Made by a program: the position numbers and the translations under genes
Shown: positions 1 through 64,000 of the stretch, in pieces
Numbering within the stretch: position 1 is the stretch's first letter
Layout: every line of letters begins with the position of its first letter
Source: Sideroxydans lithotrophicus ES-1
GTDB taxonomy: Bacteria; Pseudomonadota; Gammaproteobacteria; Burkholderiales; Gallionellaceae
Length of the DNA: 64,000 bases
NCBI RefSeq assembly: GCF_000025705.1
Contig: NC_013959.1
Coordinates: 2,550,001 to 2,614,000, forward strand
Direction: 5' to 3'
The notes under the pieces: generated by a model
The model's input: only the letters and a program-made list of their open reading frames with translations
The model's database searches: none
Told to the model about the DNA's origin: nothing

Positions 1-2
1 TC

Positions 3-2897
3 ATCGTGTTCGTAGTGACAAGCGCGGTGATGTTGATATGGCGGCAGCAGCAACGCTTACACCGGATGGAACTGGCAAACCGCTCATCCGAACAGGACAA
101 GCAGCTCAAGCTGTTCTACGACCTGCCCTTCATCGGCATGGCGATCACCTCGCCGGCCACCAAGCGCTGGGTGTATGCGAATGACCGCTTGTGCGACATG
201 CTGGGCTATAGCCGCGACGATCTGCTGAAAACCGCATGGATAGACCTTACCCACCCCGACGATGTCGCGGGCAACCTGAAAGAGTTCGAGCGCATGGTGG
301 CCGGCGAGACGGACGGTTTCAACATTGAAAAACGTTTCATACGCAAGGACGGCTCACCCATCACCGTCAATCTCGATGTCAAATGCACGCGCAGGGCAGA
401 CGGAAAACCGGACCTGATCGTGGCGCTGGTCGACGACATCACCCAGCGCAAGCAAACGGAACTGGCCTTGCGCGCAAAAGAGGCGACCTACCGCTCCCTG
501 TTCGACAATATGTTGAATGGTGTCGCGCACTACCGCATGATCTTCCGCGACGGCGCTCCGGTGGATTACGAGTTCATCGCCGTCAATCCCGCCTTCGGGA
601 AAACGACCGGATTAAAGGATGTCGTAGGCAGGAAAGTAAGCGAGGTCATTCCCGGCTATTGCGAAGCCAACCAGGATTCGCTGCAGGTGTTCGGCAAGGT
701 GGCCCAAACCGGCGAAGCATGCCACTGGGAACATTATCTGTCCGCACTGGGCAAATGGTTCTCGTTCTCGATCTACAGCCCGGCACCGGGCGAGTTCGTT
801 GTAGTGAGCGAGGATATCACCGAGCGCAAACAGGCCGAGACGGCATTGCGCGATAGTGAAGATCGCTTCCGCAGCATCTTCAACAATGCCATCGATGGGA
901 TCCTGCTTGCCGACAGCGGGACACGGAAATTCATCATGGGGAATTCCGCGATAGCGCGCATGCTGGGTTACAGCAACGAGGAGCTCCTGCAGCTGGGAAC
1001 GGAGGATATCCATCCAGAACAGGACAAAGAATATTACATCGCCCAATTCGCGATGATGGTGCGCGGCGAAAGCACGCTCAGTTCGAATGCGGTGGTCAAA
1101 CGAAAAGACGGCTCGGTGTTCTACGCGGATATCAAAGCGTCTCCACTTCGCATCGGCGACAAGGTCTATCTCATGGGATTCTTCCGCGACATCACCGAGC
1201 GCAAACAGACAGAGGATGCACTTCGCCAGGGTGCGGCAGTATTCGAGAGCAGCCACAACGGGATCATCATCACCGATCTCGACGGACATATTCTGGCTGC
1301 GAATCAGGCCTATGCGGATATCTCCGGCTATACCGAATCCGAACTGCTGGGGCAGAACCCGCGCATCCTCAACTCCGGTCGCCAAAGCAGGGATTTTTAC
1401 CGGAAAATGTGGGCCAACATCAAAGAAGCCGGCTCGTGGCAAGGCGAGCTATGGAACAGGCGCAAGAACGGCGAGATCTACCCCACCTGGCTTGCCGTAA
1501 GTGCTGTCAGGAACGATCAAGGCAAGGCCACACATTACGTGGGCATCTCCTCCGACCTGAGCCAGCTCAGGCAGACCGAGGCAGAGCGCGAGCATCTGGC
1601 GCATTACGATCCGCTCACCGACCTGCCCAACCGCCTGCTGCTGCGATCGCATCTTACCCACGCACTGGCGCAGGCAAAACGCCATCACAACCAGGTCGGC
1701 GTGCTGTATCTCGACCTGGACCGCTTCAAGAACATCAATGACAGCCTGGGTTACCAGGTCGGCGACGAGTTGCTGGTCACCCTGACCGAGCGCCTGACCA
1801 TGCATATGCGCAGCGAGGATCTGCTGGCGCGACTGGGCGGCGATGAGTTCCTGCTGGTGCTGGAGCACATCAACGAACCGGAGGATAGCGCCATCGTGGC
1901 AAGGTCGCTGCTCGAAACATTGGCGCAACCCTTCGTCCTTCACGGCGAACGGGAGATCTTCATCGGCGCCAGTATTGGCATCAGCATTTTTCCGAACGAT
2001 GGCGATAGCGCCGAGCAACTGATCCAGCATGCCGATGCCGCCATGCATCAAGCCAAGACGCTTGGTCGCAACACTTACCACTTCTACACTGAGGACCTTT
2101 CGCGTGCCTCCAACGAGCATCTCGAACTTGAGAACCGGTTGCGCCACGCCATCACGGCGAACCAGTTGCGGGTGTATTACCAGCCGCAGGTGGATATCGC
2201 CACCGGCCACATCATCGGCGCAGAAGCGTTGGTGCGCTGGCAAGACCCGGAGCGCGGCTTGGTCCAGCCCGGTCAATTCATCCCCTTGGCAGAAGAGACT
2301 GGCCTGATCGGGGCCATCGGCGAATGGGTACTGAAAGAGACATGCCTGCAGGGCATGCGCTGGATCGATGCCGGCCTGCCCTTCCTGACGCTGGCGGTGA
2401 ATCTTTCCCCGCACCAGTTCCTGCGCGGCAACATCGCCGGGCTGATCTCGAAAGTGCTGGCCGAGACCGGCTTCCCTGCCGACCGGCTCGAACTGGAACT
2501 GACCGAAAGCGCTTTGATGCAGCAGGGAGAAGATGTCATCAAGATGCTGCACCTGCTGCGTGCGCAGGACATCCGCCTGGCCATCGACGATTTCGGCACG
2601 GGCTATTCCTCGCTCTCCTACCTCAAGCGCTTCCCGCTCGACATCCTGAAGATCGACAAGAGCTTCGTCGACGACATCCCCTTCCATCAGGACGATATGG
2701 AGATCGCCGCCACCATCATCGCGATGGGCCACATCCTGGGTTTCAAGGTACTGGCGGAAGGTGTGGAGACCCGGGAACAACTGGAGTTCCTGCAGGCGAG
2801 AGGGTGCGACCTGTACCAGGGTTACCTGACCAGCCCGCCGATACCGGCGGAAGAGTTTGAAAAACTATTGAAGGAAAACATGGCAAGGGATGCATAG
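3..2897 (+). CDS. PAS-GGDEF-EAL c-di-GMP signalling protein (5' end cut by window)
   Basis: Bifunctional-looking c-di-GMP synthase/phosphodiesterase of the inner membrane. The visible part opens with the end of a hydrophobic segment (VVTSAVMLIW), so the start probably lies upstream of the window; the first in-frame GTG is at 6. Four PAS-type sensor repeats span roughly residues 30-530, each ending in the DIT-R-KQ linker typical of PAS/PAC units. A GGDEF domain follows with its motif intact (RLGGDEF, about residue 610), then an EAL domain (AEALVRW, about residue 738; DDFGTGYSSLSYL further on). Both active-site signatures look intact, so either or both activities are possible; the net direction cannot be told from sequence. 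The next gene is on the same strand after a gap of over 200 bases with no sign of coupling. Confidence 0.93.
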   Translation: MVFVVTSAVMLIWRQQQRLHRMELANRSSEQDKQLKLFYDLPFIGMAITSPATKRWVYANDRLCDMLGYSRDDLLKTAWIDLTHPDDVAGNLKEFERMVAGETDGFNIEKRFIRKDGSPITVNLDVKCTRRADGKPDLIVALVDDITQRKQTELALRAKEATYRSLFDNMLNGVAHYRMIFRDGAPVDYEFIAVNPAFGKTTGLKDVVGRKVSEVIPGYCEANQDSLQVFGKVAQTGEACHWEHYLSALGKWFSFSIYSPAPGEFVVVSEDITERKQAETALRDSEDRFRSIFNNAIDGILLADSGTRKFIMGNSAIARMLGYSNEELLQLGTEDIHPEQDKEYYIAQFAMMVRGESTLSSNAVVKRKDGSVFYADIKASPLRIGDKVYLMGFFRDITERKQTEDALRQGAAVFESSHNGIIITDLDGHILAANQAYADISGYTESELLGQNPRILNSGRQSRDFYRKMWANIKEAGSWQGELWNRRKNGEIYPTWLAVSAVRNDQGKATHYVGISSDLSQLRQTEAEREHLAHYDPLTDLPNRLLLRSHLTHALAQAKRHHNQVGVLYLDLDRFKNINDSLGYQVGDELLVTLTERLTMHMRSEDLLARLGGDEFLLVLEHINEPEDSAIVARSLLETLAQPFVLHGEREIFIGASIGISIFPNDGDSAEQLIQHADAAMHQAKTLGRNTYHFYTEDLSRASNEHLELENRLRHAITANQLRVYYQPQVDIATGHIIGAEALVRWQDPERGLVQPGQFIPLAEETGLIGAIGEWVLKETCLQGMRWIDAGLPFLTLAVNLSPHQFLRGNIAGLISKVLAETGFPADRLELELTESALMQQGEDVIKMLHLLRAQDIRLAIDDFGTGYSSLSYLKRFPLDILKIDKSFVDDIPFHQDDMEIAATIIAMGHILGFKVLAEGVETREQLEFLQARGCDLYQGYLTSPPIPAEEFEKLLKENMARDA

Positions 2898-3119
2898 CTT
2901 GCCGTTGGATCGATCAAATATTGCAGCACGAATCGCCATCCCTGCCGGCTTACCGTTCGTCGGTTTCTCGCTGCATATTCTGCTACAGCCCAGATGTCCA
3001 AAGCTGTAACAGAAAGCTACATCCATGCTGACCGGAAAATTCCATGCATTACGCCTATCGGATTTTCGTCATGGTTCAGCAAGGTATTAATACACAATGG
3101 TTTGCATGGAACGATTGAA

Positions 3120-3935
3120 ATGGCATCATACGGCCCTGTGCAACCCGACCACGTCTCGCTTATGAGCAGATTCAGAGTCATGCAGTTCAATATGCAGTTC
3201 GGCCAGATATGGGATGAGGCCGAAGGCGATCACGCTCCGATCGATCTTGACCTGACCATCGCCGAGATCCAGAGCCATGACGCCGACATCATCATCCTGC
3301 AGGAAGTGGAGCATGCACAGCCCGGCGGGGTTCAGCTCCAGCCTCCTCCCAATTACACTCGCCTGAAAGCCGCATTCAGGGGCTATGACAGCTACTTTTC
3401 GTACCCGAAAGCCGATCCGCGCGAGCTGCCTTTCGGTATCGGCCTGGCCATCTTTTCCAGAACTCCTTTACGCGATACTTTTCGCATGGAACTGCCTTCA
3501 TCTCCGGTCGAGTTCGAATTCGACGGCAAAAAAAGGACACCGACCGACCGGCTGCTCATCGGTGCGAAGACGACGCTCGACGGACAAGAGGTTCAGCTCT
3601 TCAACACGCACCTGCTGGCGTATTTCATGCTCAATTCGTCGAGCGAACAGCATCTGCAGCAACGCCAGCTCGTCGTCGAGCAATTGCGCAAGTCCACCGG
3701 CCCTACCTTGATCGGGGGCGATTTCAACGTCAGCAACCGCGATTCGCTGGTCCACCAGTTCGCCGATGCCGGTTACCAGCCCGTGCAGACCACCGAAGTG
3801 ACCTGGCGTTACCGTCCTTTCGTGCTCGACCATATCTTCCACAGTCCGCATCTTCAATCGGTGCGCTATACCGTCAAGCCGACCAAGGCATCAGACCATC
3901 ACATCCTGCTCGCGGAATTCGAGTTCGCACATTAG
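3120..3935 (+). CDS. Endonuclease/exonuclease/phosphatase (EEP) family protein
   Basis: Member of the EEP fold family (DNase I, exonuclease III, sphingomyelinase and phosphatase relatives). The N-terminal strand MQFNMQFGQIW, the metal-binding glutamate in IIILQEVEHA, the FNTHLLAY strand, the GGDFNVSNRD motif and the C-terminal KASDHHILLAEF motif are the expected catalytic landmarks, with the final Asp-His pair present. No signal peptide is evident. Whether the substrate is a nucleic acid or a phosphoester lipid or inositide cannot be decided. The frame is open from an ATG at 2994, but that extension does not look like EEP sequence. I placed the start at 3120, where a weak GGAACG lies upstream; the ATG at 3162 is equally possible. 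Confidence 0.8.
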   Translation: MASYGPVQPDHVSLMSRFRVMQFNMQFGQIWDEAEGDHAPIDLDLTIAEIQSHDADIIILQEVEHAQPGGVQLQPPPNYTRLKAAFRGYDSYFSYPKADPRELPFGIGLAIFSRTPLRDTFRMELPSSPVEFEFDGKKRTPTDRLLIGAKTTLDGQEVQLFNTHLLAYFMLNSSSEQHLQQRQLVVEQLRKSTGPTLIGGDFNVSNRDSLVHQFADAGYQPVQTTEVTWRYRPFVLDHIFHSPHLQSVRYTVKPTKASDHHILLAEFEFAH

Positions 3936-3961
3936 AACGGATCGGCTCCCGGCCAGTCGCC

Positions 3962-5404
3962 TTACTCCTGCAGCATCCGCAGCCCCCACGCCACGCCAAA
4001 GCCGTTCACGTCATGCGCGACGATACCGAGCCCGCCTTCGCAGCGGCTGGCGGACAGATCCACATGCACCCACGGCGTGTCGTGTTCGACGAAGCGCTTG
4101 AGGAAGCGTGTGGCAAGGATGTGATCGGCATCGCCGTCCAGCGTGCACTGCTTGATGTCGGCGACCTTGGAATCGAGCGCGGCTTCGTAATCCTCGTCCT
4201 GCGGGAAGGCACACAACCGTTCGCCGGTTTGTTTGCCAATACTTACGGCGCGTTGTGCCAATTCGTCGCTGGTGCCGAACACGCCGCTGTAGCGCGCGCC
4301 CAGCGCCATCGCCATGCTGCCGGTGAGCGTGGCGAAGTCGATAATGAGATTTGGCTTGGCACGCGAGGCCAGCGTGAGCGTATCGGCCAGCACCATGCGG
4401 CCTTCGGCATCGGTGTGCATCACTTCGATGAAGGTGCCGTTGAGCGCCTTGACGATATCGTTCTGCTTGTAGGCTTTCGGGCTGATGTGGTTCTGCGCCA
4501 GCGCCAGCCAGCAGTCGATGTTCACTGCCAGTTTCTGCTGCGTCGCCGCGAGCAGGATGCCCAGACTCACCGCGGAGCCGTTCATGTCCTCGTGCATGTT
4601 GTGCATGTAGCGCGACGGCTTGAGGTTGTGGCCTCCGGTATCGAAGCAGATGCCCTTGCCCACCAGCGCGATGGTCTGTTTGGCTTTGGGATGTTTGTAG
4701 GACAGATGCACGATGGCCGCATCTTCCGGATCGCTGCCCTGCGCCACGGCGACGAATGCACCGGCACCCATCTTGCGCAGTTTCGGCATGGTGAGCTCTT
4801 CGTGCTTCCAGCCATTCGCCGTGGCCAGCTTCTTCACGCGCTGGCGGTAATTGCCCGGCGTCAGCTCGTTCGGCGGCAGCACGGTCAGCTCGCGGCACAG
4901 CAGGTTGCCGGCGGCTTGCGCCTTCAATGCATCGAACACCTTCTTGTCATTGAAGCCGTACAGCTCGATCTTCTGCAGCGACTTGCGCTCGTCCTTCTTC
5001 TTGTGCACTGGCAACAGTGCGCCGTTGACCCAGGCGCCGTACACAGCCAGTTCAGCCATGCGCTGTCGTTGCGCCGCATCACCAGACACCGACACCGCGA
5101 TGACTTTGGGTTGCTCTTCCAGCAGCGGCTGCAGTGCTTTGCGCACCTGCACTTGCTGGGCAAAGGTATCTTTCTCGAGATCCACCATTACCCAGGCCAC
5201 CAGCGTGCCATTGGCAGCATTCGCTGCGACGGGCGATTTCCCCAGTTCGTCCGCCTTCATGTCGCGGCGCTTGAGCACGGCGGCCAGCAGTTCGCCGTGC
5301 GGCGCATCTTTGGGAAGCATCTTCGCCTTGGGTAGCAGCACCAGCAGATGCGTAGCGCTCAGTGTCTTGGGCAGGGAGGGAGTCAGGGTCAGTTGTGCTA
5401 GCAT
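3962..5404 (-). CDS. Leucyl aminopeptidase family (M17) metallopeptidase
   Basis: Cytosolic dizinc aminopeptidase of the M17 family, which removes N-terminal residues from peptides. At 480 residues it is close to the usual length. The signature block is complete: the VGKG lysine and FDTGG aspartate, LKPS lysine, HEDMNGSA aspartate, and the MHTDAEGRMVLADTL motif that supplies the Asp, Glu and Arg of the active site. The family normally has NTDAEGR; here the first residue is His. The sequence differs from classical PepA in the N-terminal half, so I avoid the pepA name. It is transcribed convergently with the preceding EEP gene and divergently from thyA, with a large inverted repeat in the divergent gap. 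Confidence 0.9.
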   Translation of the reverse strand: MLAQLTLTPSLPKTLSATHLLVLLPKAKMLPKDAPHGELLAAVLKRRDMKADELGKSPVAANAANGTLVAWVMVDLEKDTFAQQVQVRKALQPLLEEQPKVIAVSVSGDAAQRQRMAELAVYGAWVNGALLPVHKKKDERKSLQKIELYGFNDKKVFDALKAQAAGNLLCRELTVLPPNELTPGNYRQRVKKLATANGWKHEELTMPKLRKMGAGAFVAVAQGSDPEDAAIVHLSYKHPKAKQTIALVGKGICFDTGGHNLKPSRYMHNMHEDMNGSAVSLGILLAATQQKLAVNIDCWLALAQNHISPKAYKQNDIVKALNGTFIEVMHTDAEGRMVLADTLTLASRAKPNLIIDFATLTGSMAMALGARYSGVFGTSDELAQRAVSIGKQTGERLCAFPQDEDYEAALDSKVADIKQCTLDGDADHILATRFLKRFVEHDTPWVHVDLSASRCEGGLGIVAHDVNGFGVAWGLRMLQE

Positions 5405-5455
5405 TACGTCCTCGATAAATGATGTGTGTTGTCATTATCTCGTAAAAAACCATTT

Positions 5456-5532
5456 GCCACAGAGGACACAGAGATCACAGAGAAACCCCGGCGCTTCACC
5501 ACTTTCTCCGTGATCTCTGTGTCCTCTGTGGC
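5456..5532. repeat. 77-bp inverted repeat (28-bp arms) upstream of thyA
   Basis: The arms at 5456-5483 and 5505-5532 are reverse complements with one mismatch and flank a 21-base loop. The arm reads as short purine-rich units (CACAGAGGACACAGAG...). The end lies 25 bases before the thyA start, so as RNA it would form a very stable hairpin in the thyA leader or between two promoters. Repeats of this CACAGAGGACACAGAG type recur in environmental proteobacterial genomes; a specific function here is not shown. Confidence 0.85.
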
Positions 5533-5557
5533 TTGAATTGATTTTGTCCAAGTTCAC

Positions 5558-6352
5558 ATGCGCCAATACCTAGACCTGATGCAGCACGTTCTCGAACACG
5601 GAACGAAGAAATCCGACCGCACCGGCACCGGCACCACCAGCGTGTTCGGCTACCAGATGCGCTTCGACCTCTCCCAGGGCTTTCCGCTGGTCACCACCAA
5701 GAAGTGCCATCTGAAATCCATCATCCACGAATTGCTGTGGTTCCTGCAGGGCAGCACCAACACCAAATACCTCAAGGACAACGGCGTCAGCATCTGGGAC
5801 GAGTGGGCCGACGAACAGGGCAATCTTGGGCCGGTGTACGGCAAGCAATGGCGCTCGTGGGAGACCGTGGATGGCCGCGTGATCGACCAAATCAAAGTCG
5901 CCGTCGAGCAGATCAGGAACAACCCGGATTCGCGCCGCATCATCGTCTCGGCCTGGAACGTGGGCGAGCTGGACAAGATGGCGCTGGCGCCCTGCCATGC
6001 CTTCTTCCAGTTCTATGTCGCCGACGGCAAACTGTCTTGCCAACTCTACCAGCGCAGCGCGGACATCTTCCTCGGCGTGCCGTTCAACATCGCTTCGTAT
6101 GCCTTGCTCACCATGATGATGGCGCAGGTGTGCGGGCTGAAATACGGCGATTTCGTGCACACCTTCGGCGACGCCCACCTGTATTCCAACCACATGGAAC
6201 AGACCGCAACGCAACTGTCGCGCGAGCCGCGCGCGCTGCCGACCATGAAGATCAACCCGGACGTGAAGGACATCTTCGGCTTCAAGTTCGAAGATTTCAC
6301 GCTGGAAGGTTACGACCCGCACCCGGCGATCAAGGCTCCGGTGGCGGTCTAG
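5558..6352 (+). CDS. thyA: Thymidylate synthase
   Basis: Converts dUMP and methylene-tetrahydrofolate to dTMP and dihydrofolate. At 264 residues it has the same length as the E. coli enzyme and the same C-terminal APVA-type end. The catalytic cysteine sits at residue 146 in [22 protein letters not shown] and [18 protein letters not shown] are the dUMP-binding blocks. The product dihydrofolate is recycled by the dihydrofolate reductase encoded just downstream, a common pairing. The stop codon TAG overlaps the first bases (AGGATTT, from 6351) of a repeat-bounded element that separates thyA from folA, so the element appears to have inserted exactly at the end of the gene. Confidence 0.98.
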
Positions 6353-6817
6353 GATTTAAACATCAAGATTTTGGAATTGGGATCTGGGATTTAGTGGGGA
6401 CGGCGGATGAAATATAGTGATCTGGTTGTCTGGCAAAAGGCGATGGATTTGGTGACTTCCATCTATAAAATCACTGCCGTTTTTCCCAATGACGAGCGTT
6501 TCGGACTGACCTCTCAAATCAGACGCGCCGCGGTCTCTGTTCCATCCAACATCGCCGAAGGTCATGGTCGCAAGGCAACCGGGGCATATCTCAACCATAT
6601 TTCCATTGCCCTCGGTTCTGTGATGGAGCTCGAAACACAGTTACAGATTGCTCTGCGTCTGAATTTTGTTGATTCTGACACCTGCATTGTGCTGCTGTCT
6701 CAAACGGACGAAATAGGAAGGATGCTTGGCGGACTGAAGAAATCCATCGCAAACCAAGTGGAATAATAATGACCTCAAACACCCCGCCCAAATCCCAAAT
6801 CCCAAATCCCAAATCCT
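6351..6817. mobile_element. Repeat-bounded cassette carrying a four-helix-bundle gene
   Basis: The 467-bp segment begins AGGATTT and ends AAATCCT, giving 7-bp perfect terminal inverted repeats. The inner edges are built from GGGATTT-like units: GGGATCTGGGATTTAG near 6378-6394 on the left, and four reverse-oriented AAATCCC-type units at about 6788-6816 on the right. Between them lies one small gene. The same termini and repeat units bound a 90-bp insertion in dnaE at 57341-57430. I see no transposase and no clear target-site duplication, so mobility is inferred from the two copies in unrelated genes. Confidence 0.6.
6407..6766 (+). CDS. Four-helix-bundle protein (23S rRNA IVS/S23 family)
   Basis: A 119-residue protein of the four-helix-bundle family first seen as ORFs in 23S rRNA intervening sequences and related to the Avd accessory proteins of diversity-generating retroelements. 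The diagnostic start (SDLVVWQKAMDLV), the FGLTSQIRRAAVSVPSNIAEG block and the ELETQLQIA helix are all present. The family is basic and thought to bind nucleic acid or a partner protein; no enzymatic role is known. It sits between thyA and folA inside a segment bounded by inverted GGGATTT repeats, and its stop is two bases from the ATG of folA, so translation may be coupled. No reverse transcriptase lies nearby. Confidence 0.88.
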   Translation: MKYSDLVVWQKAMDLVTSIYKITAVFPNDERFGLTSQIRRAAVSVPSNIAEGHGRKATGAYLNHISIALGSVMELETQLQIALRLNFVDSDTCIVLLSQTDEIGRMLGGLKKSIANQVE

Positions 6818-7302
6818 CGTCGTTGTCATTGATTGTAGCCATGGCGCGTAACCGCACCATCGGCGTCAACAACACCTTGCCCTGGCGCTGTCCGGAAGAC
6901 CTCAAGCATTTCAAGACGCTGACCATGGGGCATCACATGATCATGGGACGCAAGACATTCGACTCCATCGGCAAGCCGTTGCCGGGACGCACCACCGTAG
7001 TGATCACGCGCAACAACGATCTGGAGATCGAAGGCTGCATCGTCGCACACTCGCTGCAAGAGGCGCTGGTCACCTGTGCAGGAGATGAGGAGATATTTGT
7101 CGTGGGTGGAGCAGAACTCTACCGGCAAGCCATATCGCTCGTGGATACACTCTATGTCACCGAGATCCAGCAGGATGTGGCAGGCGATGCGCACTTCCCC
7201 GAGATCGACAAAGCCTTCTGGCAGGAAACATCGCGCGAGATGCGCTCGCAGGAAACGCCGCAACCGATGGACTTCCATTTCGTGACTTACCGCAAGATAT
7301 AG
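6769..7302 (+). CDS. folA: Dihydrofolate reductase with repeat-derived N-terminal extension
   Basis: Reduces dihydrofolate to tetrahydrofolate with NADPH, closing the cycle opened by thymidylate synthase. Core motifs are present: SLIVAMARNRTIG, LPWRCPEDLKHFK (active-site acid), IMGRKTFDSIGKPLPGRTTVVITRN, and the C-terminal sheet ending FHFVTYRK. The family normally starts just before SLIVAMARN; here the only ATG upstream of that strand is 6769, which adds about 17 residues (MTSNTPPKSQIPNPKSS) encoded by the GGGATTT repeats of the preceding element. An ATG at 6841 would delete the first beta strand and is unlikely; a TTG at 6826 would give a native-like start. The stop of the upstream small gene almost touches the ATG, which supports coupled translation from 6769. 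Confidence 0.95.
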   Translation: MTSNTPPKSQIPNPKSSSLSLIVAMARNRTIGVNNTLPWRCPEDLKHFKTLTMGHHMIMGRKTFDSIGKPLPGRTTVVITRNNDLEIEGCIVAHSLQEALVTCAGDEEIFVVGGAELYRQAISLVDTLYVTEIQQDVAGDAHFPEIDKAFWQETSREMRSQETPQPMDFHFVTYRKI

Positions 7303-7787
7303 CTACCGCAACTCGTTGGGGCTGAAGTACGCCGCACCCATCCATTGTTTGCGACAAAGTGTCGCAGGAAGCCATCCCGGCAACCTCGTCGCCGAACGAA
7401 TCCCGGACATTCAATGATCGAACGTAATAAGTCTTTGCGATATTTCATATACAATGTATTTAGATAAATATACTTGTTCGCAAATCGCATCGAACAAATT
7501 GCCGCGCCTGATCCGGTAAATCACGGCGCAATATGTCACTCTCATGTGACCTGCCCGAGAAGTTCAGATGTGTGCGCCTGAACTCATGGGTACCACATAA
7601 ACCCGGGATCGCGCGCAAACTGGAACATCAGTATCGCCCGTCCCGCCAGAACCATTTTTTTTACTTGCCTCCATTTGCACGGGCTTTTTCAGCAACTTGA
7701 TGTGAAACGCATGCTGCAGTTGCATCTCTTTCATGGCGATCAGTGCTCACTGGCTTGGGTGGGCCACACGAAAGGAAATGAGAACAT
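7303..7787. other. 485-bp intergenic region with no convincing gene
   Basis: Noncoding gap between folA and the trehalose operon. It holds a perfect small hairpin (TGCGACA, 3-base loop, TGTCGCA) at 7350-7366, an AT-rich stretch around 7430-7500, and presumably the promoter of the downstream operon. Short open frames here have no recognisable product or ribosome binding site. Confidence 0.6.
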
Positions 7788-10019
7788 ATGAAACTCTCAC
7801 TGCGCTTCGTACTCCCTTTGATCCTCGTTCTGGCGGCCATTGCTTACATTGTCGCACCGCTGGTCGACCAATTGACTTTGCGCTGGTTCATGCGCGATCT
7901 CGACATGCGGTCATCATTGATTGCCCGAACCATCCAGCAACCCCTGCTGGAACAGCTTGATGCCGGCAAAAAAAACAAGGTCGTAGCGCTCTTCAACACC
8001 ATCACCAAAGATGAACGGTTGTATGCTATCGGCTACTGTGCTTCGCCAACCGCAAAGGCATTGGTCAGCCGCTCTTTTCAACACCTTATCCATTGTGAAA
8101 ATCTTGATCGATGGGCAGATTCGAATGAGCTTCTGTTGCCAAGCACCCAGGGACCGCTGCATGTATCGGTATTGCCTATGGCCAGCACTGCAGCACCCGA
8201 AGGCCGTCTGGTGCTGGTGCACGACATGAGCTTCATCACCCACCGCAGCGAGGAAACCAAGCGTTACCTGTTCTACTTCTTCATGGGATTGGCACTGGTG
8301 ATCTCGCTGATCACGGTGATCATCGCGCAGCTTTCCTGGCGCGGCTGGATGTCCGGCATGCGTTCGCTGTTGCGCGGCGAAGGATTGCTATGGCAGCTGG
8401 CATCGGGTGAGCAGCCGAGCCCGCCGGAATTCAAGCCGATCGCACGGGACTTGCAGCGGCTGGTTCGCGAGCTTGAATCCGAAACCCGTGCGCGTGATGA
8501 GGAGCAGATCACCTGGTCGCCGGAAAGCCTGCGCTCCATCCTCCACAGCGAGTTGCGCGGCGAAGACATCATCGTGGTGTCGAACAGGGAGCCGTATATC
8601 CACCAGCGCATCGATGGCCGGATCGAAGTGCAAAGGCCGGCCAGCGGCCTGGTCACTGCCCTGGAACCCATCATGCGCGCATGCTCCGGCACATGGATCG
8701 CGCATGGCAGCGGCACAGCCGATCGCGAGGTGGTCGACAGATTCGACCGGGTCGCGGTACCGCCCGAGACACCCGCATACCAGATCCGCCGCGTATGGCT
8801 GTCCAAGGAAGAGGAGAAAGGCTATTACTACGGCTTCTCCAATGAAGGACTATGGCCGCTCTGCCATATCGCCCATGTGCGGCCCACTTTCCGCACCAGC
8901 GACTGGACCCAGTATGTCGCGGTGAACCGCAAGTTCGCCAAGGCCGTGGTGAGCGAGTCCAGAACAAAGAATCCCATCGTCCTGGTACAGGACTACCATT
9001 TCGCCTTGCTGCCCAAGATGATCCGCGAGGTACTCCCCGATGCCACCATCATCACTTTCTGGCATATCCCGTGGCCCAATCCGGAGTCGTTCGCCATCTG
9101 CCCCTGGCGAGACGAGGTACTCGAAGGGATGCTTGGCAGCAGCATCCTCGGTTTTCATACGCAGTTTCACTGCAACAATTTCGTCGACACTGTGGATCGT
9201 TTCATCGAGGCGCGCGTCGATCGCGAGTCTTTCACTGTCTCCTATGGCGGCAAGCTCACTGCCGTGCGCCGCTACCCGATCTCCATCGAATGGCCGCCGG
9301 CTCCGGAGATGGTACAAAAACCTGTGCCCGATTGCCGCAGCAACATACGGCAGCTGCATAAGCTTCCTGCGGAGCACAAGCTCGGCGTCGGCGTCGACCG
9401 GCTCGATTACACCAAAGGCATCACGGAACGTTTCCACGCCATCGAACGCCTGTTGGAGCTGAATCCCGAGTGGGTCGGCCGTTTCACTTTTGTGCAGATC
9501 GCAGCGCCGACGCGCTCGGGTATCGAGGAATACCAGCATCATGAATCGCAGGTGCGGGATATGGCCATGCGCATCAACAGCCGTTTCGATAGCAACTTGC
9601 CTCCGCCCATCGTGCTCAAGGTAGAACACCACGAACCGCGCGAGGTATACGAGTATTTCCGCGCCGCCGATCTCTGTTTTGTCAGCAGCCTGCACGATGG
9701 CATGAATCTGGTCGCCAAGGAATTTGTCGCGGCTCGCGACGATGATCGAGGTGTGCTCATCCTCTCCCAGTTCACCGGTGCGGCGCGTGAACTGCCCGAG
9801 GCGCTGATCGTCAACCCGTACGATGCTGACCAATGCGCCGCTGCCCTGCATCTGGCACTTACCATGCCGGCAGACGAACAGCGCGACCGCATGCGCCTGA
9901 TGCGCGGCCTGGTGGCCGAGTTCAATGTTTTCCGCTGGGCCGGCCGCATGCTGCTGGATGCCGCCGCGATGCGACGCCGCAGCCGCCTGTTAGACAAGAA
10001 TGGACATGGAGAGATATGA
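7788..10019 (+). CDS. otsA: Membrane-anchored trehalose-6-phosphate synthase (GT20) with sensor-like N-terminus
   Basis: GT20 glycosyltransferase expected to join UDP-glucose and glucose-6-phosphate. The catalytic domain spans about residues 260-735: VSNREP, VQDYHFALLP, HIPWPNPESF, GVDRLDYTKGI (phosphate-binding Arg and Lys) and DGMNLVAKEF (nucleotide-sugar site). At 743 residues it is about 270 longer than classical OtsA. The extra N-terminus has a membrane segment at 6-24, a roughly 135-residue outer loop, a second membrane segment at 161-181 and a HAMP/coiled-coil-like linker, the layout of a one-component receptor. The stop overlaps the start of the phosphatase gene (ATGA). The acceptor could be another sugar or polyol phosphate, as in glucosylglycerol-phosphate synthases, but the trehalose-phosphatase partner favours trehalose. 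Confidence 0.88.
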   Translation: MKLSLRFVLPLILVLAAIAYIVAPLVDQLTLRWFMRDLDMRSSLIARTIQQPLLEQLDAGKKNKVVALFNTITKDERLYAIGYCASPTAKALVSRSFQHLIHCENLDRWADSNELLLPSTQGPLHVSVLPMASTAAPEGRLVLVHDMSFITHRSEETKRYLFYFFMGLALVISLITVIIAQLSWRGWMSGMRSLLRGEGLLWQLASGEQPSPPEFKPIARDLQRLVRELESETRARDEEQITWSPESLRSILHSELRGEDIIVVSNREPYIHQRIDGRIEVQRPASGLVTALEPIMRACSGTWIAHGSGTADREVVDRFDRVAVPPETPAYQIRRVWLSKEEEKGYYYGFSNEGLWPLCHIAHVRPTFRTSDWTQYVAVNRKFAKAVVSESRTKNPIVLVQDYHFALLPKMIREVLPDATIITFWHIPWPNPESFAICPWRDEVLEGMLGSSILGFHTQFHCNNFVDTVDRFIEARVDRESFTVSYGGKLTAVRRYPISIEWPPAPEMVQKPVPDCRSNIRQLHKLPAEHKLGVGVDRLDYTKGITERFHAIERLLELNPEWVGRFTFVQIAAPTRSGIEEYQHHESQVRDMAMRINSRFDSNLPPPIVLKVEHHEPREVYEYFRAADLCFVSSLHDGMNLVAKEFVAARDDDRGVLILSQFTGAARELPEALIVNPYDADQCAAALHLALTMPADEQRDRMRLMRGLVAEFNVFRWAGRMLLDAAAMRRRSRLLDKNGHGEI

Positions 10020-10765
10020 CGATGCGTACCAGTTCTCCACCCTCGGCGAGCGTTGACTGGGCATATTTCCTCGATGTCGACGGCACCTTGATCGACATCG
10101 CCGACACACCGGGTGCTGCCTTTGTGGATACGGAGCTGCTTGATCTCATAGCACGCCTGTATCAGGAAAGCGGCGGCGCGATGGCGCTGGTCAGCGGCCG
10201 CTCCATCTCGGACCTTGAACATCTGCTCGGCTCGCTGCATCTGCCACTGGCCGGGCAGCACGGACTGGAACGGCGCGATGCCGCCGGGCGTCTATGGATA
10301 CATGCCGCAACGCCTGAAGCCAAATGCACCATCAAGGAAGCGCTGGCGCCGGTTCTGGTGCAGTATCCCGGCCTGTTGCTTGAGGACAAGGGACTGACGC
10401 TGGCACTGCACTATCGGCAAGCCCCGCATCTGGCTGCTTATGCACACCGCCTGATGGGCCAGCTGGCAAACGATGCCGATGCCGGCCTTGAAGTGCAACC
10501 CGGCAAGCGCGTCGCGGAAGTCAAACCGTCCGGCATCGACAAAGGCACGGCGGTGTCGGAATATCTCAAGGAATCGCCGTTCAAGGGACGCCGACCGGTG
10601 TTCATCGGCGACGACCTCAACGATGAGCACGGCTTCGCCGAAGTGAACAGACTGGAAGGCATCTCCATCAAGGTCGGCAAGGGCCGAAGTTGCGCCCGCT
10701 TTCGCCTGCCCGATGTGGCTGCGGTAAGGAGATGGCTGGGCAACATCCTGAAAGGAAGCGAATGA
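10016..10765 (+). CDS. otsB: Trehalose-6-phosphate phosphatase
   Basis: HAD-superfamily phosphatase that removes phosphate from trehalose-6-phosphate. The 249-residue product shows motif I DVDGTL, motif II SGRS, GQHGLERRD of the cap, the KGTAVSEYL lysine region and motif IV GDDLNDEHGF. The frame is open further upstream inside otsA, but the start is set at 10016, where ATG overlaps the otsA stop by four bases; an in-frame second ATG follows at 10022. The overlaps on both sides (otsA before, the GH15 gene after) indicate one coupled operon. Confidence 0.94.
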   Translation: MTMRTSSPPSASVDWAYFLDVDGTLIDIADTPGAAFVDTELLDLIARLYQESGGAMALVSGRSISDLEHLLGSLHLPLAGQHGLERRDAAGRLWIHAATPEAKCTIKEALAPVLVQYPGLLLEDKGLTLALHYRQAPHLAAYAHRLMGQLANDADAGLEVQPGKRVAEVKPSGIDKGTAVSEYLKESPFKGRRPVFIGDDLNDEHGFAEVNRLEGISIKVGKGRSCARFRLPDVAAVRRWLGNILKGSE

Positions 10766-12540
10766 AAAACCTGGACCTGGCCTTGATCGGCAATTGCACC
10801 ATAGGCGCCCTGGTCGATGGCCGGGCGAACTTTACCTGGGGCTGTTTCCCGCGCTTCGATGGCGATCCTGTGTTCTGTTCCCTGCTCAAGGACACCGATG
10901 ACTATGGATTCTTTTCCGTCGAGCTCACCGATTGCGAGCAGACCGAACAGCACTATCTGGAGAATACCGCGATCCTGGTAACGCGCCTTTACGATCGCCA
11001 TGGCGGCGCGGTAGAAGTCACAGATTTCGCGCCCCGCTTCGGCCAATATGGCCGCATGTTCCGTCCCATGATGCTGGTGCGGCGGATCAAGCGGCTCTCC
11101 GGCAGCCCACGCATCACCCTGCGTCTGCGGCCCGCCTGCGATGACGGCGCGGGCCGGCCGACAGTCACCTGGGGCAGCAACCATATCCGCTATGTCGCAC
11201 CGACATTCACGCTCAGGCTGACCACCGATGCATCCCTGACCGCACTGCTGCAGGAAACGCCATTCTTCCTGGAGGACACCATCACGCTGCTGCTCGGTTC
11301 GGACGAGACCGTACATGAAGCCGTCAGCGAAGTCGGCCGCCATTTTCTCGAGGAGACCGCTCAATACTGGCGCGAATGGGTCCGCTCCCTGGGCATCCCC
11401 TACGAATGGCAGGAAGCCGTGATACGCGCTGCGATCACACTGAAGCTGAATGCCTATGACGACACCGGCGCCATCGTCGCCGCCATGACCAGCTCCATCC
11501 CCGAGGCCGCCAATAGCGGACGCAACTGGGATTACCGCTACTGCTGGTTGCGCGATGGCTATTTTGTGGTCAATGCGCTGAATCGCCTGGGCGCGACTCG
11601 GACCATGGAGCGCTACCTCAGCTATATCGTGAATATCGCCGCCAATTCCGGAGGCAAGCCGCTGCAGCCGGTCTACGGTATCGACGGCAGGACGGAGCTG
11701 GAAGAGCGCGAAGTTCCGGCACTGGCAGGTTTTCGTGGCATGGGTCCGGTGCGCATCGGCAACCTTGCCTATCGCCAGGTGCAGCATGACGTCTATGGCT
11801 CGTCCATCCTCGCCGCGACCCATATCTTTTTTGACCAGCGCCTGACCCGGCGCGGAGACGAGGCGCTGTTCCGCCGTCTCGAACATCTCGGTACGCAAGC
11901 CATCCGCTGCTACGACCAGCCGGATGCCGGTCTCTGGGAACTGCGCGGCAGTGCGCGCGTACACACTTTTTCTGCCGTGATGTGCTGGGCGGCCTGCGAC
12001 CGCCTGGCCAGGATCGCCGACGGATTGGGACTGTCCGAACGTGCAGAATACTGGCGCGACCAGGCGCGGCAGCTGCATGAGACCATCAGCCAGCGCGCGT
12101 GGAACCAGCAACGCGGCAGCTTCGTCTCCACCTTCGACGGCGACGCGATGGATGCAAGCCTGCTGCTGCTGGCAGAGGTCGGATTCCTCGAAGCGGGCGA
12201 CCCGCGTTTTGTCGCCACGGTGAATATGGTCGAGAAAGACTTGCGCCGCGGCGATTTCATCTTCCGCTATGTCGAAAAGGACGATTTCGGCGAGCCGGAG
12301 AACGCCTTCCTGGTCTGCACGTTCTGGTATGTCAATGCGCTTGCCGCGGTGGATCGGCGAGAGGAAGCGCGAGCACTGTTTGAAAAGCTGCTGGCTCACC
12401 GCAACCGTCATGGTTTGTTGGCGGAACACATCGACCCGAACAGCGGCGAACAGTGGGGCAACTTCGTGCAGACTTACAGCATGGTGGGGCTGATCAATGC
12501 CGCGATCCGTTTGTCATTGCGCTGGGATCAGGCATTCTAG
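10762..12540 (+). CDS. Glycoside hydrolase family 15 (glucoamylase/trehalase-like)
   Basis: A 592-residue GH15 (alpha/alpha)6-barrel enzyme, predicted to be cytosolic. The first catalytic region is NWDYRYCWLRDGYF (about residue 255) and the second EHIDPNSGEQWGNFVQTYSMVGL near the C-terminus, both characteristic of bacterial GH15 glucan glucosidases and of the GH15 trehalases known in actinobacteria. Start chosen at 10762 because ATG overlaps the otsB stop and AAGGAAG lies 7-13 bases upstream. Its place as third gene of an otsAB operon makes trehalose turnover, or use of an alpha-glucan linked to trehalose, a reasonable guess. Sequence alone does not separate trehalase from glucoamylase. Confidence 0.9.
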   Translation: MKNLDLALIGNCTIGALVDGRANFTWGCFPRFDGDPVFCSLLKDTDDYGFFSVELTDCEQTEQHYLENTAILVTRLYDRHGGAVEVTDFAPRFGQYGRMFRPMMLVRRIKRLSGSPRITLRLRPACDDGAGRPTVTWGSNHIRYVAPTFTLRLTTDASLTALLQETPFFLEDTITLLLGSDETVHEAVSEVGRHFLEETAQYWREWVRSLGIPYEWQEAVIRAAITLKLNAYDDTGAIVAAMTSSIPEAANSGRNWDYRYCWLRDGYFVVNALNRLGATRTMERYLSYIVNIAANSGGKPLQPVYGIDGRTELEEREVPALAGFRGMGPVRIGNLAYRQVQHDVYGSSILAATHIFFDQRLTRRGDEALFRRLEHLGTQAIRCYDQPDAGLWELRGSARVHTFSAVMCWAACDRLARIADGLGLSERAEYWRDQARQLHETISQRAWNQQRGSFVSTFDGDAMDASLLLLAEVGFLEAGDPRFVATVNMVEKDLRRGDFIFRYVEKDDFGEPENAFLVCTFWYVNALAAVDRREEARALFEKLLAHRNRHGLLAEHIDPNSGEQWGNFVQTYSMVGLINAAIRLSLRWDQAF

Positions 12541-12558
12541 ACAGCATCCGGCTGCACT

Positions 12559-13635
12559 TCAGATCATTCCCATTGCGACCAGCGCTATGAATGCAGCAAA
12601 CAGCGCAAAATGGCTGATACCCTCGATGGCGTTGGTCTCGCCGTCATGCAGGTTGTTCATCACGGTGAGGAAGGTGAGCAGCAGCATGCCAGCCTGAACC
12701 GGCGTCAGCGCCATCACGATGCGCTCGCCGCTGAAAAGGGCGACGGTCTCGATCACCGGCAGCGTCAGCAATACGGTAGCCAGCGAGGCACCAAGCGCGA
12801 TGTTGACCGTGGTCTGCATACGATCCTGCTGTGCGGCCTTGAGCGCAGTAAGTATCTCCGGACTGGCAGAGATCAAGGCGACCAGCACCGCGGGGATCGC
12901 CTTGGGCAGGCTGCTGCCCGAAAGTCCGGCATCCAGCAGCACCGACAGTATTTCGGAGAGCAGGCCGACCAGCACGATGGCGCCCAGCATCATGCCGACA
13001 TGCAATGCATTCGGACTGTGCGATTCATCATGCGCCTCTTCGTCGGTCTCGCTGGAATACGCGAAAAAAGTCCGATGTTCGACCGTCTGCAAGCGCAGGA
13101 AGGCAACATACATGATCGCCATCGTTGCGATGGAAAAGCACGAATAGAACCGCCACTGCCCGTCGGGCACGAAATCGGGGATGAACATGCCGATGCCGAT
13201 AGCGACCAGCAACATGGCAATAAAGGAATTGGCCGATGAGATGTTGTATTTTGTCTGGCCGTGCTTGAGCCCGCCGACGATGGCGGCAAGTCCGAGGATG
13301 CCGTTGATATCGAACATCACTGCAGAGAACACCGTGTCGCGCGCCAGCGTCGGATTGGGTGTGCCTTGCAGCAAAACGATCAAGATCACCACTTCCACCG
13401 ACACTGCGGCAAGCGTCAGGATCAGTGTGCCATAGGGTTCGCCCAGTCGCATTGCCAGAACTTCAGCATGATGGGCGATGCGGAACGCAACGCCGATGAT
13501 TGCAGCAAGAATGAGCATCAACAGTCCCCACAGCGCGACGCCGCCGTGTTCGATGGCGCCATGCTCGAACACAAAGCCCAGCCCGAGCATGAGAAGTGCG
13601 GCAGCGACCGGAAACTCCGGTTTCAGATATTTCAT
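12559..13635 (-). CDS. Cation:proton antiporter, CaCA superfamily (ChaA-like)
   Basis: Inner-membrane protein of 358 residues with about ten or eleven hydrophobic segments, resembling ChaA-type calcium (or sodium/potassium):proton antiporters. The two internal alpha-repeat signatures are visible: LAAVSVEVVILIVLL with an acidic residue in the first half, and ALISASPEILTALKAAQQDRMQTTVNIALGASLATV in the second. A hydrophilic loop rich in Glu and His (ETDEEAHDESH) lies between the halves. The start at 13635 has AAGGAA just upstream; an open frame continues to 13704 but is not needed. It is convergent with the trehalose operon, with no room for more than a short terminator between them. Confidence 0.86.
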   Translation of the reverse strand: MKYLKPEFPVAAALLMLGLGFVFEHGAIEHGGVALWGLLMLILAAIIGVAFRIAHHAEVLAMRLGEPYGTLILTLAAVSVEVVILIVLLQGTPNPTLARDTVFSAVMFDINGILGLAAIVGGLKHGQTKYNISSANSFIAMLLVAIGIGMFIPDFVPDGQWRFYSCFSIATMAIMYVAFLRLQTVEHRTFFAYSSETDEEAHDESHSPNALHVGMMLGAIVLVGLLSEILSVLLDAGLSGSSLPKAIPAVLVALISASPEILTALKAAQQDRMQTTVNIALGASLATVLLTLPVIETVALFSGERIVMALTPVQAGMLLLTFLTVMNNLHDGETNAIEGISHFALFAAFIALVAMGMI

Positions 13636-13720
13636 GGTTGTTCCTTGTTGTCTTTGTTGGTTCCGGCTTGCCATCCGTTCGATCGCAAGGTGCAATCTTC
13701 TCACGATGGATGCCTTTCAG

Positions 13721-14050
13721 CTAAATGGCGATTTCAAGAATGGGGCCGATTATGGCGCAGAACACGATGACCCGGATGAGGCTGCGCTTGTAACGGAACA
13801 GTGCGATCAGGGCATAAATCCAGTCATCTGCCCGACCGGGCCGCCAATGCTGATGAAACCCGGCTTCAGCCGTACCGAAAAGCTTGCGCCAGCGTGACCC
13901 GTGCCGGAAGGTCGGCATATTGCCAGTGATCTGTGCGATGCGACCGCGCCCGCTCCTTGGACGGTCGGTCGTCTTGAAGCGGGCAGGCTGCATGATTCCT
14001 GGTGGAATGCTGTATCTGGCCATCGCCCCGTCCGGGCAAGCCTTGCTCAT
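13721..14050 (-). CDS. Possible small membrane-anchored protein
   Basis: A 109-codon open frame beginning 16 bases after the outer-membrane-protein stop, on the same strand. It is rich in Arg and His, with a short hydrophobic C-terminal helix (YALIALF, then VIVFCAIIGPILEIAI). There is no recognisable family and only a weak ribosome binding site. It could be a real fourth gene of the iron operon or chance coding; codon statistics or conservation would decide. Confidence 0.28.
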   Translation of the reverse strand: MSKACPDGAMARYSIPPGIMQPARFKTTDRPRSGRGRIAQITGNMPTFRHGSRWRKLFGTAEAGFHQHWRPGRADDWIYALIALFRYKRSLIRVIVFCAIIGPILEIAI

Positions 14051-14066
14051 GGCGGCGATCCGCCGG

Positions 14067-14807
14067 TCAGAATTCGTACTCGACCTGCATCCTGAACGTA
14101 TGGCGGGGTGCCGCGCTGCTGACCCCCGACAACCAGGCTGCGTTGTATCTGATGGCCTGCCTGCCTCCCAGCCCCAACTTACCGAAGACCGCCGGACCGA
14201 TACGATGGACCTGGTCTGCCTGTCTGTTCCAGTCGTTCCACTTCCCCATCTCGCCGAATCCCTGCAGGCCGAATTCAAGTACAGGTTGCCAGCGGTATTT
14301 TGCCTGCCATTGATAACTGAAGTTGGTACTGTATGGCACACCGCTCTCATCCGCTTTGCCGAATGCGCGCTCGAAAAGCAGATTGCCGTTCAGCTGCAGG
14401 TTGCCGAATTCCGTTTGCAGCAATGGCCCGAGTTTCAGCTCCCATGGTGCATTGCTGCTCAATGGCGCTTCCAGCTCGGTAACAAGTCCGGCATCCACGG
14501 GATATCTTCCGGTTTCGGTGAGCTGGAATTTGTTTTCCCATTCGGCCAGGTTGGCGATCTGGCCGCCGATCTGCTCCTGCTTCAAATATATCTCCGTGAA
14601 CCAGTATTCTGTTGCGCCGTAACCGACACCGATGCTGGCTCCTTGCGCGAGCGTGCCATCCTTCTGCCTGAAAGAACCGTACTTGAAGTCGACCTCCCGT
14701 TCGCCATATTCCACGGTGGGTGTGTAAACATAATCTGCGGGACCGGCGATGGCCTTGCCCGCATTGATCGCGAGCAAACCGAACACCGCAATGAGTCCGA
14801 TCTTCAT
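14067..14807 (-). CDS. Outer-membrane beta-barrel protein of the iron-uptake operon
   Basis: A 246-residue exported protein. Residues 1-21 form a signal peptide (MKIGLIAVFGLLAINAGKAIA). The rest alternates polar and hydrophobic residues as in a beta-barrel and ends in ...MQVEYEF, a terminal aromatic expected for BamA-dependent insertion. It starts directly after the FTR1 stop and shares its strand, so it is probably co-transcribed with the FTR1 permease and the cupredoxin. The context suggests a role in iron or metal passage or sensing at the outer membrane, but no family-specific motif confirms this. Confidence 0.75.
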   Translation of the reverse strand: MKIGLIAVFGLLAINAGKAIAGPADYVYTPTVEYGEREVDFKYGSFRQKDGTLAQGASIGVGYGATEYWFTEIYLKQEQIGGQIANLAEWENKFQLTETGRYPVDAGLVTELEAPLSSNAPWELKLGPLLQTEFGNLQLNGNLLFERAFGKADESGVPYSTNFSYQWQAKYRWQPVLEFGLQGFGEMGKWNDWNRQADQVHRIGPAVFGKLGLGGRQAIRYNAAWLSGVSSAAPRHTFRMQVEYEF

Positions 14808-15641
14808 CTAGGCACGCATCTTGTTGGAACGGTTCGGCACGTGGGCGCGGCTGACCAGCCACATGCCAAGACCGATGACAGTCAGTGCGGCGATATAAAA
14901 GACCAGCTGCATACCGGCCGGTCTGGAGTCGTAGCCAACCAGGCTATGCAGCAGCATTCCCGGCACTCCGTTTTCCGGCAATGTCGCCGAGGTGTCCCAC
15001 ACAGGAGCGGCAAGGCTGGGCAGCAGGTCGGCCTGGATCAGGAATCGCGCAGCCTGTGAAGCCATGCCTGCCGCCAGCAACAGCACCAGGATGCTGGTCG
15101 CCGAAAAGAACCAGCGCAGCGGCACGCGCAGCAGTCCGGCGTAGATCGAATAGCCGGCTGCAACGCCGAGCACCATTCCGGTCACCCCGCCGATCAGCAT
15201 CGAAGATTGCCCGTTTTCCGAAGCGGCGATGCCATAAAGGAACAATACCGTTTCCGATCCCTCCCTGAGCACGGCGAGACCGACGATCAGCATCAGCACC
15301 GAACACTCGCTGCGTCCGTCGCGAATGTCTCCTCCGACCGAATGCGCGCTACGCGCCAGTTCAGCTCCGTGCGACGACATCCATATGTTGTGCCAGGCCA
15401 GCATCAGCACGGCGATGCCAAGCACGATGGCATTGAACAACTCCTGCCCGATGCCGCTGGCGAACGATCCGATGACGTCCGTGAATGCTGCGACCAGTGC
15501 CGAGCCTGCCAGACCCGCGACCAACCCGGCAGCCAGCCAGCGCTTGCTGCCAGGGACGCCGTGCGTCGCGGCAGCAACGATCCCGATGATCAGCGAAGCT
15601 TCCAGTACTTCCCGAAATACGATGATGGCGGTTCCAAACAT
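14808..15641 (-). CDS. FTR1-family high-affinity iron permease
   Basis: Inner-membrane permease of 277 residues with seven or so hydrophobic helices, belonging to the FTR1/EfeU family. Two REXXE iron-binding motifs are present: REVLE at residues 10-14 and REGSE at 126-130. These permeases import ferric iron, usually together with an oxidising or ferrous-binding periplasmic partner. Here that partner is likely the cupredoxin encoded immediately upstream, 11 bases away. No EfeB peroxidase or full EfeO is adjacent, so the system resembles the minimal FTR1 plus P19/cupredoxin type. A Fur box ahead of the cupredoxin gene would make the operon iron-repressed. Confidence 0.92.
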   Translation of the reverse strand: MFGTAIIVFREVLEASLIIGIVAAATHGVPGSKRWLAAGLVAGLAGSALVAAFTDVIGSFASGIGQELFNAIVLGIAVLMLAWHNIWMSSHGAELARSAHSVGGDIRDGRSECSVLMLIVGLAVLREGSETVLFLYGIAASENGQSSMLIGGVTGMVLGVAAGYSIYAGLLRVPLRWFFSATSILVLLLAAGMASQAARFLIQADLLPSLAAPVWDTSATLPENGVPGMLLHSLVGYDSRPAGMQLVFYIAALTVIGLGMWLVSRAHVPNRSNKMRA

Positions 15642-15652
15642 TGATCGCTCTC

Positions 15653-15970
15653 CTATTGTGCAACGACTGCACCCAGTGCAGTGGCTGCGTTGAACTCACC
15701 GATGAACGGATAGCGCCCCTTGTCCAGCGGGCCGATGTATAGCGTTGCACTGCCGTGCCCGGCGATCACTTTCTCCCGGTTCAGCGCATAGCTGTCGAAC
15801 TCTTCCGGCGTGGCATCCTGGTTCTCGATCAGCAACCTGATCTTGCTGCCAGACGGGATGTTCAGCTCGGCCGGCAGGAAGCGATGATCCTTGATAACCA
15901 ACCTGTAATCGGTGTCTGCTGCCGAAGCGGCGAACGGGAACAGCAGGACAATCAGACAAAAGATGTTCAT
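15653..15970 (-). CDS. Periplasmic cupredoxin-domain protein (EfeO N-domain-like)
   Basis: A 105-residue protein with a signal peptide (cleavage near AASA-AD, residue 17) and a single cupredoxin-like domain: YRLVIKDHRFLPAELNIPSGSKIRLLIENQDATPEEFDS, then the GKYPFIGEF-like end (KGRYPFIGEFNAAT). This is the fold found at the N-terminus of EfeO and in stand-alone iron-uptake proteins. A full type 1 copper ligand set is not evident. The ATG at 15970 has GAGGAG at good spacing; the longer open frame upstream overlaps fur antisense and is rejected. First gene of the cupredoxin-FTR1-OMP operon, presumably delivering iron to the permease. Confidence 0.85.
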   Translation of the reverse strand: MNIFCLIVLLFPFAASAADTDYRLVIKDHRFLPAELNIPSGSKIRLLIENQDATPEEFDSYALNREKVIAGHGSATLYIGPLDKGRYPFIGEFNAATALGAVVAQ

Positions 15971-15991
15971 GGCACTCCTCAATTGATTTAT

Positions 15992-16016
15992 GCAAACGAT
16001 AATCGTTCTCATTTGC
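15992..16016. promoter_or_regulatory. Fur box between the iron operon and fur
   Basis: A 25-base near-palindrome (GCAAA...TTTGC outer arms) whose core ACGATAATCGTTCTCATT closely resembles the Fur consensus of repeated GATAAT hexamers. It sits about 21 bases before the cupredoxin start and 53 bases before fur, in the divergent gap, so Fur could repress the iron operon and its own gene from the same site. Confidence 0.75.
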
Positions 16017-16069
16017 AATTGCAAGTCCTTTCGGGCATCATGTCGTAAAAATCGAATGGAAGCGTTGCT

Positions 16070-16510
16070 ATGGACAAATCCCAGCCTGAAAACCTGAAGA
16101 ACGCCGGACTGAAATCCACTTTGCCGAGACTCAAGATCCTGGGCTTGTTCGAATCGGGACAAGAGCGCCACATGAGCGCAGAGGATGTATACAAGCTGTT
16201 GCTTTCCACCGGAGATGATGTCGGGCTGGCCACCGTCTATCGCGTGCTGACCCAGTTCGAGCATGCCGGGCTGCTGGTACGCCACAACTTCGAAGGCGGC
16301 AAGTCGGTGTTCGAACTCAACGAGGGCAAGCACCACGACCACATCGTTTGCCTGCAGTGCGGCCATGTCGAGGAGTTCTACGACACCACCATCGAGTCGC
16401 GCCAGAAGAAGGTCGCAGCCGAACTTGGTTTCGAAGTGCATGACCACTCGCTGCACATCTACGCAGACTGCACCAAAACAAAATGCCCGCATAAACCCAG
16501 AAACGTCTAG
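16070..16510 (+). CDS. fur: Ferric uptake regulator
   Basis: A 146-residue iron-responsive repressor. The N-terminal winged helix contains LGLATVYRVL-type recognition sequence (DDVGLATVYRVLTQFEHAGLL); the dimerisation domain carries the KHHDHIVCLQCGHVEEF motif with Cys94 and Cys97, and a second cysteine pair near 134 and 139. It is divergent from an FTR1 iron-uptake operon with a Fur box between them, which supports autoregulation and control of the uptake genes. Confidence 0.97.
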   Translation: MDKSQPENLKNAGLKSTLPRLKILGLFESGQERHMSAEDVYKLLLSTGDDVGLATVYRVLTQFEHAGLLVRHNFEGGKSVFELNEGKHHDHIVCLQCGHVEEFYDTTIESRQKKVAAELGFEVHDHSLHIYADCTKTKCPHKPRNV

Positions 16511-16632
16511 CCAGTAGCACAGGTTGTCGTTCCCGCATCCGACTGCCCGAGTTCCCGCTGCAAGAGTGAATCCGTACGGGGAACCTGGTCATCACGGACT
16601 GGCATCGCCGCTCCCTCCGGTATAATCGCGCC

Positions 16633-18582
16633 ATGCCTGAACACAAATATTCCCAAGCCATCGAACTGCTTGCCCCGGCGAAAACTGCCGCCATTGGGCG
16701 GGACGCCATCCTGCACGGCGCGGACGCGGTATATATCGGCGGACCGGCTTTCGGTGCGCGCGACAAGGCCGGTAATTCGATCGGCGATATCGCCGAGCTG
16801 GTCGCCTATGCGCACCGTTTCCATGCGCGCATCTACGTCACGCTCAACACCATCCTGCACGACAACGAACTGGAAGCCGCGCGCAAACTGGCTTATGACT
16901 GTTACAACGCCGGCGTGGATGCGCTGATCGTGCAGGACATGGGCCTGCTGGAACTCGACCTGCCGCCGATCGACTTGCACGCCTCCACGCAATGCGATAT
17001 CCGCACTCCTGAAAAAGCGCGCTTTCTTGCCGATGCCGGTTTCTCGCAGATCGTGCTGGCGCGCGAACTCACCATCCAGGAGATCGCCAAAGTGCGCGCG
17101 GCCGTGCCTGCCGACACGGTAATCGAACACTTCGTTCACGGCGCCCTGTGTGTAGCCTATTCCGGCCAATGCAACATCAGTCATGCACATACCGGGCGCA
17201 GCGCGAATCGCGGCGATTGTTCGCAGGCCTGCCGCCTGCCCTATACCCTGCAGGACGCGAAAGGACAGATCGTCGCATTCGAGAAACACCTGCTTTCGGT
17301 AAAGGACAACAACCAGAGCGACAATCTGCACGCCCTGATCGACGCTGGCGTGCGCAGTTTCAAGATCGAAGGGCGCTACAAGGAAGCCGCCTACGTGAAG
17401 AACATCACTGGGCACTATCGCCTGCTGCTGGACCAGATACTGAACGAGCGCCCTGAATTGCACGCTGCATCCAGCGGAAAAACAAAACTGCTGTTCACCC
17501 CCGATCCGGACAAGACCTTCCATCGCGGTGCGACGGATTATTTTGCACAAGGTCGCAAGGCCGACATCGGCGCATTCGACACGCCCACCTTCGTCGGGCT
17601 GGAACTCGGCACGGTGACGCAGGTCGGCGACAAATGGTTCGAGATGGAATCGAATGAGCCGCTCGCCAATAGCGACGGCCTGAACTATCTGCACAAGCGT
17701 GAAGTCATCGGCCTGCAGGCGAACGTCGTCGAGTCCAGAAACAAAGTGTGGCGCATCTATCCCAACGAACCGCTGCACACCTTGCCGGGATTTCGCTCCG
17801 GCCTCGCCATCAACCGCAACCGCGACCACGCCTGGGAACAGGTGCTCGCCAGGAAATCGGCCGAGCGCCGCATCGGCGTGAGTGCCATCTTCGCCGAAAC
17901 CATCGACGGCTTCTCGCTCACGCTGCAAGACGAAGATGGCATCACGGCCCCGGCCATCGTTGCCTTCGACAAGCAGCCTGCCAACGATCCAGAGACTGCG
18001 GAAGACAGCGTGCGCGAACAACTGACACGCTTCGGCAGCAGCGATTTCGTATTGGACATGCTCACCATAGACTGGACTCTTCCGTGGTTCGTGCCGAGTT
18101 CGCTGGCGAACAAACTGAGGCGAGATGCCGTGGAAAAGCTCGAACAAGCCCGTATTGAAAGTTTCACCCGCATCCCGCGCAAGACCGCCGCAGAACCGCC
18201 AGCCACTTATCCGGAAGAATCGCTCACCTTCCTCGCCAACGTGTACAACTCGGCGGCACGCACCTTCTACGCCAGGCATGGCGTGAAACTGATGGCTGCG
18301 GCCTACGAAGCACACCAGGAAGCCGGCGAAGTGCCGCTGATGATCACCCGCCATTGCATCCGCTATTCGTTGAGCCTGTGCCCCAAACAGGCAAAGGGCG
18401 TGATCGGCGTGCAAGGTCAGGTGCGCGCCGAACCGATGACGCTGGTGAATGGGAGCGAGAAACTCCGACTGGAATTCGACTGCCGAGCCTGCGAGATGCA
18501 TGTGATAGGCAAGATGAAAAAACAAATCCTGAAAATGCCGCCTCCTGCTTCCGTTCCCGTCACTTTCCATCCGCACAGATAG
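16633..18582 (+). CDS. rlhA: 23S rRNA C2501 hydroxylation protein, peptidase U32 family
   Basis: A 649-residue U32-family protein that follows the E. coli RlhA (YdcP, 653 residues) sequence along its whole length as I recall it. Matching blocks include ELLAPAKTAAIGRDAILHGADAVYIGGPAFGAR, HASTQCDIRTPEKARFL, the iron-sulfur cysteine region GALCVAYSGQCNISH...NRGDCSQACRLPYTL, and CPKQAKG...FDCRACEMHVIGK at the C-terminus. RlhA installs 5-hydroxycytidine at position 2501 of 23S rRNA and depends on prephenate and iron. U32 members were annotated as collagenases; that activity is not expected here. It stands alone between fur and a GGDEF-EAL gene. Confidence 0.93.
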   Translation: MPEHKYSQAIELLAPAKTAAIGRDAILHGADAVYIGGPAFGARDKAGNSIGDIAELVAYAHRFHARIYVTLNTILHDNELEAARKLAYDCYNAGVDALIVQDMGLLELDLPPIDLHASTQCDIRTPEKARFLADAGFSQIVLARELTIQEIAKVRAAVPADTVIEHFVHGALCVAYSGQCNISHAHTGRSANRGDCSQACRLPYTLQDAKGQIVAFEKHLLSVKDNNQSDNLHALIDAGVRSFKIEGRYKEAAYVKNITGHYRLLLDQILNERPELHAASSGKTKLLFTPDPDKTFHRGATDYFAQGRKADIGAFDTPTFVGLELGTVTQVGDKWFEMESNEPLANSDGLNYLHKREVIGLQANVVESRNKVWRIYPNEPLHTLPGFRSGLAINRNRDHAWEQVLARKSAERRIGVSAIFAETIDGFSLTLQDEDGITAPAIVAFDKQPANDPETAEDSVREQLTRFGSSDFVLDMLTIDWTLPWFVPSSLANKLRRDAVEKLEQARIESFTRIPRKTAAEPPATYPEESLTFLANVYNSAARTFYARHGVKLMAAAYEAHQEAGEVPLMITRHCIRYSLSLCPKQAKGVIGVQGQVRAEPMTLVNGSEKLRLEFDCRACEMHVIGKMKKQILKMPPPASVPVTFHPHR

Positions 18583-18797
18583 ACCCTATCCCCGCCGTCG
18601 GGTGCAGTGCGGCTTCTTATCGGCAAGACAACCTTATCAAGCAGTTACGTTTCAACCTCACCAAACCGCCATTTGCCTTATGGATAACGCATGCGGTATT
18701 CGGATAAACTGCGCGCCAGTCATGAGATGCATCGAAAAGCTGTACGCTGTCGGCGTTGAATACAGCTCTCAGTTGCACGTTCAATTAGGATGGAGAA

Positions 18798-21605
18798 ATG
18801 AACTGGCTTAAGCAACTGAACCCCGGCAACAGCCTGCGTGCGCAGATCAGCTTCGCGAGTGGCGCACTGGCGCTGGTATTGTCGCTCGTGCTCAGTTTCC
18901 TGGCCGCGGAAAACAGCAAACAGCAGATCGAGAAACGCGAAGGCGAGGCATTCGCCAGCCGCGCCAGGAATGCACTCGATGTCATGGATCGCGGCATGTT
19001 CGAACGCAGCCGCGAGATCCGCAATGCTGCCACCCTTGACGATATCCGCAATCCGCACGTTCCGATCGAACGCAAGCGCAACATTCTCGAGCGCCTGCAG
19101 CACAACTTCAATGCCTACGCATGGATCGGCATTTGTAATACGCAAGGCAAGGGGATAGTAGGAACCGGCAAGTATCTGGAAGGCAAGGATCTCTCCAAAC
19201 GTCCATGGTGTACCAAGGGGCGTGAAGGCGACTACTTCGGTGATGTGCATGACGCCTTGCTGCTTGCCAAGCTGTTGCCCAACCCCAGCGGCCAGACATT
19301 CTATCTGGTAGATGTGGCCGCACCGGTGATCGATGCGGAGGGTGTCCTGCAAGGCGTGTTGTGCGGTCATATCTACTGGAACTGGGCAGAGGAAGCGCTG
19401 GACAGCACCAGGACCCCGGGTAAGGACATTCTGCTGGTGAGCCGGGACGGCCTGGTGCTGTCGGGGCCGGAACAGCCCCGCAGCGAACTGTCCAGCCTCG
19501 CCCCGCTCACCATGCAGGCGATCAGACAAGGCGGCAATGACAGCGGTTATCTGCTGGAAAAATGGAGCAACGGCAAGACCTATCTGGTCGGCTATGCCAA
19601 GTCATCGGGTTACCGCGACTATCCGGGTCTGGGCTGGGCCAGCCTGGTACGCCAGGACGTTAGCCAAGCCTTTGCTCCCGCCCACCAATTGCGTCAGCGC
19701 ATCCTGATGATGGGCGTGGCTCTGGGACTGCTGTTCGCCTGGCTGGGTTGGCTGCTGGCAGAGCATATCGCGCGTCCCATCGTGCGCATCAGCCGGGCGG
19801 CCAACAAGGTCGCCACCGGCGATCTGGCTTATGACGTCCCGGAACAGCAAGGAGGCGACGAGGTCGCTCAACTGTCCAGAGCGATCCACGCCATGGTCAG
19901 CAACCTGACGCGCGAGATCAGACAACGACGCAAGGCCGAGGAAAGCATGCGCCTTTCCGCTGCAGTGTTCGCCAACAACACCGAGGCGATCATGATCACC
20001 GATGCCGATCACAATATCGTGATGATCAATCGCGCATTCACCGAGATCAACGGCTATACCGAGGCCGAGGTGCTGGGCAAGAATCCGCGCCTGCTCGCTT
20101 CCGGCAAACAGGGCAAAGAGTTCTACCGGGATTTTTACGCTGCGCTGCACAACAAGGACGCCTGGCGAGGCGAAATATGGAACAAGCGCAAGAATGGTGA
20201 GATCTTCCCGGAGTGGGTCACCGTCAGCGTAATACGCGACCAGCAGGCCGCGATCACGCATTACATCGCAATTTACATGGACATCACCGAGCGCAAGAAA
20301 GAAGAAGAGCGCATCCAGTATCTGGCCAATTACGATGTGCTGACCGGCCTGCCCAACCGTTATCTGCTGAATGACCGCCTGGAACAGGGGTTGAGCCTGG
20401 CGCAACGCCACCAGACCAAGGTGGCCGTGATGTTCATCGACCTGGATCATTTCAAGAACATCAACGATTCGCTCGGCCACGATGTCGGCGATGCCTTGCT
20501 CAAGATGGTGTCGCAACGCCTCAAGGGATGCCTGCGTCGCTCCGATACCATTGCGCGCCAGGGTGGGGACGAGTTCGTTGCGCTGCTGGGCGACCTGAAT
20601 TCGGAAGACGAAGTCACCTTCGTTTGCGAAAAGATGCTCCACTCCCTGCGTGAAGAATTCGAGGTGGCCGAATATCATCTTTCGGTCGGCACCAGTATCG
20701 GCGTCAGCATCTATCCGGATGATGGCGAGACATCGGTGCAGCTGTTGCGCAATGCCGACCTGGCCATGTACCGGGCCAAGGATGCAGGGCGTAATCGTTT
20801 CGAATATTACAAGCCGGAAATGAACACCAAGGCATTGCAGCGCCTGCATCTGGAGAACGCCCTGCGCAGCGCCATCGCCGAGAATCAGCTCATGGTGTAC
20901 TGCCAGCCCAAGGTCAACGTGAACAGCGGTGCAGTGGTAGGCCTGGAAGCCCTGCTGCGCTGGAAACACCCGCAGCTGGGCTTTGTGTCGCCGGCGGAAT
21001 TCATTCCCGTGGCCGAAGAGAGCGGCTTGATCAACGAGATCGGCGACTGGGTGCTGCGGCAGACGGCTTTGCAGCAACGCCTGTGGCAATCGCATGGATA
21101 CGCGATCGTGCCGATCGCGGTGAACCTGTCGGCACGGCAATGCGGACAGAAAGACCTGGTGGAAAAGATCCAGACGATCGTGCGCGATACCGGCCTGCCT
21201 CCCCAGTTCATCGAGTTCGAGCTGACCGAAAGCATGCTGATGGACATGGGCGTGAACTGCCTGGAACTGATGAACAAACTCAGCAGCGCCGGATTCTCCC
21301 TGGCGCTGGACGATTTCGGCACCGGCTACTCTTCGCTCAGCCGCCTGAAACTGCTGCCGGTGAAGACATTGAAGATCGACCAGTCTTTCGTGCGCGACAT
21401 CGCCACCGACGAGAACGACGAGATCATTGTCAATGCCACAGCCGTATTGGCGCATGCGATGGAGATGAAGGTAGTGGCCGAGGGCGTGGAAACGCAACAG
21501 CAGCTGGAATTCATCAGGGACCTGCAATGCGAGGAATATCAGGGCTACCTGTTCAGCCGCCCGGTGCCGCCAGATGAGGCGGAGCAGTTTCTGCGCCAAG
21601 ACTGA
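18798..21605 (+). CDS. Membrane sensor HAMP-PAS-GGDEF-EAL protein
   Basis: A 935-residue c-di-GMP enzyme. A membrane helix at about 20-38 and another at about 300-320 bracket a periplasmic double-Cache-like sensor domain of about 260 residues. A HAMP linker follows (IARPIVRISRAANKVATGDLAYDV), then one PAS domain (about 385-500), a GGDEF domain with intact motif (RQGGDEFVALL, about 588) and an EAL domain (LEALLRWKHP about 716, DDFGTGYSSLSRLK). It probably responds to a periplasmic small molecule and adjusts c-di-GMP. The PAS-GGDEF-EAL part is very similar in style to the protein at the left edge, suggesting paralogy. An AGGATGG-like sequence precedes the ATG. Confidence 0.95.
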   Translation: MNWLKQLNPGNSLRAQISFASGALALVLSLVLSFLAAENSKQQIEKREGEAFASRARNALDVMDRGMFERSREIRNAATLDDIRNPHVPIERKRNILERLQHNFNAYAWIGICNTQGKGIVGTGKYLEGKDLSKRPWCTKGREGDYFGDVHDALLLAKLLPNPSGQTFYLVDVAAPVIDAEGVLQGVLCGHIYWNWAEEALDSTRTPGKDILLVSRDGLVLSGPEQPRSELSSLAPLTMQAIRQGGNDSGYLLEKWSNGKTYLVGYAKSSGYRDYPGLGWASLVRQDVSQAFAPAHQLRQRILMMGVALGLLFAWLGWLLAEHIARPIVRISRAANKVATGDLAYDVPEQQGGDEVAQLSRAIHAMVSNLTREIRQRRKAEESMRLSAAVFANNTEAIMITDADHNIVMINRAFTEINGYTEAEVLGKNPRLLASGKQGKEFYRDFYAALHNKDAWRGEIWNKRKNGEIFPEWVTVSVIRDQQAAITHYIAIYMDITERKKEEERIQYLANYDVLTGLPNRYLLNDRLEQGLSLAQRHQTKVAVMFIDLDHFKNINDSLGHDVGDALLKMVSQRLKGCLRRSDTIARQGGDEFVALLGDLNSEDEVTFVCEKMLHSLREEFEVAEYHLSVGTSIGVSIYPDDGETSVQLLRNADLAMYRAKDAGRNRFEYYKPEMNTKALQRLHLENALRSAIAENQLMVYCQPKVNVNSGAVVGLEALLRWKHPQLGFVSPAEFIPVAEESGLINEIGDWVLRQTALQQRLWQSHGYAIVPIAVNLSARQCGQKDLVEKIQTIVRDTGLPPQFIEFELTESMLMDMGVNCLELMNKLSSAGFSLALDDFGTGYSSLSRLKLLPVKTLKIDQSFVRDIATDENDEIIVNATAVLAHAMEMKVVAEGVETQQQLEFIRDLQCEEYQGYLFSRPVPPDEAEQFLRQD

Positions 21606-21763
21606 TCGTTCCCGGTTCGAACTCACCCCCTGCATCCCCGCGCAGGAATCCGCACAGCGTCCTCGCGATCCTTGGCTTTTCCAGCGACGACTTGCAGGCG
21701 CGAATAGTCAAAGCCAATGGAATCAGGTACATTGAGCCTGTCCGAGACTTAAAGGAGAGATGC

Positions 21764-22066
21764 ATGAAAAACGCAATTCCGAACCTGATCGCCGTGGCAG
21801 TCTTGTCATCCAGCGGCGCATCACTTGCGCTCGAGGAAGCTGGAAGCACGATGCAACCTGCTGCAACGGCAGCGTCTGCAGTGCAGCCCGCGACCGCCGC
21901 AGGGGCGGCACAGCATTCCCCCGCTCAACAACCTCAGCCAGCCGTGAAGCAACCGATTTCCGGCAAGCACACCAAAACCAATTCAGTACGCTCCAAGAAT
22001 CTGGATCTGCGGCATTGCCTGGAGTTGGACAGCAACGCGGCCATTGCCAAGTGCGCAGGCGAATAG
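21764..22066 (+). CDS. Small exported Ala/Gln/Pro-rich protein of unknown function
   Basis: A 100-residue product with a strong ribosome binding site (AAAGGAGAG) and a predicted signal peptide ending near ASLALEE. The mature part is low-complexity, rich in Ala, Gln and Pro, and ends in a short motif with two cysteines (LRHCLELDSNAAIAKCAGE). The two-cysteine C-terminal motif recurs, as far as I recall, in other small betaproteobacterial periplasmic proteins; no function is known. Confidence 0.68.
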   Translation: MKNAIPNLIAVAVLSSSGASLALEEAGSTMQPAATAASAVQPATAAGAAQHSPAQQPQPAVKQPISGKHTKTNSVRSKNLDLRHCLELDSNAAIAKCAGE

Positions 22067-22295
22067 ACAGCATTTGAGGCCCCATTGTCGTTCGAGACCA
22101 CCTTGCAGTTTTCTGACTGCATACTGTCTCTGCCTTACGTGTTATTTAGCAGCGTTTACCCCCTCTATTTCTTGCCTTGAAAAGGCCGCGACAGGGTATT
22201 CTGCTTGGTAACATACGCGTGAAGCTGAACACGGACATGCCAGGAGTATCCTGAGGCATTCCGGACAACCAGAAGACTCTGACGAAAATTCACAA

Positions 22296-23555
22296 TTGAT
22301 TACTGCTGACACCGCCATCGATCCAGCCCAGACCGAGACACAGTTCCTGGGACTGGCGCCATACCTGCGCATGAGCATCGCCGGAGTCGATATGCGTCCG
22401 CTTGGCCAGGAGACACTGGAGCAGGCTGGACGCAACCCTGCCGATGCCGAACTCTGGATGAACCTGTCCATCATCCTGCAATGCTTCGGGCAACGCGACA
22501 TCGGCCTGTCGATCCAGTCGCTGGCGCTGGAACACAAGCGCATCTTCCGGCTCGCCGCATCGCAGCAGCCCGCCAAGCTGCGCTTGCTGATGCTATGCGT
22601 AGCGGGAGACATCGCCGCGAATACACCGCTGGATTGTCTGCTGGAAAATAGCGATATCGATCTGATCTTCTGTTACGTTTCTTCGGATGCCCCATTGCCC
22701 GGCGCCATCCCCGAGCACGATGCCGTATTTGTCGCCATCAGCGAATCAGACGAGAACCGCAGCGTACTGACTGCACTCGAACACGCTCTGATGCATTGGT
22801 CCAAGCCGGTGATCAACAGTCCGCAATATATCCCTTCAACAGGTCGCGAAGCGGCCAGCCGGCTATTGCAGGGGGCGACCGGCTTGCTGATTCCGCCCAC
22901 CTTGCATGCTTCCCGTTCTGTGCTGCAGTCCATTGCAGCCGGTGACACTCGCCTTTCCGCGCAATTTGCCGACTGCGATTTCCCCATCATCGTCCGTCCT
23001 GTCGGCTCGCATGCGGGAAAGAACCTGGACAGGATCGAACGCCCCGAGGAACTGGCAGACTATCTTTCCAAAGTGGCTGACGCAGAGTTCTTCCTGTCAC
23101 GATTCATCGACTATAGCGGCAAGGATGGGCTGTTCCGGAAATTCCGCGTGGTGCTGATAGATGGCAAGGCCTATGCGTGCCACATGGGCGTATCGTCGAA
23201 CTGGATGATCCATTACGTGAATGCGGGGATGTATGACGATGCGCAGAAGCGCGCAGAGGAAGCCGCCTTCATGGAACATTTCGGCGACTTTGCCGAACGC
23301 CACCGCGCTGCGCTGGATGCGATCTATCGACGCACCAGGCTCGATTACCTGTGTATCGACTGCGCAGAAACACAGGATGGACGGTTCTTCGTGTTCGAGA
23401 TCGACCACACCATGGTCGTGCATGCCATGGACCCGGTTCACTTGTTCCCCTACAAGCAGCCCCATATGCAAAAGATCAAAGATGCATTCCGGGATTTTCT
23501 TTTACGGCTGACCACAGAACAGACCCATGCAAATGAACCAGCTCAACAACCTTAA
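22296..23555 (+). CDS. ATP-grasp (RimK-like) protein with helical N-terminal domain
   Basis: A 419-residue protein. The N-terminal hundred residues are helical with a short TPR-like stretch (NPADAELWMNLSIILQCFGQRDIGLSIQSLALEHKR region). Residues from about 200 form an ATP-grasp fold: DFPIIVRPVGSHAGKNL (nucleotide-binding strand and lysine), EFFLSRFIDYSGKDGLFRKFRVVLIDGKAY, and metal-ligand region RLDYLCIDCAETQDGRFFVFEIDHTMVVH. ATP-grasp enzymes ligate a carboxylate to an amine or thiol. No ATG lies at the start of this frame: TTG at 22296 is the first plausible start, with an internal ATG at 22371. The end overlaps serC by 29 bases, so the two are co-expressed. Substrate unknown. Confidence 0.8.
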   Translation: MITADTAIDPAQTETQFLGLAPYLRMSIAGVDMRPLGQETLEQAGRNPADAELWMNLSIILQCFGQRDIGLSIQSLALEHKRIFRLAASQQPAKLRLLMLCVAGDIAANTPLDCLLENSDIDLIFCYVSSDAPLPGAIPEHDAVFVAISESDENRSVLTALEHALMHWSKPVINSPQYIPSTGREAASRLLQGATGLLIPPTLHASRSVLQSIAAGDTRLSAQFADCDFPIIVRPVGSHAGKNLDRIERPEELADYLSKVADAEFFLSRFIDYSGKDGLFRKFRVVLIDGKAYACHMGVSSNWMIHYVNAGMYDDAQKRAEEAAFMEHFGDFAERHRAALDAIYRRTRLDYLCIDCAETQDGRFFVFEIDHTMVVHAMDPVHLFPYKQPHMQKIKDAFRDFLLRLTTEQTHANEPAQQP

Positions 23556-24633
23556 CTTTTCCGGCGGTCCGGGCGCTTTGCCGGAGAGCGTGTTGCTCAA
23601 GGTTCAGCAATCCATACTCGAAGTGCCGGAAGTCGGTCTGTCGGTGCTCGGTATCAGCCACCGTTCCGACTGGTTCGCGGCAGTCGTCGCCGAACTGGAA
23701 GGCAACATCCGCAAGTTGCTGGGCCTGCCCGACAACTATCATGTCCTGTTCCTGCAGGGCGGCGCGACACAACAATTCTCGATGATCCCGATGACCCTGC
23801 TGCGCGGAAAGACGACTCCGGCAGATTATCTGCATACCGGCTATTGGAGCGGCAAGGCGCTGGCCGAGGCAGAACGCGAAGGCCCGGTCCGCGTGATCTG
23901 GAGCGGAGAATCCGGCGGCTTCAAAGATTTGCCCGGCGACGATGAACTGGCCTATTCGCCGGATGCCCCCTATCTGCACTACATCTCCAACGAAACGGTC
24001 GAAGGGCTGCAATTCCACCGGGTACTCGGACGCGACGATGTTCCGCGCGTCTGCGATATGTCATCCGACTTCCTGTCGCAACCCTGCACAGCGGAGCGCT
24101 ACTCGCTCATCTATGCCCATGCACAAAAGAACATCGGCCCGGCAGGCGTCACCGTCGTTCTGGTGCGCGACGAACTGCTCGAAGATGCGCCAACGGACCT
24201 TCCCGGTTTTCTGGACTACCGCAGCCACATCAAGGCGCATTCCATATTCAACACACCGCCCGTGTTCGCGATCTATGTGGTGCTGTTGATCACGCGCTGG
24301 CTGCTTGACGAGATCGGCGGCCTGACCCGCATGGCAGAGATCAACCGGCGCAAGGCCGACTTGCTCTACAGCCAACTGGACAACAGCGATGGCTTCTATC
24401 GCGGCAGGGCAAAAACCAAAGACCGTTCGCTGATGAACGTCACCTTCAATCTGGCTGACACGGATACAGAAAAGCGCTTCCTCGCCGAAGCCCAGGCCGC
24501 CGGATTTTCCGGCCTGGCAGGGCACCGCTCGACAGGGGGCGTGCGCGCCTCTCTCTACAATGGGCTGACACTTGCTGCGGCCGAGCAGCTGGTTGGCTTT
24601 ATGGAAGATTTCCGGCGCAAGCAGACTCGATAG
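23527..24633 (+). CDS. serC: Phosphoserine aminotransferase
   Basis: PLP-dependent class V aminotransferase of serine synthesis, converting 3-phosphohydroxypyruvate to phosphoserine; it can also serve pyridoxal phosphate synthesis. At 368 residues it has the usual length. NFSGGPGALPESVL, the LGLPDNYHVLFLQGGATQQFSMIPMTLL block, YAHAQKNIGPAGVTVV (PLP lysine) and the C-terminal GHRSTGGVRASLYNGL motif are diagnostic. The start overlaps the end of the ATP-grasp gene, an uncommon neighbour for serC. Confidence 0.96.
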   Translation: MQMNQLNNLNFSGGPGALPESVLLKVQQSILEVPEVGLSVLGISHRSDWFAAVVAELEGNIRKLLGLPDNYHVLFLQGGATQQFSMIPMTLLRGKTTPADYLHTGYWSGKALAEAEREGPVRVIWSGESGGFKDLPGDDELAYSPDAPYLHYISNETVEGLQFHRVLGRDDVPRVCDMSSDFLSQPCTAERYSLIYAHAQKNIGPAGVTVVLVRDELLEDAPTDLPGFLDYRSHIKAHSIFNTPPVFAIYVVLLITRWLLDEIGGLTRMAEINRRKADLLYSQLDNSDGFYRGRAKTKDRSLMNVTFNLADTDTEKRFLAEAQAAGFSGLAGHRSTGGVRASLYNGLTLAAAEQLVGFMEDFRRKQTR

Positions 24634-24692
24634 CTGCGAGTCGCACTGGCTGCAAGACATTCATCCCGCCGACTCGAATCAGGTCTGCCAGG

Positions 24693-25088
24693 TCACCTCT
24701 TGTCGCGACGGCGCTGCTGGCGATCCTTGTGCAGATCGCGCTTGTCCTGGCGGCGCTCCGCTCTATCCTTGCGTACATCGCGATTGTCTTTGCGGATATC
24801 CGCATTGTCATGACGCAGTTCCTTGCGCTCCCTGGCCGCTCCGGCAATGTTGCCTTCACGCTTGTCCTGATTGAGTTCGCGGCGGTCCTGATTGCGCTCG
24901 CGGACATCTTTGCGCGTTTCGCGTCTATCCTGTCTTATGTCACGGCTATCCTTGATTGCATCTCGTTTGTCTGACCGGATGTTCTGGGTGTCCTGTTTGA
25001 TATCACCTTCTGCGGCTTGAGCCACAGACAATATGGATACAGCCAATGCAGCACCCAAAGCAACAAACAACGATTTTGATTTATGCAT
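24693..25088 (-). CDS. Exported Arg/Asp/Lys repeat protein
   Basis: A 131-residue protein with an excellent ribosome binding site (AGGAGG) and a clean signal peptide (residues 1-25, ending AQAAEG). The mature chain is almost entirely charged, with a loose heptad-like pattern of RxD, RKD and RQD steps (DIRQDRRETRKDVRERNQ and so on) broken once by GNIAGAA. It is strongly basic and would form a long charged helix or stay disordered. The sequence is not a shadow: the opposite strand has no better frame and the signal peptide is typical. Function unknown; binding to anionic surface polymers or minerals is only a guess. Confidence 0.75.
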   Translation of the reverse strand: MHKSKSLFVALGAALAVSILSVAQAAEGDIKQDTQNIRSDKRDAIKDSRDIRQDRRETRKDVRERNQDRRELNQDKREGNIAGAARERKELRHDNADIRKDNRDVRKDRAERRQDKRDLHKDRQQRRRDKR

Positions 25089-25212
25089 GAAATCCTCCTG
25101 TCATTAACGTGGTTGATCCAGAGTAATGCAGTACAACAACGTGTGTCGTTGCCGAGCCGTTGACGCCGAGACCTTGTTTGAATCGTCCTGAAAAGCAGTT
25201 GGCTTGAATGGT

Positions 25213-25734
25213 TCAGATTCCGGCCAGCCAGAGCCGCAATCTGAGCCCGATACTGGTTGTGTAGCCGACCTCGATAAAACTTATCCGGCCATCGGGTGCG
25301 ATGATGAAGCTGGCAGGCACGCCATGTACCCCCCATGCGTTCGAGATGCTGCCATCCGCATCGTTCACCACCGGGAAATCGATCTGCTGCTCGCCCATAT
25401 AGCGGGCGACCGCTTCCGGCTTGCCGCTCTGCATGGCGACCGTGATGACATTCGGATCGTCGCGGGCGATAGCGGCGATGGAGCCCTGCTCGGCGCGGCA
25501 GATCGGGCACCATGTCGCCCAGAAATGCACCAGCACCGGATGGGCAGGGTGGGTTGGCAACCTGTATGGCTGTCCTGCGAGTGTAGTGCCCTGCAAGGCT
25601 GGCGCGGTGCCGCTGACCATGTCGCGGTGCTGCCATGCGCGTATTCCGCCGATGACCGCAACGAACAGCAGCACATTGACGGCGAGGCCGCGCCATCTGG
25701 ATGTACGGAACTTGCTGACGAGGTCATTCGGCAT
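25213..25734 (-). CDS. Membrane-anchored thioredoxin-like protein (TlpA/DsbE type)
   Basis: A 173-residue periplasm-facing oxidoreductase. A single N-terminal membrane helix (about 18-34) is followed by a thioredoxin fold with the redox motif WCPIC (WATWCPICRAEQ, about residue 75) and the cis-proline region GVHGVPASFIIAPDG. Proteins of this type reduce apocytochrome c or act in periplasmic disulfide exchange. It lies between the Arg/Asp-rich exported protein and hslR on the same strand, without obvious coupling, so its partner is not apparent. Confidence 0.88.
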   Translation of the reverse strand: MPNDLVSKFRTSRWRGLAVNVLLFVAVIGGIRAWQHRDMVSGTAPALQGTTLAGQPYRLPTHPAHPVLVHFWATWCPICRAEQGSIAAIARDDPNVITVAMQSGKPEAVARYMGEQQIDFPVVNDADGSISNAWGVHGVPASFIIAPDGRISFIEVGYTTSIGLRLRLWLAGI

Positions 25735-25760
25735 ATAAGTTAAAGTCGTGGTGATGTGGA

Positions 25761-26195
25761 TTATTCGAAGTCGCCCCAGGCGCTCTTGCGTACAGACTTG
25801 GTACCGGCTTCGAAACGTTCGATGTCGCGCCGATCGCGTTTGGTCGGCCTGCCCTTGAAAGTCGGTTGCGGCAGCGCCTTGAGGTTGGCGGCGATCTCCG
25901 CACGTCGTGCACGGCTCTCGTCAGACTCGCGATAGAGTTTTTGCGCCTCGGCCGCAGGACCGCGCCTGTTGGCAAGTGCCAGCACTTCGATCGCGAAATG
26001 ATATTGGCCGAGGCGGATATCCAGCTGGTCGCCCACGACGATGGCCTTGGCAGGCTTGATGCGAACCCCACCCATGGTCACCTTGCCGCTTTCCACGGCA
26101 TCGACAGCCAGGCTGCGCGTCTTGAAAAAACGCGCAGCCCACAACCATTTGTCGATGCGAAGCTTGTCGTCGGCCTGTGGATGACCTTGAGCCAT
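25761..26195 (-). CDS. hslR: Heat-shock protein 15, S4-domain RNA-binding protein
   Basis: A 144-residue S4-domain protein (RIDKWLWAARFFKTRSLAVDAVESGKVTMGGVRIKPAKAIVVGDQLDI) followed by a basic C-terminal tail (FKGRPTKRDRRDIERF). This matches Hsp15, which binds stalled 50S subunits that still carry a nascent chain and helps recycle them. The length is close to the E. coli protein. It ends 10 bases downstream of the decarboxylase stop on the same strand, so the two could share a transcript. Confidence 0.93.
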   Translation of the reverse strand: MAQGHPQADDKLRIDKWLWAARFFKTRSLAVDAVESGKVTMGGVRIKPAKAIVVGDQLDIRLGQYHFAIEVLALANRRGPAAEAQKLYRESDESRARRAEIAANLKALPQPTFKGRPTKRDRRDIERFEAGTKSVRKSAWGDFE

Positions 26196-26205
26196 TGCGA
26201 GCAGA

Positions 26206-28452
26206 CTACTTCACGCAGTCCACGTAGTACACGCGTTCGCCGTTGGACTTCTCCGCCACCAGACCGTGGATGTCGGTCTCGAAACCGGGGAATTTCTTGT
26301 TGAACTCGCGCGCGAACTTGAGGTAATCGACGATGGTCTTGTTGAAACGTTCACCCGGGATCAGCAGCGGGATGCCCGGCGGATAAGGCGTCAACAACAC
26401 GGCGGTGACGCGACCTTCCAGGTCATCGATGGACACACGCTCGATCTCGCCATGCGCCATCTTGGCGAAGGCGTCGGACGGCTTCATGGCAGGCACCATG
26501 CTGGACAGGTACATTTCCGTGGTCAGGCGCGCCACGTCGTTGGCCTTGTAGATGCCGTGGATCTGGTCGCACAGGTCGCGCAGTCCGATCTTTTCATAGC
26601 GCGGGTTCTTGGCGATGAATTCCGGCAGCACACGCCACAGCGGCTGGTTCTTGTCGTAGTCGTCCTTGAACTGCTGCAGCTCGGTCACCATGCTGTTCCA
26701 GCGCCCCTTGGTGATGCCGATGGTGAACATGATGAAGAAGGAATACAGGCCGCACTTCTCCACCACCACACCGTGTTCGGCAAGGTACTTGGTGACGATG
26801 CTGGCCGGGATGCCGCTGTCGGCAAAATCGCCATCGACATCCAGTCCCGGTGTGACCACGGTGGCCTTGATCGGGTCGAGCATGTTGAAACCCTCGGCCA
26901 GCTTGCCGAAGCCATGCCAGCGATCGTCGGCGCGCAACACCCAGTCCTCGCGCTCGGCCATGCCCTCTTCCGACAGATAGTCCGGCCCCCACATCTTGAA
27001 CCACCAGTCCGTGCCGAATTCGGCGTCCACCTTGCGCATGGCGCGGCGGAAATCGAGCGCTTCGGCGATGGACTCTTCCACCAGCGCGGTGCCGCCGGGC
27101 GGCTCCATCATCGCCGCCGCCACGTCGCACGAGGCAATGATGGCGTATTGCGGCGAGGTCGAGGTGTGCATCAGGTAGGCTTCGTTGAAACAGTCGCGGT
27201 CCAGCTTGCGCGACTCGCTGTCGCGCACCAGTATCTGCGAGGCCTGAGACAGGCCCGCCAGCAGCTTGTGCGTGGACTGCGTGGAAAACACCATGGATTC
27301 TTTCGCGCGCGGACGGTCGCGGCCGATGGCGTGCATGTCTTTGTAGAAGTCATGGAACGCCGCATGCGGCAGCCAGGCTTCGTCGAAATGCAATGCATCG
27401 ATCCTGCCATCCAGCATCTCCTTGAGCGTTTCAACGTTGTACAGCACCCCGTCGTAAGTGCTCTGCGTGATGGTGAGGATGCGCGGCTTTTTCTTCTTGT
27501 CCTTGATGAACGGGTTGGCATCGATCTTCTTCTGGATGTTCGCCATCTCGAATTCCGATTTCGGGATCGGGCCGATGATGCCGAAGTTGTTGCGCGTCGG
27601 CGTCAGGAACACCGGCACCGCACCGGTCATCATGATCGCGTGCAGGATGGACTTGTGACAGTTGCGGTCCACCACCACGATATCGTCCGGCGCCACCATC
27701 GAGTGCCACACGATCTTGTTGGAGGTCGAAGTGCCGTTGGTAACGAAGAACAAATGGTCTGCATTGAAAATGCGCGCCGCATTGCGCTCGGACGCTGCCA
27801 CCGGGCCGGTGTGGTCCAGCAGTTGTCCCAGTTCGTCCACCGCGTTGCACACGTCGGCGCGCAGCATGTTCTCGCCGAAGAACTGGTGGAACATGCGCCC
27901 CACCGGCGACTTCAGGAACGCCACGCCGCCGGAGTGACCGGGACAGTGCCAGGAATACGAACCGTCTTGCGCGTAATCCACCAACGCGCGGAAGAACGGC
28001 GGCGCCAGCGAATCCATGTAGGACTTCGCTTCGCGGATCATGTGGCGTGCCACGAATTCCGGCGTGTCCTCGTGCATGTGGATGAAACCGTGCAGCTCGC
28101 GCAGAATGTCGTTCGGGATGTGGCGCGAAGTGCGCGTCTCGCCGTACAAGTAGATCGGGATGTCGGCGTTCTTGAAGCGGATCTCTTCGACGAATGCGCG
28201 CAAGGTGCGCAAGGCGACTTCCGTCTCTTCCACACTGCCGCCACCGAACTCCTCATCGTCGATGGACAGCACGAAAGCCGATGCGCGGCTCTGCTGCTGC
28301 GCAAACGAGGTCAGGTCGCCGTAGCTGGTCATGCCGACGACTTCGATGCCCTCTTTCTCGATGGCCTGGGCAAGCGCGCGGATACCGTGGCCGCTGGCGT
28401 TCTCCGAGCGAAAATCCTCGTCGATGATGATGATTGGGAAATTGAATTTCAT
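26206..28452 (-). CDS. Arginine/lysine/ornithine decarboxylase (class III PLP)
   Basis: A 748-residue PLP enzyme of the Orn/Lys/Arg decarboxylase group I. An N-terminal CheY-like wing domain (about 1-130, beginning FPIIIIDEDFRS) precedes the catalytic domain. The PLP lysine is Lys396 in STQSTHKLLAGLSQAS, and the HFDEAW aspartate and SWHCPGHSGG block are the expected partners. The product would be agmatine, cadaverine or putrescine; long group I enzymes in betaproteobacteria are usually called arginine decarboxylases, but specificity cannot be read directly. The start has AGGGAG upstream. A nearly full-length open frame on the other strand is a codon-bias shadow. Confidence 0.93.
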   Translation of the reverse strand: MKFNFPIIIIDEDFRSENASGHGIRALAQAIEKEGIEVVGMTSYGDLTSFAQQQSRASAFVLSIDDEEFGGGSVEETEVALRTLRAFVEEIRFKNADIPIYLYGETRTSRHIPNDILRELHGFIHMHEDTPEFVARHMIREAKSYMDSLAPPFFRALVDYAQDGSYSWHCPGHSGGVAFLKSPVGRMFHQFFGENMLRADVCNAVDELGQLLDHTGPVAASERNAARIFNADHLFFVTNGTSTSNKIVWHSMVAPDDIVVVDRNCHKSILHAIMMTGAVPVFLTPTRNNFGIIGPIPKSEFEMANIQKKIDANPFIKDKKKKPRILTITQSTYDGVLYNVETLKEMLDGRIDALHFDEAWLPHAAFHDFYKDMHAIGRDRPRAKESMVFSTQSTHKLLAGLSQASQILVRDSESRKLDRDCFNEAYLMHTSTSPQYAIIASCDVAAAMMEPPGGTALVEESIAEALDFRRAMRKVDAEFGTDWWFKMWGPDYLSEEGMAEREDWVLRADDRWHGFGKLAEGFNMLDPIKATVVTPGLDVDGDFADSGIPASIVTKYLAEHGVVVEKCGLYSFFIMFTIGITKGRWNSMVTELQQFKDDYDKNQPLWRVLPEFIAKNPRYEKIGLRDLCDQIHGIYKANDVARLTTEMYLSSMVPAMKPSDAFAKMAHGEIERVSIDDLEGRVTAVLLTPYPPGIPLLIPGERFNKTIVDYLKFAREFNKKFPGFETDIHGLVAEKSNGERVYYVDCVK

Positions 28453-28535
28453 GGGTAGCTCCCTACAGGGGATTCAGATTAAAGTGGCGCGGATTGTCGC
28501 AGTTTTTGCCGGCGACGTGGGGATTACGGAAGGCG

Positions 28536-28757
28536 TTATTCGCGTGGCGGATAAGGGCTGGCGAGGGTATCCGCCAGTTCGGACAATACGGTGCGGAACT
28601 GCTGCTCGTCGCAGCCCATCAGCACGGCATCTTCGAGCGCATCCTGACAGACCTGGCGGATCTCGGCCAGGTTCTCCTGCAGCACCTTGTTCTTCTCCAC
28701 GCAGGCGACGATCTTGCCTTCGGGAGAACGCCAGACGATTTGTTCGGCCAGCAACAT
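28536..28757 (-). CDS. Small conserved-looking protein coupled to dcd
   Basis: A 73-residue acidic, helical protein starting [26 protein letters not shown]. Its ATG overlaps the dcd stop (TGATG), a strong sign of translational coupling. Three cysteines are present but no known motif. I do not recognise a function. Confidence 0.65.
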   Translation of the reverse strand: MLLAEQIVWRSPEGKIVACVEKNKVLQENLAEIRQVCQDALEDAVLMGCDEQQFRTVLSELADTLASPYPPRE

Positions 28758-29323
28758 CAGGTCTTCGGCAGGGTCACGCCGACCTGCCCCTGATACTTGC
28801 CGCCGCGGTCCTTGTACGAGGTCTCGCACACTTCGTCGCTCTCGAAGAACAGCACCTGCGCCACCCCCTCGTTGGCATAGATCTTCGCCGGCAGCGGCGT
28901 GGTATTGGAGAATTCCAGCGTCACATAGCCCTCCCATTCCGGCTCGAACGGGGTGACGTTGACGATGATGCCGCAGCGCGCATAGGTGCTCTTGCCGAGG
29001 CAGATGGTCAGCACGTTGCGCGGGATGCGGAAATACTCGACGGTGCGCGCCAGTGCAAAAGAGTTCGGCGGGATGACGCAGTAGTCAGCCTCGACGTTCA
29101 CGAACGAGTTCGGGTCGAAGTTCTTGGGGTCGACGATGGTGCTGTTGATGTTGGTGAACAGCTTGAATTCGCGCGCACAGCGGATGTCGTAACCGTAGCT
29201 GGAGGTGCCGTAGGACACGATCTTCTTGCCGTCCACTTCCTTGACCTGTCCGGCCTCGAACGGCTCGATCATGCCGTGCTGCTCGGCCATGCGGCGTATC
29301 CACTTGTCTGACTTGATGCTCAT
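28757..29323 (-). CDS. dcd: dCTP deaminase
   Basis: Deaminates dCTP to dUTP, feeding dUMP to thymidylate synthase. The 188-residue product has the usual length. Diagnostic blocks are [18 protein letters not shown] at the start, [19 protein letters not shown], the [31 protein letters not shown] catalytic region with its Glu, and the C-terminal [17 protein letters not shown]. The start at 29323 is preferred over the longer frame because [12 protein letters not shown] is the family's N-terminus. It is divergent from metG. Confidence 0.96.
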
Positions 29324-29423
29324 CTGGCTTCCTTGAGGGGTTTGTGCGGGCGCGATTTTACCCAATTCCGCAGCCGTGTGCGGGTTTTGCTACAATCGCG
29401 GCCTATTACAGGAACCGCGTCTC

Positions 29424-31655
29424 ATGCCAAGAAAAATCCTCGTCACTTCCGCCCTGCCGTATGCCAACGGCAGCATCCACCTGGGCCACCTCGTCGAATA
29501 CATCCAGACCGACATCTGGGTGCGCTTCCAGAAGATGCAGGGCAACACCTGCCACTACGTCTGCGCCGACGACACCCACGGCACGCCAATCATGCTGCGC
29601 GCGGAAAAGGAAGGCATCACGCCGGAGCAATTGATCGCCCGCGTGTGGCTGGAGCACTACGACGACTTCCGCGCTTTCCATGTCGAATTCGACAATTACG
29701 GCTCGACCAACTCGGCAGAGACCAAGGAGTTCGCCGAGGGCATCTATCGCACGCTCAAGGGCGGCAACCTGATCGAAACCCGTTCCATCGAGCAGTATTA
29801 CGATCCGCTCAAGCAGATGTTCCTGCCGGACCGTTTCATCAAGGGCGAATGCCCGAAATGCGGCGCCAAGGACCAGTACGGCGACAATTGCGAAGTGTGC
29901 GGCGCCGCCTATGCCCCCACCGAGCTGAAGAATCCCTACTCCGCGGTATCCGGCACCAAGCCGGAGTTGCGCAACTCCGACCATTATTTCTTCAAGCTCT
30001 CCGCCCATAGCTGCCAGCAGTTCCTGCGTCATTGGACACGCAGCGGCACCTTGCAGCCCGAGGCCTCCAACAAGATGCAGGAATGGCTGGGTGCGGAAGG
30101 CGACAACAAGCTGACCGACTGGGACATCTCGCGCGACGCCCCCTATTTCGGCTTCCAGATCCCCGATGCGCCGGGCAAGTATTTCTATGTCTGGCTGGAC
30201 GCGCCGGTCGGCTACATGGGCAGCTTCAAGCAACTGTGCAAGGCCAAGGGTCTCAGCTTCGACGACTACTGGCGCAAGGGCTCGAATGCCGAGCTGTACC
30301 ATTTCATCGGCAAGGACATCCTGTATTTCCACGCGCTGTTCTGGCCGGCGATGCTGCAGCACGCCGGCTTCCGCACGCCGACCAGGCTGTTCGCGCACGG
30401 CTTCCTCACCGTCAACGGCGAAAAGATGAGCAAATCGCGCGGCACCTTCATCACCGCACGCAGCTACGTCGATCATGTGAAGAACACCGAATACCTGCGC
30501 TACTACTACGCCGCCAAACTGAACGGCACCATGGAAGACATCGACCTCAGTCTCGACGATTTCGTGGCGCGCGTGAACAGCGACCTGATCGGCAAATACA
30601 TCAACATCGCCAGCCGCAGCGCCGGCTTCATCAGCAAGCGCTTCGGCGGCAAGCTCGCCGACCATGTGCTGCTGGCGAAATGCGCCGACACCAGCGGCTT
30701 GGCCGGCAAACTGGTGGAAGACCATCCGAAACAGAACCTGTTGCAGATATTGCAGGATGCCTCTGCCCAGATCGCCGAACTCTACGAAGCGCGCGACTAT
30801 TCGAAGGCGACGCGTACCGTCGGCACCCTGCTCGACCTGATCAACGCCTACATCGATGCCACCAAGCCGTGGGAGCTAGCAAAAGACCCGAGCAATGTCG
30901 AATGGTTGCAGGGCGTGTGCAGCGTGGCACTGCAGGCGTTCCGCATCATCACCATCTACCTCAAACCCGTGCTGCCGCAACTGGCACGCGACGTGGAGAG
31001 CTTCCTCAATGTCGGCGAACTGCGCTGGCAGGATGCGCAAACGCTGCTGCCCGACCAGCACAGCATCAACACCTATCAGCACCTGATGACCCGCCTCGAT
31101 CCCAAGAGCATCGAAGCGATGGTGGAAGCGAACAAGGAAAGCCTGCAGCCGGCACCGGCTGCACCTTCCACACAACGCCACGCGGAACATCAGCAACATG
31201 TCGCCGCGTCGTCCGCCAAGTCTGCGGCTCCTGCTGCGGCAGCTGCAGTGCATGCCGCTCCGGCAAGCGTGGGCGATGCCACCATCCCGCTGCAAAAAGT
31301 AGGGGCAGGAATCGCGCCCATCGCCGAGACCATCAGCATCGACGACTTCAACAAGGTCGACCTGCGTGTGGCGCGCATCATCAACGCCGAACATGTGGAA
31401 GGTGCGGAGAAACTGCTGAAACTGACGCTGGATATCGGCGAGCCGCAGCCGCGCACCGTGTTCGCCGGCATCAAGTCGGCCTACGATCCGGACTGGCTGA
31501 AGGGCCGCATGACGGTGATGGTCGCCAACCTCGCACCGCGCAAGATGAAATTCGGATTGTCCGAGGGCATGGTGCTGGCTGCTTCTGGGGAGGCTCCCGG
31601 GCTGTTCATCCTGTCGCCGGATGCCGGCGCACAGCCCGGCATGCGCATCAAGTAG
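29424..31655 (+). CDS. metG: Methionyl-tRNA synthetase
   Basis: Charges tRNA-Met with methionine. The 743-residue chain contains the class I HIGH-type motif HLGH ([11 protein letters not shown]), a zinc knuckle with [17 protein letters not shown] near residue 143, the KMSKS loop near residue 332, an anticodon-binding helical domain and a C-terminal EMAP/Trbp111-type tRNA-binding domain ([25 protein letters not shown] onward, about 635-743). An Ala/Pro/Gln/His-rich linker of about 45 residues joins the last two. The start at 29424 gives the usual [16 protein letters not shown]. Confidence 0.97.
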
Positions 31656-31679
31656 CACGCATCCATCCGACTCGCCCGC

Positions 31680-33071
31680 ATGGACTACGACGTTCTCATC
31701 ATCGGTTCCGGCCCCGCCGGGCAGCATGCGGCGTGGCAGGCGGCACGTCTGGGCAAACGCACCGCGATCGTCGAGCGCAAACCCAGGATCGGCGGCGCCG
31801 GACTGCAGACCGGCACCATCCCCAGCAAGGCGATGCGCGAAGTGGCCTACCTGCTCTCGCGTTCCGGCGGGATGCGCCAGTCGCTCGCGCCGGACAGCCG
31901 CAACCGTCATGGCTTGCTGGCAGACGCAGTGCGGCGCAAGGAAGGCGTGATCGCACAGCAGGAATCGGTGATCCTGCAACGGCTGCTGCGCCACGGCGTG
32001 GCGCTGATCCCCGGCGAGGCATCTTTCGTCGATGCGCACACGCTGCAGGTCGCGGATGCCGCAGGCAACACGCGCCGCATCTCCGCGGATTTCATCGTTC
32101 TTGCCAGTGGTTCCAGACCGCGGCGCCCCGCCGATGTGCCGTTCGATAAAAAGACCGTGCTGGACTCCACCTCCATCCTGAATATCCGCCACCTGCCGGA
32201 CAGCCTGCTGGTGGTGGGCGGCGGGGTGATCGCCTGCGAATATGTCTCCATCTTTGCCGCATTGGGTGTGCACGTGAGCGTGGTGGACAGCCATACGCAA
32301 CTGCTGGAATACCTGAGCGAGGATGTGGTGGGCGTACTCGCCGACAGCTTCCTCGGCATGGGCGTCACCTTCCACATGCAGGAACGCGTGGCCGAGATTC
32401 GCCGCGAAGGAAGTGGCACTGTCACCTTGCTGGAAAGCGGCAAGCAGATCCGCACCGATGCCGTGCTCTACGCGCAAGGCAGGGAACCCAACAGCGCCGG
32501 CTTGCATGTCGACAAAGCCGGCATCCTCGCCAGGGACGGCTGGATCGAGGTCAACCGGCACTATCAAACCAGCGTGCCGCACATCTACGCGGTGGGCGAC
32601 CTGATCGGCCGTCCCGCCCTCGCCTCCACCGGCATGGAACAGGGACGCGCGGCCGTGCTGCATGCCTTCGGCGGCGCCACCCATGTCGCGGCGGACAACC
32701 TGCCGATGGCGGTGTACACCATCCCGGAGATCTCCTACGTCGGCAGAACAGAAAAGGAAGTGCAGCTAGAGGACATCCCCTACGTCGTCGGGCGCGCCTA
32801 TTTCAAGGACAGTGCACGCGGCCAGATCATCGGCGATGCACAGGGCATGCTGAAACTGATCGTGGATGCGCACAATGAGAAACTGCTGGGCGTGCATATC
32901 GTCGGCGAACAAGCCAGCGAACTCATCCACATCGGCCAACTGGTGATGAACCTGCATGGCAGCGTGCATGATCTGGTCAGCAACGTCTTCAACTACCCGA
33001 CACTTGCAGAGTGCTACAAACTCGCTGCACTGGATTGCACGCACCAACTGGAACAGCGGAAAACTTTATAG
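31680..33071 (+). CDS. sthA: Soluble pyridine nucleotide transhydrogenase (Si-specific)
   Basis: FAD flavoprotein of 463 residues that interconverts NADPH and NADH. The N-terminal Rossmann motif is VLIIGSGPAGQHAA. The sequence IGGAGLQTGTIPSKAMRE lies where dihydrolipoamide dehydrogenases carry the redox CxxxxC; both cysteines are absent, and the GTIPSKA form is that of SthA. The second nucleotide fold is LLVVGGGVIACEYVSIFAALGVHV and the dimer interface carries HIVGEQASELIHIG. It lies 24 bases after metG on the same strand. Confidence 0.92.
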   Translation: MDYDVLIIGSGPAGQHAAWQAARLGKRTAIVERKPRIGGAGLQTGTIPSKAMREVAYLLSRSGGMRQSLAPDSRNRHGLLADAVRRKEGVIAQQESVILQRLLRHGVALIPGEASFVDAHTLQVADAAGNTRRISADFIVLASGSRPRRPADVPFDKKTVLDSTSILNIRHLPDSLLVVGGGVIACEYVSIFAALGVHVSVVDSHTQLLEYLSEDVVGVLADSFLGMGVTFHMQERVAEIRREGSGTVTLLESGKQIRTDAVLYAQGREPNSAGLHVDKAGILARDGWIEVNRHYQTSVPHIYAVGDLIGRPALASTGMEQGRAAVLHAFGGATHVAADNLPMAVYTIPEISYVGRTEKEVQLEDIPYVVGRAYFKDSARGQIIGDAQGMLKLIVDAHNEKLLGVHIVGEQASELIHIGQLVMNLHGSVHDLVSNVFNYPTLAECYKLAALDCTHQLEQRKTL

Positions 33072-33114
33072 CTGTCGGCAGGGATTGCTGAAATATTGCG
33101 AAACAAGGCTATTA

Positions 33115-33134
33115 TTTAAAGGTCCGCCTTTAAA
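33115..33134. repeat. Perfect short inverted repeat after sthA
   Basis: TTTAAAGG at 33115-33122 and CCTTTAAA at 33127-33134 flank a 4-base loop. It marks the boundary with the AT-richer accessory patch and could act as a terminator stem, though no T-run follows. Confidence 0.5.
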
Positions 33135-33190
33135 CCCATAACGGTCATACGAGGCTTCGAGACGCGGATATTCATTGTCAATGTCTACGG

Positions 33191-34198
33191 CTACGTTTCA
33201 CCTTTGTCGTCCGTCGGTGTTTTCTTATTTTGGCCTGCTTTATGCGAATGGATGATCAACGATTTACTCTGATCAATCTGAAACTGGTGCTCGGAAAACT
33301 GCGTGACAACTTTGTCTTCGGCCGCATACTGTCCAATTCGCCTGGCCGGAACACGCTCTGCCGTACTAGTGGCGGTCACGACAAACGCGATTTGCTTTAG
33401 CCGGCGTAACCCGCTGTCGGTATTCACGGAGATATTCTCAGAATTCGTCCCAATTGTGATCGAAACTCGAGTGGGAGTCCCATCGTTCGGAACGTCGCGA
33501 AGGTATGGCGATAGAGGATCGGTGCCAATAAAGAAGGTTGCCTTAGCCTTTGGTTGAAGAGTTATGGAGAGGTCATTGGTTGATAATTGGTTGCTAGGTT
33601 TAGATTGAGCTCTAGAAAGAAGTTGGATAAGTGATAACGGTGACTGCGAGTTTGCATCGAAAAAGATTGGTGCATCTAATCCCATCGCGTCCCACAACTC
33701 GCGCGATTTGACGCAGATATTAGATGAACCCAAAGGCGTTTCCATGAAGGTTAAGGCCATTTCGTTTGTGTCTATAGAGATATTACTGGCCGTTACTTCA
33801 AGTGTATCTATTAAGGAACGTAAGTCTTCATCTGTTATTTCCGAGATGAGTCGAATAGAAATGCCATGTGCATTGGCCGCACGAATTGCGGCATCCGTGA
33901 ATCCAGTTGAAGAAACAGCAATCGTCCGATCTGCTCCGATATGCGCTCGCTTAGTAGCGATTTGCTCAATCCAGGTGACATCTTGGATACGTGATCGGTC
34001 GCGACATTCGATGGTGATGAGCAACTCGACACTGCCAACCGTGTAGCGGATTGAGACGTCAACCTCGCGAAGCTGTCCGGTAATCTTGTCTTTGATTCGG
34101 TCTGGAGACTTGATGCGTGCTCCAGTCGGGGCAAGTGCGCCCTCTATCCGCGAGGTGAGCAGTTCAAATTCTCGAGACTTCTTTGGTCTGCTTTTCAT
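33191..34198 (-). CDS. Restriction-endonuclease-like (Mrr/PD-(D/E)XK) protein
   Basis: A 335-residue protein. The N-terminal 115 residues resemble an Mrr-type nuclease fold: REVDVSIR (Glu45, Asp47), then VELLITIECRDR (Glu64), then DVTWIEQIATKRAHIGADRTIAVSSTGFTDAAI. The usual E-x-K lysine is Arg66, so activity is uncertain. The rest is poorly recognisable beta-rich sequence that might bind a ligand or DNA. Base composition is clearly more AT-rich than in the neighbours and the gene lies next to a toxin-antitoxin pair, which suggests a small horizontally acquired defence-type patch. No methyltransferase accompanies it. Confidence 0.65.
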   Translation of the reverse strand: MKSRPKKSREFELLTSRIEGALAPTGARIKSPDRIKDKITGQLREVDVSIRYTVGSVELLITIECRDRSRIQDVTWIEQIATKRAHIGADRTIAVSSTGFTDAAIRAANAHGISIRLISEITDEDLRSLIDTLEVTASNISIDTNEMALTFMETPLGSSNICVKSRELWDAMGLDAPIFFDANSQSPLSLIQLLSRAQSKPSNQLSTNDLSITLQPKAKATFFIGTDPLSPYLRDVPNDGTPTRVSITIGTNSENISVNTDSGLRRLKQIAFVVTATSTAERVPARRIGQYAAEDKVVTQFSEHQFQIDQSKSLIIHSHKAGQNKKTPTDDKGET

Positions 34199-34321
34199 CG
34201 ATAGTGAAATCTGAGGAGGCTAAAAACGAAAATGTAAAACGTATCACCATCGCATGCTGACGTGATTCAAATCAAATATCAAGCTGAAGGGCAGAATTTG
34301 GCCGACTAGAGACCTTCGCTA

Positions 34322-34720
34322 CTAAGCCGCAATCTCGTCAAGTAACTCAGGATGTTTTTCCAATAGACGGAACAAGTTGACCACTGCAGCCACGGGTCTC
34401 GCTTTGCCATTTTCGTATCGAGAAAAGGCATTGACACCGCCACCGGCAATAGCAGCTGCACGGCGTTGCGAAAGCTTAAGTTTTTTCCGAATTCGCGCCA
34501 GTTCTGCGGATTCTTCTGCGTCAATTTTCAGCCGCAGCTTTTCCAAGGCTTCTGCATAACGCACACCTTCCTTACCAGCAAACTCGACCTCTCCGCACTC
34601 AGGGCAATGCCAACCATCCAGCGCACGAACAATGGCGCGGTGGCCACGATATTCAATCTCTGAATCTTTTTTGGTGCGGACCATGTCGCCTTTTTCGCAA
34701 TTCAGGCACAGGTGTTTCAT
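34322..34720 (-). CDS. mqsA: MqsA-family antitoxin
   Basis: A 132-residue antitoxin and autorepressor. The N-terminal zinc domain has two CxxC-type pairs (CLNCEKGDM and CPECGEVEF); the C-terminal half is an HTH_3/XRE DNA-binding domain (LARIRKKLKLSQRRAAAIAGGGVNAFSRYENGKARP). It neutralises the MqsR toxin encoded immediately upstream, with 1 base between the stop and this start. In E. coli the order is likewise toxin first, and MqsA represses the pair through an AACCT/AGGTT palindrome, which is present here before the toxin gene. Confidence 0.93.
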   Translation of the reverse strand: MKHLCLNCEKGDMVRTKKDSEIEYRGHRAIVRALDGWHCPECGEVEFAGKEGVRYAEALEKLRLKIDAEESAELARIRKKLKLSQRRAAAIAGGGVNAFSRYENGKARPVAAVVNLFRLLEKHPELLDEIAA

Positions 34721-34721
34721 T

Positions 34722-35027
34722 TCATTTCTCCTTAAATTGGATCACAACGGTTCCGTTTTCACGCAAGGTGACTTTGATATAAGCCACCAATCCAGATTTC
34801 AACGTTGCGTGATACACGTCTTGCCAGATTTTGTGATCGGCATTTGTGGTCATGCTCTTATACAAATCCTTCTGTTTGAGTCCCAAAACCACAGCCACCG
34901 CCTGCTCAACTGAAAGCCCCAATGCGGCGGCGCCAATTAATGCAGTAGCGGTAAAAGCATTGACTCCGCGATCTTCAACGACTCGTTGAACTTCAGATAG
35001 TGGGTAATGCGGTTTCTTTTTCTCCAT
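34722..35027 (-). CDS. mqsR: MqsR-family mRNA interferase toxin
   Basis: A 101-residue RelE/YoeB-fold ribonuclease of the MqsR family, which cleaves mRNA, classically at GCU. The conserved block LYKSMTTNADHKIWQDVYHATLKSG and the C-terminal VIQFKEK match E. coli MqsR closely. The start is set at MEKKKPHYPL (35027); an in-frame ATG two codons upstream (35033) is an alternative. Confidence 0.94.
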   Translation of the reverse strand: MEKKKPHYPLSEVQRVVEDRGVNAFTATALIGAAALGLSVEQAVAVVLGLKQKDLYKSMTTNADHKIWQDVYHATLKSGLVAYIKVTLRENGTVVIQFKEK

Positions 35028-35034
35028 GCACAAA

Positions 35035-35053
35035 TATAACCTATTAGGTTATA
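35035..35053. promoter_or_regulatory. MqsA operator palindrome
   Basis: TATAACCTATTAGGTTATA is a perfect 19-base palindrome starting 8 bases upstream of mqsR. It contains the AACCT-N3-AGGTT core recognised by MqsA in E. coli, so it should mediate autorepression of the toxin-antitoxin pair. Confidence 0.85.
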
Positions 35054-35239
35054 AATAACAATTTACGCTTCGCCAGCGTATCTTTGAGTCAGAATTTGGA
35101 GGGCACCCTCGACTGGCGGCTTTGGGCGATTTCAGACAAGCGTGGCGGAATAATACTGGATCCAGTTTCACCAGCAATCAGTAGTTGAGCTGCGTCACCA
35201 TATCCCGACGAACAAGGTGAACACGCATACAGCAAGGAA

Positions 35240-35629
35240 TCATTCCTTCTCCCTGCTCTGCTTGATGTGCAGCTCTATCTGCTTGTCCGCATACTGGATA
35301 TGCGCGAGCACTCTGGCAAAAGGCCAATGGTTGAACCATTCCGTGAACATCTCCTCCCCGACATAGTTCAGTTTCTCCTTGAGATGGAGCGCCTCATCGA
35401 TCAGTTGCCTGTGCTTGTCCTTGTGCGCGGCGATCTCTGGATATCCTGACTGGGCCATGATCCGCTCCTCGGTCGCAAAGTGCAGGCGGGTATAGGCGAT
35501 CACCTCATCGATGAGTTCGTAGATTTCTTCCCGCGATTCACGCTTCCTGACGGCATCGTTCAATCTCTCGAACATGCTGACGAGTTGCTGGTGTTGCTGT
35601 TCTATTTCAGGAGCATCGATCATTTTCAT
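35240..35629 (-). CDS. Bacteriohemerythrin
   Basis: A 129-residue single-domain hemerythrin that binds oxygen at a non-heme diiron centre. Metal-ligand positions are visible: His in EIEQQHQQL, HFATEERIM (His and Glu), HKDKHRQL (two His) and the C-terminal HIQYADKQIELH (His and Asp). Such proteins store, sense or deliver oxygen, often in microaerobic bacteria. It sits just downstream of the V/A-ATPase operon on the same strand, with a gap of under 50 bases, so read-through is possible. Confidence 0.9.
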   Translation of the reverse strand: MKMIDAPEIEQQHQQLVSMFERLNDAVRKRESREEIYELIDEVIAYTRLHFATEERIMAQSGYPEIAAHKDKHRQLIDEALHLKEKLNYVGEEMFTEWFNHWPFARVLAHIQYADKQIELHIKQSREKE

Positions 35630-35676
35630 TTCTTCCCCCCTTGAAATCTACGTTGTCCGTCTGAAATGTCCTCTCT

Positions 35677-36306
35677 CTACCCTTCTGCTGCCTCCAGTTG
35701 TTCTCGCATGACTTTGAGCTGGAACAAAGTGTTGCGCTCTTCCTCGGACAATGCCGATTCGATGTAACGGATGGTGGCCTGGTAGCGCGGGATGACGTTG
35801 TACTTGAGCGCGTTGACGCGCTTCTGCGTCTTGCGCTGTTCGGTCAGCAAGCGCCACAGGGCAGTCTCGGCCTCGCCCAGTTGCGCCAGCAACACGGCGG
35901 TTTCGGTCATGCGGCTGCGCGCCTCGTCGAAGCTGGAATCGGTCCACATCAGCCCGATCGGCATCATCGGCGCGCTCTCCACCGACACGGTGGGATATTC
36001 GACGCCGATGCTGCTGCGCGGCAGGATGTGCACCGACAACACCGGCTTCAGTCCCAGCACCGCCTGGCGCAACTGGGTGCTGCCCATGCGCATGTGGGCG
36101 ATGGAGAGCCAGTAGTAGGTGTGCTGCAGCGCCTCGCTGACGGTGACGCGCAACTCGTGGTATTTCTTCAGGCGCTGGTGCACCAGGCGCGTGAGCAGTT
36201 CGCGTTTGCGCTCCAGCAGGTCGTGCCCGTGCTGCAGCGACACCAGCTGCTTGCGCAGCGCAAGCAGGGTGTTTTTGGTGGGGCGCACCTTGAGCAGCTT
36301 GTTCAT
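35677..36306 (-). CDS. ntpD: V/A-type ATPase subunit D (central shaft)
   Basis: A 209-residue coiled-coil rotor-shaft subunit. MNKLLKVRPTKNTLLALRKQLVSLQHGHDLLERKRELL is the family's N-terminal helix, and the C-terminal helix NALKYNVIPRYQATIRYIESALSEEERNTLFQLK completes the pair. Last gene of the nine-gene ATPase operon; its ATG overlaps the end of the B-subunit gene (ATGA). Confidence 0.95.
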   Translation of the reverse strand: MNKLLKVRPTKNTLLALRKQLVSLQHGHDLLERKRELLTRLVHQRLKKYHELRVTVSEALQHTYYWLSIAHMRMGSTQLRQAVLGLKPVLSVHILPRSSIGVEYPTVSVESAPMMPIGLMWTDSSFDEARSRMTETAVLLAQLGEAETALWRLLTEQRKTQKRVNALKYNVIPRYQATIRYIESALSEEERNTLFQLKVMREQLEAAEG

Positions 36307-37697
36307 GTCGTTTCCGCGGCACCGTGCCAGTGGTGGTATTTGGCCAGATCGGCCTCGCTGACACGCGTCAGCGTTTCCGGCGGCAGCAGCGAAAGCAGCT
36401 CCCAGGCCAGGTTCAGCGTCTCGACGATGCTGCGGTCCTCATCTTCGCGCTGGCTGACGAACCGGTGTTCGAACGCTTCGGCAAAGGCGAGAAAATTCTG
36501 GTCGGTGCCCGAGAGTTCGTCGGCGCCGATGATGGAAGCCAGGTTGCGCACTTCCAGCGCGCGCGCATAAGAAGCATACAACTGCCCGGAGACGCGGCCA
36601 TGGTCCTCGCGCGTATGTTCCTTGCCGATGCCATCCTTCATCAGGCGCGACAGCGAGGGCGGAATGTCCACCGGCGGATAGATGCCCTGGTTGTTCAGCG
36701 TGCGGCTCAGCACCAGCTGGCCCTCGGTGATGTAACCGGTAAGGTCGGGGATCGGATGGGTGATGTCGTCGGATGGCATCGACAATACCGGCACCATGGT
36801 GATCGAACCGTGGCGGTCGCGTATGCGCCCGGCACGCTCGTAGATCTCCGCAAGGTCGGAATACAGGTAGCCGGGGTAGCCCTTGCGCGCAGGCACGTCG
36901 CCCTTGGCGGTCGCCACTTCGCGCAGCGCCTCGGCATAGTGTGTCATGTCGGTCATCACCACCAGCACATGCAGGTCGAGGGTGAAAGCGAGATATTCGG
37001 CAGTGGTCAGCGCAGCGCGCGGCAGGATCAGGCGTTCGATCGCGGGTTCGTCCGCGAGGTTGAGGAACATCACCACATTGCGCAGCACGCCGCTGTCGGC
37101 AAAGGTCTCCTTGAAAAAATTCGCATCGCTGTACGACACGCCCATTGCGGCGAACACCACGGCGAAGTGCGATTCCTCGCCGGGCAGGCGCGCCTGGCGA
37201 ACGATCTGCGCAGCAAGACGGTTGTGCGGCAGACCGGAGCCGGAGAAGATCGGCAACTTTTGCCCGCGCACCAGCGAGTTGAGGCCGTCCACTGCAGACA
37301 GGCCGGTCTGGATGAATTCCCGCGGATAGGCTCGCGCGGCTGGGTTCACCGGCGCACCGTTGACGTTGCGCCTGATCTTGGAAAACAGCGGCGGGCGACC
37401 GTCGCGCGGCTGTCCCAGGCCGTTGAACACGCGCCCGAGAATGTCCGGGCTCAACGGGATATCGAACGGCTCGTCGAGGAAGCGCACCCAGGTGCGTTCC
37501 AGGTCGAGGTCGTCGGTACCTTCCAGCACCTGGATCAATACCATTTCGTTGGAGGTGCGGATCACCTGGCCGTTGCGGCGGCGTCCGCTGTGGTCGCGCA
37601 CCACCACGCGATCGCCCAGCCCCACGCCGGGCACGCCGCGCATGAACAGCAATCCGCCGCGCGCTGCCGATGCCAGCCGGTATTCTTTGCCGCTCAT
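36303..37697 (-). CDS. ntpB: V/A-type ATPase subunit B (regulatory nucleotide-binding)
   Basis: A 464-residue subunit that alternates with A in the catalytic head. SGKEYRLASAARGGLLFMRGVPGVGLGD begins the beta-barrel domain; IFSGSGLPHNRLAAQIVRQA replaces a normal Walker A loop, as expected for the non-catalytic B subunit; PSLSRLMKDGIGKEHTREDH is a family hallmark. The start at 37697 is chosen over a much longer frame that runs back into the A-subunit gene. It overlaps A upstream and D downstream by a few bases. Confidence 0.96.
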   Translation of the reverse strand: MSGKEYRLASAARGGLLFMRGVPGVGLGDRVVVRDHSGRRRNGQVIRTSNEMVLIQVLEGTDDLDLERTWVRFLDEPFDIPLSPDILGRVFNGLGQPRDGRPPLFSKIRRNVNGAPVNPAARAYPREFIQTGLSAVDGLNSLVRGQKLPIFSGSGLPHNRLAAQIVRQARLPGEESHFAVVFAAMGVSYSDANFFKETFADSGVLRNVVMFLNLADEPAIERLILPRAALTTAEYLAFTLDLHVLVVMTDMTHYAEALREVATAKGDVPARKGYPGYLYSDLAEIYERAGRIRDRHGSITMVPVLSMPSDDITHPIPDLTGYITEGQLVLSRTLNNQGIYPPVDIPPSLSRLMKDGIGKEHTREDHGRVSGQLYASYARALEVRNLASIIGADELSGTDQNFLAFAEAFEHRFVSQREDEDRSIVETLNLAWELLSLLPPETLTRVSEADLAKYHHWHGAAETT

Positions 37698-39493
37698 GTG
37701 CGATCTCCGTCTGTGGTTGTTGCCTTGCCGTGTTGCGCATATTCGTCGGACACGCGATGGAATTCGCTTCTGGTCTTTTCTGCGAACTCGCGCAGCCCAT
37801 CCAGTTTGTCGTTGCCGTAACTGCTCTTCAGGCGCTGCGCTTGCGCCAGCACGGGCATGCGCAGCAGTTCCTGCACCGGCACGCCCTGTTCCAGCAGTTT
37901 CAATCCATCCTGGTAGATCGCCAGCATCTGGTCGAGCAGCGCGAATTGTTTTTTCGGCGAGCAGTAGCTGTCCACCGGATCGAGCGCGCTCTGCTGCAGC
38001 ACTCCCTCCTTGAACAGCGCCACACCTTCCAGCGCCCAGCGCTGCTGCGGAGACAGTGCTTCCGGCCCGACCAGGTTGACGATGCGCGCCAGTTCGTCGG
38101 CCTGCGACAGGATGCCGAGCGCGGTGGCACGGTGCGATTCCCAGCGCGGATCGACGTTCTCCGCCCACCAGCCGCTGCAGCTCGCGACGTATCCGGAAAA
38201 ACTTTCCACCCAGTCCACCGCCGGGTAGTGGCGCGCATCGGCCAGCTCCTTGGACAGTGCCCAGAAGGTCTTGGTGATCTCCTTGGTGTGGCTGGTGACC
38301 GGCTCGGAGAAATCGCCGCCGGGCGGGGATACCGCACCGATCAGCGTGATCGAGCCGCTGTTGCCGGACAGCGTGGTGACACGGCCGGCCCGTTCGTAGA
38401 ATGCTGCAAGGCGCGAGGCGAGGTAGGCGGGATAGCCTTCTTCCACCGGCATCTGCCCAAGGCGCCCTGCGACTTCGCGCAATGCTTCGGCCCAGCGGCT
38501 GGTGGAGTCGGCCACCATCACCACGTCGTAGCCCTGGTCGCGGTAATACTCGGCCAGCGTGGCGCCGACATAGATCGAGGCCTCGCGCGCCACCACCGGC
38601 ATGTTGGAAGTGTTGGCTACCAGCAGCGTGCGTTCCATCAGCGAACGGCCGGTGTTGGGGTCGGTGAGCTTCGGGAACGATTCGAGGATGTCGACCAGCT
38701 CGTTGCCGCGCTCACCGCAGCCCACGTAGATCACGATGTCGGCATCCGACCAGCGCGCGATCTGCTGCTGCACGATGGTCTTGCCGGCGCCGAAGGGGCC
38801 GGGTACGGCTGCACGTCCGCCCTTCACCAGCGGGAAGAAGGTGTCGAGGATGCGCTGTCCGGTGAGCAGCGGTTCCACTGCATTGTCGCGGTTGCGGTAG
38901 GGCCGCGGTATGCGCACCGGCCAGCGGTGGAACAGCTGCAGCTCGCTGATGTTTCCTTTTGCATCTTTTACCTTCGCCACCACCGCGTCCACGGTGATAT
39001 CGCCTGCACCTGCGAGCTCAGTCAACTCGCCGTCCTTGCCGGGCGGAACCAGGATGCGGTGCAGGATGGTCTGCGTCTCCTGCACCGTGCCGAGTATGGT
39101 TCCGCCTTCGACGTGCGAACCGATCTTCAGTCCCAGTTGCGGCTCGAAATGCCAAAGCTTGCTGCGGTTGAGCGACGGAATGTGCACGCCGCGCGGGATG
39201 AAATCGCCATGCTGCTGGGCGTGTTCCAGCAACGGGCGTTGCACGCCGTCGAAGATGTTGCCCAGCAGTCCCGGGCCGAGCTCCACCGACAACGGATGGC
39301 CGAGCGCCACCACCGGCTCGCCCGGCCGCAACGATTCGGTGGGTTCGTACATCTGCACCAGCGCATGTGCACCGTTACGTGCGATCACCTCACCGACCAA
39401 GTCGAGGCTGCCCATCCTCACCTGCTCGCCGGTGGGCACGTCGGCCAGATCGACCGTGACCAGCGGCCCGTTGACTTCGACCACCTTACCCAC
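37694..39493 (-). CDS. ntpA: V/A-type ATPase subunit A (catalytic)
   Basis: A 599-residue catalytic subunit. It has the Walker A GPFGAGKT near residue 235, the non-homologous insert (PRGVHIPSLNRSKLWHFEPQ region), VYVGCGERG-type IYVGCGERGNE and MVADSTSRWAEALREV. Start: GTG at 39493 has GGGGAG seven bases upstream, whereas the TTG at 39514 does not, so GTG is preferred; it lies inside the end of the E-subunit gene. V/A-type enzymes either make ATP or pump H+ or Na+ at ATP's expense. Confidence 0.96.
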   Translation of the reverse strand: MGKVVEVNGPLVTVDLADVPTGEQVRMGSLDLVGEVIARNGAHALVQMYEPTESLRPGEPVVALGHPLSVELGPGLLGNIFDGVQRPLLEHAQQHGDFIPRGVHIPSLNRSKLWHFEPQLGLKIGSHVEGGTILGTVQETQTILHRILVPPGKDGELTELAGAGDITVDAVVAKVKDAKGNISELQLFHRWPVRIPRPYRNRDNAVEPLLTGQRILDTFFPLVKGGRAAVPGPFGAGKTIVQQQIARWSDADIVIYVGCGERGNELVDILESFPKLTDPNTGRSLMERTLLVANTSNMPVVAREASIYVGATLAEYYRDQGYDVVMVADSTSRWAEALREVAGRLGQMPVEEGYPAYLASRLAAFYERAGRVTTLSGNSGSITLIGAVSPPGGDFSEPVTSHTKEITKTFWALSKELADARHYPAVDWVESFSGYVASCSGWWAENVDPRWESHRATALGILSQADELARIVNLVGPEALSPQQRWALEGVALFKEGVLQQSALDPVDSYCSPKKQFALLDQMLAIYQDGLKLLEQGVPVQELLRMPVLAQAQRLKSSYGNDKLDGLREFAEKTRSEFHRVSDEYAQHGKATTTDGDRT

Positions 39494-40121
39494 GGTGCAT
39501 CTCCCCGGAAGCAAGTTGTTCGATGATCACGCCATGCAAGGCATCGCCCAGCTTTTCCATGCGTCCCTCGAAGGTGTTGTCGAAGCGGATGTCGCCATCT
39601 TCGCTGCTGACAAGTATGCCGCCAATGCAGTCTATGGTCTGTTCCGACAATTCGAGACGCTTGTCGGCCGCGGCTGCCTTTGCATAACTTGCCCAATCTT
39701 TTTTCAGATGTTGCAGATCGCGCGGATTGGCCTGCACCAGCAGATGGTCACGCTCGATCGCCTGCGCGGCCTCGCGCAACCAGTCAAGCAGCAGCGGATG
39801 GTATTGGGCATCGTCCGCGGCGAGCTCTTTCAGGCGCCCGGGCAGGTATTCCAATATGGTATTGACCAGGTCCCAGCGCACATGGTCGAGCTCGGAGCTC
39901 AGTTCGAGTTCAGCCGCCTGTATCCGCTGCTGGTATATCCGCTCGGCATGCGCCTTGGCTGCCAGCACCTCGCGTTCTTCTTCGACACGCAGGCGCTGGT
40001 TGGCATCGGCGATGATCTGCTTGTGCACCTGCTGGCCACCCGCCAGGTATTCCGCGGCCAGTTTCTTCGCGCGCTCCAGCAGTGCGGATTCCAGGTTGCC
40101 GATTTGCTGGCTGTCGCTCAT
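39486..40121 (-). CDS. ntpE: V/A-type ATPase subunit E (peripheral stalk)
   Basis: A 211-residue peripheral-stalk subunit. A long charged N-terminal coiled coil (ALLERAKKLAAEYLAGGQQVHKQIIADANQRLR onward) leads to a globular C-terminal domain containing CIGGILVSSEDGDIRFDNTFEGRMEKL, the family signature. It overlaps the A gene at its end and the F gene at its start. Confidence 0.92.
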   Translation of the reverse strand: MSDSQQIGNLESALLERAKKLAAEYLAGGQQVHKQIIADANQRLRVEEEREVLAAKAHAERIYQQRIQAAELELSSELDHVRWDLVNTILEYLPGRLKELAADDAQYHPLLLDWLREAAQAIERDHLLVQANPRDLQHLKKDWASYAKAAAADKRLELSEQTIDCIGGILVSSEDGDIRFDNTFEGRMEKLGDALHGVIIEQLASGEMHRG

Positions 40122-40477
40122 TCCTGCGCCTCCAGGGCGGATGCGCCCAGTACGCTTTGCACCAGGGCTTCCACACGCGAGTGATAGCTGCCGGAAAGAT
40201 GCAGTTCCGGAATCTCGGTGATCACGATGCGGCCCGCCTCGCGCTGCGCGCGCAACAGGTGGCGGCCGGGATTCTGCGCCAGGCTCTGCTCGATCACCAC
40301 CAGCGCGGCCTGCTGCTTGCGCATCAGTTCCTGGAACAGGCTCTCCAGCATTTCCGGCGTCGGATCGGCAATGGTCTCGAAGCCGATCAATTCAAATCCC
40401 TCCATCAGTGCTGCGCTGCCCAGCGCGATCATGCGAGCCGGCGCAGTAAGCGGAGTGAATTTTTGTACTGCGATCAT
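40118..40477 (-). CDS. V/A-type ATPase subunit F (central stalk)
   Basis: A 119-residue alpha/beta protein in the position of the F (Enterococcus NtpG) subunit. ARMIALGSAALMEGFELIGFETIADPTPEMLESLFQELMRKQQAALVVIEQSLA fits the family's Rossmann-like fold that binds the shaft. The ATG at 40477 overlaps the end of the K gene by four bases. Confidence 0.85.
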   Translation of the reverse strand: MIAVQKFTPLTAPARMIALGSAALMEGFELIGFETIADPTPEMLESLFQELMRKQQAALVVIEQSLAQNPGRHLLRAQREAGRIVITEIPELHLSGSYHSRVEALVQSVLGASALEAQE

Positions 40478-40920
40478 GCGATCTTGCCGAGCAGCAGGAT
40501 GGTCACCACCAGGCCGTAAATGGCGATCCCCTCGGCAAGGCCCAGATAGATCAGCGTGCGACCGAACATCTCCGGCTTCTCCGAGATGACGGCGAGCGAA
40601 GCGGCGCCCACCGGCCCAACGGCGAGTCCAGCGCCGAACGCCGCGAGCCCGGTCGGCAGACCGGCACCGAGCAGCGCCAGTCCAAGCCCGGTGGATATTT
40701 CGCCGTGCGCGGCTGCTGCCTCCTGGGCCAGCGCACTGTCTATGCCCGAGACCAGCAGGGCGATGCTGGCCGTGGCGAACACCAGCAGGTTGCCGGCCAG
40801 CGTGCCTTTCCACCAGCGCGCCACGCGTGCGGCGTCCGTCATCGGACGGAATTCCAGGTAAGCGCCCAGACCGAATGTGCCGAGCAGGGTGAGTCCGATT
40901 AATGCGATGAGCCAGTGCAT
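40474..40920 (-). CDS. ntpK: V/A-type ATPase proteolipid subunit K (c-ring)
   Basis: A 148-residue membrane rotor subunit with four hydrophobic segments. The ion-binding glutamate is in the last helix (YLGLAEGIAIYGLVV). The first helical pair lacks a matching carboxylate and carries an inserted hydrophilic loop (EFRPMTDAARVARWWKG), so each protomer offers one binding site. The sodium-type helix motif with a conserved Gln (PxTQGLYG) reads LPTGLAAFG here, so proton specificity is somewhat more likely; this is inference. AAAGGAA lies before the ATG. Confidence 0.93.
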   Translation of the reverse strand: MHWLIALIGLTLLGTFGLGAYLEFRPMTDAARVARWWKGTLAGNLLVFATASIALLVSGIDSALAQEAAAAHGEISTGLGLALLGAGLPTGLAAFGAGLAVGPVGAASLAVISEKPEMFGRTLIYLGLAEGIAIYGLVVTILLLGKIA

Positions 40921-40948
40921 GGTCGTTCCTTTCGTAAAAAATGAATCC

Positions 40949-42865
40949 TCAATCCTGCAATGCCAGCTGGTTCCCGCTGCCCAGCATGAGCGGGCGGAAC
41001 GGTCGACCGTCCCCGCCGAAGAAACGCGAGAAACCTTCGTAATATTCTAAGCGCAAAGCCTGGATCGCGACGATCGCGCCTTCCAGAACCAGTATGAAGA
41101 TGTTGCCGAATACCACGGTCAGCCAGTATCCCGCCGTGTGCATCATCTCGCCGACGGTGAAGATGGCGATGGCCAGCGCCACGTGGTTGAGGCTGAATGC
41201 TGCCAGCCGCAGGAAGGACAAGGTATTGGAGATATACGCCATGACCGCTTCGAATCCTTCCACCACCACGATCAGCAGGCGCTCCACGAAGCGGACGCCA
41301 CCGTTGTGCTGCCAGGCATGGAAGAAGATGGCGGCCAGCGACAAGCACACCAGCAACGGCGAAATGATGCCCGCATGGCCGCTTGCGGAGATGCGCCATG
41401 CCCCGGTCAGCAATCCCAGATAGAGTAATAGTCCGGCCACCCCATGGCTGTCCAGCAACGCTTCGCGCAACCTGCCGTCGACGATGCGGTTGTATATCGT
41501 CAGTAACGTGGAAAGCAGGATGAAGGTGACACCCCAGCCCAGCGCAATCCCCAGCATCAGCATCGGGTCGGACAGCGGCGGCATCCACAGCGCGGTGATC
41601 AGGTGCTCGTAGCCGAACACGCTGCCATAGAGCAGGCCGAACACGGCGGAGGTGAATCCCACCGCCAGTACCAGCGAGAAATAGTGGCCGAGCCTTTTGC
41701 GCAACAGCATTCCGGCGAGCGCGATGACGATGCCGTGGCCGAGATCGCCGAACATCATGCCGAACATCAGCACGAAGGAAACTGCAAACAGGATGGTGGG
41801 ATCGATCTCGCCATAACGCGGCACGCCGTAATTCAACACCAGGCTGGTGAATGGCCGCAGCCAGCGGTGATGGCGGAGCAACGACGGCACCTGCAGACGC
41901 TCGTCGTCGCGCGGCGGGCGCGAATGCAGCATGAAATGGCCCGGGAGATTCTGTTCCAGCAGTTCCTGCAGCCGCGGCAATTTCATGTCCGGAATCCAGC
42001 CGCTGACCGACACCAACTCTCCGCGTCCGCGCATCAGCGTCGCCAGTTCCGCATAGGGTGCGGCGCGCGCCAGCGTGTGCGCGGCACTGATCAGCTGTGC
42101 GTGGAAGTCCGCTTGCGCAGCGCGGGTGCGGCGATCTATTTCCTGTTGTGCATATTGTTCCTCCAGACGCGCCATGCGCGCGGTGAGCTCGCCGCGTACC
42201 TCGGCGGGATGGCCATGGAATTCCACCGGGATATCGGTCGAGCGCCAGCCCGCAGCCTGCAGCACGCGCTCCACATCCGCCGCCTGCCCCATGGCACCGG
42301 CGATGATCATGTGGATCAGCTCTGTGCTGGTGAAGAAACGGATCGACACATAGCCTGCGAGCTTGAGCGCTTCCTCGAAACGCTGGATGTTGGCGAACGG
42401 CAGTGTGCCGACGCGCACATCCAGCAGTTCGCTTTTTTTCTGCAAGCGGGTGAGGTCGATGTTTACGTCCATGAACTGGTCCAGCGCATGCAGCAGTTGC
42501 GCGGAATGCCTGCGATCCTCGCGCAGTTGGCGCATGCGTTCTTCGTCGTCCGAACATTGCTCCCATATCTGCTTCAGCCATGTGCCGAGTTCCCTGAGCT
42601 GATCCAGGGTGACCGGCTGCATCGGTGCGCTGATGGTATCGGGCGGGACGATCTCGAAGTGGGACAGGATCTTGTCGAGGCGCGACTTGTCCTCGATATA
42701 GGCACGGCGGAATTCTTCGCCCGGCAGTTCCGGCAGGTTTTCGGGAATGATCTCGGTGAACTCCGGCGCAAAGTTGCCAAAATTGGCCAGCAGCAGGGCT
42801 GCCTTGGGAGCGTCGTCCTTGATCAGGCTGAGATCGATACGCAGCATGGGCAGGGGTCTGAACAT
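40949..42865 (-). CDS. ntpI: V/A-type ATPase subunit I (a-subunit, ion channel stator)
   Basis: A 638-residue two-part stator. The N-terminal half is cytosolic and coiled, holding the peripheral stalks; the C-terminal half has seven or eight membrane helices including VLMFGMMFGDLGHGIVIALAGMLL and SNTLSFLRLAAFSLNHVALAI, where the conserved channel arginine sits. It begins five bases after the C-subunit gene. An ATG six codons downstream (42847) is an alternative start. Confidence 0.95.
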   Translation of the reverse strand: MFRPLPMLRIDLSLIKDDAPKAALLLANFGNFAPEFTEIIPENLPELPGEEFRRAYIEDKSRLDKILSHFEIVPPDTISAPMQPVTLDQLRELGTWLKQIWEQCSDDEERMRQLREDRRHSAQLLHALDQFMDVNIDLTRLQKKSELLDVRVGTLPFANIQRFEEALKLAGYVSIRFFTSTELIHMIIAGAMGQAADVERVLQAAGWRSTDIPVEFHGHPAEVRGELTARMARLEEQYAQQEIDRRTRAAQADFHAQLISAAHTLARAAPYAELATLMRGRGELVSVSGWIPDMKLPRLQELLEQNLPGHFMLHSRPPRDDERLQVPSLLRHHRWLRPFTSLVLNYGVPRYGEIDPTILFAVSFVLMFGMMFGDLGHGIVIALAGMLLRKRLGHYFSLVLAVGFTSAVFGLLYGSVFGYEHLITALWMPPLSDPMLMLGIALGWGVTFILLSTLLTIYNRIVDGRLREALLDSHGVAGLLLYLGLLTGAWRISASGHAGIISPLLVCLSLAAIFFHAWQHNGGVRFVERLLIVVVEGFEAVMAYISNTLSFLRLAAFSLNHVALAIAIFTVGEMMHTAGYWLTVVFGNIFILVLEGAIVAIQALRLEYYEGFSRFFGGDGRPFRPLMLGSGNQLALQD

Positions 42866-42869
42866 GGCT

Positions 42870-43928
42870 TTATCCGGCCAGCGCCTGCCTGCCGCCTTCC
42901 GGCAGCGGCAGGCCCAGCGCGGCGCGGATCATGTCGGGCGCCATCTTCAGGTTGCGGCCGCGGATGATGGCACGCAAGCGGCGCAGGTCGCGTTCGCGCA
43001 GCACCATGTAGGCCAGTGCGCGCGCCACGTTGAACGAACTGTGGCGCAGTGCATTGCTCGCGATGCGCCAGGTCTCGAATTCGAGGCGCAGCGTCACTTC
43101 GGTGGAATTGCGGGTGCCGGCCAGCAGGTCATCGTAAGGCCGCGGCAGGTTGGCGATGGCTTCATCGAAAGTGGCGCTCTGCGCCAATTGCTGCAGCTGC
43201 TGCGGGCTCAGCCGCTGGCTGGCGGGAATCAGCAGGTAATAGGCTTGCGCCGGCGACATGTTGTAGGCAAAACGGTAACGCAGCAGCCACACCATGTTGA
43301 CCCGGTCGATGACGCTGCCGATGATGGAACGCAGTATCTGGCCCGGACCGCTGCCGATTCCGCTGCCGCGCCGCGCCAGTCCGGCGAAATAGCGCCGGTC
43401 GATGGCCGCATCCAGCGCAAACAATGCTTCGCCCTGCTCCAGCAGGTGGCGCGCCTGGCTGGCGATGTCGGCATAGGCGGTCTGTTCCAGGCGGCGGAAC
43501 AGCTCCTGCGGACTGTCGCTCTGCAACAGCTCCGCGGTGGGCAGGCGGGTGAAACTGCCCATATCCAGCAGCTGATCCTCGATCACGCGCTGCGGCTGTC
43601 CCGCCATCTTGCCGCGGATGATCGCCTTGAGATTGCTGAGCTCGAATCGGTGCGCCCAGTAACCAAGCAGGTCGCGCGCGTCGCCGGACAAGGTATTGGC
43701 GAGGAGCGCCAGCTCCCGGAGCAGGATGGTGACGTTGTTCTGGTCGAGATCGCCGGTATACAGGGCGGTGATCGCGTTGGTGGATGCAGCAATGTCGGCC
43801 GTGCTCATCGGCTGTTCTTCCGGGATGCCCTGGTCGATCAGGGTGTTGAGCTGGTGGAGGTCGAGCAGCCGCTCGGAGAGCAGGCTGGTGCGCGTGTGCA
43901 GGTAGGCGAATTGCGCCACATCGCTCAT
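42870..43928 (-). CDS. ntpC: V/A-type ATPase subunit C (V0 d-like rotor cap)
   Basis: A 352-residue, almost entirely helical protein in the family that caps the c-ring and binds the shaft. The arginine-rich segment REVE/RDLRRLRAIIRGRNLKMAPDMIRAALGL near the C-terminus, and SNLKAIIRGKMAGQP in the middle, are the repeated family motifs. Its start overlaps the end of the G-subunit gene. Confidence 0.88.
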   Translation of the reverse strand: MSDVAQFAYLHTRTSLLSERLLDLHQLNTLIDQGIPEEQPMSTADIAASTNAITALYTGDLDQNNVTILLRELALLANTLSGDARDLLGYWAHRFELSNLKAIIRGKMAGQPQRVIEDQLLDMGSFTRLPTAELLQSDSPQELFRRLEQTAYADIASQARHLLEQGEALFALDAAIDRRYFAGLARRGSGIGSGPGQILRSIIGSVIDRVNMVWLLRYRFAYNMSPAQAYYLLIPASQRLSPQQLQQLAQSATFDEAIANLPRPYDDLLAGTRNSTEVTLRLEFETWRIASNALRHSSFNVARALAYMVLRERDLRRLRAIIRGRNLKMAPDMIRAALGLPLPEGGRQALAG

Positions 43929-44254
43929 GGTTTGCCTTTGCCGGTTGCCGTCAGCAGTTTGACGGCGGCGTCCAGCGCCAGATGTTCCTGTGCAGCTGCG
44001 GAAGTGCGCAGCGCGGCGGAACGTTCAGCATGGCGGCGTCTCAGCTCGGCGATGGTCTGCTGTGCACGCTGTTCGGCCTGGGCGACAAAGGAGGCATGGA
44101 TTTCCTGGACCCTTTCGGCAAGCTGCTGTTCCGAGGCCTGCACGTCATGCCGGGACTGTTCGATGATCGCCTGCCGCTCCTGGTCGGCGCGCGCGATGAT
44201 GTTCTCCGCTTCGGCCTCCGCATCCAGCAAACGTTTAAGCGATTCGTCTACCAT
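43925..44254 (-). CDS. V/A-type ATPase subunit G/H (peripheral stalk)
   Basis: A 109-residue Ala/Glu/Gln/Arg-rich coiled coil (LLDAEAEAENIIARADQERQAIIEQ onward) that would pair with subunit E in the peripheral stalk. It is the first gene of the ATPase operon and has a GGAGG ribosome binding site. Identification rests on composition, size and position. Confidence 0.82.
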   Translation of the reverse strand: MVDESLKRLLDAEAEAENIIARADQERQAIIEQSRHDVQASEQQLAERVQEIHASFVAQAEQRAQQTIAELRRRHAERSAALRTSAAAQEHLALDAAVKLLTATGKGKP

Positions 44255-44337
44255 GCATCCTCCATCACTCGCGTCAGTCAGGAATAATCGCCGATCGTGA
44301 TAATCCAGCTTATCGGCATCGTCGAGATGTCGTGCCT

Positions 44338-44343
44338 AGTATA
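44338..44343 (-). promoter_or_regulatory. Possible -10 element of the V/A-ATPase operon
   Basis: In the 155-base gap between the hydrogenase-like operon and the ATPase operon the minus strand carries TATACT, a good -10 hexamer, about 85 bases before the first ATPase gene. No strong -35 is visible, so the operon could also be read from the upstream operon. Confidence 0.3.
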
Positions 44344-44409
44344 GTCTTGCCTTGTCTGTAATGCAGCCCCGACTTGCGTTTGCAGATGAATCGCCTGCAA
44401 GCGTTGCCA

Positions 44410-44925
44410 TCAGGGTTTTCTTGCGCTGATCGCGGTCAGTATCCCTTGCAGGATTGCTGTCGGCGCAGGCGGGCAACCGCTCACCACCACGTCCACCGGG
44501 ATGACATTGGAGACCTTGCCGCAACTGGCGTAGCTTTCGCCGAATATGCCGCCGTCGCAGGCGCAGTCGCCGATGGCCACCACCAGCTTGGGGTCCGGCG
44601 TGGCATCGTAAGTGCGCTTGAGCGCGATCTCCATATGCCGCGACACCGGGCCCGTGACCAGCAACAGGTCGGCATGGCGCGGACTGGCGACGAATTTGAT
44701 GCCCATCCCCTCGATGTTGTAATAGGCATTGTTGACGGCATGGATCTCCAGCTCACAGCCGTTGCACGAACCCGCATCGACCTGGCGTATCGCCAGCGCT
44801 CCGCCGAACACATCCAGGATCTCCTGCTGCAATCGTTGCGTATCGACGCGCATCGACTCGTCGACTTGCGGCGGCGTTTCGGTCTTGATGCCGGTCTTGA
44901 TGATCTGTTTCAGTATCTGGTACAT
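44410..44925 (-). CDS. NuoB/HyfI-like iron-sulfur small subunit of an Ehr-type complex
   Basis: A 171-residue homologue of the complex I NuoB and group 4 hydrogenase small subunits. The four ligands of the proximal [4Fe-4S] cluster are present: Cys54 and Cys57 (AGSCNGCELEIHAV, hydrogenase-type CxxC rather than the adjacent pair of NuoB), Cys121 (AIGDCACDGG) and Cys151 (VSGCPPAP). Last gene of the six-gene operon, overlapping the large-subunit stop. The cluster probably still transfers electrons even though the partner large subunit lacks the NiFe site. Confidence 0.92.
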   Translation of the reverse strand: MYQILKQIIKTGIKTETPPQVDESMRVDTQRLQQEILDVFGGALAIRQVDAGSCNGCELEIHAVNNAYYNIEGMGIKFVASPRHADLLLVTGPVSRHMEIALKRTYDATPDPKLVVAIGDCACDGGIFGESYASCGKVSNVIPVDVVVSGCPPAPTAILQGILTAISARKP

Positions 44926-46475
44926 CAGAGGTCCTGCCCTGAGTAACTGAGGTTGAACGATTTGTTGATCAATGGGAAATCCGGCACGATGTTGTCGATG
45001 ATGGCGTGCTCAAGCAACGGCCAGTTCTGCCATGACGGATCGTGCGGATGCACGCGCGTGAGGTTGCCCTGCGCATCGGTGTGGATCGCGACCATCACCT
45101 CGCCGCGCCAGCCTTCCACCATGCCGATGCCAAAGCCGTTCGGCGGCAGTTTTGCCAGCGCTGCCGGTGCTTCGTCCTCATGGATCAGATTGACCAGTAT
45201 CTCGCGCTGCAGGCGCAACGACTCGAACAGTTCGCCAAAGCGCACGATGGCGCGCGACGCGACATCGCCGTTGCGATAGGTCGACATCTGCACATCCAGC
45301 TTGTCGTAGGGCGCACAAGCGAACTGCACGCGCGCATCCCAGGCCTGGGCACTGGCGCGTCCGGCCAACCCGCACAAGCCGAGCTGGGCAGCCAATTTTG
45401 GTGTGACCACCCCGGTGCCGATGAAGCGGTCCTGCACCCCGGCATGTTCGTCGTAGATGCCGCGCAGGATGCGCACCTGCTGTTCCAGCATCGCGCACTC
45501 TGCTTCGATGACGCGCTTGCCCTCGGCCGACAGCGTCACCGCGACGCCACCCGGAGCTATCGTGTCCATCAGGTAGCGATGTCCGAACAATGCGGCGTTG
45601 TTGCGCAGCACCTGTTCCTTGAGTATCCAGAACTGGGCGAAGCCGAACGCCAGTGCGACATCGTTGCCCAGGTAGCCGAGATCGCCCAGATGGTTGGCGA
45701 CACGCTCGCGTTCCAGCAACAACGCGCGCATCCACAAGGCACGGCTGGGCGGCGTCACCTTTGCGATGCTTTCCGCCGCCATCGCATATGCCCAGGCATA
45801 GGCCACGGTGCTGTCGCCGCTCACGCGGCCGGCGAGTTTTGCGCCTTGCTGCAGGCTCATGCTCTCGAAACGTTTCTCGATGCCCTTGTGCACATAACCG
45901 AGTCGCTCTTCCAGACGCAGTACGCGTTCGCCGATGATGGAGAAACGGAAATGTCCCGGCTCGATGATGCCCGCATGCACCGGCCCGACCGGTATCTCGT
46001 GCACGCCCTGTCCTTCCACCTGCACGAACGGATAGGCATCCGCCTCGTCGGTACGGCTCGCCGCCGCATCGAAATCCTTGCGCAAGGGAAAACTGCCGCT
46101 GTGCCATGCACCGTGGCGCACCCATTTGCGATGGTCGTGCCCTTCCTGCGCGTAGATGCCCAACATGTCGTAAGTCGCCCGTTGCATGCGGCTGGCGGCC
46201 GGAAAGATCTGGCTGATATCCGGATACACGGGCTGTTCTGCCGACAGCTGCACGTTCAGGCAGACCATGCCGGTCTCGTTGAGCAACAGCACATGCAACT
46301 GGAATCCACGATCCTGCTGCCTTGTGTCGCTGCCCCACAGCGCCACCAGCCTGCCGCCGCCGTCGTGCACTTGCCGGCAGATCTCGTGCAGATCATCCGG
46401 CCCGATCTCGCCCGTCCACGCGGGAAGCGCGTCGGTCAGTCGGGTCAGTTTGAGGTTGGGATGTTTGATCGGCAT
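44925..46475 (-). CDS. NuoCD/HyfG-like large subunit lacking all NiFe cysteines
   Basis: A 516-residue fusion of a NuoC-like N-terminal domain (about 1-145) with a NuoD/hydrogenase large-subunit domain. GPVHAGIIEPGHFRFSIIGERVLRLEERLGYVHKGIEK matches group 4 hydrogenases. Where those enzymes have R-x-C-G-x-C, this protein has RVSGDS (Ser219 and Ser222). At the C-terminus, where they have DPCxxC, it reads KSFNLSYSG, again without cysteine. It therefore cannot bind the NiFe centre and is not a hydrogenase. It is equally not a NuoD, since the GPVHAG block is hydrogenase-type. This pattern defines the Ehr (energy-converting hydrogenase-related) group. Substrate unknown. Confidence 0.9.
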   Translation of the reverse strand: MPIKHPNLKLTRLTDALPAWTGEIGPDDLHEICRQVHDGGGRLVALWGSDTRQQDRGFQLHVLLLNETGMVCLNVQLSAEQPVYPDISQIFPAASRMQRATYDMLGIYAQEGHDHRKWVRHGAWHSGSFPLRKDFDAAASRTDEADAYPFVQVEGQGVHEIPVGPVHAGIIEPGHFRFSIIGERVLRLEERLGYVHKGIEKRFESMSLQQGAKLAGRVSGDSTVAYAWAYAMAAESIAKVTPPSRALWMRALLLERERVANHLGDLGYLGNDVALAFGFAQFWILKEQVLRNNAALFGHRYLMDTIAPGGVAVTLSAEGKRVIEAECAMLEQQVRILRGIYDEHAGVQDRFIGTGVVTPKLAAQLGLCGLAGRASAQAWDARVQFACAPYDKLDVQMSTYRNGDVASRAIVRFGELFESLRLQREILVNLIHEDEAPAALAKLPPNGFGIGMVEGWRGEVMVAIHTDAQGNLTRVHPHDPSWQNWPLLEHAIIDNIVPDFPLINKSFNLSYSGQDL

Positions 46476-46479
46476 CGCG

Positions 46480-47937
46480 TTATCCTAACAAAGCCGCCGC
46501 CTGGCGATACCAGTCGGCTAGATAAGGCGGCATATACAGGCCGAGCATCAGCACCAGCAGCAAATGGGCGAACACCGGGATCAGCGCGGGCGGATGCGGC
46601 AGCGGTTTCGCGGTGGTCTCGCCGAACACGATGGGTTGTATCTTGCCGAAGATGGCGGCAAAGGCGATACCCAGCGCGATCAGCAGGATGGGAGTGGTCC
46701 ATGGATATTCGTGCATGGCGGTGGTGATGATCAGGAACTCGCTGGCGAACACGCCGAACGGCGGCATGCCGAGGATGGCGAAGGTGCCCAGCGCCAGACC
46801 CCAGCCCACCGTCGGGCTGACCTGCAGCAGTCCGCGGATGTTCTCCATCACTTGCGTGCCGGTCTTTTGCGCCGCATGGCCGACCGCAAAGAAGATCGCC
46901 GATTTGGTCAGCGAATGCACGGTCATGTGCAGCAGGCCGGCGAAGGTCGCCACCGGACCACCCATGCCGAAGGCGAAGGTGATCAGGCCCATGTGTTCGA
47001 TGGAGGAATAGGCGAACATGCGCTTGATGTCCTTCTGGCGGAACAGCGAGAACGCTGCCACCACCACCGAGAGCAGGCCGAAACCCATCATCAGGTTGCC
47101 CGCGAAGTGCGTCCCCAGCGAACCGTCGACCAGCACCTTGCTGCGCACCACCGCGCACAGCGCGACGTTGAGCAGCAGCCCGGACAATACGGCAGAGACC
47201 GGCGTCGGACCTTCGGCATGCGCGTCCGGCAGCCAGCTGTGCAACGGCACCAGGCCGACCTTGGTGCCGTAACCCACCAGCAGGAAGATGAAGGCGAGCT
47301 TGAGCACGGTCGGTTCCAGACTGCCCTTGACCTCGTTCAGGTGCGTCCACAGCAGCGCGTTGCCGCCCTCGCCCAGCACGCGCTCGGCGGCGAAGTACAG
47401 CAGGATGGTGCCGAACAGCGCCAGCGCGATGCCCACACCGCACAGGATGAAATATTTCCACGCCGCTTCCAGGCTGGCCGGGGTGCGGTACAACGATACC
47501 AGCAGCACCGTGGTCAGCGTCGCCGCTTCCATCGCCACCCAGACGATGCCCACGTTGTTGGTGGTCAACGCCACCAGCATGGCAACGGTGAACAGCTGGT
47601 ACATGCTGTAGTACAGGTGCAGCATGCCGATCGTCAACTTGCCGTGGTGCTGTTCGATGCGCATGTAGGGGCGCGAGAACAGCGAGGTGGTGAAGGCGAC
47701 AAAGGCGGTCAGCGCGACCAGGAACACGTTGAACTGGTCGATGAAGAATTCTTCGCCGAAGGCGACCTGCGGGCCCGATTCGATCACGCGCATGGTCAAT
47801 ACCATCGATGCGGCGAAGGTAAGAAAGCTCATCAGCGAGTTGAGTTCCGCCGCCCAGCTGCGCGAGCCGAACACGGCCAGCAGCCCGCCGCCCAGCAGCG
47901 GGGTGAGCAACAGCGCCATGAGTTGCAGGTCAATCAT
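46480..47937 (-). CDS. HyfF/NuoL-M-like antiporter subunit
   Basis: A 485-residue membrane protein with about fourteen helices of the Mrp/NuoL/NuoM ion-pump family. KVGLVPLHSWLPDAHAEGPTPVSAVLSGLLLNVALCAV is the diagnostic helix pair with its channel lysine and prolines; RMFAYSSIEHMGLITFAFG and HSLTKSAIFFAVGHA add further conserved lysines and histidines. It starts eight bases inside the end of the HyfE-like gene. One of two pump subunits in this operon, expected to translocate H+ or Na+. Confidence 0.93.
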   Translation of the reverse strand: MIDLQLMALLLTPLLGGGLLAVFGSRSWAAELNSLMSFLTFAASMVLTMRVIESGPQVAFGEEFFIDQFNVFLVALTAFVAFTTSLFSRPYMRIEQHHGKLTIGMLHLYYSMYQLFTVAMLVALTTNNVGIVWVAMEAATLTTVLLVSLYRTPASLEAAWKYFILCGVGIALALFGTILLYFAAERVLGEGGNALLWTHLNEVKGSLEPTVLKLAFIFLLVGYGTKVGLVPLHSWLPDAHAEGPTPVSAVLSGLLLNVALCAVVRSKVLVDGSLGTHFAGNLMMGFGLLSVVVAAFSLFRQKDIKRMFAYSSIEHMGLITFAFGMGGPVATFAGLLHMTVHSLTKSAIFFAVGHAAQKTGTQVMENIRGLLQVSPTVGWGLALGTFAILGMPPFGVFASEFLIITTAMHEYPWTTPILLIALGIAFAAIFGKIQPIVFGETTAKPLPHPPALIPVFAHLLLVLMLGLYMPPYLADWYRQAAALLG

Positions 47938-48592
47938 CCTTCAGCTTCTCCATGTGGGTGATGTCCAGGCTGTCGAAGGTCTCGCGGATCTGGAAGAAGA
48001 AGATGCCGAAGATGAAGGTGGCCACCAGCACGTCCAGCGCGATGCCCAGCTCCACCACCAGCGGCATGCCCTGCGTGGCGCTGGTCGCGGCGAAGAACAG
48101 GCCGTTCTCCAGCGACAGGAAAGCGACCACCTGGGTGACCGCCTTGCGCCGCGTCAGCATCATCAGCAGCGACAGCAGCACGCAGGCCAGCGCGATGCCG
48201 ACCAGGCCGCGCGTGAGGCCTTCGGCCAGTTGCGCGATCGGCGCGGCCAGGTTGAACGCGAAGATCACTAGCGCGATCCCCACCAGCATGGTCGCGGGGA
48301 TGTTGATCAGCGTCTCGACATCCCAGCGCACGTTCAGTTTGCGTATCAGACGGTGCAGCAACCAGGGAAGCACCAGTACCTTCAACAGCAGCGTCAGTCC
48401 GGCGGAATAATACAAATGGTGTTGCGCCGTGGAATAGGCGACCACGAAAGTGCTCAGCGCCAGCACGAAACCCTGCAGCGCGAACAGATTGATCAGCGAG
48501 AGGATGCGCCGCTGCGACAGCATCGCGAAAGCGATCAGCAGCAGCAGCGCGGCCAGCAGGTTGATCAACTGGAGATTGAGCGGGATCTGCAT
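47930..48592 (-). CDS. HyfE-like membrane subunit
   Basis: A 220-residue membrane protein with about seven helices, in the place and with the size of HyfE, whose C-terminal part is NuoK-like (LLMMLTRRKAVTQVVAFLSLENGLFFAA with the membrane glutamate). The start at 48592 shares TGATG with the stop of the HyfC-like gene; the longer open frame upstream is a shadow inside that gene. Confidence 0.88.
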   Translation of the reverse strand: MQIPLNLQLINLLAALLLLIAFAMLSQRRILSLINLFALQGFVLALSTFVVAYSTAQHHLYYSAGLTLLLKVLVLPWLLHRLIRKLNVRWDVETLINIPATMLVGIALVIFAFNLAAPIAQLAEGLTRGLVGIALACVLLSLLMMLTRRKAVTQVVAFLSLENGLFFAATSATQGMPLVVELGIALDVLVATFIFGIFFFQIRETFDSLDITHMEKLKDD

Positions 48593-49551
48593 CAGGCCCC
48601 CAGCAGGAAATGGATCAGCAGGCCCAGCACTGCCAGCAGGAACGCGGTGCCCAAAAACTCCGGCGCGCGGAAGATGCGCACCTTGGCCGACACGATCTCC
48701 AGCACGGCTAGCGCCGCCCCGGCCAGCATCATCTTCAGCAGCAGCGCCACGATGGCCAGCGTCAGGCCGCCCCAGTTGCCCACCTCGGCGATGCCATGCG
48801 GCAGGAACAGCGCGATGCCGATGGAGATGTAGGCGAACAGTTTCAAACTGCTGGCCCATTCGATCAATGCCAGATGGCGCGCCGAATACTCGAGGATCAT
48901 CGCCTCGTGGATCATCGTCAGTTCCAGGTGTGTGCTGGGATTATCCACCGGGATGCGCGCATTCTCTGCCAGCAGCACGATCACGAAGGCCAGCGCGGCA
49001 AAGGCCAGGCTCGGGTACAGCATGAAATGGTGGTGCGCCAGGGCTTCGACGATGCGCGGCAGCTGGGTGGAATGGCTGATCATCGACGCGGTGAAGAACA
49101 CCATCAGCAGGGCAGGTTCAGCCAGGAAGGACACCAGCATCTCGCGCCTGGCACCAAGCGAACCGAACGCAGTGCCGATGTCCATCGCCGCGAGTGCCAG
49201 GAACACGCGCGCCACAGCGAACACGCCGACCAGCGCGATCACATCGGCAGCCTGCGAGAATGGCAGATCCACCGCGATGATCGGGATGATGGCAGCAGCC
49301 AGCCACATGCAGCCGAACACGATGTAAGGGGTGACGCGGAACAGCGGCGAGGCGTTATGCGCCATCACTGCATCCTTGTTGAACAGTTTGCGCAACACGC
49401 GATAGGGTTGCAGCACGCCCGCGCCGGAACGGTTCTGCAACCAGGCCTGGCACTGGTTGACCCAGCCGGTCAGCAACGGGGCGAGCAATACCACCAGCAG
49501 CAGTTGCGCCAGCTGGAACAGAATCGCGAAGATGAGTTCGTAGTTTTCCAT
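48592..49551 (-). CDS. HyfC/NuoH-like membrane subunit
   Basis: A 319-residue homologue of HyfC/HycD and complex I NuoH, which joins the peripheral redox arm to the ion pumps. Conserved features include GVLQPYRVLRKLFNKD near the N-terminus and LLAENARIPVDNPSTHLELTMIHEAMILEYS, the glutamate-rich loop typical of the family. The start shares TGATG with the preceding HyfB-like stop, so translation is coupled. Confidence 0.92.
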   Translation of the reverse strand: MENYELIFAILFQLAQLLLVVLLAPLLTGWVNQCQAWLQNRSGAGVLQPYRVLRKLFNKDAVMAHNASPLFRVTPYIVFGCMWLAAAIIPIIAVDLPFSQAADVIALVGVFAVARVFLALAAMDIGTAFGSLGARREMLVSFLAEPALLMVFFTASMISHSTQLPRIVEALAHHHFMLYPSLAFAALAFVIVLLAENARIPVDNPSTHLELTMIHEAMILEYSARHLALIEWASSLKLFAYISIGIALFLPHGIAEVGNWGGLTLAIVALLLKMMLAGAALAVLEIVSAKVRIFRAPEFLGTAFLLAVLGLLIHFLLGA

Positions 49552-51560
49552 CACACGAACACCAGCAACACGACCAGGGTGACGAAGGTGTAGGTCAGGT
49601 ACAGATGGATACGCCCGTGCTGCAGCACCGACGACCAGGAAGAAAGCTTCTCGGCCAGGGATTTGATCGGCAGGTACAGCAGGTACCACAGGCGGTCGTC
49701 GCTTTGCCCGTGATAGCGCGGATGGGTGTCGAAGGGACTCGGCACTTCCCGCTCGATCTTGAAGAACGGTTCGAAGATGCGGCGGATCGGTTGGCCGAAA
49801 CCTTCTGCGGTATCCTGCATACGCGCATTCTGCGCCGGAAAACCGCAATCCCACGCTGCTCCGCGGCGCAAGCGGCCATGGTACAGACGCCGCACCAGCA
49901 CCGAGGCGAGCAGCATCACGCCGAGCACCGCCAGCAGGAAATACAGCGGGCTATAGCTGGCACGCGCGGTATCCACCGGTGCCAGGAACACCCAGTTTGC
50001 GGCCGCATTCCCCAGGCCGGAGCCGAGCAGCGCGTGCGAGACGAAATCGATCTGATGCACCACGAACACCGGCGCCAGCCCCAGCGCAACGCAGCCGAAC
50101 ACCAGCCAGGCCATGCCGATGCGTTCCCATCTGCCGGCATCGTGCGCGTGATCCAGCACCTTCTCGCGCGGCTGGCCGAGGAAGATCACACCGTAGAATT
50201 TGACCATCACATAGGCGGCCAGCGCGGCGGCCAGCGCGATCACCGCGGCGGCCACCGGCACCAGCATGTTGATGTAGCTGTTCGGCAAGCCAGGCGACAG
50301 CAGGAACGCCTGCAGCAGCAGCCACTCCGACACGAAGCCGTTGAGCGGCGGCAAGCCGGAGATCGCCAGCACGCCGACCAGCATCAGCACCGCCGCCCAC
50401 GGCATGTGATGGATCAGTCCGCCCAGGCGCCCCATGTTGCGCTCGCCCGTCGCATGCAGGATGGCACCGGTGCCGACGAACAGCAGGCTCTTGAAGAAGG
50501 CGTGGTTCAGGCTGTGATACAGAGTCGCGGTGAGCGACAGTGCGGCAAGTGCATTCTTGCCATAGACGTGAAAGATGATGGTCAAGCCGATACCCACCAG
50601 CAGCAGGCCGATGTTCTCGATCGAGGAATAGGCCAGCAGCCGTTTCATGTCGCCCTGCACGGCGGCGAACATCACACCGAATACCGCGGTGATCAGACCC
50701 AGCGCCAATGCCAGCACACCCCACCACCAGAGCTGTGTGCCCAGCAGATCGAAGGTCACGCGCAGGATGCCGTAGATCGCCGTCTTCAGCATCACCCCGC
50801 TCATCAGCGCCGACACCGGCGAAGGCGCAGCGGGATGCGCCTCGGGCAGCCACACATGCAACGGCAGCACACCGGCCTTTGCACCAAAGCCGAACAAGGC
50901 CAGCAGGAACGCCGCCGAAGACCAGAACGGGGTCAGCCCGGCACCGCGCATCGCGTCGAACGTGTAAGCGCCGATGCCATGCCCGCCCTGCATCACGCCG
51001 AAGCAAAGCAGGATCGCGATGGCACCGACGTGCGCGATCAGCAGGTAGAGAAAACCGGCCCGGCGAATATCCGGAACGTTGTGATCCGTGGTGACCAGAA
51101 AATAGGAAGACAGCGCCATGGTCTCCCACGCCACCATGAACATGTAGGCGTCATTCGCCAACAGCACCAGCGTCATGCCGACGAGGAACAGGTGATATTC
51201 CAGGCACAGCAGTCCGAGCGTGCCGCCAGCCATGGTTTTGAAATAGCCCGCGCTGAACAGCGACACACCCAGCGATGCACCACCGAGCAGGATCAGGAAG
51301 AACGCGGACAGCGGGTCGAGCCGAAGATGGAAAGGCAGCTCGGGCAACCCGAGCGGCAACACCATGATGTTGGGAGCCGCATCCAGCGCCCACAGGCCTG
51401 TGGCAGCCAACAGCAGCGATGTCAGCGCACTGAGCGGGAAGACGACGTTATTGATCAACTGCGGAGCGCGTTGCAGAACCAGACCTGCCACGCCGAGCAC
51501 GATCCAGAACTGGACTAACCAGCCAACCACATCTAGCGGCAATATTCCAACGGCGTCCAT
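49551..51560 (-). CDS. HyfB-like large antiporter subunit
   Basis: A 669-residue membrane protein with about sixteen helices, first gene of the operon. It belongs to the HyfB/HycC/NuoL family: FGAKAGVLPLHVWLPEAHPAAPSPVSALMSGVMLKTAIYG, DMKRLLAYSSIENIGLLLVGIG and LYHSLNHAFFKSLLFVGTGAILHATG carry the pump lysines, glutamates and histidines. The C-terminal extension (CGFPAQNARMQDTAEGFGQPIRRIFEPFFKIE) is typical of HyfB. A HyfD-like third pump is absent. Confidence 0.94.
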   Translation of the reverse strand: MDAVGILPLDVVGWLVQFWIVLGVAGLVLQRAPQLINNVVFPLSALTSLLLAATGLWALDAAPNIMVLPLGLPELPFHLRLDPLSAFFLILLGGASLGVSLFSAGYFKTMAGGTLGLLCLEYHLFLVGMTLVLLANDAYMFMVAWETMALSSYFLVTTDHNVPDIRRAGFLYLLIAHVGAIAILLCFGVMQGGHGIGAYTFDAMRGAGLTPFWSSAAFLLALFGFGAKAGVLPLHVWLPEAHPAAPSPVSALMSGVMLKTAIYGILRVTFDLLGTQLWWWGVLALALGLITAVFGVMFAAVQGDMKRLLAYSSIENIGLLLVGIGLTIIFHVYGKNALAALSLTATLYHSLNHAFFKSLLFVGTGAILHATGERNMGRLGGLIHHMPWAAVLMLVGVLAISGLPPLNGFVSEWLLLQAFLLSPGLPNSYINMLVPVAAAVIALAAALAAYVMVKFYGVIFLGQPREKVLDHAHDAGRWERIGMAWLVFGCVALGLAPVFVVHQIDFVSHALLGSGLGNAAANWVFLAPVDTARASYSPLYFLLAVLGVMLLASVLVRRLYHGRLRRGAAWDCGFPAQNARMQDTAEGFGQPIRRIFEPFFKIEREVPSPFDTHPRYHGQSDDRLWYLLYLPIKSLAEKLSSWSSVLQHGRIHLYLTYTFVTLVVLLVFV

Positions 51561-51611
51561 CTGGTGTTACTTATACACCCCTCGATTGTATGTGCATCTT
51601 GCAGGCTGGCG

Positions 51612-51641
51612 ATTCTACTCCTGCGCCGGAAAGATGTTCAA
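51612..51641 (-). promoter_or_regulatory. Candidate sigma70 promoter of the Ehr-type operon
   Basis: On the minus strand TTGAAC (51636-51641) and TAGAAT (51612-51617) are 18 bases apart, and the -10 lies about 50 bases upstream of the HyfB-like start. It is the only promoter-like pair I see in this short gap. Confidence 0.35.
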
Positions 51642-51724
51642 GGAACGAATCGCGGTTTTGGTCCATCCACCCCAACGGGGTAGCCCATCGGGATGATCGC
51701 TCCCACAGAGACGCGCTCCACGGG

Positions 51725-54610
51725 TCACAGATTCGCATCGTAGAGGTGGAAACGGTTCTTGCCTGCCTTCTTGGCGACATACATGGCCTGATCGGCATGG
51801 CGCAGCAAGGTATCGCCCTCTTCATCGTCGGCAGGGTAGCAAGTTACACCGACGCTGGCTGATACGGCGATCGATCGCTCCTCGAACCATACCGGCATGG
51901 CGATGGTCTGCACGATGCGTTCCAGCACCTGGATGCATTCGAGTTCCTGCGACAAGTCGTTGAACAACACCACGAACTCGTCCCCGCCCAGACGCGCCAG
52001 GGTATCGCCCGCGCGCAAGACATCCTGCAAACGGCGGGTGATGTCCACCAGCAACATGTCGCCGGTCTCATGTCCGTATCGGTCATTGACGTCCTTGAAG
52101 CCGTCGAGGTCGATGTAGCAGATGGCCAGTGTCTTGCCGCTGCGCTGCGCATGCGCGATGGCCTGCCCCAGGCGATCGGACAGCAGGCGCCGGTTGGGAA
52201 TGCCGGTCAGCGCATCGTGATTGGCGACATGGCTCAGCTCTGCCTCATGTTCCTTGAAATAGGTAATATCCGAGAACACTGCCACATGCCGCTGTACGTT
52301 GCCGGCATCGTCGCAGATCACCGAGATCGACAGCAGTTCAGCATATATCTCGCCGCTCTTGCGCCGATTCCATATCTCGCCGCGCCAAGCCCCCTCCCGC
52401 TTCAGCGACGCCCACATCGCGGCATAGAACGCCTTGTCCTGATGACCTGAGCTCAGGAGTCCCGGATTCCTGCCCAGCACTTCCGCGCGGCTATAGCCTG
52501 TGATCTGCGTGAAGGCGGGATTGACGTTGACAATGATGTTGTCCGCGTCGGTGATGACAATGGCTTCCTGGCTGTTGTCGAACACACTGGCAGTAATGCG
52601 CAATCCTGCCTCTGCCTGTTTCAATTCGGTGATGTCGCGCCCGATGATGACCAACCCCTTGCGCCTGCCTTCCTCGTGGAACAGCGGCTTCTTGATGACA
52701 TCGAAAGTCATCTCGCCGCCGTCCGGCAACGGAATGATCTCCTCCACGCGCGAGATGCCATCCTTGCGCCAGGCTTCTTCGTCGGTCTCATGGCAATGCA
52801 GTAGCGCATCCCTGTAATGCGGATCGGCTATCTCGGCCAGCTCCCTATCGGTCTTGCCTGCACAGTCCACCTCCCCGAGGCCGAATGCCTGCCGTGCCGA
52901 CTGGTTGGATTCCAGCCAGCGTCCTGCGCCGTCCTTGAACTGGATCGGGTCGGGGATCGCCTCGATCAACGTGCGCAGCATCTCCTCGTTCTGGCGCAAC
53001 CTGGCCGACTTCTCCTCCACCAGACGCATCAGTTCTTCCTTGCTGCGCCGCATCTCGGAGATGTCCACCAGCGTTCCGATGATAGCCGGGCGTCCCTGAT
53101 ATTCGATCCGGCGCCCGTGCGCGTCGACAACGATCATCGAGCCGTCGCGTTTGTAGGCGGTGAAGCTGTAACGAGTCGCGTCCGCCTCTCCTTCGAGCCG
53201 GCGCCGGATGTTCTCCTCGACCAGCGGCTTGTCCTCCGTCTTGACAAGCTGGATGGCCGGGACCACATCGACAAGTTCTTCAGCCGAATCGAAACCGAAC
53301 ATATCCAGCAATCCGGGATTGGCATAGCGGAAGAACCCGTCCTGGATGATGTAGATCCCGACCAGCGACTGCTCGACCAGCGCACGGAACTTGGTGGACT
53401 CTTCCGCGACCAGTCCCTCCAGACGGCTGCGGTAGTCTTCCAGCAACTGCGAGGTCTGCTTTCTGCGCGTGATGTCGCGCGCCACGCCCAGCACCCCGAT
53501 CAGCTGCCCCTGATTGTCGCGCATCGGTGTCTTGATGGTCTCGAACAAACCGCGGGAGCCATCGGCAAATTCGAGCCACTCTTCGTTGGCACTCGACTGG
53601 TCTTCCGCCATCGCCTTGAGGTCATGCTTGCGGAAGGCATCTGCTTGTTCCCGGCGCACGAAATCGTAATCGGTCTTGCCGATGATGTCTTTCTCGCTGG
53701 CCCCATATAAGGCTTCGAAGCGCCGGTTGCATGCGAGATAGAGTCCATCCGCATCCTTCAGCCAGACCAGGTCCGGGATGGTGTCGATGAAGGTTCGCAG
53801 GAACAGCTCGTCCACTTCGAATTTCTCTTCCATCAGCCCCGATGCCATGGTCTGGGTCAGATCGTGCTCGCTCACCAGCCCGGCCATCCGCCCCGCACTA
53901 TCGACCAACACCAGATGGCGCACTTTTCTTGCAAGCATCAGCTCCGCCGCCTCATTGATCGTGGCATCGCTGCGGATGGTCAACACCGGCGATGTCATCA
54001 CTTCCGCGAGATGAACGCCGACCTGTGCCGGCTCGCGCGAATAGAAACGCACCACATCCCTTTCGGTGACGATGCCGATGGGCCTTTCGTCTTCGACCAC
54101 CACCACGCAGCTCTCGCGTTGTGCCTGCATCAGGTTGAGCGCCTGCATCAGGCTGCTATGCGGTGGCAGGCTGGTGACAGAGCGCTGCGCCACAGTCATG
54201 ACCTGCCTGCGCCCGGCCAGCACAGTCAGATTCAGGTGCAGACGGAAATCCGTTTCGCTGACCACTCCCGCAACCACTCCATCATCATCCACCAGCACCA
54301 GATGGCGGATACCTTCGCGCATGCAGATCTGATAAGCCTCCAGGCAATCCATCTTTCCGGGAACGACGACGACGGGTGCGGACATGCTGGTACGCAACTG
54401 CGTGTCAGGAGGTGAAGAAGCTCGCATCGCATGCAGGATGTTGCGTTCGGTGACGATGCCGACCGGGTGCCCGGCTTCGTCGATGATCACGATGGAGGAG
54501 AAACGGCGCTGCGCCATGATGAGCGCAGCCTCGCCGATGGTGGAATCGACCGCAAGGCAGGTGACGGCACGCGTGGCGATGTCGGTCAGGGGATATTGCT
54601 TATTGGTCAT
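51725..54610 (-). CDS. CBS-PAS diguanylate cyclase
   Basis: A cytosolic c-di-GMP synthase of about 961 residues with an unusual sensor stack. Four CBS motifs (two Bateman pairs, about residues 5-255) each show the VGIVTERN/DVVR-type ending and would bind adenine nucleotides. Four PAS domains follow (about 265-790), then a GGDEF domain with intact RLGGDEF near residue 873. No EAL domain and no membrane helix are present. Linking energy charge (CBS) and redox or ligand state (PAS) to c-di-GMP is a reasonable inference. The ATG at 54610 gives MTNKQYPLTDIATRAV; a TTG seven codons upstream is the alternative. It follows the Crp/Fnr-type gene on the same strand. Confidence 0.93.
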   Translation of the reverse strand: MTNKQYPLTDIATRAVTCLAVDSTIGEAALIMAQRRFSSIVIIDEAGHPVGIVTERNILHAMRASSPPDTQLRTSMSAPVVVVPGKMDCLEAYQICMREGIRHLVLVDDDGVVAGVVSETDFRLHLNLTVLAGRRQVMTVAQRSVTSLPPHSSLMQALNLMQAQRESCVVVVEDERPIGIVTERDVVRFYSREPAQVGVHLAEVMTSPVLTIRSDATINEAAELMLARKVRHLVLVDSAGRMAGLVSEHDLTQTMASGLMEEKFEVDELFLRTFIDTIPDLVWLKDADGLYLACNRRFEALYGASEKDIIGKTDYDFVRREQADAFRKHDLKAMAEDQSSANEEWLEFADGSRGLFETIKTPMRDNQGQLIGVLGVARDITRRKQTSQLLEDYRSRLEGLVAEESTKFRALVEQSLVGIYIIQDGFFRYANPGLLDMFGFDSAEELVDVVPAIQLVKTEDKPLVEENIRRRLEGEADATRYSFTAYKRDGSMIVVDAHGRRIEYQGRPAIIGTLVDISEMRRSKEELMRLVEEKSARLRQNEEMLRTLIEAIPDPIQFKDGAGRWLESNQSARQAFGLGEVDCAGKTDRELAEIADPHYRDALLHCHETDEEAWRKDGISRVEEIIPLPDGGEMTFDVIKKPLFHEEGRRKGLVIIGRDITELKQAEAGLRITASVFDNSQEAIVITDADNIIVNVNPAFTQITGYSRAEVLGRNPGLLSSGHQDKAFYAAMWASLKREGAWRGEIWNRRKSGEIYAELLSISVICDDAGNVQRHVAVFSDITYFKEHEAELSHVANHDALTGIPNRRLLSDRLGQAIAHAQRSGKTLAICYIDLDGFKDVNDRYGHETGDMLLVDITRRLQDVLRAGDTLARLGGDEFVVLFNDLSQELECIQVLERIVQTIAMPVWFEERSIAVSASVGVTCYPADDEEGDTLLRHADQAMYVAKKAGKNRFHLYDANL

Positions 54611-54658
54611 TGTTGCTGCCCGTTCTGCCAACTGTCACCCCAGGATGCAGGGGTCGCG

Positions 54659-55372
54659 TCATCGCTCATTTCCCAACAGTCGTGTGAACTCATCTCTCAC
54701 TACGCTGTAGCACTCGCAGCATTGCTTCTCCAGCCCGGCACGATTCAAAACCTTGACATGCCCCCGGTTGTAATCGATCAACCCTTGCTCGCGCAATTCT
54801 CCGGCTTCCTCGGTGATGCTCTCTCTGCGCACGCCCAGCATGTTGGCGATGGCCTCGTGCGTCAGGCGGAAATCGTCGGATAGCGACTTGTCGTTGATCA
54901 GCAACAGATGCTGGCACAGTTGCTGCCGCAACGAATGGTGCTTTTCGCAGACTACCGTTTGCGCGATCTGCGTCAGCGAAGCCTGTGCATACAGCAGCAA
55001 AATATCGCACAAAGTCGTCAAATTTTTGCTCATCTCGCACAGCCTGTCTGCAGCAACCTGAAAGACATGACCGGATGTCTCTACCGTCGCCCAGTAGGGT
55101 ATCCCTGCACCGCCCAGCACCTGGGCCACGCTGAACATACCTTCATTGCCGATCACGGCGACCCCGGCCGATCCTCCGTTCTCCAGCCGGTAGAACAGCG
55201 AGATGGCACTATCGATGGGGAAGTACACATGGCTAAGACGCTCCCCCGACTCGGCAAGTTGCTCACCCGCCTTGAGGTGGACGACTTGAAGATGTGGGAG
55301 CAGTTCTTGAAGTTCGTGCGGATGTAGCGCCGCCAGCAGGCGATTTTGCTCCGGGTTATGACGATGCGGCAT
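54659..55372 (-). CDS. Crp/Fnr-family transcription regulator
   Basis: A 237-residue regulator with an N-terminal cyclic-nucleotide-binding-like beta barrel (about 20-140, VVHLKAGEQLAESGERLSHVYFPIDSAISLF) and a C-terminal winged helix (LTHEAIANMLGVRRESITEEAGELREQGLIDYNRGHVKVLN). The arginine and glutamate of the cAMP site and the four cysteines of the Fnr cluster are not evident, so the ligand is unknown; the wording resembles the group found beside CBS/GGDEF genes. It lies about 48 bases before the CBS-PAS-GGDEF gene and may control it. A CCEC cluster near the C-terminus is noteworthy. Confidence 0.9.
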   Translation of the reverse strand: MPHRHNPEQNRLLAALHPHELQELLPHLQVVHLKAGEQLAESGERLSHVYFPIDSAISLFYRLENGGSAGVAVIGNEGMFSVAQVLGGAGIPYWATVETSGHVFQVAADRLCEMSKNLTTLCDILLLYAQASLTQIAQTVVCEKHHSLRQQLCQHLLLINDKSLSDDFRLTHEAIANMLGVRRESITEEAGELREQGLIDYNRGHVKVLNRAGLEKQCCECYSVVRDEFTRLLGNER

Positions 55373-55604
55373 TAGTGTCCCTGTCTATTGTCTGACTCGC
55401 GCTACGGCACTCGCCGAAGAATCGTTTCAGATGACCACCTAAAACCTCTGTCGAGAGCCCATACGCACGATCTGTGTCGATGGAAAAAACGCGGGCTCCC
55501 TTAAAACCCGTCAGGTAGCAAGACTAGCAAGACAGGCCCGATACAGTCTGTACGGTAGCACACACTATTGAGGATGCCGCAAAGTAGCAGAGTAAAAATA
55601 TGGG

Positions 55605-58600
55605 TTATGCGTAGATGACCCGCACGTTCCGCTCCCCGCACATGGCTCGCAATCCTTCCAGCAGTTCGTCCGGCAGCGTGACTTGCCACGCCTCGCCAAG
55701 AGACAGCGGAACGCTGCCGATCAGGTTGCGGTAATTGATCTGCACCGGGCACTGCCCGCCGCAATAGGGCTTGAGCAGCTCCGCCAGTTGCGGCACGCGC
55801 ACCTTGTCGTCTATGGAGCAGCAGATGTCCAGCCGCTTGGCGTACGCGGCACGTGCCGAGGCGAAGTCGTAAAGCTCATCCGCGGTAACGCGCATGCTGC
55901 CCGAGTAGGCATCCAGTTCCGCCTTGCCGCTCACCACCAACAACTCGTCGTCGCGTATCCAGGTGCGGTTGCTGTCGAACAGTTCGCTGAACACCACCAC
56001 TTCCAGCGCGGCGCTGCCATCGTCCAGCGTCACCACCGCCATCTTGCCGCGCCGCGTCTGCAGCACGCGCACGCCACTGACCATCCCCGCGAGCACGATC
56101 GATTTCGCATTGTTGCGGCGCCCGCCGCCGTAGCCGCTGTTGCCGCCTGCTGGCGTGACGATATCCGGTGTGATATCGGCCAATCTGTGTTTGACGAAGT
56201 TCGACAACTCGGCAGCGAATTCCTGGTACGGATGCCCGCTCAGGTAAAAACCCAGCGCGGTCTTTTCCTGCGCCAGCTGCTCGCGCATCTTCCAGCGCGG
56301 CACGTCCGCCATCTGTACCGGCATGGCATGGGCTTCGTCATCGCCGAACAGGCTGTTCTGGTTGGCTGCGCGCGCCTTCTGCTCGGCGCTGCCGAGGGCG
56401 GCATCCAGCGACGCCAGCAATTGATAGCGATGATCGCTGATGCTGTCGAATGCACCGGCGCGGATCAGCGCCTCGATAGCGCGACGGTTGACGATGCGTT
56501 TGTCCACACGATGGCAGAAATCGAACAGATCCCTGAACGGCCCCGCAGCACGCGCCGCCACGATGTTCTCCACCGCCGCTTCGCCGGTACCCTTCACCGC
56601 ACCGAGGCCGTAGGCGATGGTCTTTTCGTCCACTGGCTGGAAACGGAAGCACGAGGAGTTGATATCCGGCGCCAGTATTTTCAAGCCCTGCTGCACGGCA
56701 TCCTGATAGAAGAAACTGACTTTGTCGGTGTTGACCATTTCCGAGGTCATGGTCGAAGCCATGAACGCGGCAGGATAGTGGCACTTCAGATACGCGGTCT
56801 GATATGCGACCAGCGAGTAAGCCGCCGCGTGCGACTTGTTGAAACCGTATCCCGCGAACTTCTCCATCGTGTCGAAGATCTCGTTCGCCTTCTTCTCCTC
56901 GATGCCGTTCTTCGCCGCTCCGGCCACGAAGATACTGCGCTGCTCCGCCATCTCCTCGGCCTTCTTCTTGCCCATCGCGCGGCGCAGCATGTCGGCGCCG
57001 CCCAGCGTGTACCCGGCCACCACCTGCGCCGACTGCATCACCTGCTCCTGGTACACCATGATGCCGTAGGTATTGCCGACCACTTTCTCCAGCAAAGGAT
57101 GCGGCAGGATCACCTGCTCGCGCTTGTGCTTGCGGTTGATGTAATCGGGAATGAAATCCATCGGACCCGGTCGGTAAAGCGCATTCAGCGCGATCAGGTC
57201 GTCGATGCAATCGGGCTGCGCCTTGACCAGCGTGTCCTTCATGCCGCGCGATTCGAACTGGAACACTGCGGTGGTATTGGCGGTCCTGAATATCCTGTCG
57301 TAGGTCGCCTTGTCGTCGAGCGGGATGTTCTCTATCGAGAAGGATTTGGGATTTTGGATTTGGGATTTAGCATCCCCGCCAGCTCCGGCGTTGCTACTAC
57401 CTAAATCCGAAATCCCAGTTCCTAAATCCTGAATGTACCGCACCGCCCAATCGATGATGGTCAGCGTGCGCAGACCAAGGAAGTCGAACTTGACCAGACC
57501 GACCGCTTCCACGTCATCCTTGTCGTACTGGCTCACCGTGCTCTCGCTGCCTTCGGCGCAATACAGCGGGCAAAAGTCGGTCAGCTTGCCCGGTGCGATC
57601 AACACGCCGCCCGCATGCATGCCGACGTTGCGCGTCAGATCCTCCAGCCGTTCGCCCAGCTCCATCAGCTCTTCCACGCCTTCTTCGCTGGCGATGACGG
57701 CATTGAATTCCGGCTCCATCTCGCGCGCCTTCCTCAGCGACACCGGCTTCACGCCTTCCACCGGCACCAGCTTGGAAAGCCTGTCGCACAGACCGTATGG
57801 GAAATCCAGCACGCGGCCGACGTCGCGGATCACGCCCTTGGACGCCATGGTGCCGAAGGTGGCGATCTGCGACACACACGCCTCGCCGTAATGATGCCGC
57901 ACGTACTGGATCACCAGTTCGCGCCCGTCCTGGCAAAAGTCGACGTCGAAGTCGGGCATGGAGACGCGTTCGGGATTGAGGAAACGCTCGAACAGCAGTT
58001 CGTAGCGCAGCGGATCGAGGTCGGTGATGCCGAGCGAATACGCCACCAGCGAACCGGCGCCGGAACCGCGCCCCGGTCCCACCGGCACGCCGTTGGGGAA
58101 TCTCGCATCGCGGAAGGATTTCGCCCAGCGGATGAAGTCGGCCACGATCAGGAAGTAGCCGGGGAACTTCATGTTGATGATGGTGTTGACCTCGAAATCC
58201 AGCCGCGCCTGATATTCCGCCATCTTCGCTGCGCGCACCGTTTCGTCCGGATAGAGCTGCAGCATGCGCTGTTCGAGGCCGCGCTGCGATTCGCTGCGCA
58301 GGAAATCGTCCAGCGATTCTCCGTTGGGGGTGGGGAAATCCGGCAGGTGCGGCTTGCCCAGCTTCAGCGAGATATTGCAGCGCTTGGCGATCTCCACGCT
58401 GTTCTGCAGCGCTTCCGGCAGATCGGCGAACAGTGCCGCCATCTCGGCCTGCGTCTTGAAATATTGCTGCGCAGTGAACTGGCGCTGCCTGCGTTTGTCG
58501 TTGAGTACATAGCCCTCTGCAATGCAGACCCGCGCTTCGTGCGCCTTGAAATCGTCGATCGTCAGGAACTGCACCGGATGTGTGGCGACCACCGGCAACG

Positions 58601-59174
58601 CCAGTTTCGACGCCAGCTTTACCGTATCGCGCAGATGCTGTTCCTCGCGCGCTGCGCCGAAGCGCTGCACTTCAAGATAAAAACGTTGCGGGAACAGGTC
58701 GGCGTATCCCAGCGCCACGACTTCGGCACTGCTCGCATTGCCGTTCAGCAATGTCATGCCCACCTCGCCGAGATGTGCACCGGACAAGGCGATCAGGCCA
58801 TCCGTGCCGTCGCGCAGCCATTCTGTGCGGATCTCGGGCCGGCCGCGGTACTGGTTCTCCAGATAGGCCCGCGTCAGCAGACCGCACAGGCGCAGATAAC
58901 CCGCGTGGGATTGGCACAACAGCAGCAGGCGGAAAGGCTGGTCGCGCACGGCATCGTTGCTGACATACACGTCGCAACCGACAATGGGCTTGATGCCGGC
59001 CCCGCGCGCCTCCTTGTAGAACTTGACCAGTCCGAACACATTGGACAGGTCGGTGAGCGCCAACGCCGGCATGGCATCCGCCTTGGCCGCGCTGACCGCT
59101 TCGCCGATGCGCACGATGCCGTCGGCGATGGAATATTCGCTATGCAGACGAAGGTGGACGAAGGAGGGTTGCAT
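55605..59174 (-). CDS. dnaE: DNA polymerase III alpha subunit with in-frame repeat insertion
   Basis: Catalytic subunit of the chromosomal replicase, 1189 residues. It has an N-terminal PHP domain (FVHLRLHSEYSIADGIV), the polymerase palm with GPGRGSGAGSLVAYSLGITDLDPL and PDFDVDFCQDGRELVIQYV (catalytic aspartates), fingers, tandem HhH (GYGFNKSHAAAYSLVAYQTAYLK region) and the OB-fold. Between VRYI and FSIENIPLDD, where relatives have only a short linker, residues about 582-611 are encoded by a 90-bp repeat element (QDLGTGISDLG...AKSQIQNPKS). Thirty extra codons keep the frame open. This linker lies on the protein surface in known structures, so the enzyme is probably functional. Confidence 0.97.
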   Translation of the reverse strand: MQPSFVHLRLHSEYSIADGIVRIGEAVSAAKADAMPALALTDLSNVFGLVKFYKEARGAGIKPIVGCDVYVSNDAVRDQPFRLLLLCQSHAGYLRLCGLLTRAYLENQYRGRPEIRTEWLRDGTDGLIALSGAHLGEVGMTLLNGNASSAEVVALGYADLFPQRFYLEVQRFGAAREEQHLRDTVKLASKLALPVVATHPVQFLTIDDFKAHEARVCIAEGYVLNDKRRQRQFTAQQYFKTQAEMAALFADLPEALQNSVEIAKRCNISLKLGKPHLPDFPTPNGESLDDFLRSESQRGLEQRMLQLYPDETVRAAKMAEYQARLDFEVNTIINMKFPGYFLIVADFIRWAKSFRDARFPNGVPVGPGRGSGAGSLVAYSLGITDLDPLRYELLFERFLNPERVSMPDFDVDFCQDGRELVIQYVRHHYGEACVSQIATFGTMASKGVIRDVGRVLDFPYGLCDRLSKLVPVEGVKPVSLRKAREMEPEFNAVIASEEGVEELMELGERLEDLTRNVGMHAGGVLIAPGKLTDFCPLYCAEGSESTVSQYDKDDVEAVGLVKFDFLGLRTLTIIDWAVRYIQDLGTGISDLGSSNAGAGGDAKSQIQNPKSFSIENIPLDDKATYDRIFRTANTTAVFQFESRGMKDTLVKAQPDCIDDLIALNALYRPGPMDFIPDYINRKHKREQVILPHPLLEKVVGNTYGIMVYQEQVMQSAQVVAGYTLGGADMLRRAMGKKKAEEMAEQRSIFVAGAAKNGIEEKKANEIFDTMEKFAGYGFNKSHAAAYSLVAYQTAYLKCHYPAAFMASTMTSEMVNTDKVSFFYQDAVQQGLKILAPDINSSCFRFQPVDEKTIAYGLGAVKGTGEAAVENIVAARAAGPFRDLFDFCHRVDKRIVNRRAIEALIRAGAFDSISDHRYQLLASLDAALGSAEQKARAANQNSLFGDDEAHAMPVQMADVPRWKMREQLAQEKTALGFYLSGHPYQEFAAELSNFVKHRLADITPDIVTPAGGNSGYGGGRRNNAKSIVLAGMVSGVRVLQTRRGKMAVVTLDDGSAALEVVVFSELFDSNRTWIRDDELLVVSGKAELDAYSGSMRVTADELYDFASARAAYAKRLDICCSIDDKVRVPQLAELLKPYCGGQCPVQINYRNLIGSVPLSLGEAWQVTLPDELLEGLRAMCGERNVRVIYA
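57341..57430. repeat. 90-bp GGGATTT inverted-repeat element inside dnaE
   Basis: Left arm 57341-57370 and right arm 57401-57430 are reverse complements at 25 of 30 positions around a 30-base centre. Both arms end in AGGATTT at the outer edge, the same termini as the element between thyA and folA. The length is a multiple of three and no stop arises in the dnaE frame. Confidence 0.85.
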
Positions 59175-59492
59175 GACGCTCGTGATAAAAATCCCGGCGG
59201 GATTTTACCACTGCAGAAACGCTGCTCCCCGAAGAAATTGGCCCAATGAACATCGCGGTTGCCTGCGCACGCAGCGGCACCGCTATTGGCGCGCAGGCCA
59301 GGCATGGGGCTGCGGTACGTACCCCATAGTGGTGGCATTTGCGCTGCCCGCACAAAATATTATTGCAACTCTTCGGCAACTGCCGGGCATTATTGGCTAC
59401 ACTGCGCGGCTGATATTCAGGTTCACCGAGGCCCGGCTGCAATGTTGCCGGGAAACAGGCTTTATTCGATTGGTCATTCAAGGAGACAAAGC
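59175..59492. other. 318-bp divergent intergenic region, no gene seen
   Basis: Gap between dnaE and the cytochrome gene. It must contain the two divergent promoters. An AT-rich AAATATTATTGCAAC stretch near 59357 is the likeliest promoter area. The open frame running through it ahead of the cytochrome has no recognisable sequence. Confidence 0.5.
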
Positions 59493-59912
59493 ATGAAGCG
59501 GGCAGGTGCAATATTGTTGCTGGCGTTTGGAATGAACCTGGCATACGCGGACCCCAGCAGGCTATCGACCCCCAGCGATGCGAAATGGAAACAGGAATGC
59601 GGCAGCTGCCATGACGCCTATCCTCCGCGACTGCTGTCGGCGGACAATTGGCGACGCCTGATGTCCAGCCTGGACAAACACTTCGGCGCCAATGCGGAAC
59701 TCGATGCGCGCGACAACAAGAAGATACTCGATTTTCTGGAACGCAATGCGGGCAGCGGCGAGCGCTACAGTTCATCCACCTTGCGCATCAGCGATACGCC
59801 ATGGTTCATACACGATCATCGCGTGATCAACAAAAAGGAGTGGACCAATCCCGAGGTGAGAAGTCGCTCTAACTGCTCGGCCTGCCACGGCAGGGTCATA
59901 CTTGGCGATTGA
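59493..59912 (+). CDS. Small diheme cytochrome c
   Basis: A 139-residue periplasmic protein. AAGGAG precedes the ATG; residues 1-18 form a signal peptide (cleavage near LAYA-DP). Two c-type heme sites are present: CGSCH at about residue 35 and CSACH close to the C-terminus, so both hemes are attached at the chain ends around a helical core (DNWRRLMSSLDKHFGANAELDARDNKKILDFLERNAG). This layout is that of the DHC-type diheme cytochromes found beside cytochrome b561 genes. It likely shuttles electrons in the periplasm; no redox partner is adjacent. Confidence 0.88.
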   Translation: MKRAGAILLLAFGMNLAYADPSRLSTPSDAKWKQECGSCHDAYPPRLLSADNWRRLMSSLDKHFGANAELDARDNKKILDFLERNAGSGERYSSSTLRISDTPWFIHDHRVINKKEWTNPEVRSRSNCSACHGRVILGD

Positions 59913-60008
59913 TCCTTCAGGCATCTTGATCGCCTGACGAAATCCGCGAACCATGTCTCTGGCCGGATCTGAAAGACAACGCCCTCGCGTCCATTTCAAC
60001 AAATCAAA

Positions 60009-60032
60009 AACCGCCCTCGTGGGCGGTTTTTT
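60009..60032. terminator. Bidirectional intrinsic terminator
   Basis: CCGCCC (60011-60016) and GGGCGG (60021-60026) form a 6-bp GC stem with a 4-base loop, flanked by A-run and T-run on the two sides. It can terminate the cytochrome transcript on the plus strand and the tRNA-Ser transcript on the minus strand. Confidence 0.85.
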
Positions 60033-60036
60033 AAAT

Positions 60037-60127
<91 letters not shown>

Positions 60128-60176
60128 GTGACTCTTTACTGCTGATACCACGATATAGCCCGCTACTCTCCGAAAA

Positions 60177-60296
60177 GTACCTGACCAGGTACATTGGCTA
60201 CGGCCGCCGCTACGCGGCTTAACCTGCAAGCAGGTTAGCCTTCACCGCAACACGTCCACTACGCAGCCGTGTTGTCAACCACTCTGCCACCTCTCC
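60177..60296 (-). pseudogene. Degenerate tRNA-Ser copy split by an 80-bp palindromic insertion
   Basis: Positions 60276-60296 repeat exactly the acceptor and D-arm half of the neighbouring tRNA-Ser (60107-60127), and 60186-60195 repeat its CAGGTACATT segment. In the real tRNA these two blocks are contiguous; here 80 bases (60196-60275) separate them. The anticodon loop is also missing: CCTGA runs directly into CCAGG. The insertion contains two hairpins (60216-60240 and 60248-60274). Confidence 0.7.
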
Positions 60297-60339
60297 GAAG
60301 GGCGCGCATTTTACCAGCAACATATGAATTTCGGGCAGA

Positions 60340-61731
60340 ATGTTACCCATGCGCAACTTGCTTCCTCTTCAACTCGCGGTCGTCTTCGCGCTGTGCGCCT
60401 GGCTCTGGATCAAGACCACTGCCGTCGACCCCCTGCCGGATTGGCGCCAGGGCGAGCTGGTGGTCATCGTGCCGCCCGTCGAGATGGAGACCGAAAACGC
60501 CTTCCAGACCGAGCTGGCCGAGCAGTTCGCCCAGCAACTGCAGGTGAAACTGAAGACCATTGCGCTGCCGATAGATCAAAAACTGCCCGCCCTGATGACC
60601 CACAAGGCACATCTGGCAACCGGAGTGCGGGAAACGTCAGATTATGCCTTGCGCTTCAGCAAGACCTACCAGTCGCTCGATGAACTCGTGATCTGTCACG
60701 GCGCCACGCCGGACGACATCGACAATCTTGCCGGGCGAAAACTGGTCGTGGCCGCCGGATCTTCCCAGGAGACCGCCCTGCGCGAGGTTCAGCGCGAGCA
60801 TGACAAGCTTTCCTGGAAATCGCGCAGAGACACCTCGCCTGTCGAATTGCTGGAAGAAGTTGCTGACGGCAAGCTGGACTGCACGGTCGCGAACGAGGAA
60901 CAGCTTGCCACTGCGCGCAACTTCTATCCGGAGTTGGGCAATGCGCTCGATCTCGACTCCCCATCCGAGCTGTCCTGGGCCTTCCCCGCCAACGGCGATA
61001 CCAAACTGTATGACGAAGCGCAAGCGTTCTTCACCCAGATCAAGCAGGATGGCACCTTGCGCCGCCTGATCGACCGCTATTACGGTTACAACGAACGGTT
61101 GAATGCAATAAATGCGGAAGCCTTCATCACCCAGACGCGCACCCTGTTGCCGCATTACCGGCGCTGGTTCGAGGAGGCGGCAGACCTCACCGGCATCGAC
61201 TGGCAGACGCTGGCCGCACTTTCCTACCAGGAATCGCACTGGGACCCCAATGCCACGTCGTACACCAATGTACGCGGCATGATGATGCTGACCGAGGAGA
61301 CCGCCGACCGCATGAATGTGGAGAATCGCCTCGATGCGCATTCCAGCATCCTGGCCGGGGCACGTTATCTGCAACTGCTCAAGGAACAATTGCCGCTGCG
61401 CATGAACGAGGATGACCGGCTATGGATGGCGCTTGCGGCCTACAACCAGGGCATGGGCCATCTGGAGGATGCGCGCATCCTGGCCAGCCAATCCGGACTG
61501 GATCCGGATGTATGGTCGGACGTCAAGCGCATGCTGCCGTTGCTCTCGCGCCCGTCTTTCTACAAAAAGGCCAAACGCGGCAAGGCGCGCGGAGGGGAAG
61601 CCGTAATCCTGGTCGAGACTGTGCGCCTGTACAGCGACATGCTGAGACGACTGGATGCGCAGGACTCGTTGTATCAGTTGCCGCCGATCATGAAGCACGG
61701 CATCCTGGACGGCCTGATCAAACTGCCTTAG
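60340..61731 (+). CDS. MltF-like membrane-bound lytic transglycosylase
   Basis: A 463-residue periplasmic cell-wall enzyme. One N-terminal hydrophobic segment (about 5-24) anchors or exports it; residues about 38-250 form a solute-binding-protein-type domain (LVVIVPP...AGRKLVVAAGSSQETALREVQ...LIDRYYGY), and about 275-430 an SLT lysozyme-like domain with catalytic Glu298 in ALSYQESHWDPNATS. This two-domain order is that of MltF, which cleaves peptidoglycan with formation of anhydro-muropeptides. An ATG three codons downstream (60349) is another possible start. Its end overlaps the convergent SDR gene by four bases. Confidence 0.92.
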   Translation: MLPMRNLLPLQLAVVFALCAWLWIKTTAVDPLPDWRQGELVVIVPPVEMETENAFQTELAEQFAQQLQVKLKTIALPIDQKLPALMTHKAHLATGVRETSDYALRFSKTYQSLDELVICHGATPDDIDNLAGRKLVVAAGSSQETALREVQREHDKLSWKSRRDTSPVELLEEVADGKLDCTVANEEQLATARNFYPELGNALDLDSPSELSWAFPANGDTKLYDEAQAFFTQIKQDGTLRRLIDRYYGYNERLNAINAEAFITQTRTLLPHYRRWFEEAADLTGIDWQTLAALSYQESHWDPNATSYTNVRGMMMLTEETADRMNVENRLDAHSSILAGARYLQLLKEQLPLRMNEDDRLWMALAAYNQGMGHLEDARILASQSGLDPDVWSDVKRMLPLLSRPSFYKKAKRGKARGGEAVILVETVRLYSDMLRRLDAQDSLYQLPPIMKHGILDGLIKLP

Positions 61732-62528
61732 CGTCGCTCCGACAGCAGAAAACGGTTGATCTCCAGTGCGATGAGCGACGGCGCAAAGCCGGGGCTGATC
61801 GCCAGGAGCTTGTTCAGCAGTCCCGGTACCACTACCCCGCTGCCCCGCTGCATCCCCCGATATCCCTTGCGAGCCACCACGCTCGCCGCCATCGGCCTTG
61901 TCCAATGGAACAGCAGTGTGTGCTGTGCCCTCGCGGTCTGCTCGAACCCGGTGCTTGTCGGACCCGGGCATAGCGCCGTCACACTCACGCCGGTTCCACG
62001 CAATTCGCGGCGGATAGCGCGCGAGAAAGACAGCACATAGCTCTTGCTTGCGTAGTACACCGCCATGCCGGGGCCGCCCGGCTGGAATCCGGCCAGCGAA
62101 GCGACGTTGAGTATCTTGCCGCACTTTCTTTCGATCATGCCGGGCAACGCATAGCGCGTCAGTGCAGTCAGCGTGGAGATGTTCAGATGGATCATGCGCT
62201 CGACGACTTCGGGCAGTTCTCCGGCGAAATCGCCGGCATCGCCAACGCCCGCATTGTTGACCAGCACGTCGATGTCGGGCGTGATATCGCTGATCGCCTG
62301 CCATAGCGTCTTGCCTGCATAAGGTTGGGCGATGTCCATCTGGATGATATGCATCGTCGTACCATGCGACCCGCCAAGTTCCTCGGCCAATTCCTGCAGG
62401 CGTTCTGCCCTGCGTGCCGCTACGATCAGATCGTATCCGTCTGCCGCGAACAATCGCGCCAGCTCCATTCCGATGCCGCTGGAAGCACCCGTGATGACTG
62501 CTGTCTTTTTGCCCATATCGATCTCCAT
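61728..62528 (-). CDS. Short-chain dehydrogenase/reductase
   Basis: A 266-residue classical SDR. The NAD(P)-binding motif TGASSGIG (about 14-21), NNAG (VDVLVNNAGVG-like), the catalytic Ser in LNVASLAG and the YxxxK motif (YYASKSY) are all present. The RR pair after the Rossmann start (VAARRAERL) suggests NADP preference. Substrate unknown. An ATG four codons downstream (62516) is the alternative start. It follows the porin-like gene by four bases and may be co-transcribed with it. Confidence 0.92.
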   Translation of the reverse strand: MEIDMGKKTAVITGASSGIGMELARLFAADGYDLIVAARRAERLQELAEELGGSHGTTMHIIQMDIAQPYAGKTLWQAISDITPDIDVLVNNAGVGDAGDFAGELPEVVERMIHLNISTLTALTRYALPGMIERKCGKILNVASLAGFQPGGPGMAVYYASKSYVLSFSRAIRRELRGTGVSVTALCPGPTSTGFEQTARAQHTLLFHWTRPMAASVVARKGYRGMQRGSGVVVPGLLNKLLAISPGFAPSLIALEINRFLLSERR

Positions 62529-62532
62529 GATT

Positions 62533-63759
62533 TCACGGCAGGGCGATCTTCAGCCCGACAGTGATGCTGCGCGTGTACAGCGCCGAGAATTCCTGGCGCG
62601 CATTGCCGACTGGCTGTACCGCCAATCCGTAAACGCTGAGGTGCGGGGTGATCGTCGTCTCGCCATAGGCCGCCAGTTCGTTGCCGTTGTCGGTGAAGTT
62701 GCGCGTATACATCAGCCGCCAGTAACCGGTCTCGCTCATCATGTTCGCCTGCCACACCACATGCAGATAGTCGCGCCCGAGCAGGCGCGGCATCAGGCCC
62801 AGCGGCAAGCCGAATTGCGTGATGGCGCGCTCGAAATAGGCGCGCTCCTCCGCTGCAGTGTAGCCGTGGCCATCATGCAGATATTCGGTGTTCAGCGACG
62901 TGCCGTTCTCGAAGGTGTAGGAGGAACCGAGCAGCAGCGCACTGGCACGCGAAGATGGCGATTGCACGGCATAGGGCTGCGTCGCATCGGCAGGCGACCC
63001 CAACGCCACCGGCAACACCGAAGAACCGAACTCCCCGTACAGCATCAAGGCGTCAGTGGCAGTGTACTGCCCGTGCGCGCCATAGAAGGCACCCAGATGT
63101 GGCGCCTTGACCGCAACCAGTCCCCAGGCGAGCGCGTCCTCGCGCCGGTCGATCTTGCCCAGCCAGCTGTCGCGCCAGGCATCCGGCTGCACCGCGCCAT
63201 AACCGGATCGCACCACCCGCGCCAGCGTCATGCCGTTCTGCATGTCCGGCGTCCAGGAAAGTTTCACCACATCCATGCCGACCAGCTCGCGCATGGGATC
63301 GGTGCGCCCGTTGTCGAAATAGAACGGGCTGGACGGCGAGCGGAACTGCCCCGCGCCCCAGTTCAGCACATCGCGCCCGGCTGCGACGTTCCATCCTTCC
63401 GCCGCGCGCACGCGCACCTGCCACAGGCTGAAATAGCCCTCGCCATGCTGCTGCGTAGCGAAGGCGTTGCCCGTCTCGCGCACCAACCCGATGGGACGTG
63501 CAGTCACACGCACCGTATCGTTCTCGGCCTTGAGGTTGAGGCGCAGTTCCGCGGTATCGCTGCGCTGCGGCAACTGTGCGATCCGGTTGTAGGGGTTCAG
63601 CACGCTGTCGTCGCGCAACACGGTGCTGTTGGCGTAACCGTAGAGCGTCCCGTCCCACGAGGTGCGCCAATCAGCGTCGTCTGCGGAGGCGCATGTCGCG
63701 GCGGAAATGAGCGAGATGAACCACAGAAGCTTAACGCACGACCGCATGACGATGCCCAT
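62533..63759 (-). CDS. Outer-membrane porin-like beta-barrel protein
   Basis: A 408-residue exported protein. The signal peptide covers about residues 1-26 (ending TCASA-DD). The remainder is rich in alternating strands with aromatic girdles (LWQVRVRAAEGWNVAAGRDVLNWGAGQFRSPSSPFYFDNG), a pattern I associate with alginate-export- or DUF1302-like barrels. The chain ends TVGLKIALP without the usual terminal phenylalanine. The start overlaps the preceding membrane-protein gene, so coupling is likely. Substrate unknown. Confidence 0.75.
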   Translation of the reverse strand: MGIVMRSCVKLLWFISLISAATCASADDADWRTSWDGTLYGYANSTVLRDDSVLNPYNRIAQLPQRSDTAELRLNLKAENDTVRVTARPIGLVRETGNAFATQQHGEGYFSLWQVRVRAAEGWNVAAGRDVLNWGAGQFRSPSSPFYFDNGRTDPMRELVGMDVVKLSWTPDMQNGMTLARVVRSGYGAVQPDAWRDSWLGKIDRREDALAWGLVAVKAPHLGAFYGAHGQYTATDALMLYGEFGSSVLPVALGSPADATQPYAVQSPSSRASALLLGSSYTFENGTSLNTEYLHDGHGYTAAEERAYFERAITQFGLPLGLMPRLLGRDYLHVVWQANMMSETGYWRLMYTRNFTDNGNELAAYGETTITPHLSVYGLAVQPVGNARQEFSALYTRSITVGLKIALP

Positions 63760-64000
63760 CTACCCAGTATCCCCACAGCACCAACAGCCACTGCGCCTGC
63801 CCCACCCACGCGATGGCTTGGGCGCCGGGAGGCGGCGCACCGAACAGGTTGCCGGCATAGATAAGCACGAGGAAAGCGACAAGCCCGCGAAATCCCCAGC
63901 GCCCGCTCGCATCGGCAGCCGTCGTGAATCGCGCATACAGCCACACGCCGGCAGCAAACAAGGAACCTTCCACCAGCAGAGTGAGTGGCAGCGACGACCA
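63731..64000 (-). CDS. Integral membrane protein (N-terminus outside the window)
   Basis: The C-terminal 89 residues of a hydrophobic protein whose frame stays open to the right edge. Three membrane helices are visible (SLPLTLLVEGSLFAAGVWLYA, GLVAFLVLIYAGNLF, WLLVLWGYWVDGH) around a GAPPPGA turn. A GTG at 63973 could serve as a start but lies inside the first helix, so the gene probably begins beyond the window. Family not recognised. Confidence 0.65.
   Translation of the reverse strand, partial: WSSLPLTLLVEGSLFAAGVWLYARFTTAADASGRWGFRGLVAFLVLIYAGNLFGAPPPGAQAIAWVGQAQWLLVLWGYWVDGHRHAVVR

Follow-up and report, generated by a model that had tools for sequence, protein, structure and literature searches.

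An operon of Sideroxydans lithotrophicus ES-1 encodes a predicted hydrogenase-derived ion pump with one expected [4Fe-4S] cluster and no [NiFe] ligands

How electrons might enter a complex that resembles both hydrogenase 4 and complex I but has a single cluster is the question raised by an operon of S. lithotrophicus ES-1. The operon was examined in a 64-kb window, the whole stretch of DNA that was analysed, and consists of six consecutive minus-strand genes at 44410-51560, adjacent genes in the ORF table overlapping or lying a few bases apart. The genes are ehr B (49551..51560), encoding a HyfB/NuoL-type ion-translocating subunit of 669 aa; ehr C (48592..49551, ATG at 49551), a HyfC/NuoH-like connecting subunit of 319 aa that matched PF00146 at 119.6 bits; ehr E (47930..48592, ATG at 48592), a HyfE-like membrane subunit of 220 aa; ehr F (46480..47937), a HyfF-like ion-translocating subunit of 485 aa; ehr L (44925..46475), a HyfG-like (NuoC-NuoD-type) large subunit of 516 aa without [NiFe] ligands; and ehr S (44410..44925), a HyfI/NuoB-like small subunit of 171 aa in which one [4Fe-4S] cluster is expected. 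Both pumps contain Proton_antipo_M, and NCBIfam models for hydrogenase 4 scored best on them, subunit B at 930.5 bits on the first and subunit F (NF005045) at 883.9 bits on the second, while the HyfE-like protein scored 84.5 bits against NF008556, under the curated cut-off of 136. Domain profile searches gave 30-kDa and 49-kDa domains in the large subunit (NuoCD-like) and a 20-kDa domain in the small subunit (NuoB-like). The ORFs and profiles confirm the coupled set of two pumps with NuoH-, HyfE-, NuoCD- and NuoB-like subunits given in a preliminary description of this DNA. The six genes form the hyfB-C-E-F-G-I portion of hydrogenase 4, and hyfA, hyfD, hyfH and hypA-E are missing, as also described earlier: E. 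coli HyfH, HycF, HyfA, HypA-E, NuoE and NuoF had no matches in the 64-kb window and HyfD matched the two pump genes only. Slit_2559-2564, presumably these six genes, are not mentioned in passages of PMC8788666, which names an ES-1 RNA-seq data set, or of PMC3770913.

The operon was compared across 139 loci of the type named here Ehr-1, a set that includes at least two duplicate contig pairs (L109/L135, L108/L145) and excludes L042 and L043, which are not Ehr-1. All six genes were present in 113 loci, and this same order was kept in 112, so the arrangement is not due to chance. A gene was missing from 26 loci, 20 of them at contig ends and six unexplained (L107, L110, L118, L141, L147, L152), and L057 carried a second, partial cluster ahead of the six genes. 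Among 100 relatives, 49 gave a large-subunit match, 47 of them of Ehr-1 type by score and two (G051, G063) distant only. The Ehr-1 alignments revealed E146, K228, K306, K357 and E412 of the HyfB-type subunit in 110/110 sequences and K454 in 108/110; E137, K226, K305 and K345 of the HyfF-type subunit were present in 127/127 and E400 in 126/127. Charged residues of the NuoH-like subunit were invariant too, and its loop N204-H215 (48907..48942, minus strand) carries three inserted residues when compared with E. coli HyfC/HycD and contains the Ehr-1-specific residues N204, H208 and H215, each in 115/115 sequences. Judged by this conservation the ion path appears intact, and ion translocation is predicted. 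As pump residues are invariant and dN/dS was 0.059-0.246 in all 18 gene comparisons, the operon is not in decay, and such strong conservation in many bacteria indicates that the complex does something.

The large subunit has the NuoCD fold and was nearest to HycE, its best PDB relative, by profile and by fold. Profile scores were 283 bits for HycE, 157 for MbhL, 138.5 for Nqo4 and 104 for 6u8y_L, a chain of MBS. When the sequence was aligned with E. coli HycE and HyfG and the hydrogenase of L043, the one-time N-terminal CxxC fell within R217-S222 (RVSGDS; 45810..45827, minus strand), where S219 and S222 occupy the cysteine positions and D221 is present in 139/139 sequences. The one-time C-terminal DPCxxC lies in N504-D515 (NKSFNLSYSGQD; 44931..44966, minus strand), where NLSYSG aligned with DPCYSC without gaps and N504, K505, N508, Y511 and D515 are each present in 138/139. 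The alignment could have placed cysteines at the NiFe positions, but no set was found there: large subunits had none of the four [NiFe] cysteines in 129 loci, one in 10 and never more, which upholds the earlier reading of SxxS (Ser219, Ser222) and NLSYSG. Both the four NiFe cysteines (CxxC plus DPCxxC) and the ferredoxin-type HyfH subunit of active group 4 [NiFe] hydrogenases are therefore missing. The quinone-binding His and Tyr of NuoD are absent as well, the positions of Nqo4 His38 and Tyr87 being taken by I171 (138/138 ungapped) and G220 (136/139). These positions were read from the profile alignment because in the alignment of the large subunits ES-1 NuoD was truncated and E. coli NuoCD misaligned near residue 219. 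An AlphaFold model of the large subunit as a single chain had a mean pLDDT of 80.3 with values below 50 at 145-196 and 506-516 (the pocket), so the model was not used for geometry. The tree might have put the large subunit within active hydrogenases or NuoD; it lay outside both with branch support of 100/100, and the Geobacter locus L123 fell in the same clade. Ehr was represented in this tree by the collected loci, L123 among them, and one Ehr-2 large subunit (the second L170 copy), trimmed to 93 aa, was omitted.

The four cluster cysteines of the small subunit, C54, C57, C121 and C151, were conserved in 132, 132, 132 and 131 (one gap) of 132 sequences, in agreement with the four ligands and single-cluster complex described previously. 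The first 17 residues (44875..44925, minus strand) form a helix matching the N-terminus of HyfH, and the two-cluster ferredoxin domain that comes next after this helix in HyfH is absent. Twelve fused HyfH-HyfI relatives had two ferredoxin cluster sets in six cases and one in six; Ehr-1 has none. The small subunit descends from a HyfH-HyfI fusion and, because relatives hold two, one or zero extra clusters, the missing ferredoxin is a derived loss from which the HyfH N-terminal helix remains. This remnant and the domain loss are new here and go unmentioned in the cited passages on Ehr. In three comparisons the small subunit had the lowest dN/dS among the six genes (0.059, 0.061 and 0.088), and a redox role of the cluster is favoured because its cysteines are invariant and its gene is the most constrained.

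A search for co-occurring redox genes, suggested in the preliminary description, revealed no redox gene family recurring within ~10 kb of the 139 loci by ORF clustering, where clusters in at least four loci were inspected and most were named by eye from sequence rather than by library. The neighbours that did recur were regulators, SulP, reverse-strand shadows and housekeeping genes, methionyl-tRNA synthetase for example, and none of the clusters was recognised as a family of ferredoxin, NuoE/F or formate dehydrogenase. Direct searches of the 139 loci found NuoE and NuoF in none, HyfA-like matches in two (L031 and L047, each on the opposite strand and not within the cluster) and an E. coli HyfH/HycF match in one, the upstream second cluster of L057. 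Formate dehydrogenase is put forward as an Ehr partner in a passage of PMC6349859. TIGR01591 was above cut-off in 19/44 Ehr-1 genomes compared with 75/325 others (P = 0.009, uncorrected for two association tests or kinship), and ES-1 had no match above cut-off; this partner is a weak lead and was not adopted.

A gene for a SulP anion transporter, on the strand of hyfB and at most 3.5 kb upstream of it, was found in 5/18 and 10/59 loci of two Betaproteobacteria-rich sets (15/77), against an expectation of ~0.1% per locus based on approximately 2.3 SulP per genome; this background was estimated by eye, and the binomial figures, which ignore relatedness, are not taken as P values. These SulP genes fall into about four divergent groups, with proteins above the cut-off of TIGR00815 (sulP) and far under that of the BicA model. 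An even class-wide draw, from which three of the 43 other Ehr-1 genomes are missing (G165, G298, G414), gave SulP in 0/34 loci upstream and 1/40 anywhere. A carbonic-anhydrase-like (Cam/CcmM-like) gene scoring under curated cut-offs was present in 4/139 loci, immediately ahead of hyfB in L039 and L059 and also in L028 and L056 (cut by the contig end), with a fragment in L032. The 64-kb window contained neither neighbour, and the sole SulP match in the genome lies ~0.87 Mb away. RuBisCO was not associated with Ehr-1 (23/44 genomes and 153/325 others, P = 0.53). Inorganic carbon, to which the SulP and Cam/CcmM-like neighbours pointed, is not supported as a general role by the class-wide SulP counts and the RuBisCO result, and is retained as a rival.

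Directly downstream of the ehr operon in the window is a V/A-ATPase operon. An ATPase-coupled Ehr was considered and rejected, as V_ATPase_I matched in 4/100 relatives and the large subunit in 49/100; ATPase and Ehr are 1.1 Mb apart in G004, G041 has the ATPase and no Ehr match, and in G023 they are on two contigs, leaving the pairing undecided. The adjacency is incidental.

The explanation that we favour, tentatively and with somewhat less than even confidence, is a hydrogenase-derived ion pump driven by a soluble carrier, with a rebuilt pocket. Of a hydrogenase-4-type enzyme the complex has kept the membrane and connecting subunits, the ion-path residues and the ligands of the last [4Fe-4S] cluster, whereas the [NiFe] ligands and the ferredoxin domain were lost. 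Electrons would be delivered to the small subunit or, in reverse, collected from it by a diffusible carrier of low potential, for instance ferredoxin or flavodoxin, docking at the old HyfH site. The single cluster would hand electrons to an acceptor in a pocket probably rebuilt around D221, N504, K505, N508 and Y511 together with N204, H208 and H215 of the NuoH loop. By this transfer HyfB and HyfF would be driven to translocate H+ or Na+, or the ion gradient would run the complex backwards. Against this explanation, the electron wire was lost without replacement, no redox gene family recurring near the loci, so that the carrier is hypothetical; and for quinone, the obvious acceptor, the known ligands are gone (I171 and G220).

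An unlikely but serious alternative is that ion movement through HyfB and HyfF is driven or gated from the pocket, by a small molecule or anion that binds or is hydrated there, as in DAB and NDH-1MS, the cluster being structural or a redox gate; some lineages would then take up inorganic carbon or anions with SulP and the Cam/CcmM-like protein. The joint loss of NiFe site, ferredoxin domain and quinone ligands beside invariant pumps and pocket is consistent with this, as are the upstream SulP genes in the two Betaproteobacteria-rich sets and the four loci with Cam/CcmM-like genes. The class-wide SulP counts, the RuBisCO result, the distant SulP of ES-1 and the below-cut-off BicA and Cam/CcmM-like matches argue the other way, and the invariant cluster cysteines point to redox. 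The narrower proposal, that H+/Na+ movement is coupled to the binding of a small anion or CO2/HCO3- in the pocket rather than to electron flow, in some lineages alongside SulP transporters and a Cam/CcmM-like carbonic anhydrase, is very unlikely. Chemistry directly at the cluster is highly improbable: MBS performs sulfane-sulfur reduction at a [4Fe-4S] cluster, the large subunit is related to 6u8y_L, and the sole redox-chain remnant is a cluster adjoining the old active site, but HycE and MbhL are nearer relatives and no recurrent sulfur gene was recognised beside the 139 loci.

The complex might instead be a minimal quinone oxidoreductase that binds quinone in the pocket in a new manner and works with a soluble carrier of electrons, in lithotrophs perhaps running in reverse to supply electrons of low potential, a reading that we consider distinctly unlikely. 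The fold shared with NuoCD suits it, and passages on ES-1 report reverse electron transport (PMC8788666) and nif genes (PMC3770913); Ile171 and Gly220 at the ligand positions and the higher profile score of HycE over Nqo4 speak against it. So does the finding that about half of the class-draw Ehr-1 genomes had no RuBisCO match, from which Ehr-1 is not tied to CBB autotrophy. Almost no credence is given to a dead, drifting hydrogenase remnant, despite the loss of both active site and ferredoxin domain, the label non-functional applied to the Geobacter Ehr in a passage of PMC13194489, and broken- or scattered-looking genes in L071, L086, L106, L141 and L147. This is contradicted by the dN/dS values, by pump, cluster and pocket residues that are invariant in loci from several phyla, and by the kept gene order.

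Ehr complexes are widespread, and strong constraint is found here. The electron wire was lost step by step, the data identify which residues have taken the place of the old active site, and the question of electron entry can now be reduced to concrete tests. Were the non-redox reading true, a hydrogenase could shed its redox chemistry yet retain its pump, and an anion or CO2 pocket would add a third complex-I-type pump route, beside DAB and NDH-1MS, for inorganic carbon or anion uptake.

DAB and the cyanobacterial NDH-1MS are inorganic-carbon systems with a NuoL-type pump. Ehr-1 shares this pump and has Cam/CcmM-like or SulP genes near some loci; its head, however, is a hydrogenase-type large/small pair, and a carbonic-anhydrase-type gene accompanies only the four loci and fragment above rather than being constantly associated. 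MBH has an active site and MBS has more clusters; the large subunits of Pyrococcus MBS (6u8y) and MBH (6cfw) are related to that of Ehr-1 but farther than HycE, MbsL scoring 104 bits against 283. Complex I shares homologous modules (NuoB, CD, H, L/M) and fold, whereas Ehr-1 lacks the quinone His/Tyr, branches apart from NuoD (100/100) and has NuoE/F unmatched in the 139 loci. Hydrogenase 4 (E. coli hyf) has the gene order B-C-E-F-G-I and subunit types in common with the ehr operon, which differs in lacking hyfA, hyfD, hyfH and NiFe ligands and in D221, N508 and the NuoH-loop residues; HycE, the top PDB relative of ehr L, belongs to formate hydrogenlyase, related to hydrogenase 4. The loci named here Ehr-2 (L042, L168-L176, L179) likewise have a cysteine-less HyfG-type large subunit and HyfB/C/F-type membrane subunits, mostly with HyfE, but differ in gene order and in a HyfH-HyfI fusion with one or two cluster sets. 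They form a separate clade (99.7/99) and are a sister family that retained the ferredoxin domain.

Ehr denotes energy-converting (Ech) hydrogenase-related complexes, for which Marreiros et al. 2013 and Coppi 2005 are cited in PMC6349859, PMC10284858, PMC6688271 and PMC13194489; their function is called unknown in PMC10284858 and PMC4378227. The large and small subunits of Geobacter L123 are of the same type as those of the ES-1 operon. Published Ehr has the same HyfB/E/F-, NuoH-, NuoCD- and NuoB-like subunits without NiFe cysteines, with no difference in kind found. The ES-1 operon combines a group-4 hydrogenase/complex I-like set of antiporter-like, NuoH-like, large and small subunits, a large subunit without Ni- and Fe-binding cysteines and a small subunit with four ligands for one [4Fe-4S] cluster. 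These features and the tree support the earlier assignment, and the operon is accordingly placed by sequence in the known class of Ehr complexes, as its Ehr-1 type.

Both gene calling and profile searches recovered six coupled genes on the minus strand of the window (51560–44410), in agreement with the Mrp/NuoL-, NuoH-, HyfE-, NuoCD- and NuoB-like products named in the preliminary description; these would be about Slit_2559–2564. When set against the E. coli hyf operon they corresponded to hyfB, C, E, F, G and I in the same order, without hyfA, hyfD and hyfH. Queries with E. coli HypA–E, HyfA, HyfH, HycF, NuoE and NuoF gave no matches within the 64-kb window, and the two comparisons bear out the earlier claim that HyfD, HyfA/HyfH and, for HypA–E, the hyp genes are missing. 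A CBS-PAS-GGDEF protein (51725–54631) and a Crp-type regulator (54659–55372) lie directly upstream on the same strand. Directly downstream, from 44254 to at least 39486 and likewise on the minus strand, are genes of a V/A-type ATPase, in which Pfam recognised subunits E, I, C and c. Excerpts of the published accounts describe this ATPase operon as nine genes (PMC3770913), and a second ATP synthase at Slit_2558–2550 together with two RuBisCO forms in strain ES-1 (PMC3770913, PMC8788666); two RuBisCO genes were found in the genome. A functional link to the V/A-ATPase was rejected and the adjacency judged incidental, the I subunit occurring in only 4 of 100 relatives compared with 49 of 100 for the large-subunit homologue.

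Of those 49 homologues (E ≤ 1e-30) 47 were by score of the close type, termed Ehr-1; a class-wide even draw gave 45 of 369 genomes at the same threshold, 44 of them Ehr-1. A scan of public genomes with a 16-sequence alignment retained the best 80 of at least 582 relatives, dominated by Beta- and Gammaproteobacteria and including Nitrospirae, Acidobacteria, a deltaproteobacterium, Mariprofundus and Geobacter. The 139 loci compared comprised the window, 18 from relatives (L024–L041), these best 80 (L044–L123) and 40 from the 44 class-draw genomes (L124–L163; left out were G165, G298, G414 and the genome that holds the window), with the same contig present twice in at least two pairs. The full six-gene set was present in 113 of the 139 and the standard order in 112. 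One locus carries two complete operons in tandem, with cysteine at position 222 of the second large subunit (L066:4858–19515). One family has scattered ehr genes, with a large subunit alone (L141:8691–10289) or a SulP-hyfF-large subunit arrangement lacking B, C and E within 12 kb (L147:173–5484). Small proteins beside ehr, named by eye as ribbon-helix-helix-like (22 loci, e.g. L100:4501–4728, L090, L104) or XRE-like (10 gammaproteobacterial loci, e.g. L155:3729–3956), are possible regulators. Five loci (L031, L036, L040, L041 and L106) have genes in the vicinity of ehr that by eye look like Kup-type potassium transporters, a hint of ion homeostasis.

The former active site of the large subunit was examined at the four NiFe positions. 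Position 219 was serine in 120 of the 139 sequences (C 9, A 8, V 2), 222 serine in 109 (T 27, A 2, C 1), 510 serine in 119 (A 14, N 5, one gap) and 513 glycine in 135 (A 3, one gap). None of the four cysteines remained in 129 sequences and exactly one in 10, confirming the reported loss of the NiFe ligands. Asp221, which lies between the two N-terminal positions that lost their cysteine, was present in 139/139 and Asn508 in 138/139, where three reference hydrogenases have Ile and Asp, respectively. Asn504, Lys505, Tyr511 and Asp515 were each found in 138/139; Asn504 and Lys505 are not Ehr-specific, since the relative that precedes the Ehr operon of L057 and still bears cysteines has them as well. 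In the NuoH-like subunit N204, H208 and H215 were invariant (115/115); the loop that holds them has three residues inserted compared with E. coli HyfC and HycD. A large-subunit tree (65 sequences, 364 columns, LG+G4) separated Ehr-1 from its sister family Ehr-2, hydrogenases and NuoD with support of 100/100 (Ehr-2 99.7/99; hydrogenases plus NuoD 100/100). With the cysteine loss, this placement upholds the assignment to the known Ehr class, outside hydrogenases and NuoD. The cysteine-bearing L057 copy fell outside Ehr-1, its exact position being weak (30.9/86).

The small subunit keeps its cluster cysteines as earlier described (132, 132, 132 and, with one gap, 131 of 132). Its 17 N-terminal residues are similar to the start of E. 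coli HyfH; the AlphaFold model places a helix at residues 2–11 with modest confidence. With start codons picked mechanically, the helix gave a mean local score of 31.1 against HyfH, shuffled copies averaging 16.1 ± 3.9; 53 of 132 subunits scored above every shuffle and 85 of 132 fitted a looser pattern. In Ehr-1 the ferredoxin domain is absent and the HyfH-like helix continues straight into the HyfI part. In Ehr-2 (L042, L168–L176, L179) HyfH is fused to HyfI and the large subunit is cysteine-less. Two ferredoxin motifs were found in 6 of 12 fused small subunits (L042, the first irregular; L168; L170 first copy; L171; L173; L174), and only a one-cluster ligand set in the other 6 (L169; L170 second copy; L175; L176; L179; the L057 upstream copy). 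Because the helix is left in Ehr-1 and fused relatives carry two clusters or one, the absent ferredoxin is best read, from these sequences, as having been lost in steps from an ancestor that had the wire. E. coli HyfH/HycF matched 1 of 139 loci, the second cluster of L057. HyfA-like matches occurred in L031 and L047, on the opposite strand and outside the cluster, and scanning for ferredoxin motifs up to 3 kb from the cluster turned up five open frames, of which that in L031 (opposite strand) has two motifs. The partial L057 cluster (L057:8–4413), directly before the Ehr operon, has all four NiFe cysteines in its large subunit and a one-cluster ferredoxin domain in its small subunit, and is possibly an intermediate between hydrogenase and Ehr.

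In the antiporter-like and NuoH-like subunits, the charged residues of the ion path were invariant or nearly so. Comparison of the window with L026, L049 and L032 gave dN/dS of 0.059–0.246 across the six genes, the small subunit being lowest each time (0.059, 0.061, 0.088). Together with the kept gene set and order, these sequence data contradict decay in the window's lineage; a Geobacter Ehr is called non-functional in an excerpt of PMC13194489.

The complex retains its parts under constraint and has lost its NiFe site and ferredoxin. The most economical reading is that a soluble low-potential carrier would dock on the small subunit, doing the former job of HyfH, with electrons passing via the single cluster to or from an acceptor that sits in the rebuilt pocket, and that this transfer would be coupled to movement of H+ or Na+. 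We infer the carrier, acceptor, direction and ion, and propose the mechanism tentatively, as quite possible but short of probable. The search for co-occurring redox genes suggested earlier found no recurrent family within about 10 kb of ehr among the 139 loci. Formate dehydrogenase above cut-off was weakly associated with Ehr-1 (19/44 genomes vs. 75/325 others, P = 0.009 uncorrected), and no match in the window's own genome passed that cut-off.

The main rival, a non-redox device driven or gated by a ligand, is rather unlikely. Its positional hint is the SulP/Cam neighbourhood: SulP lay on the strand of hyfB, at most 3.5 kb upstream of it, in 5/18 loci from relatives and 10/59 from the best 80 of at least 582, both Betaproteobacteria-rich sets, but in 0/34 class-wide loci. 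Anywhere in the fetched stretch the counts were 5/18, 11/80 (best 80 of at least 582) and 1/40. These SulP proteins form about four divergent groups, and two that were tested passed the general sulP model and not the BicA model. Four loci (L028, L039, L056 and L059) have next to ehr a Cam/CcmM-like protein whose scores stay below the curated cut-offs, and L032 has a fragment. Against this device count the class-wide draw and RuBisCO, which was not associated with Ehr-1 (23/44 genomes vs. 153/325 others, P = 0.53).

Published work already describes the Ehr class, its lack of the cysteines and its want of an assigned function, as seen in excerpts of PMC6349859, PMC10284858, PMC10432482, PMC4378227 and PMC7304191, where Marreiros 2013 and Coppi 2005 are cited. 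What is new here is the reading of how Ehr lost its wire: the portions of the Ehr literature covered hold no mention of ferredoxin-domain loss, which may still be reported elsewhere. Among the papers listed for Ehr with SulP, or for SulP, bicarbonate and hydrogenase-4, none concerned such a link. A separate group-4 cluster, apparently encoding a true hydrogenase, occurs in L177 and L178, which are two congeneric species; its large subunit ends in DPCISC, and HyfH- and HyfI-like genes accompany it. In the profile alignment the quinone-binding residues His38 and Tyr87 of Thermus Nqo4 correspond to I171 and G220 of the Ehr large subunit. The best solved relative of the large subunit was HycE, both by profile (283 bits, compared with 157 for MbhL, 138.5 for Nqo4 and 104 for 6u8y_L) and by fold (Foldseek E 3.6e-32).
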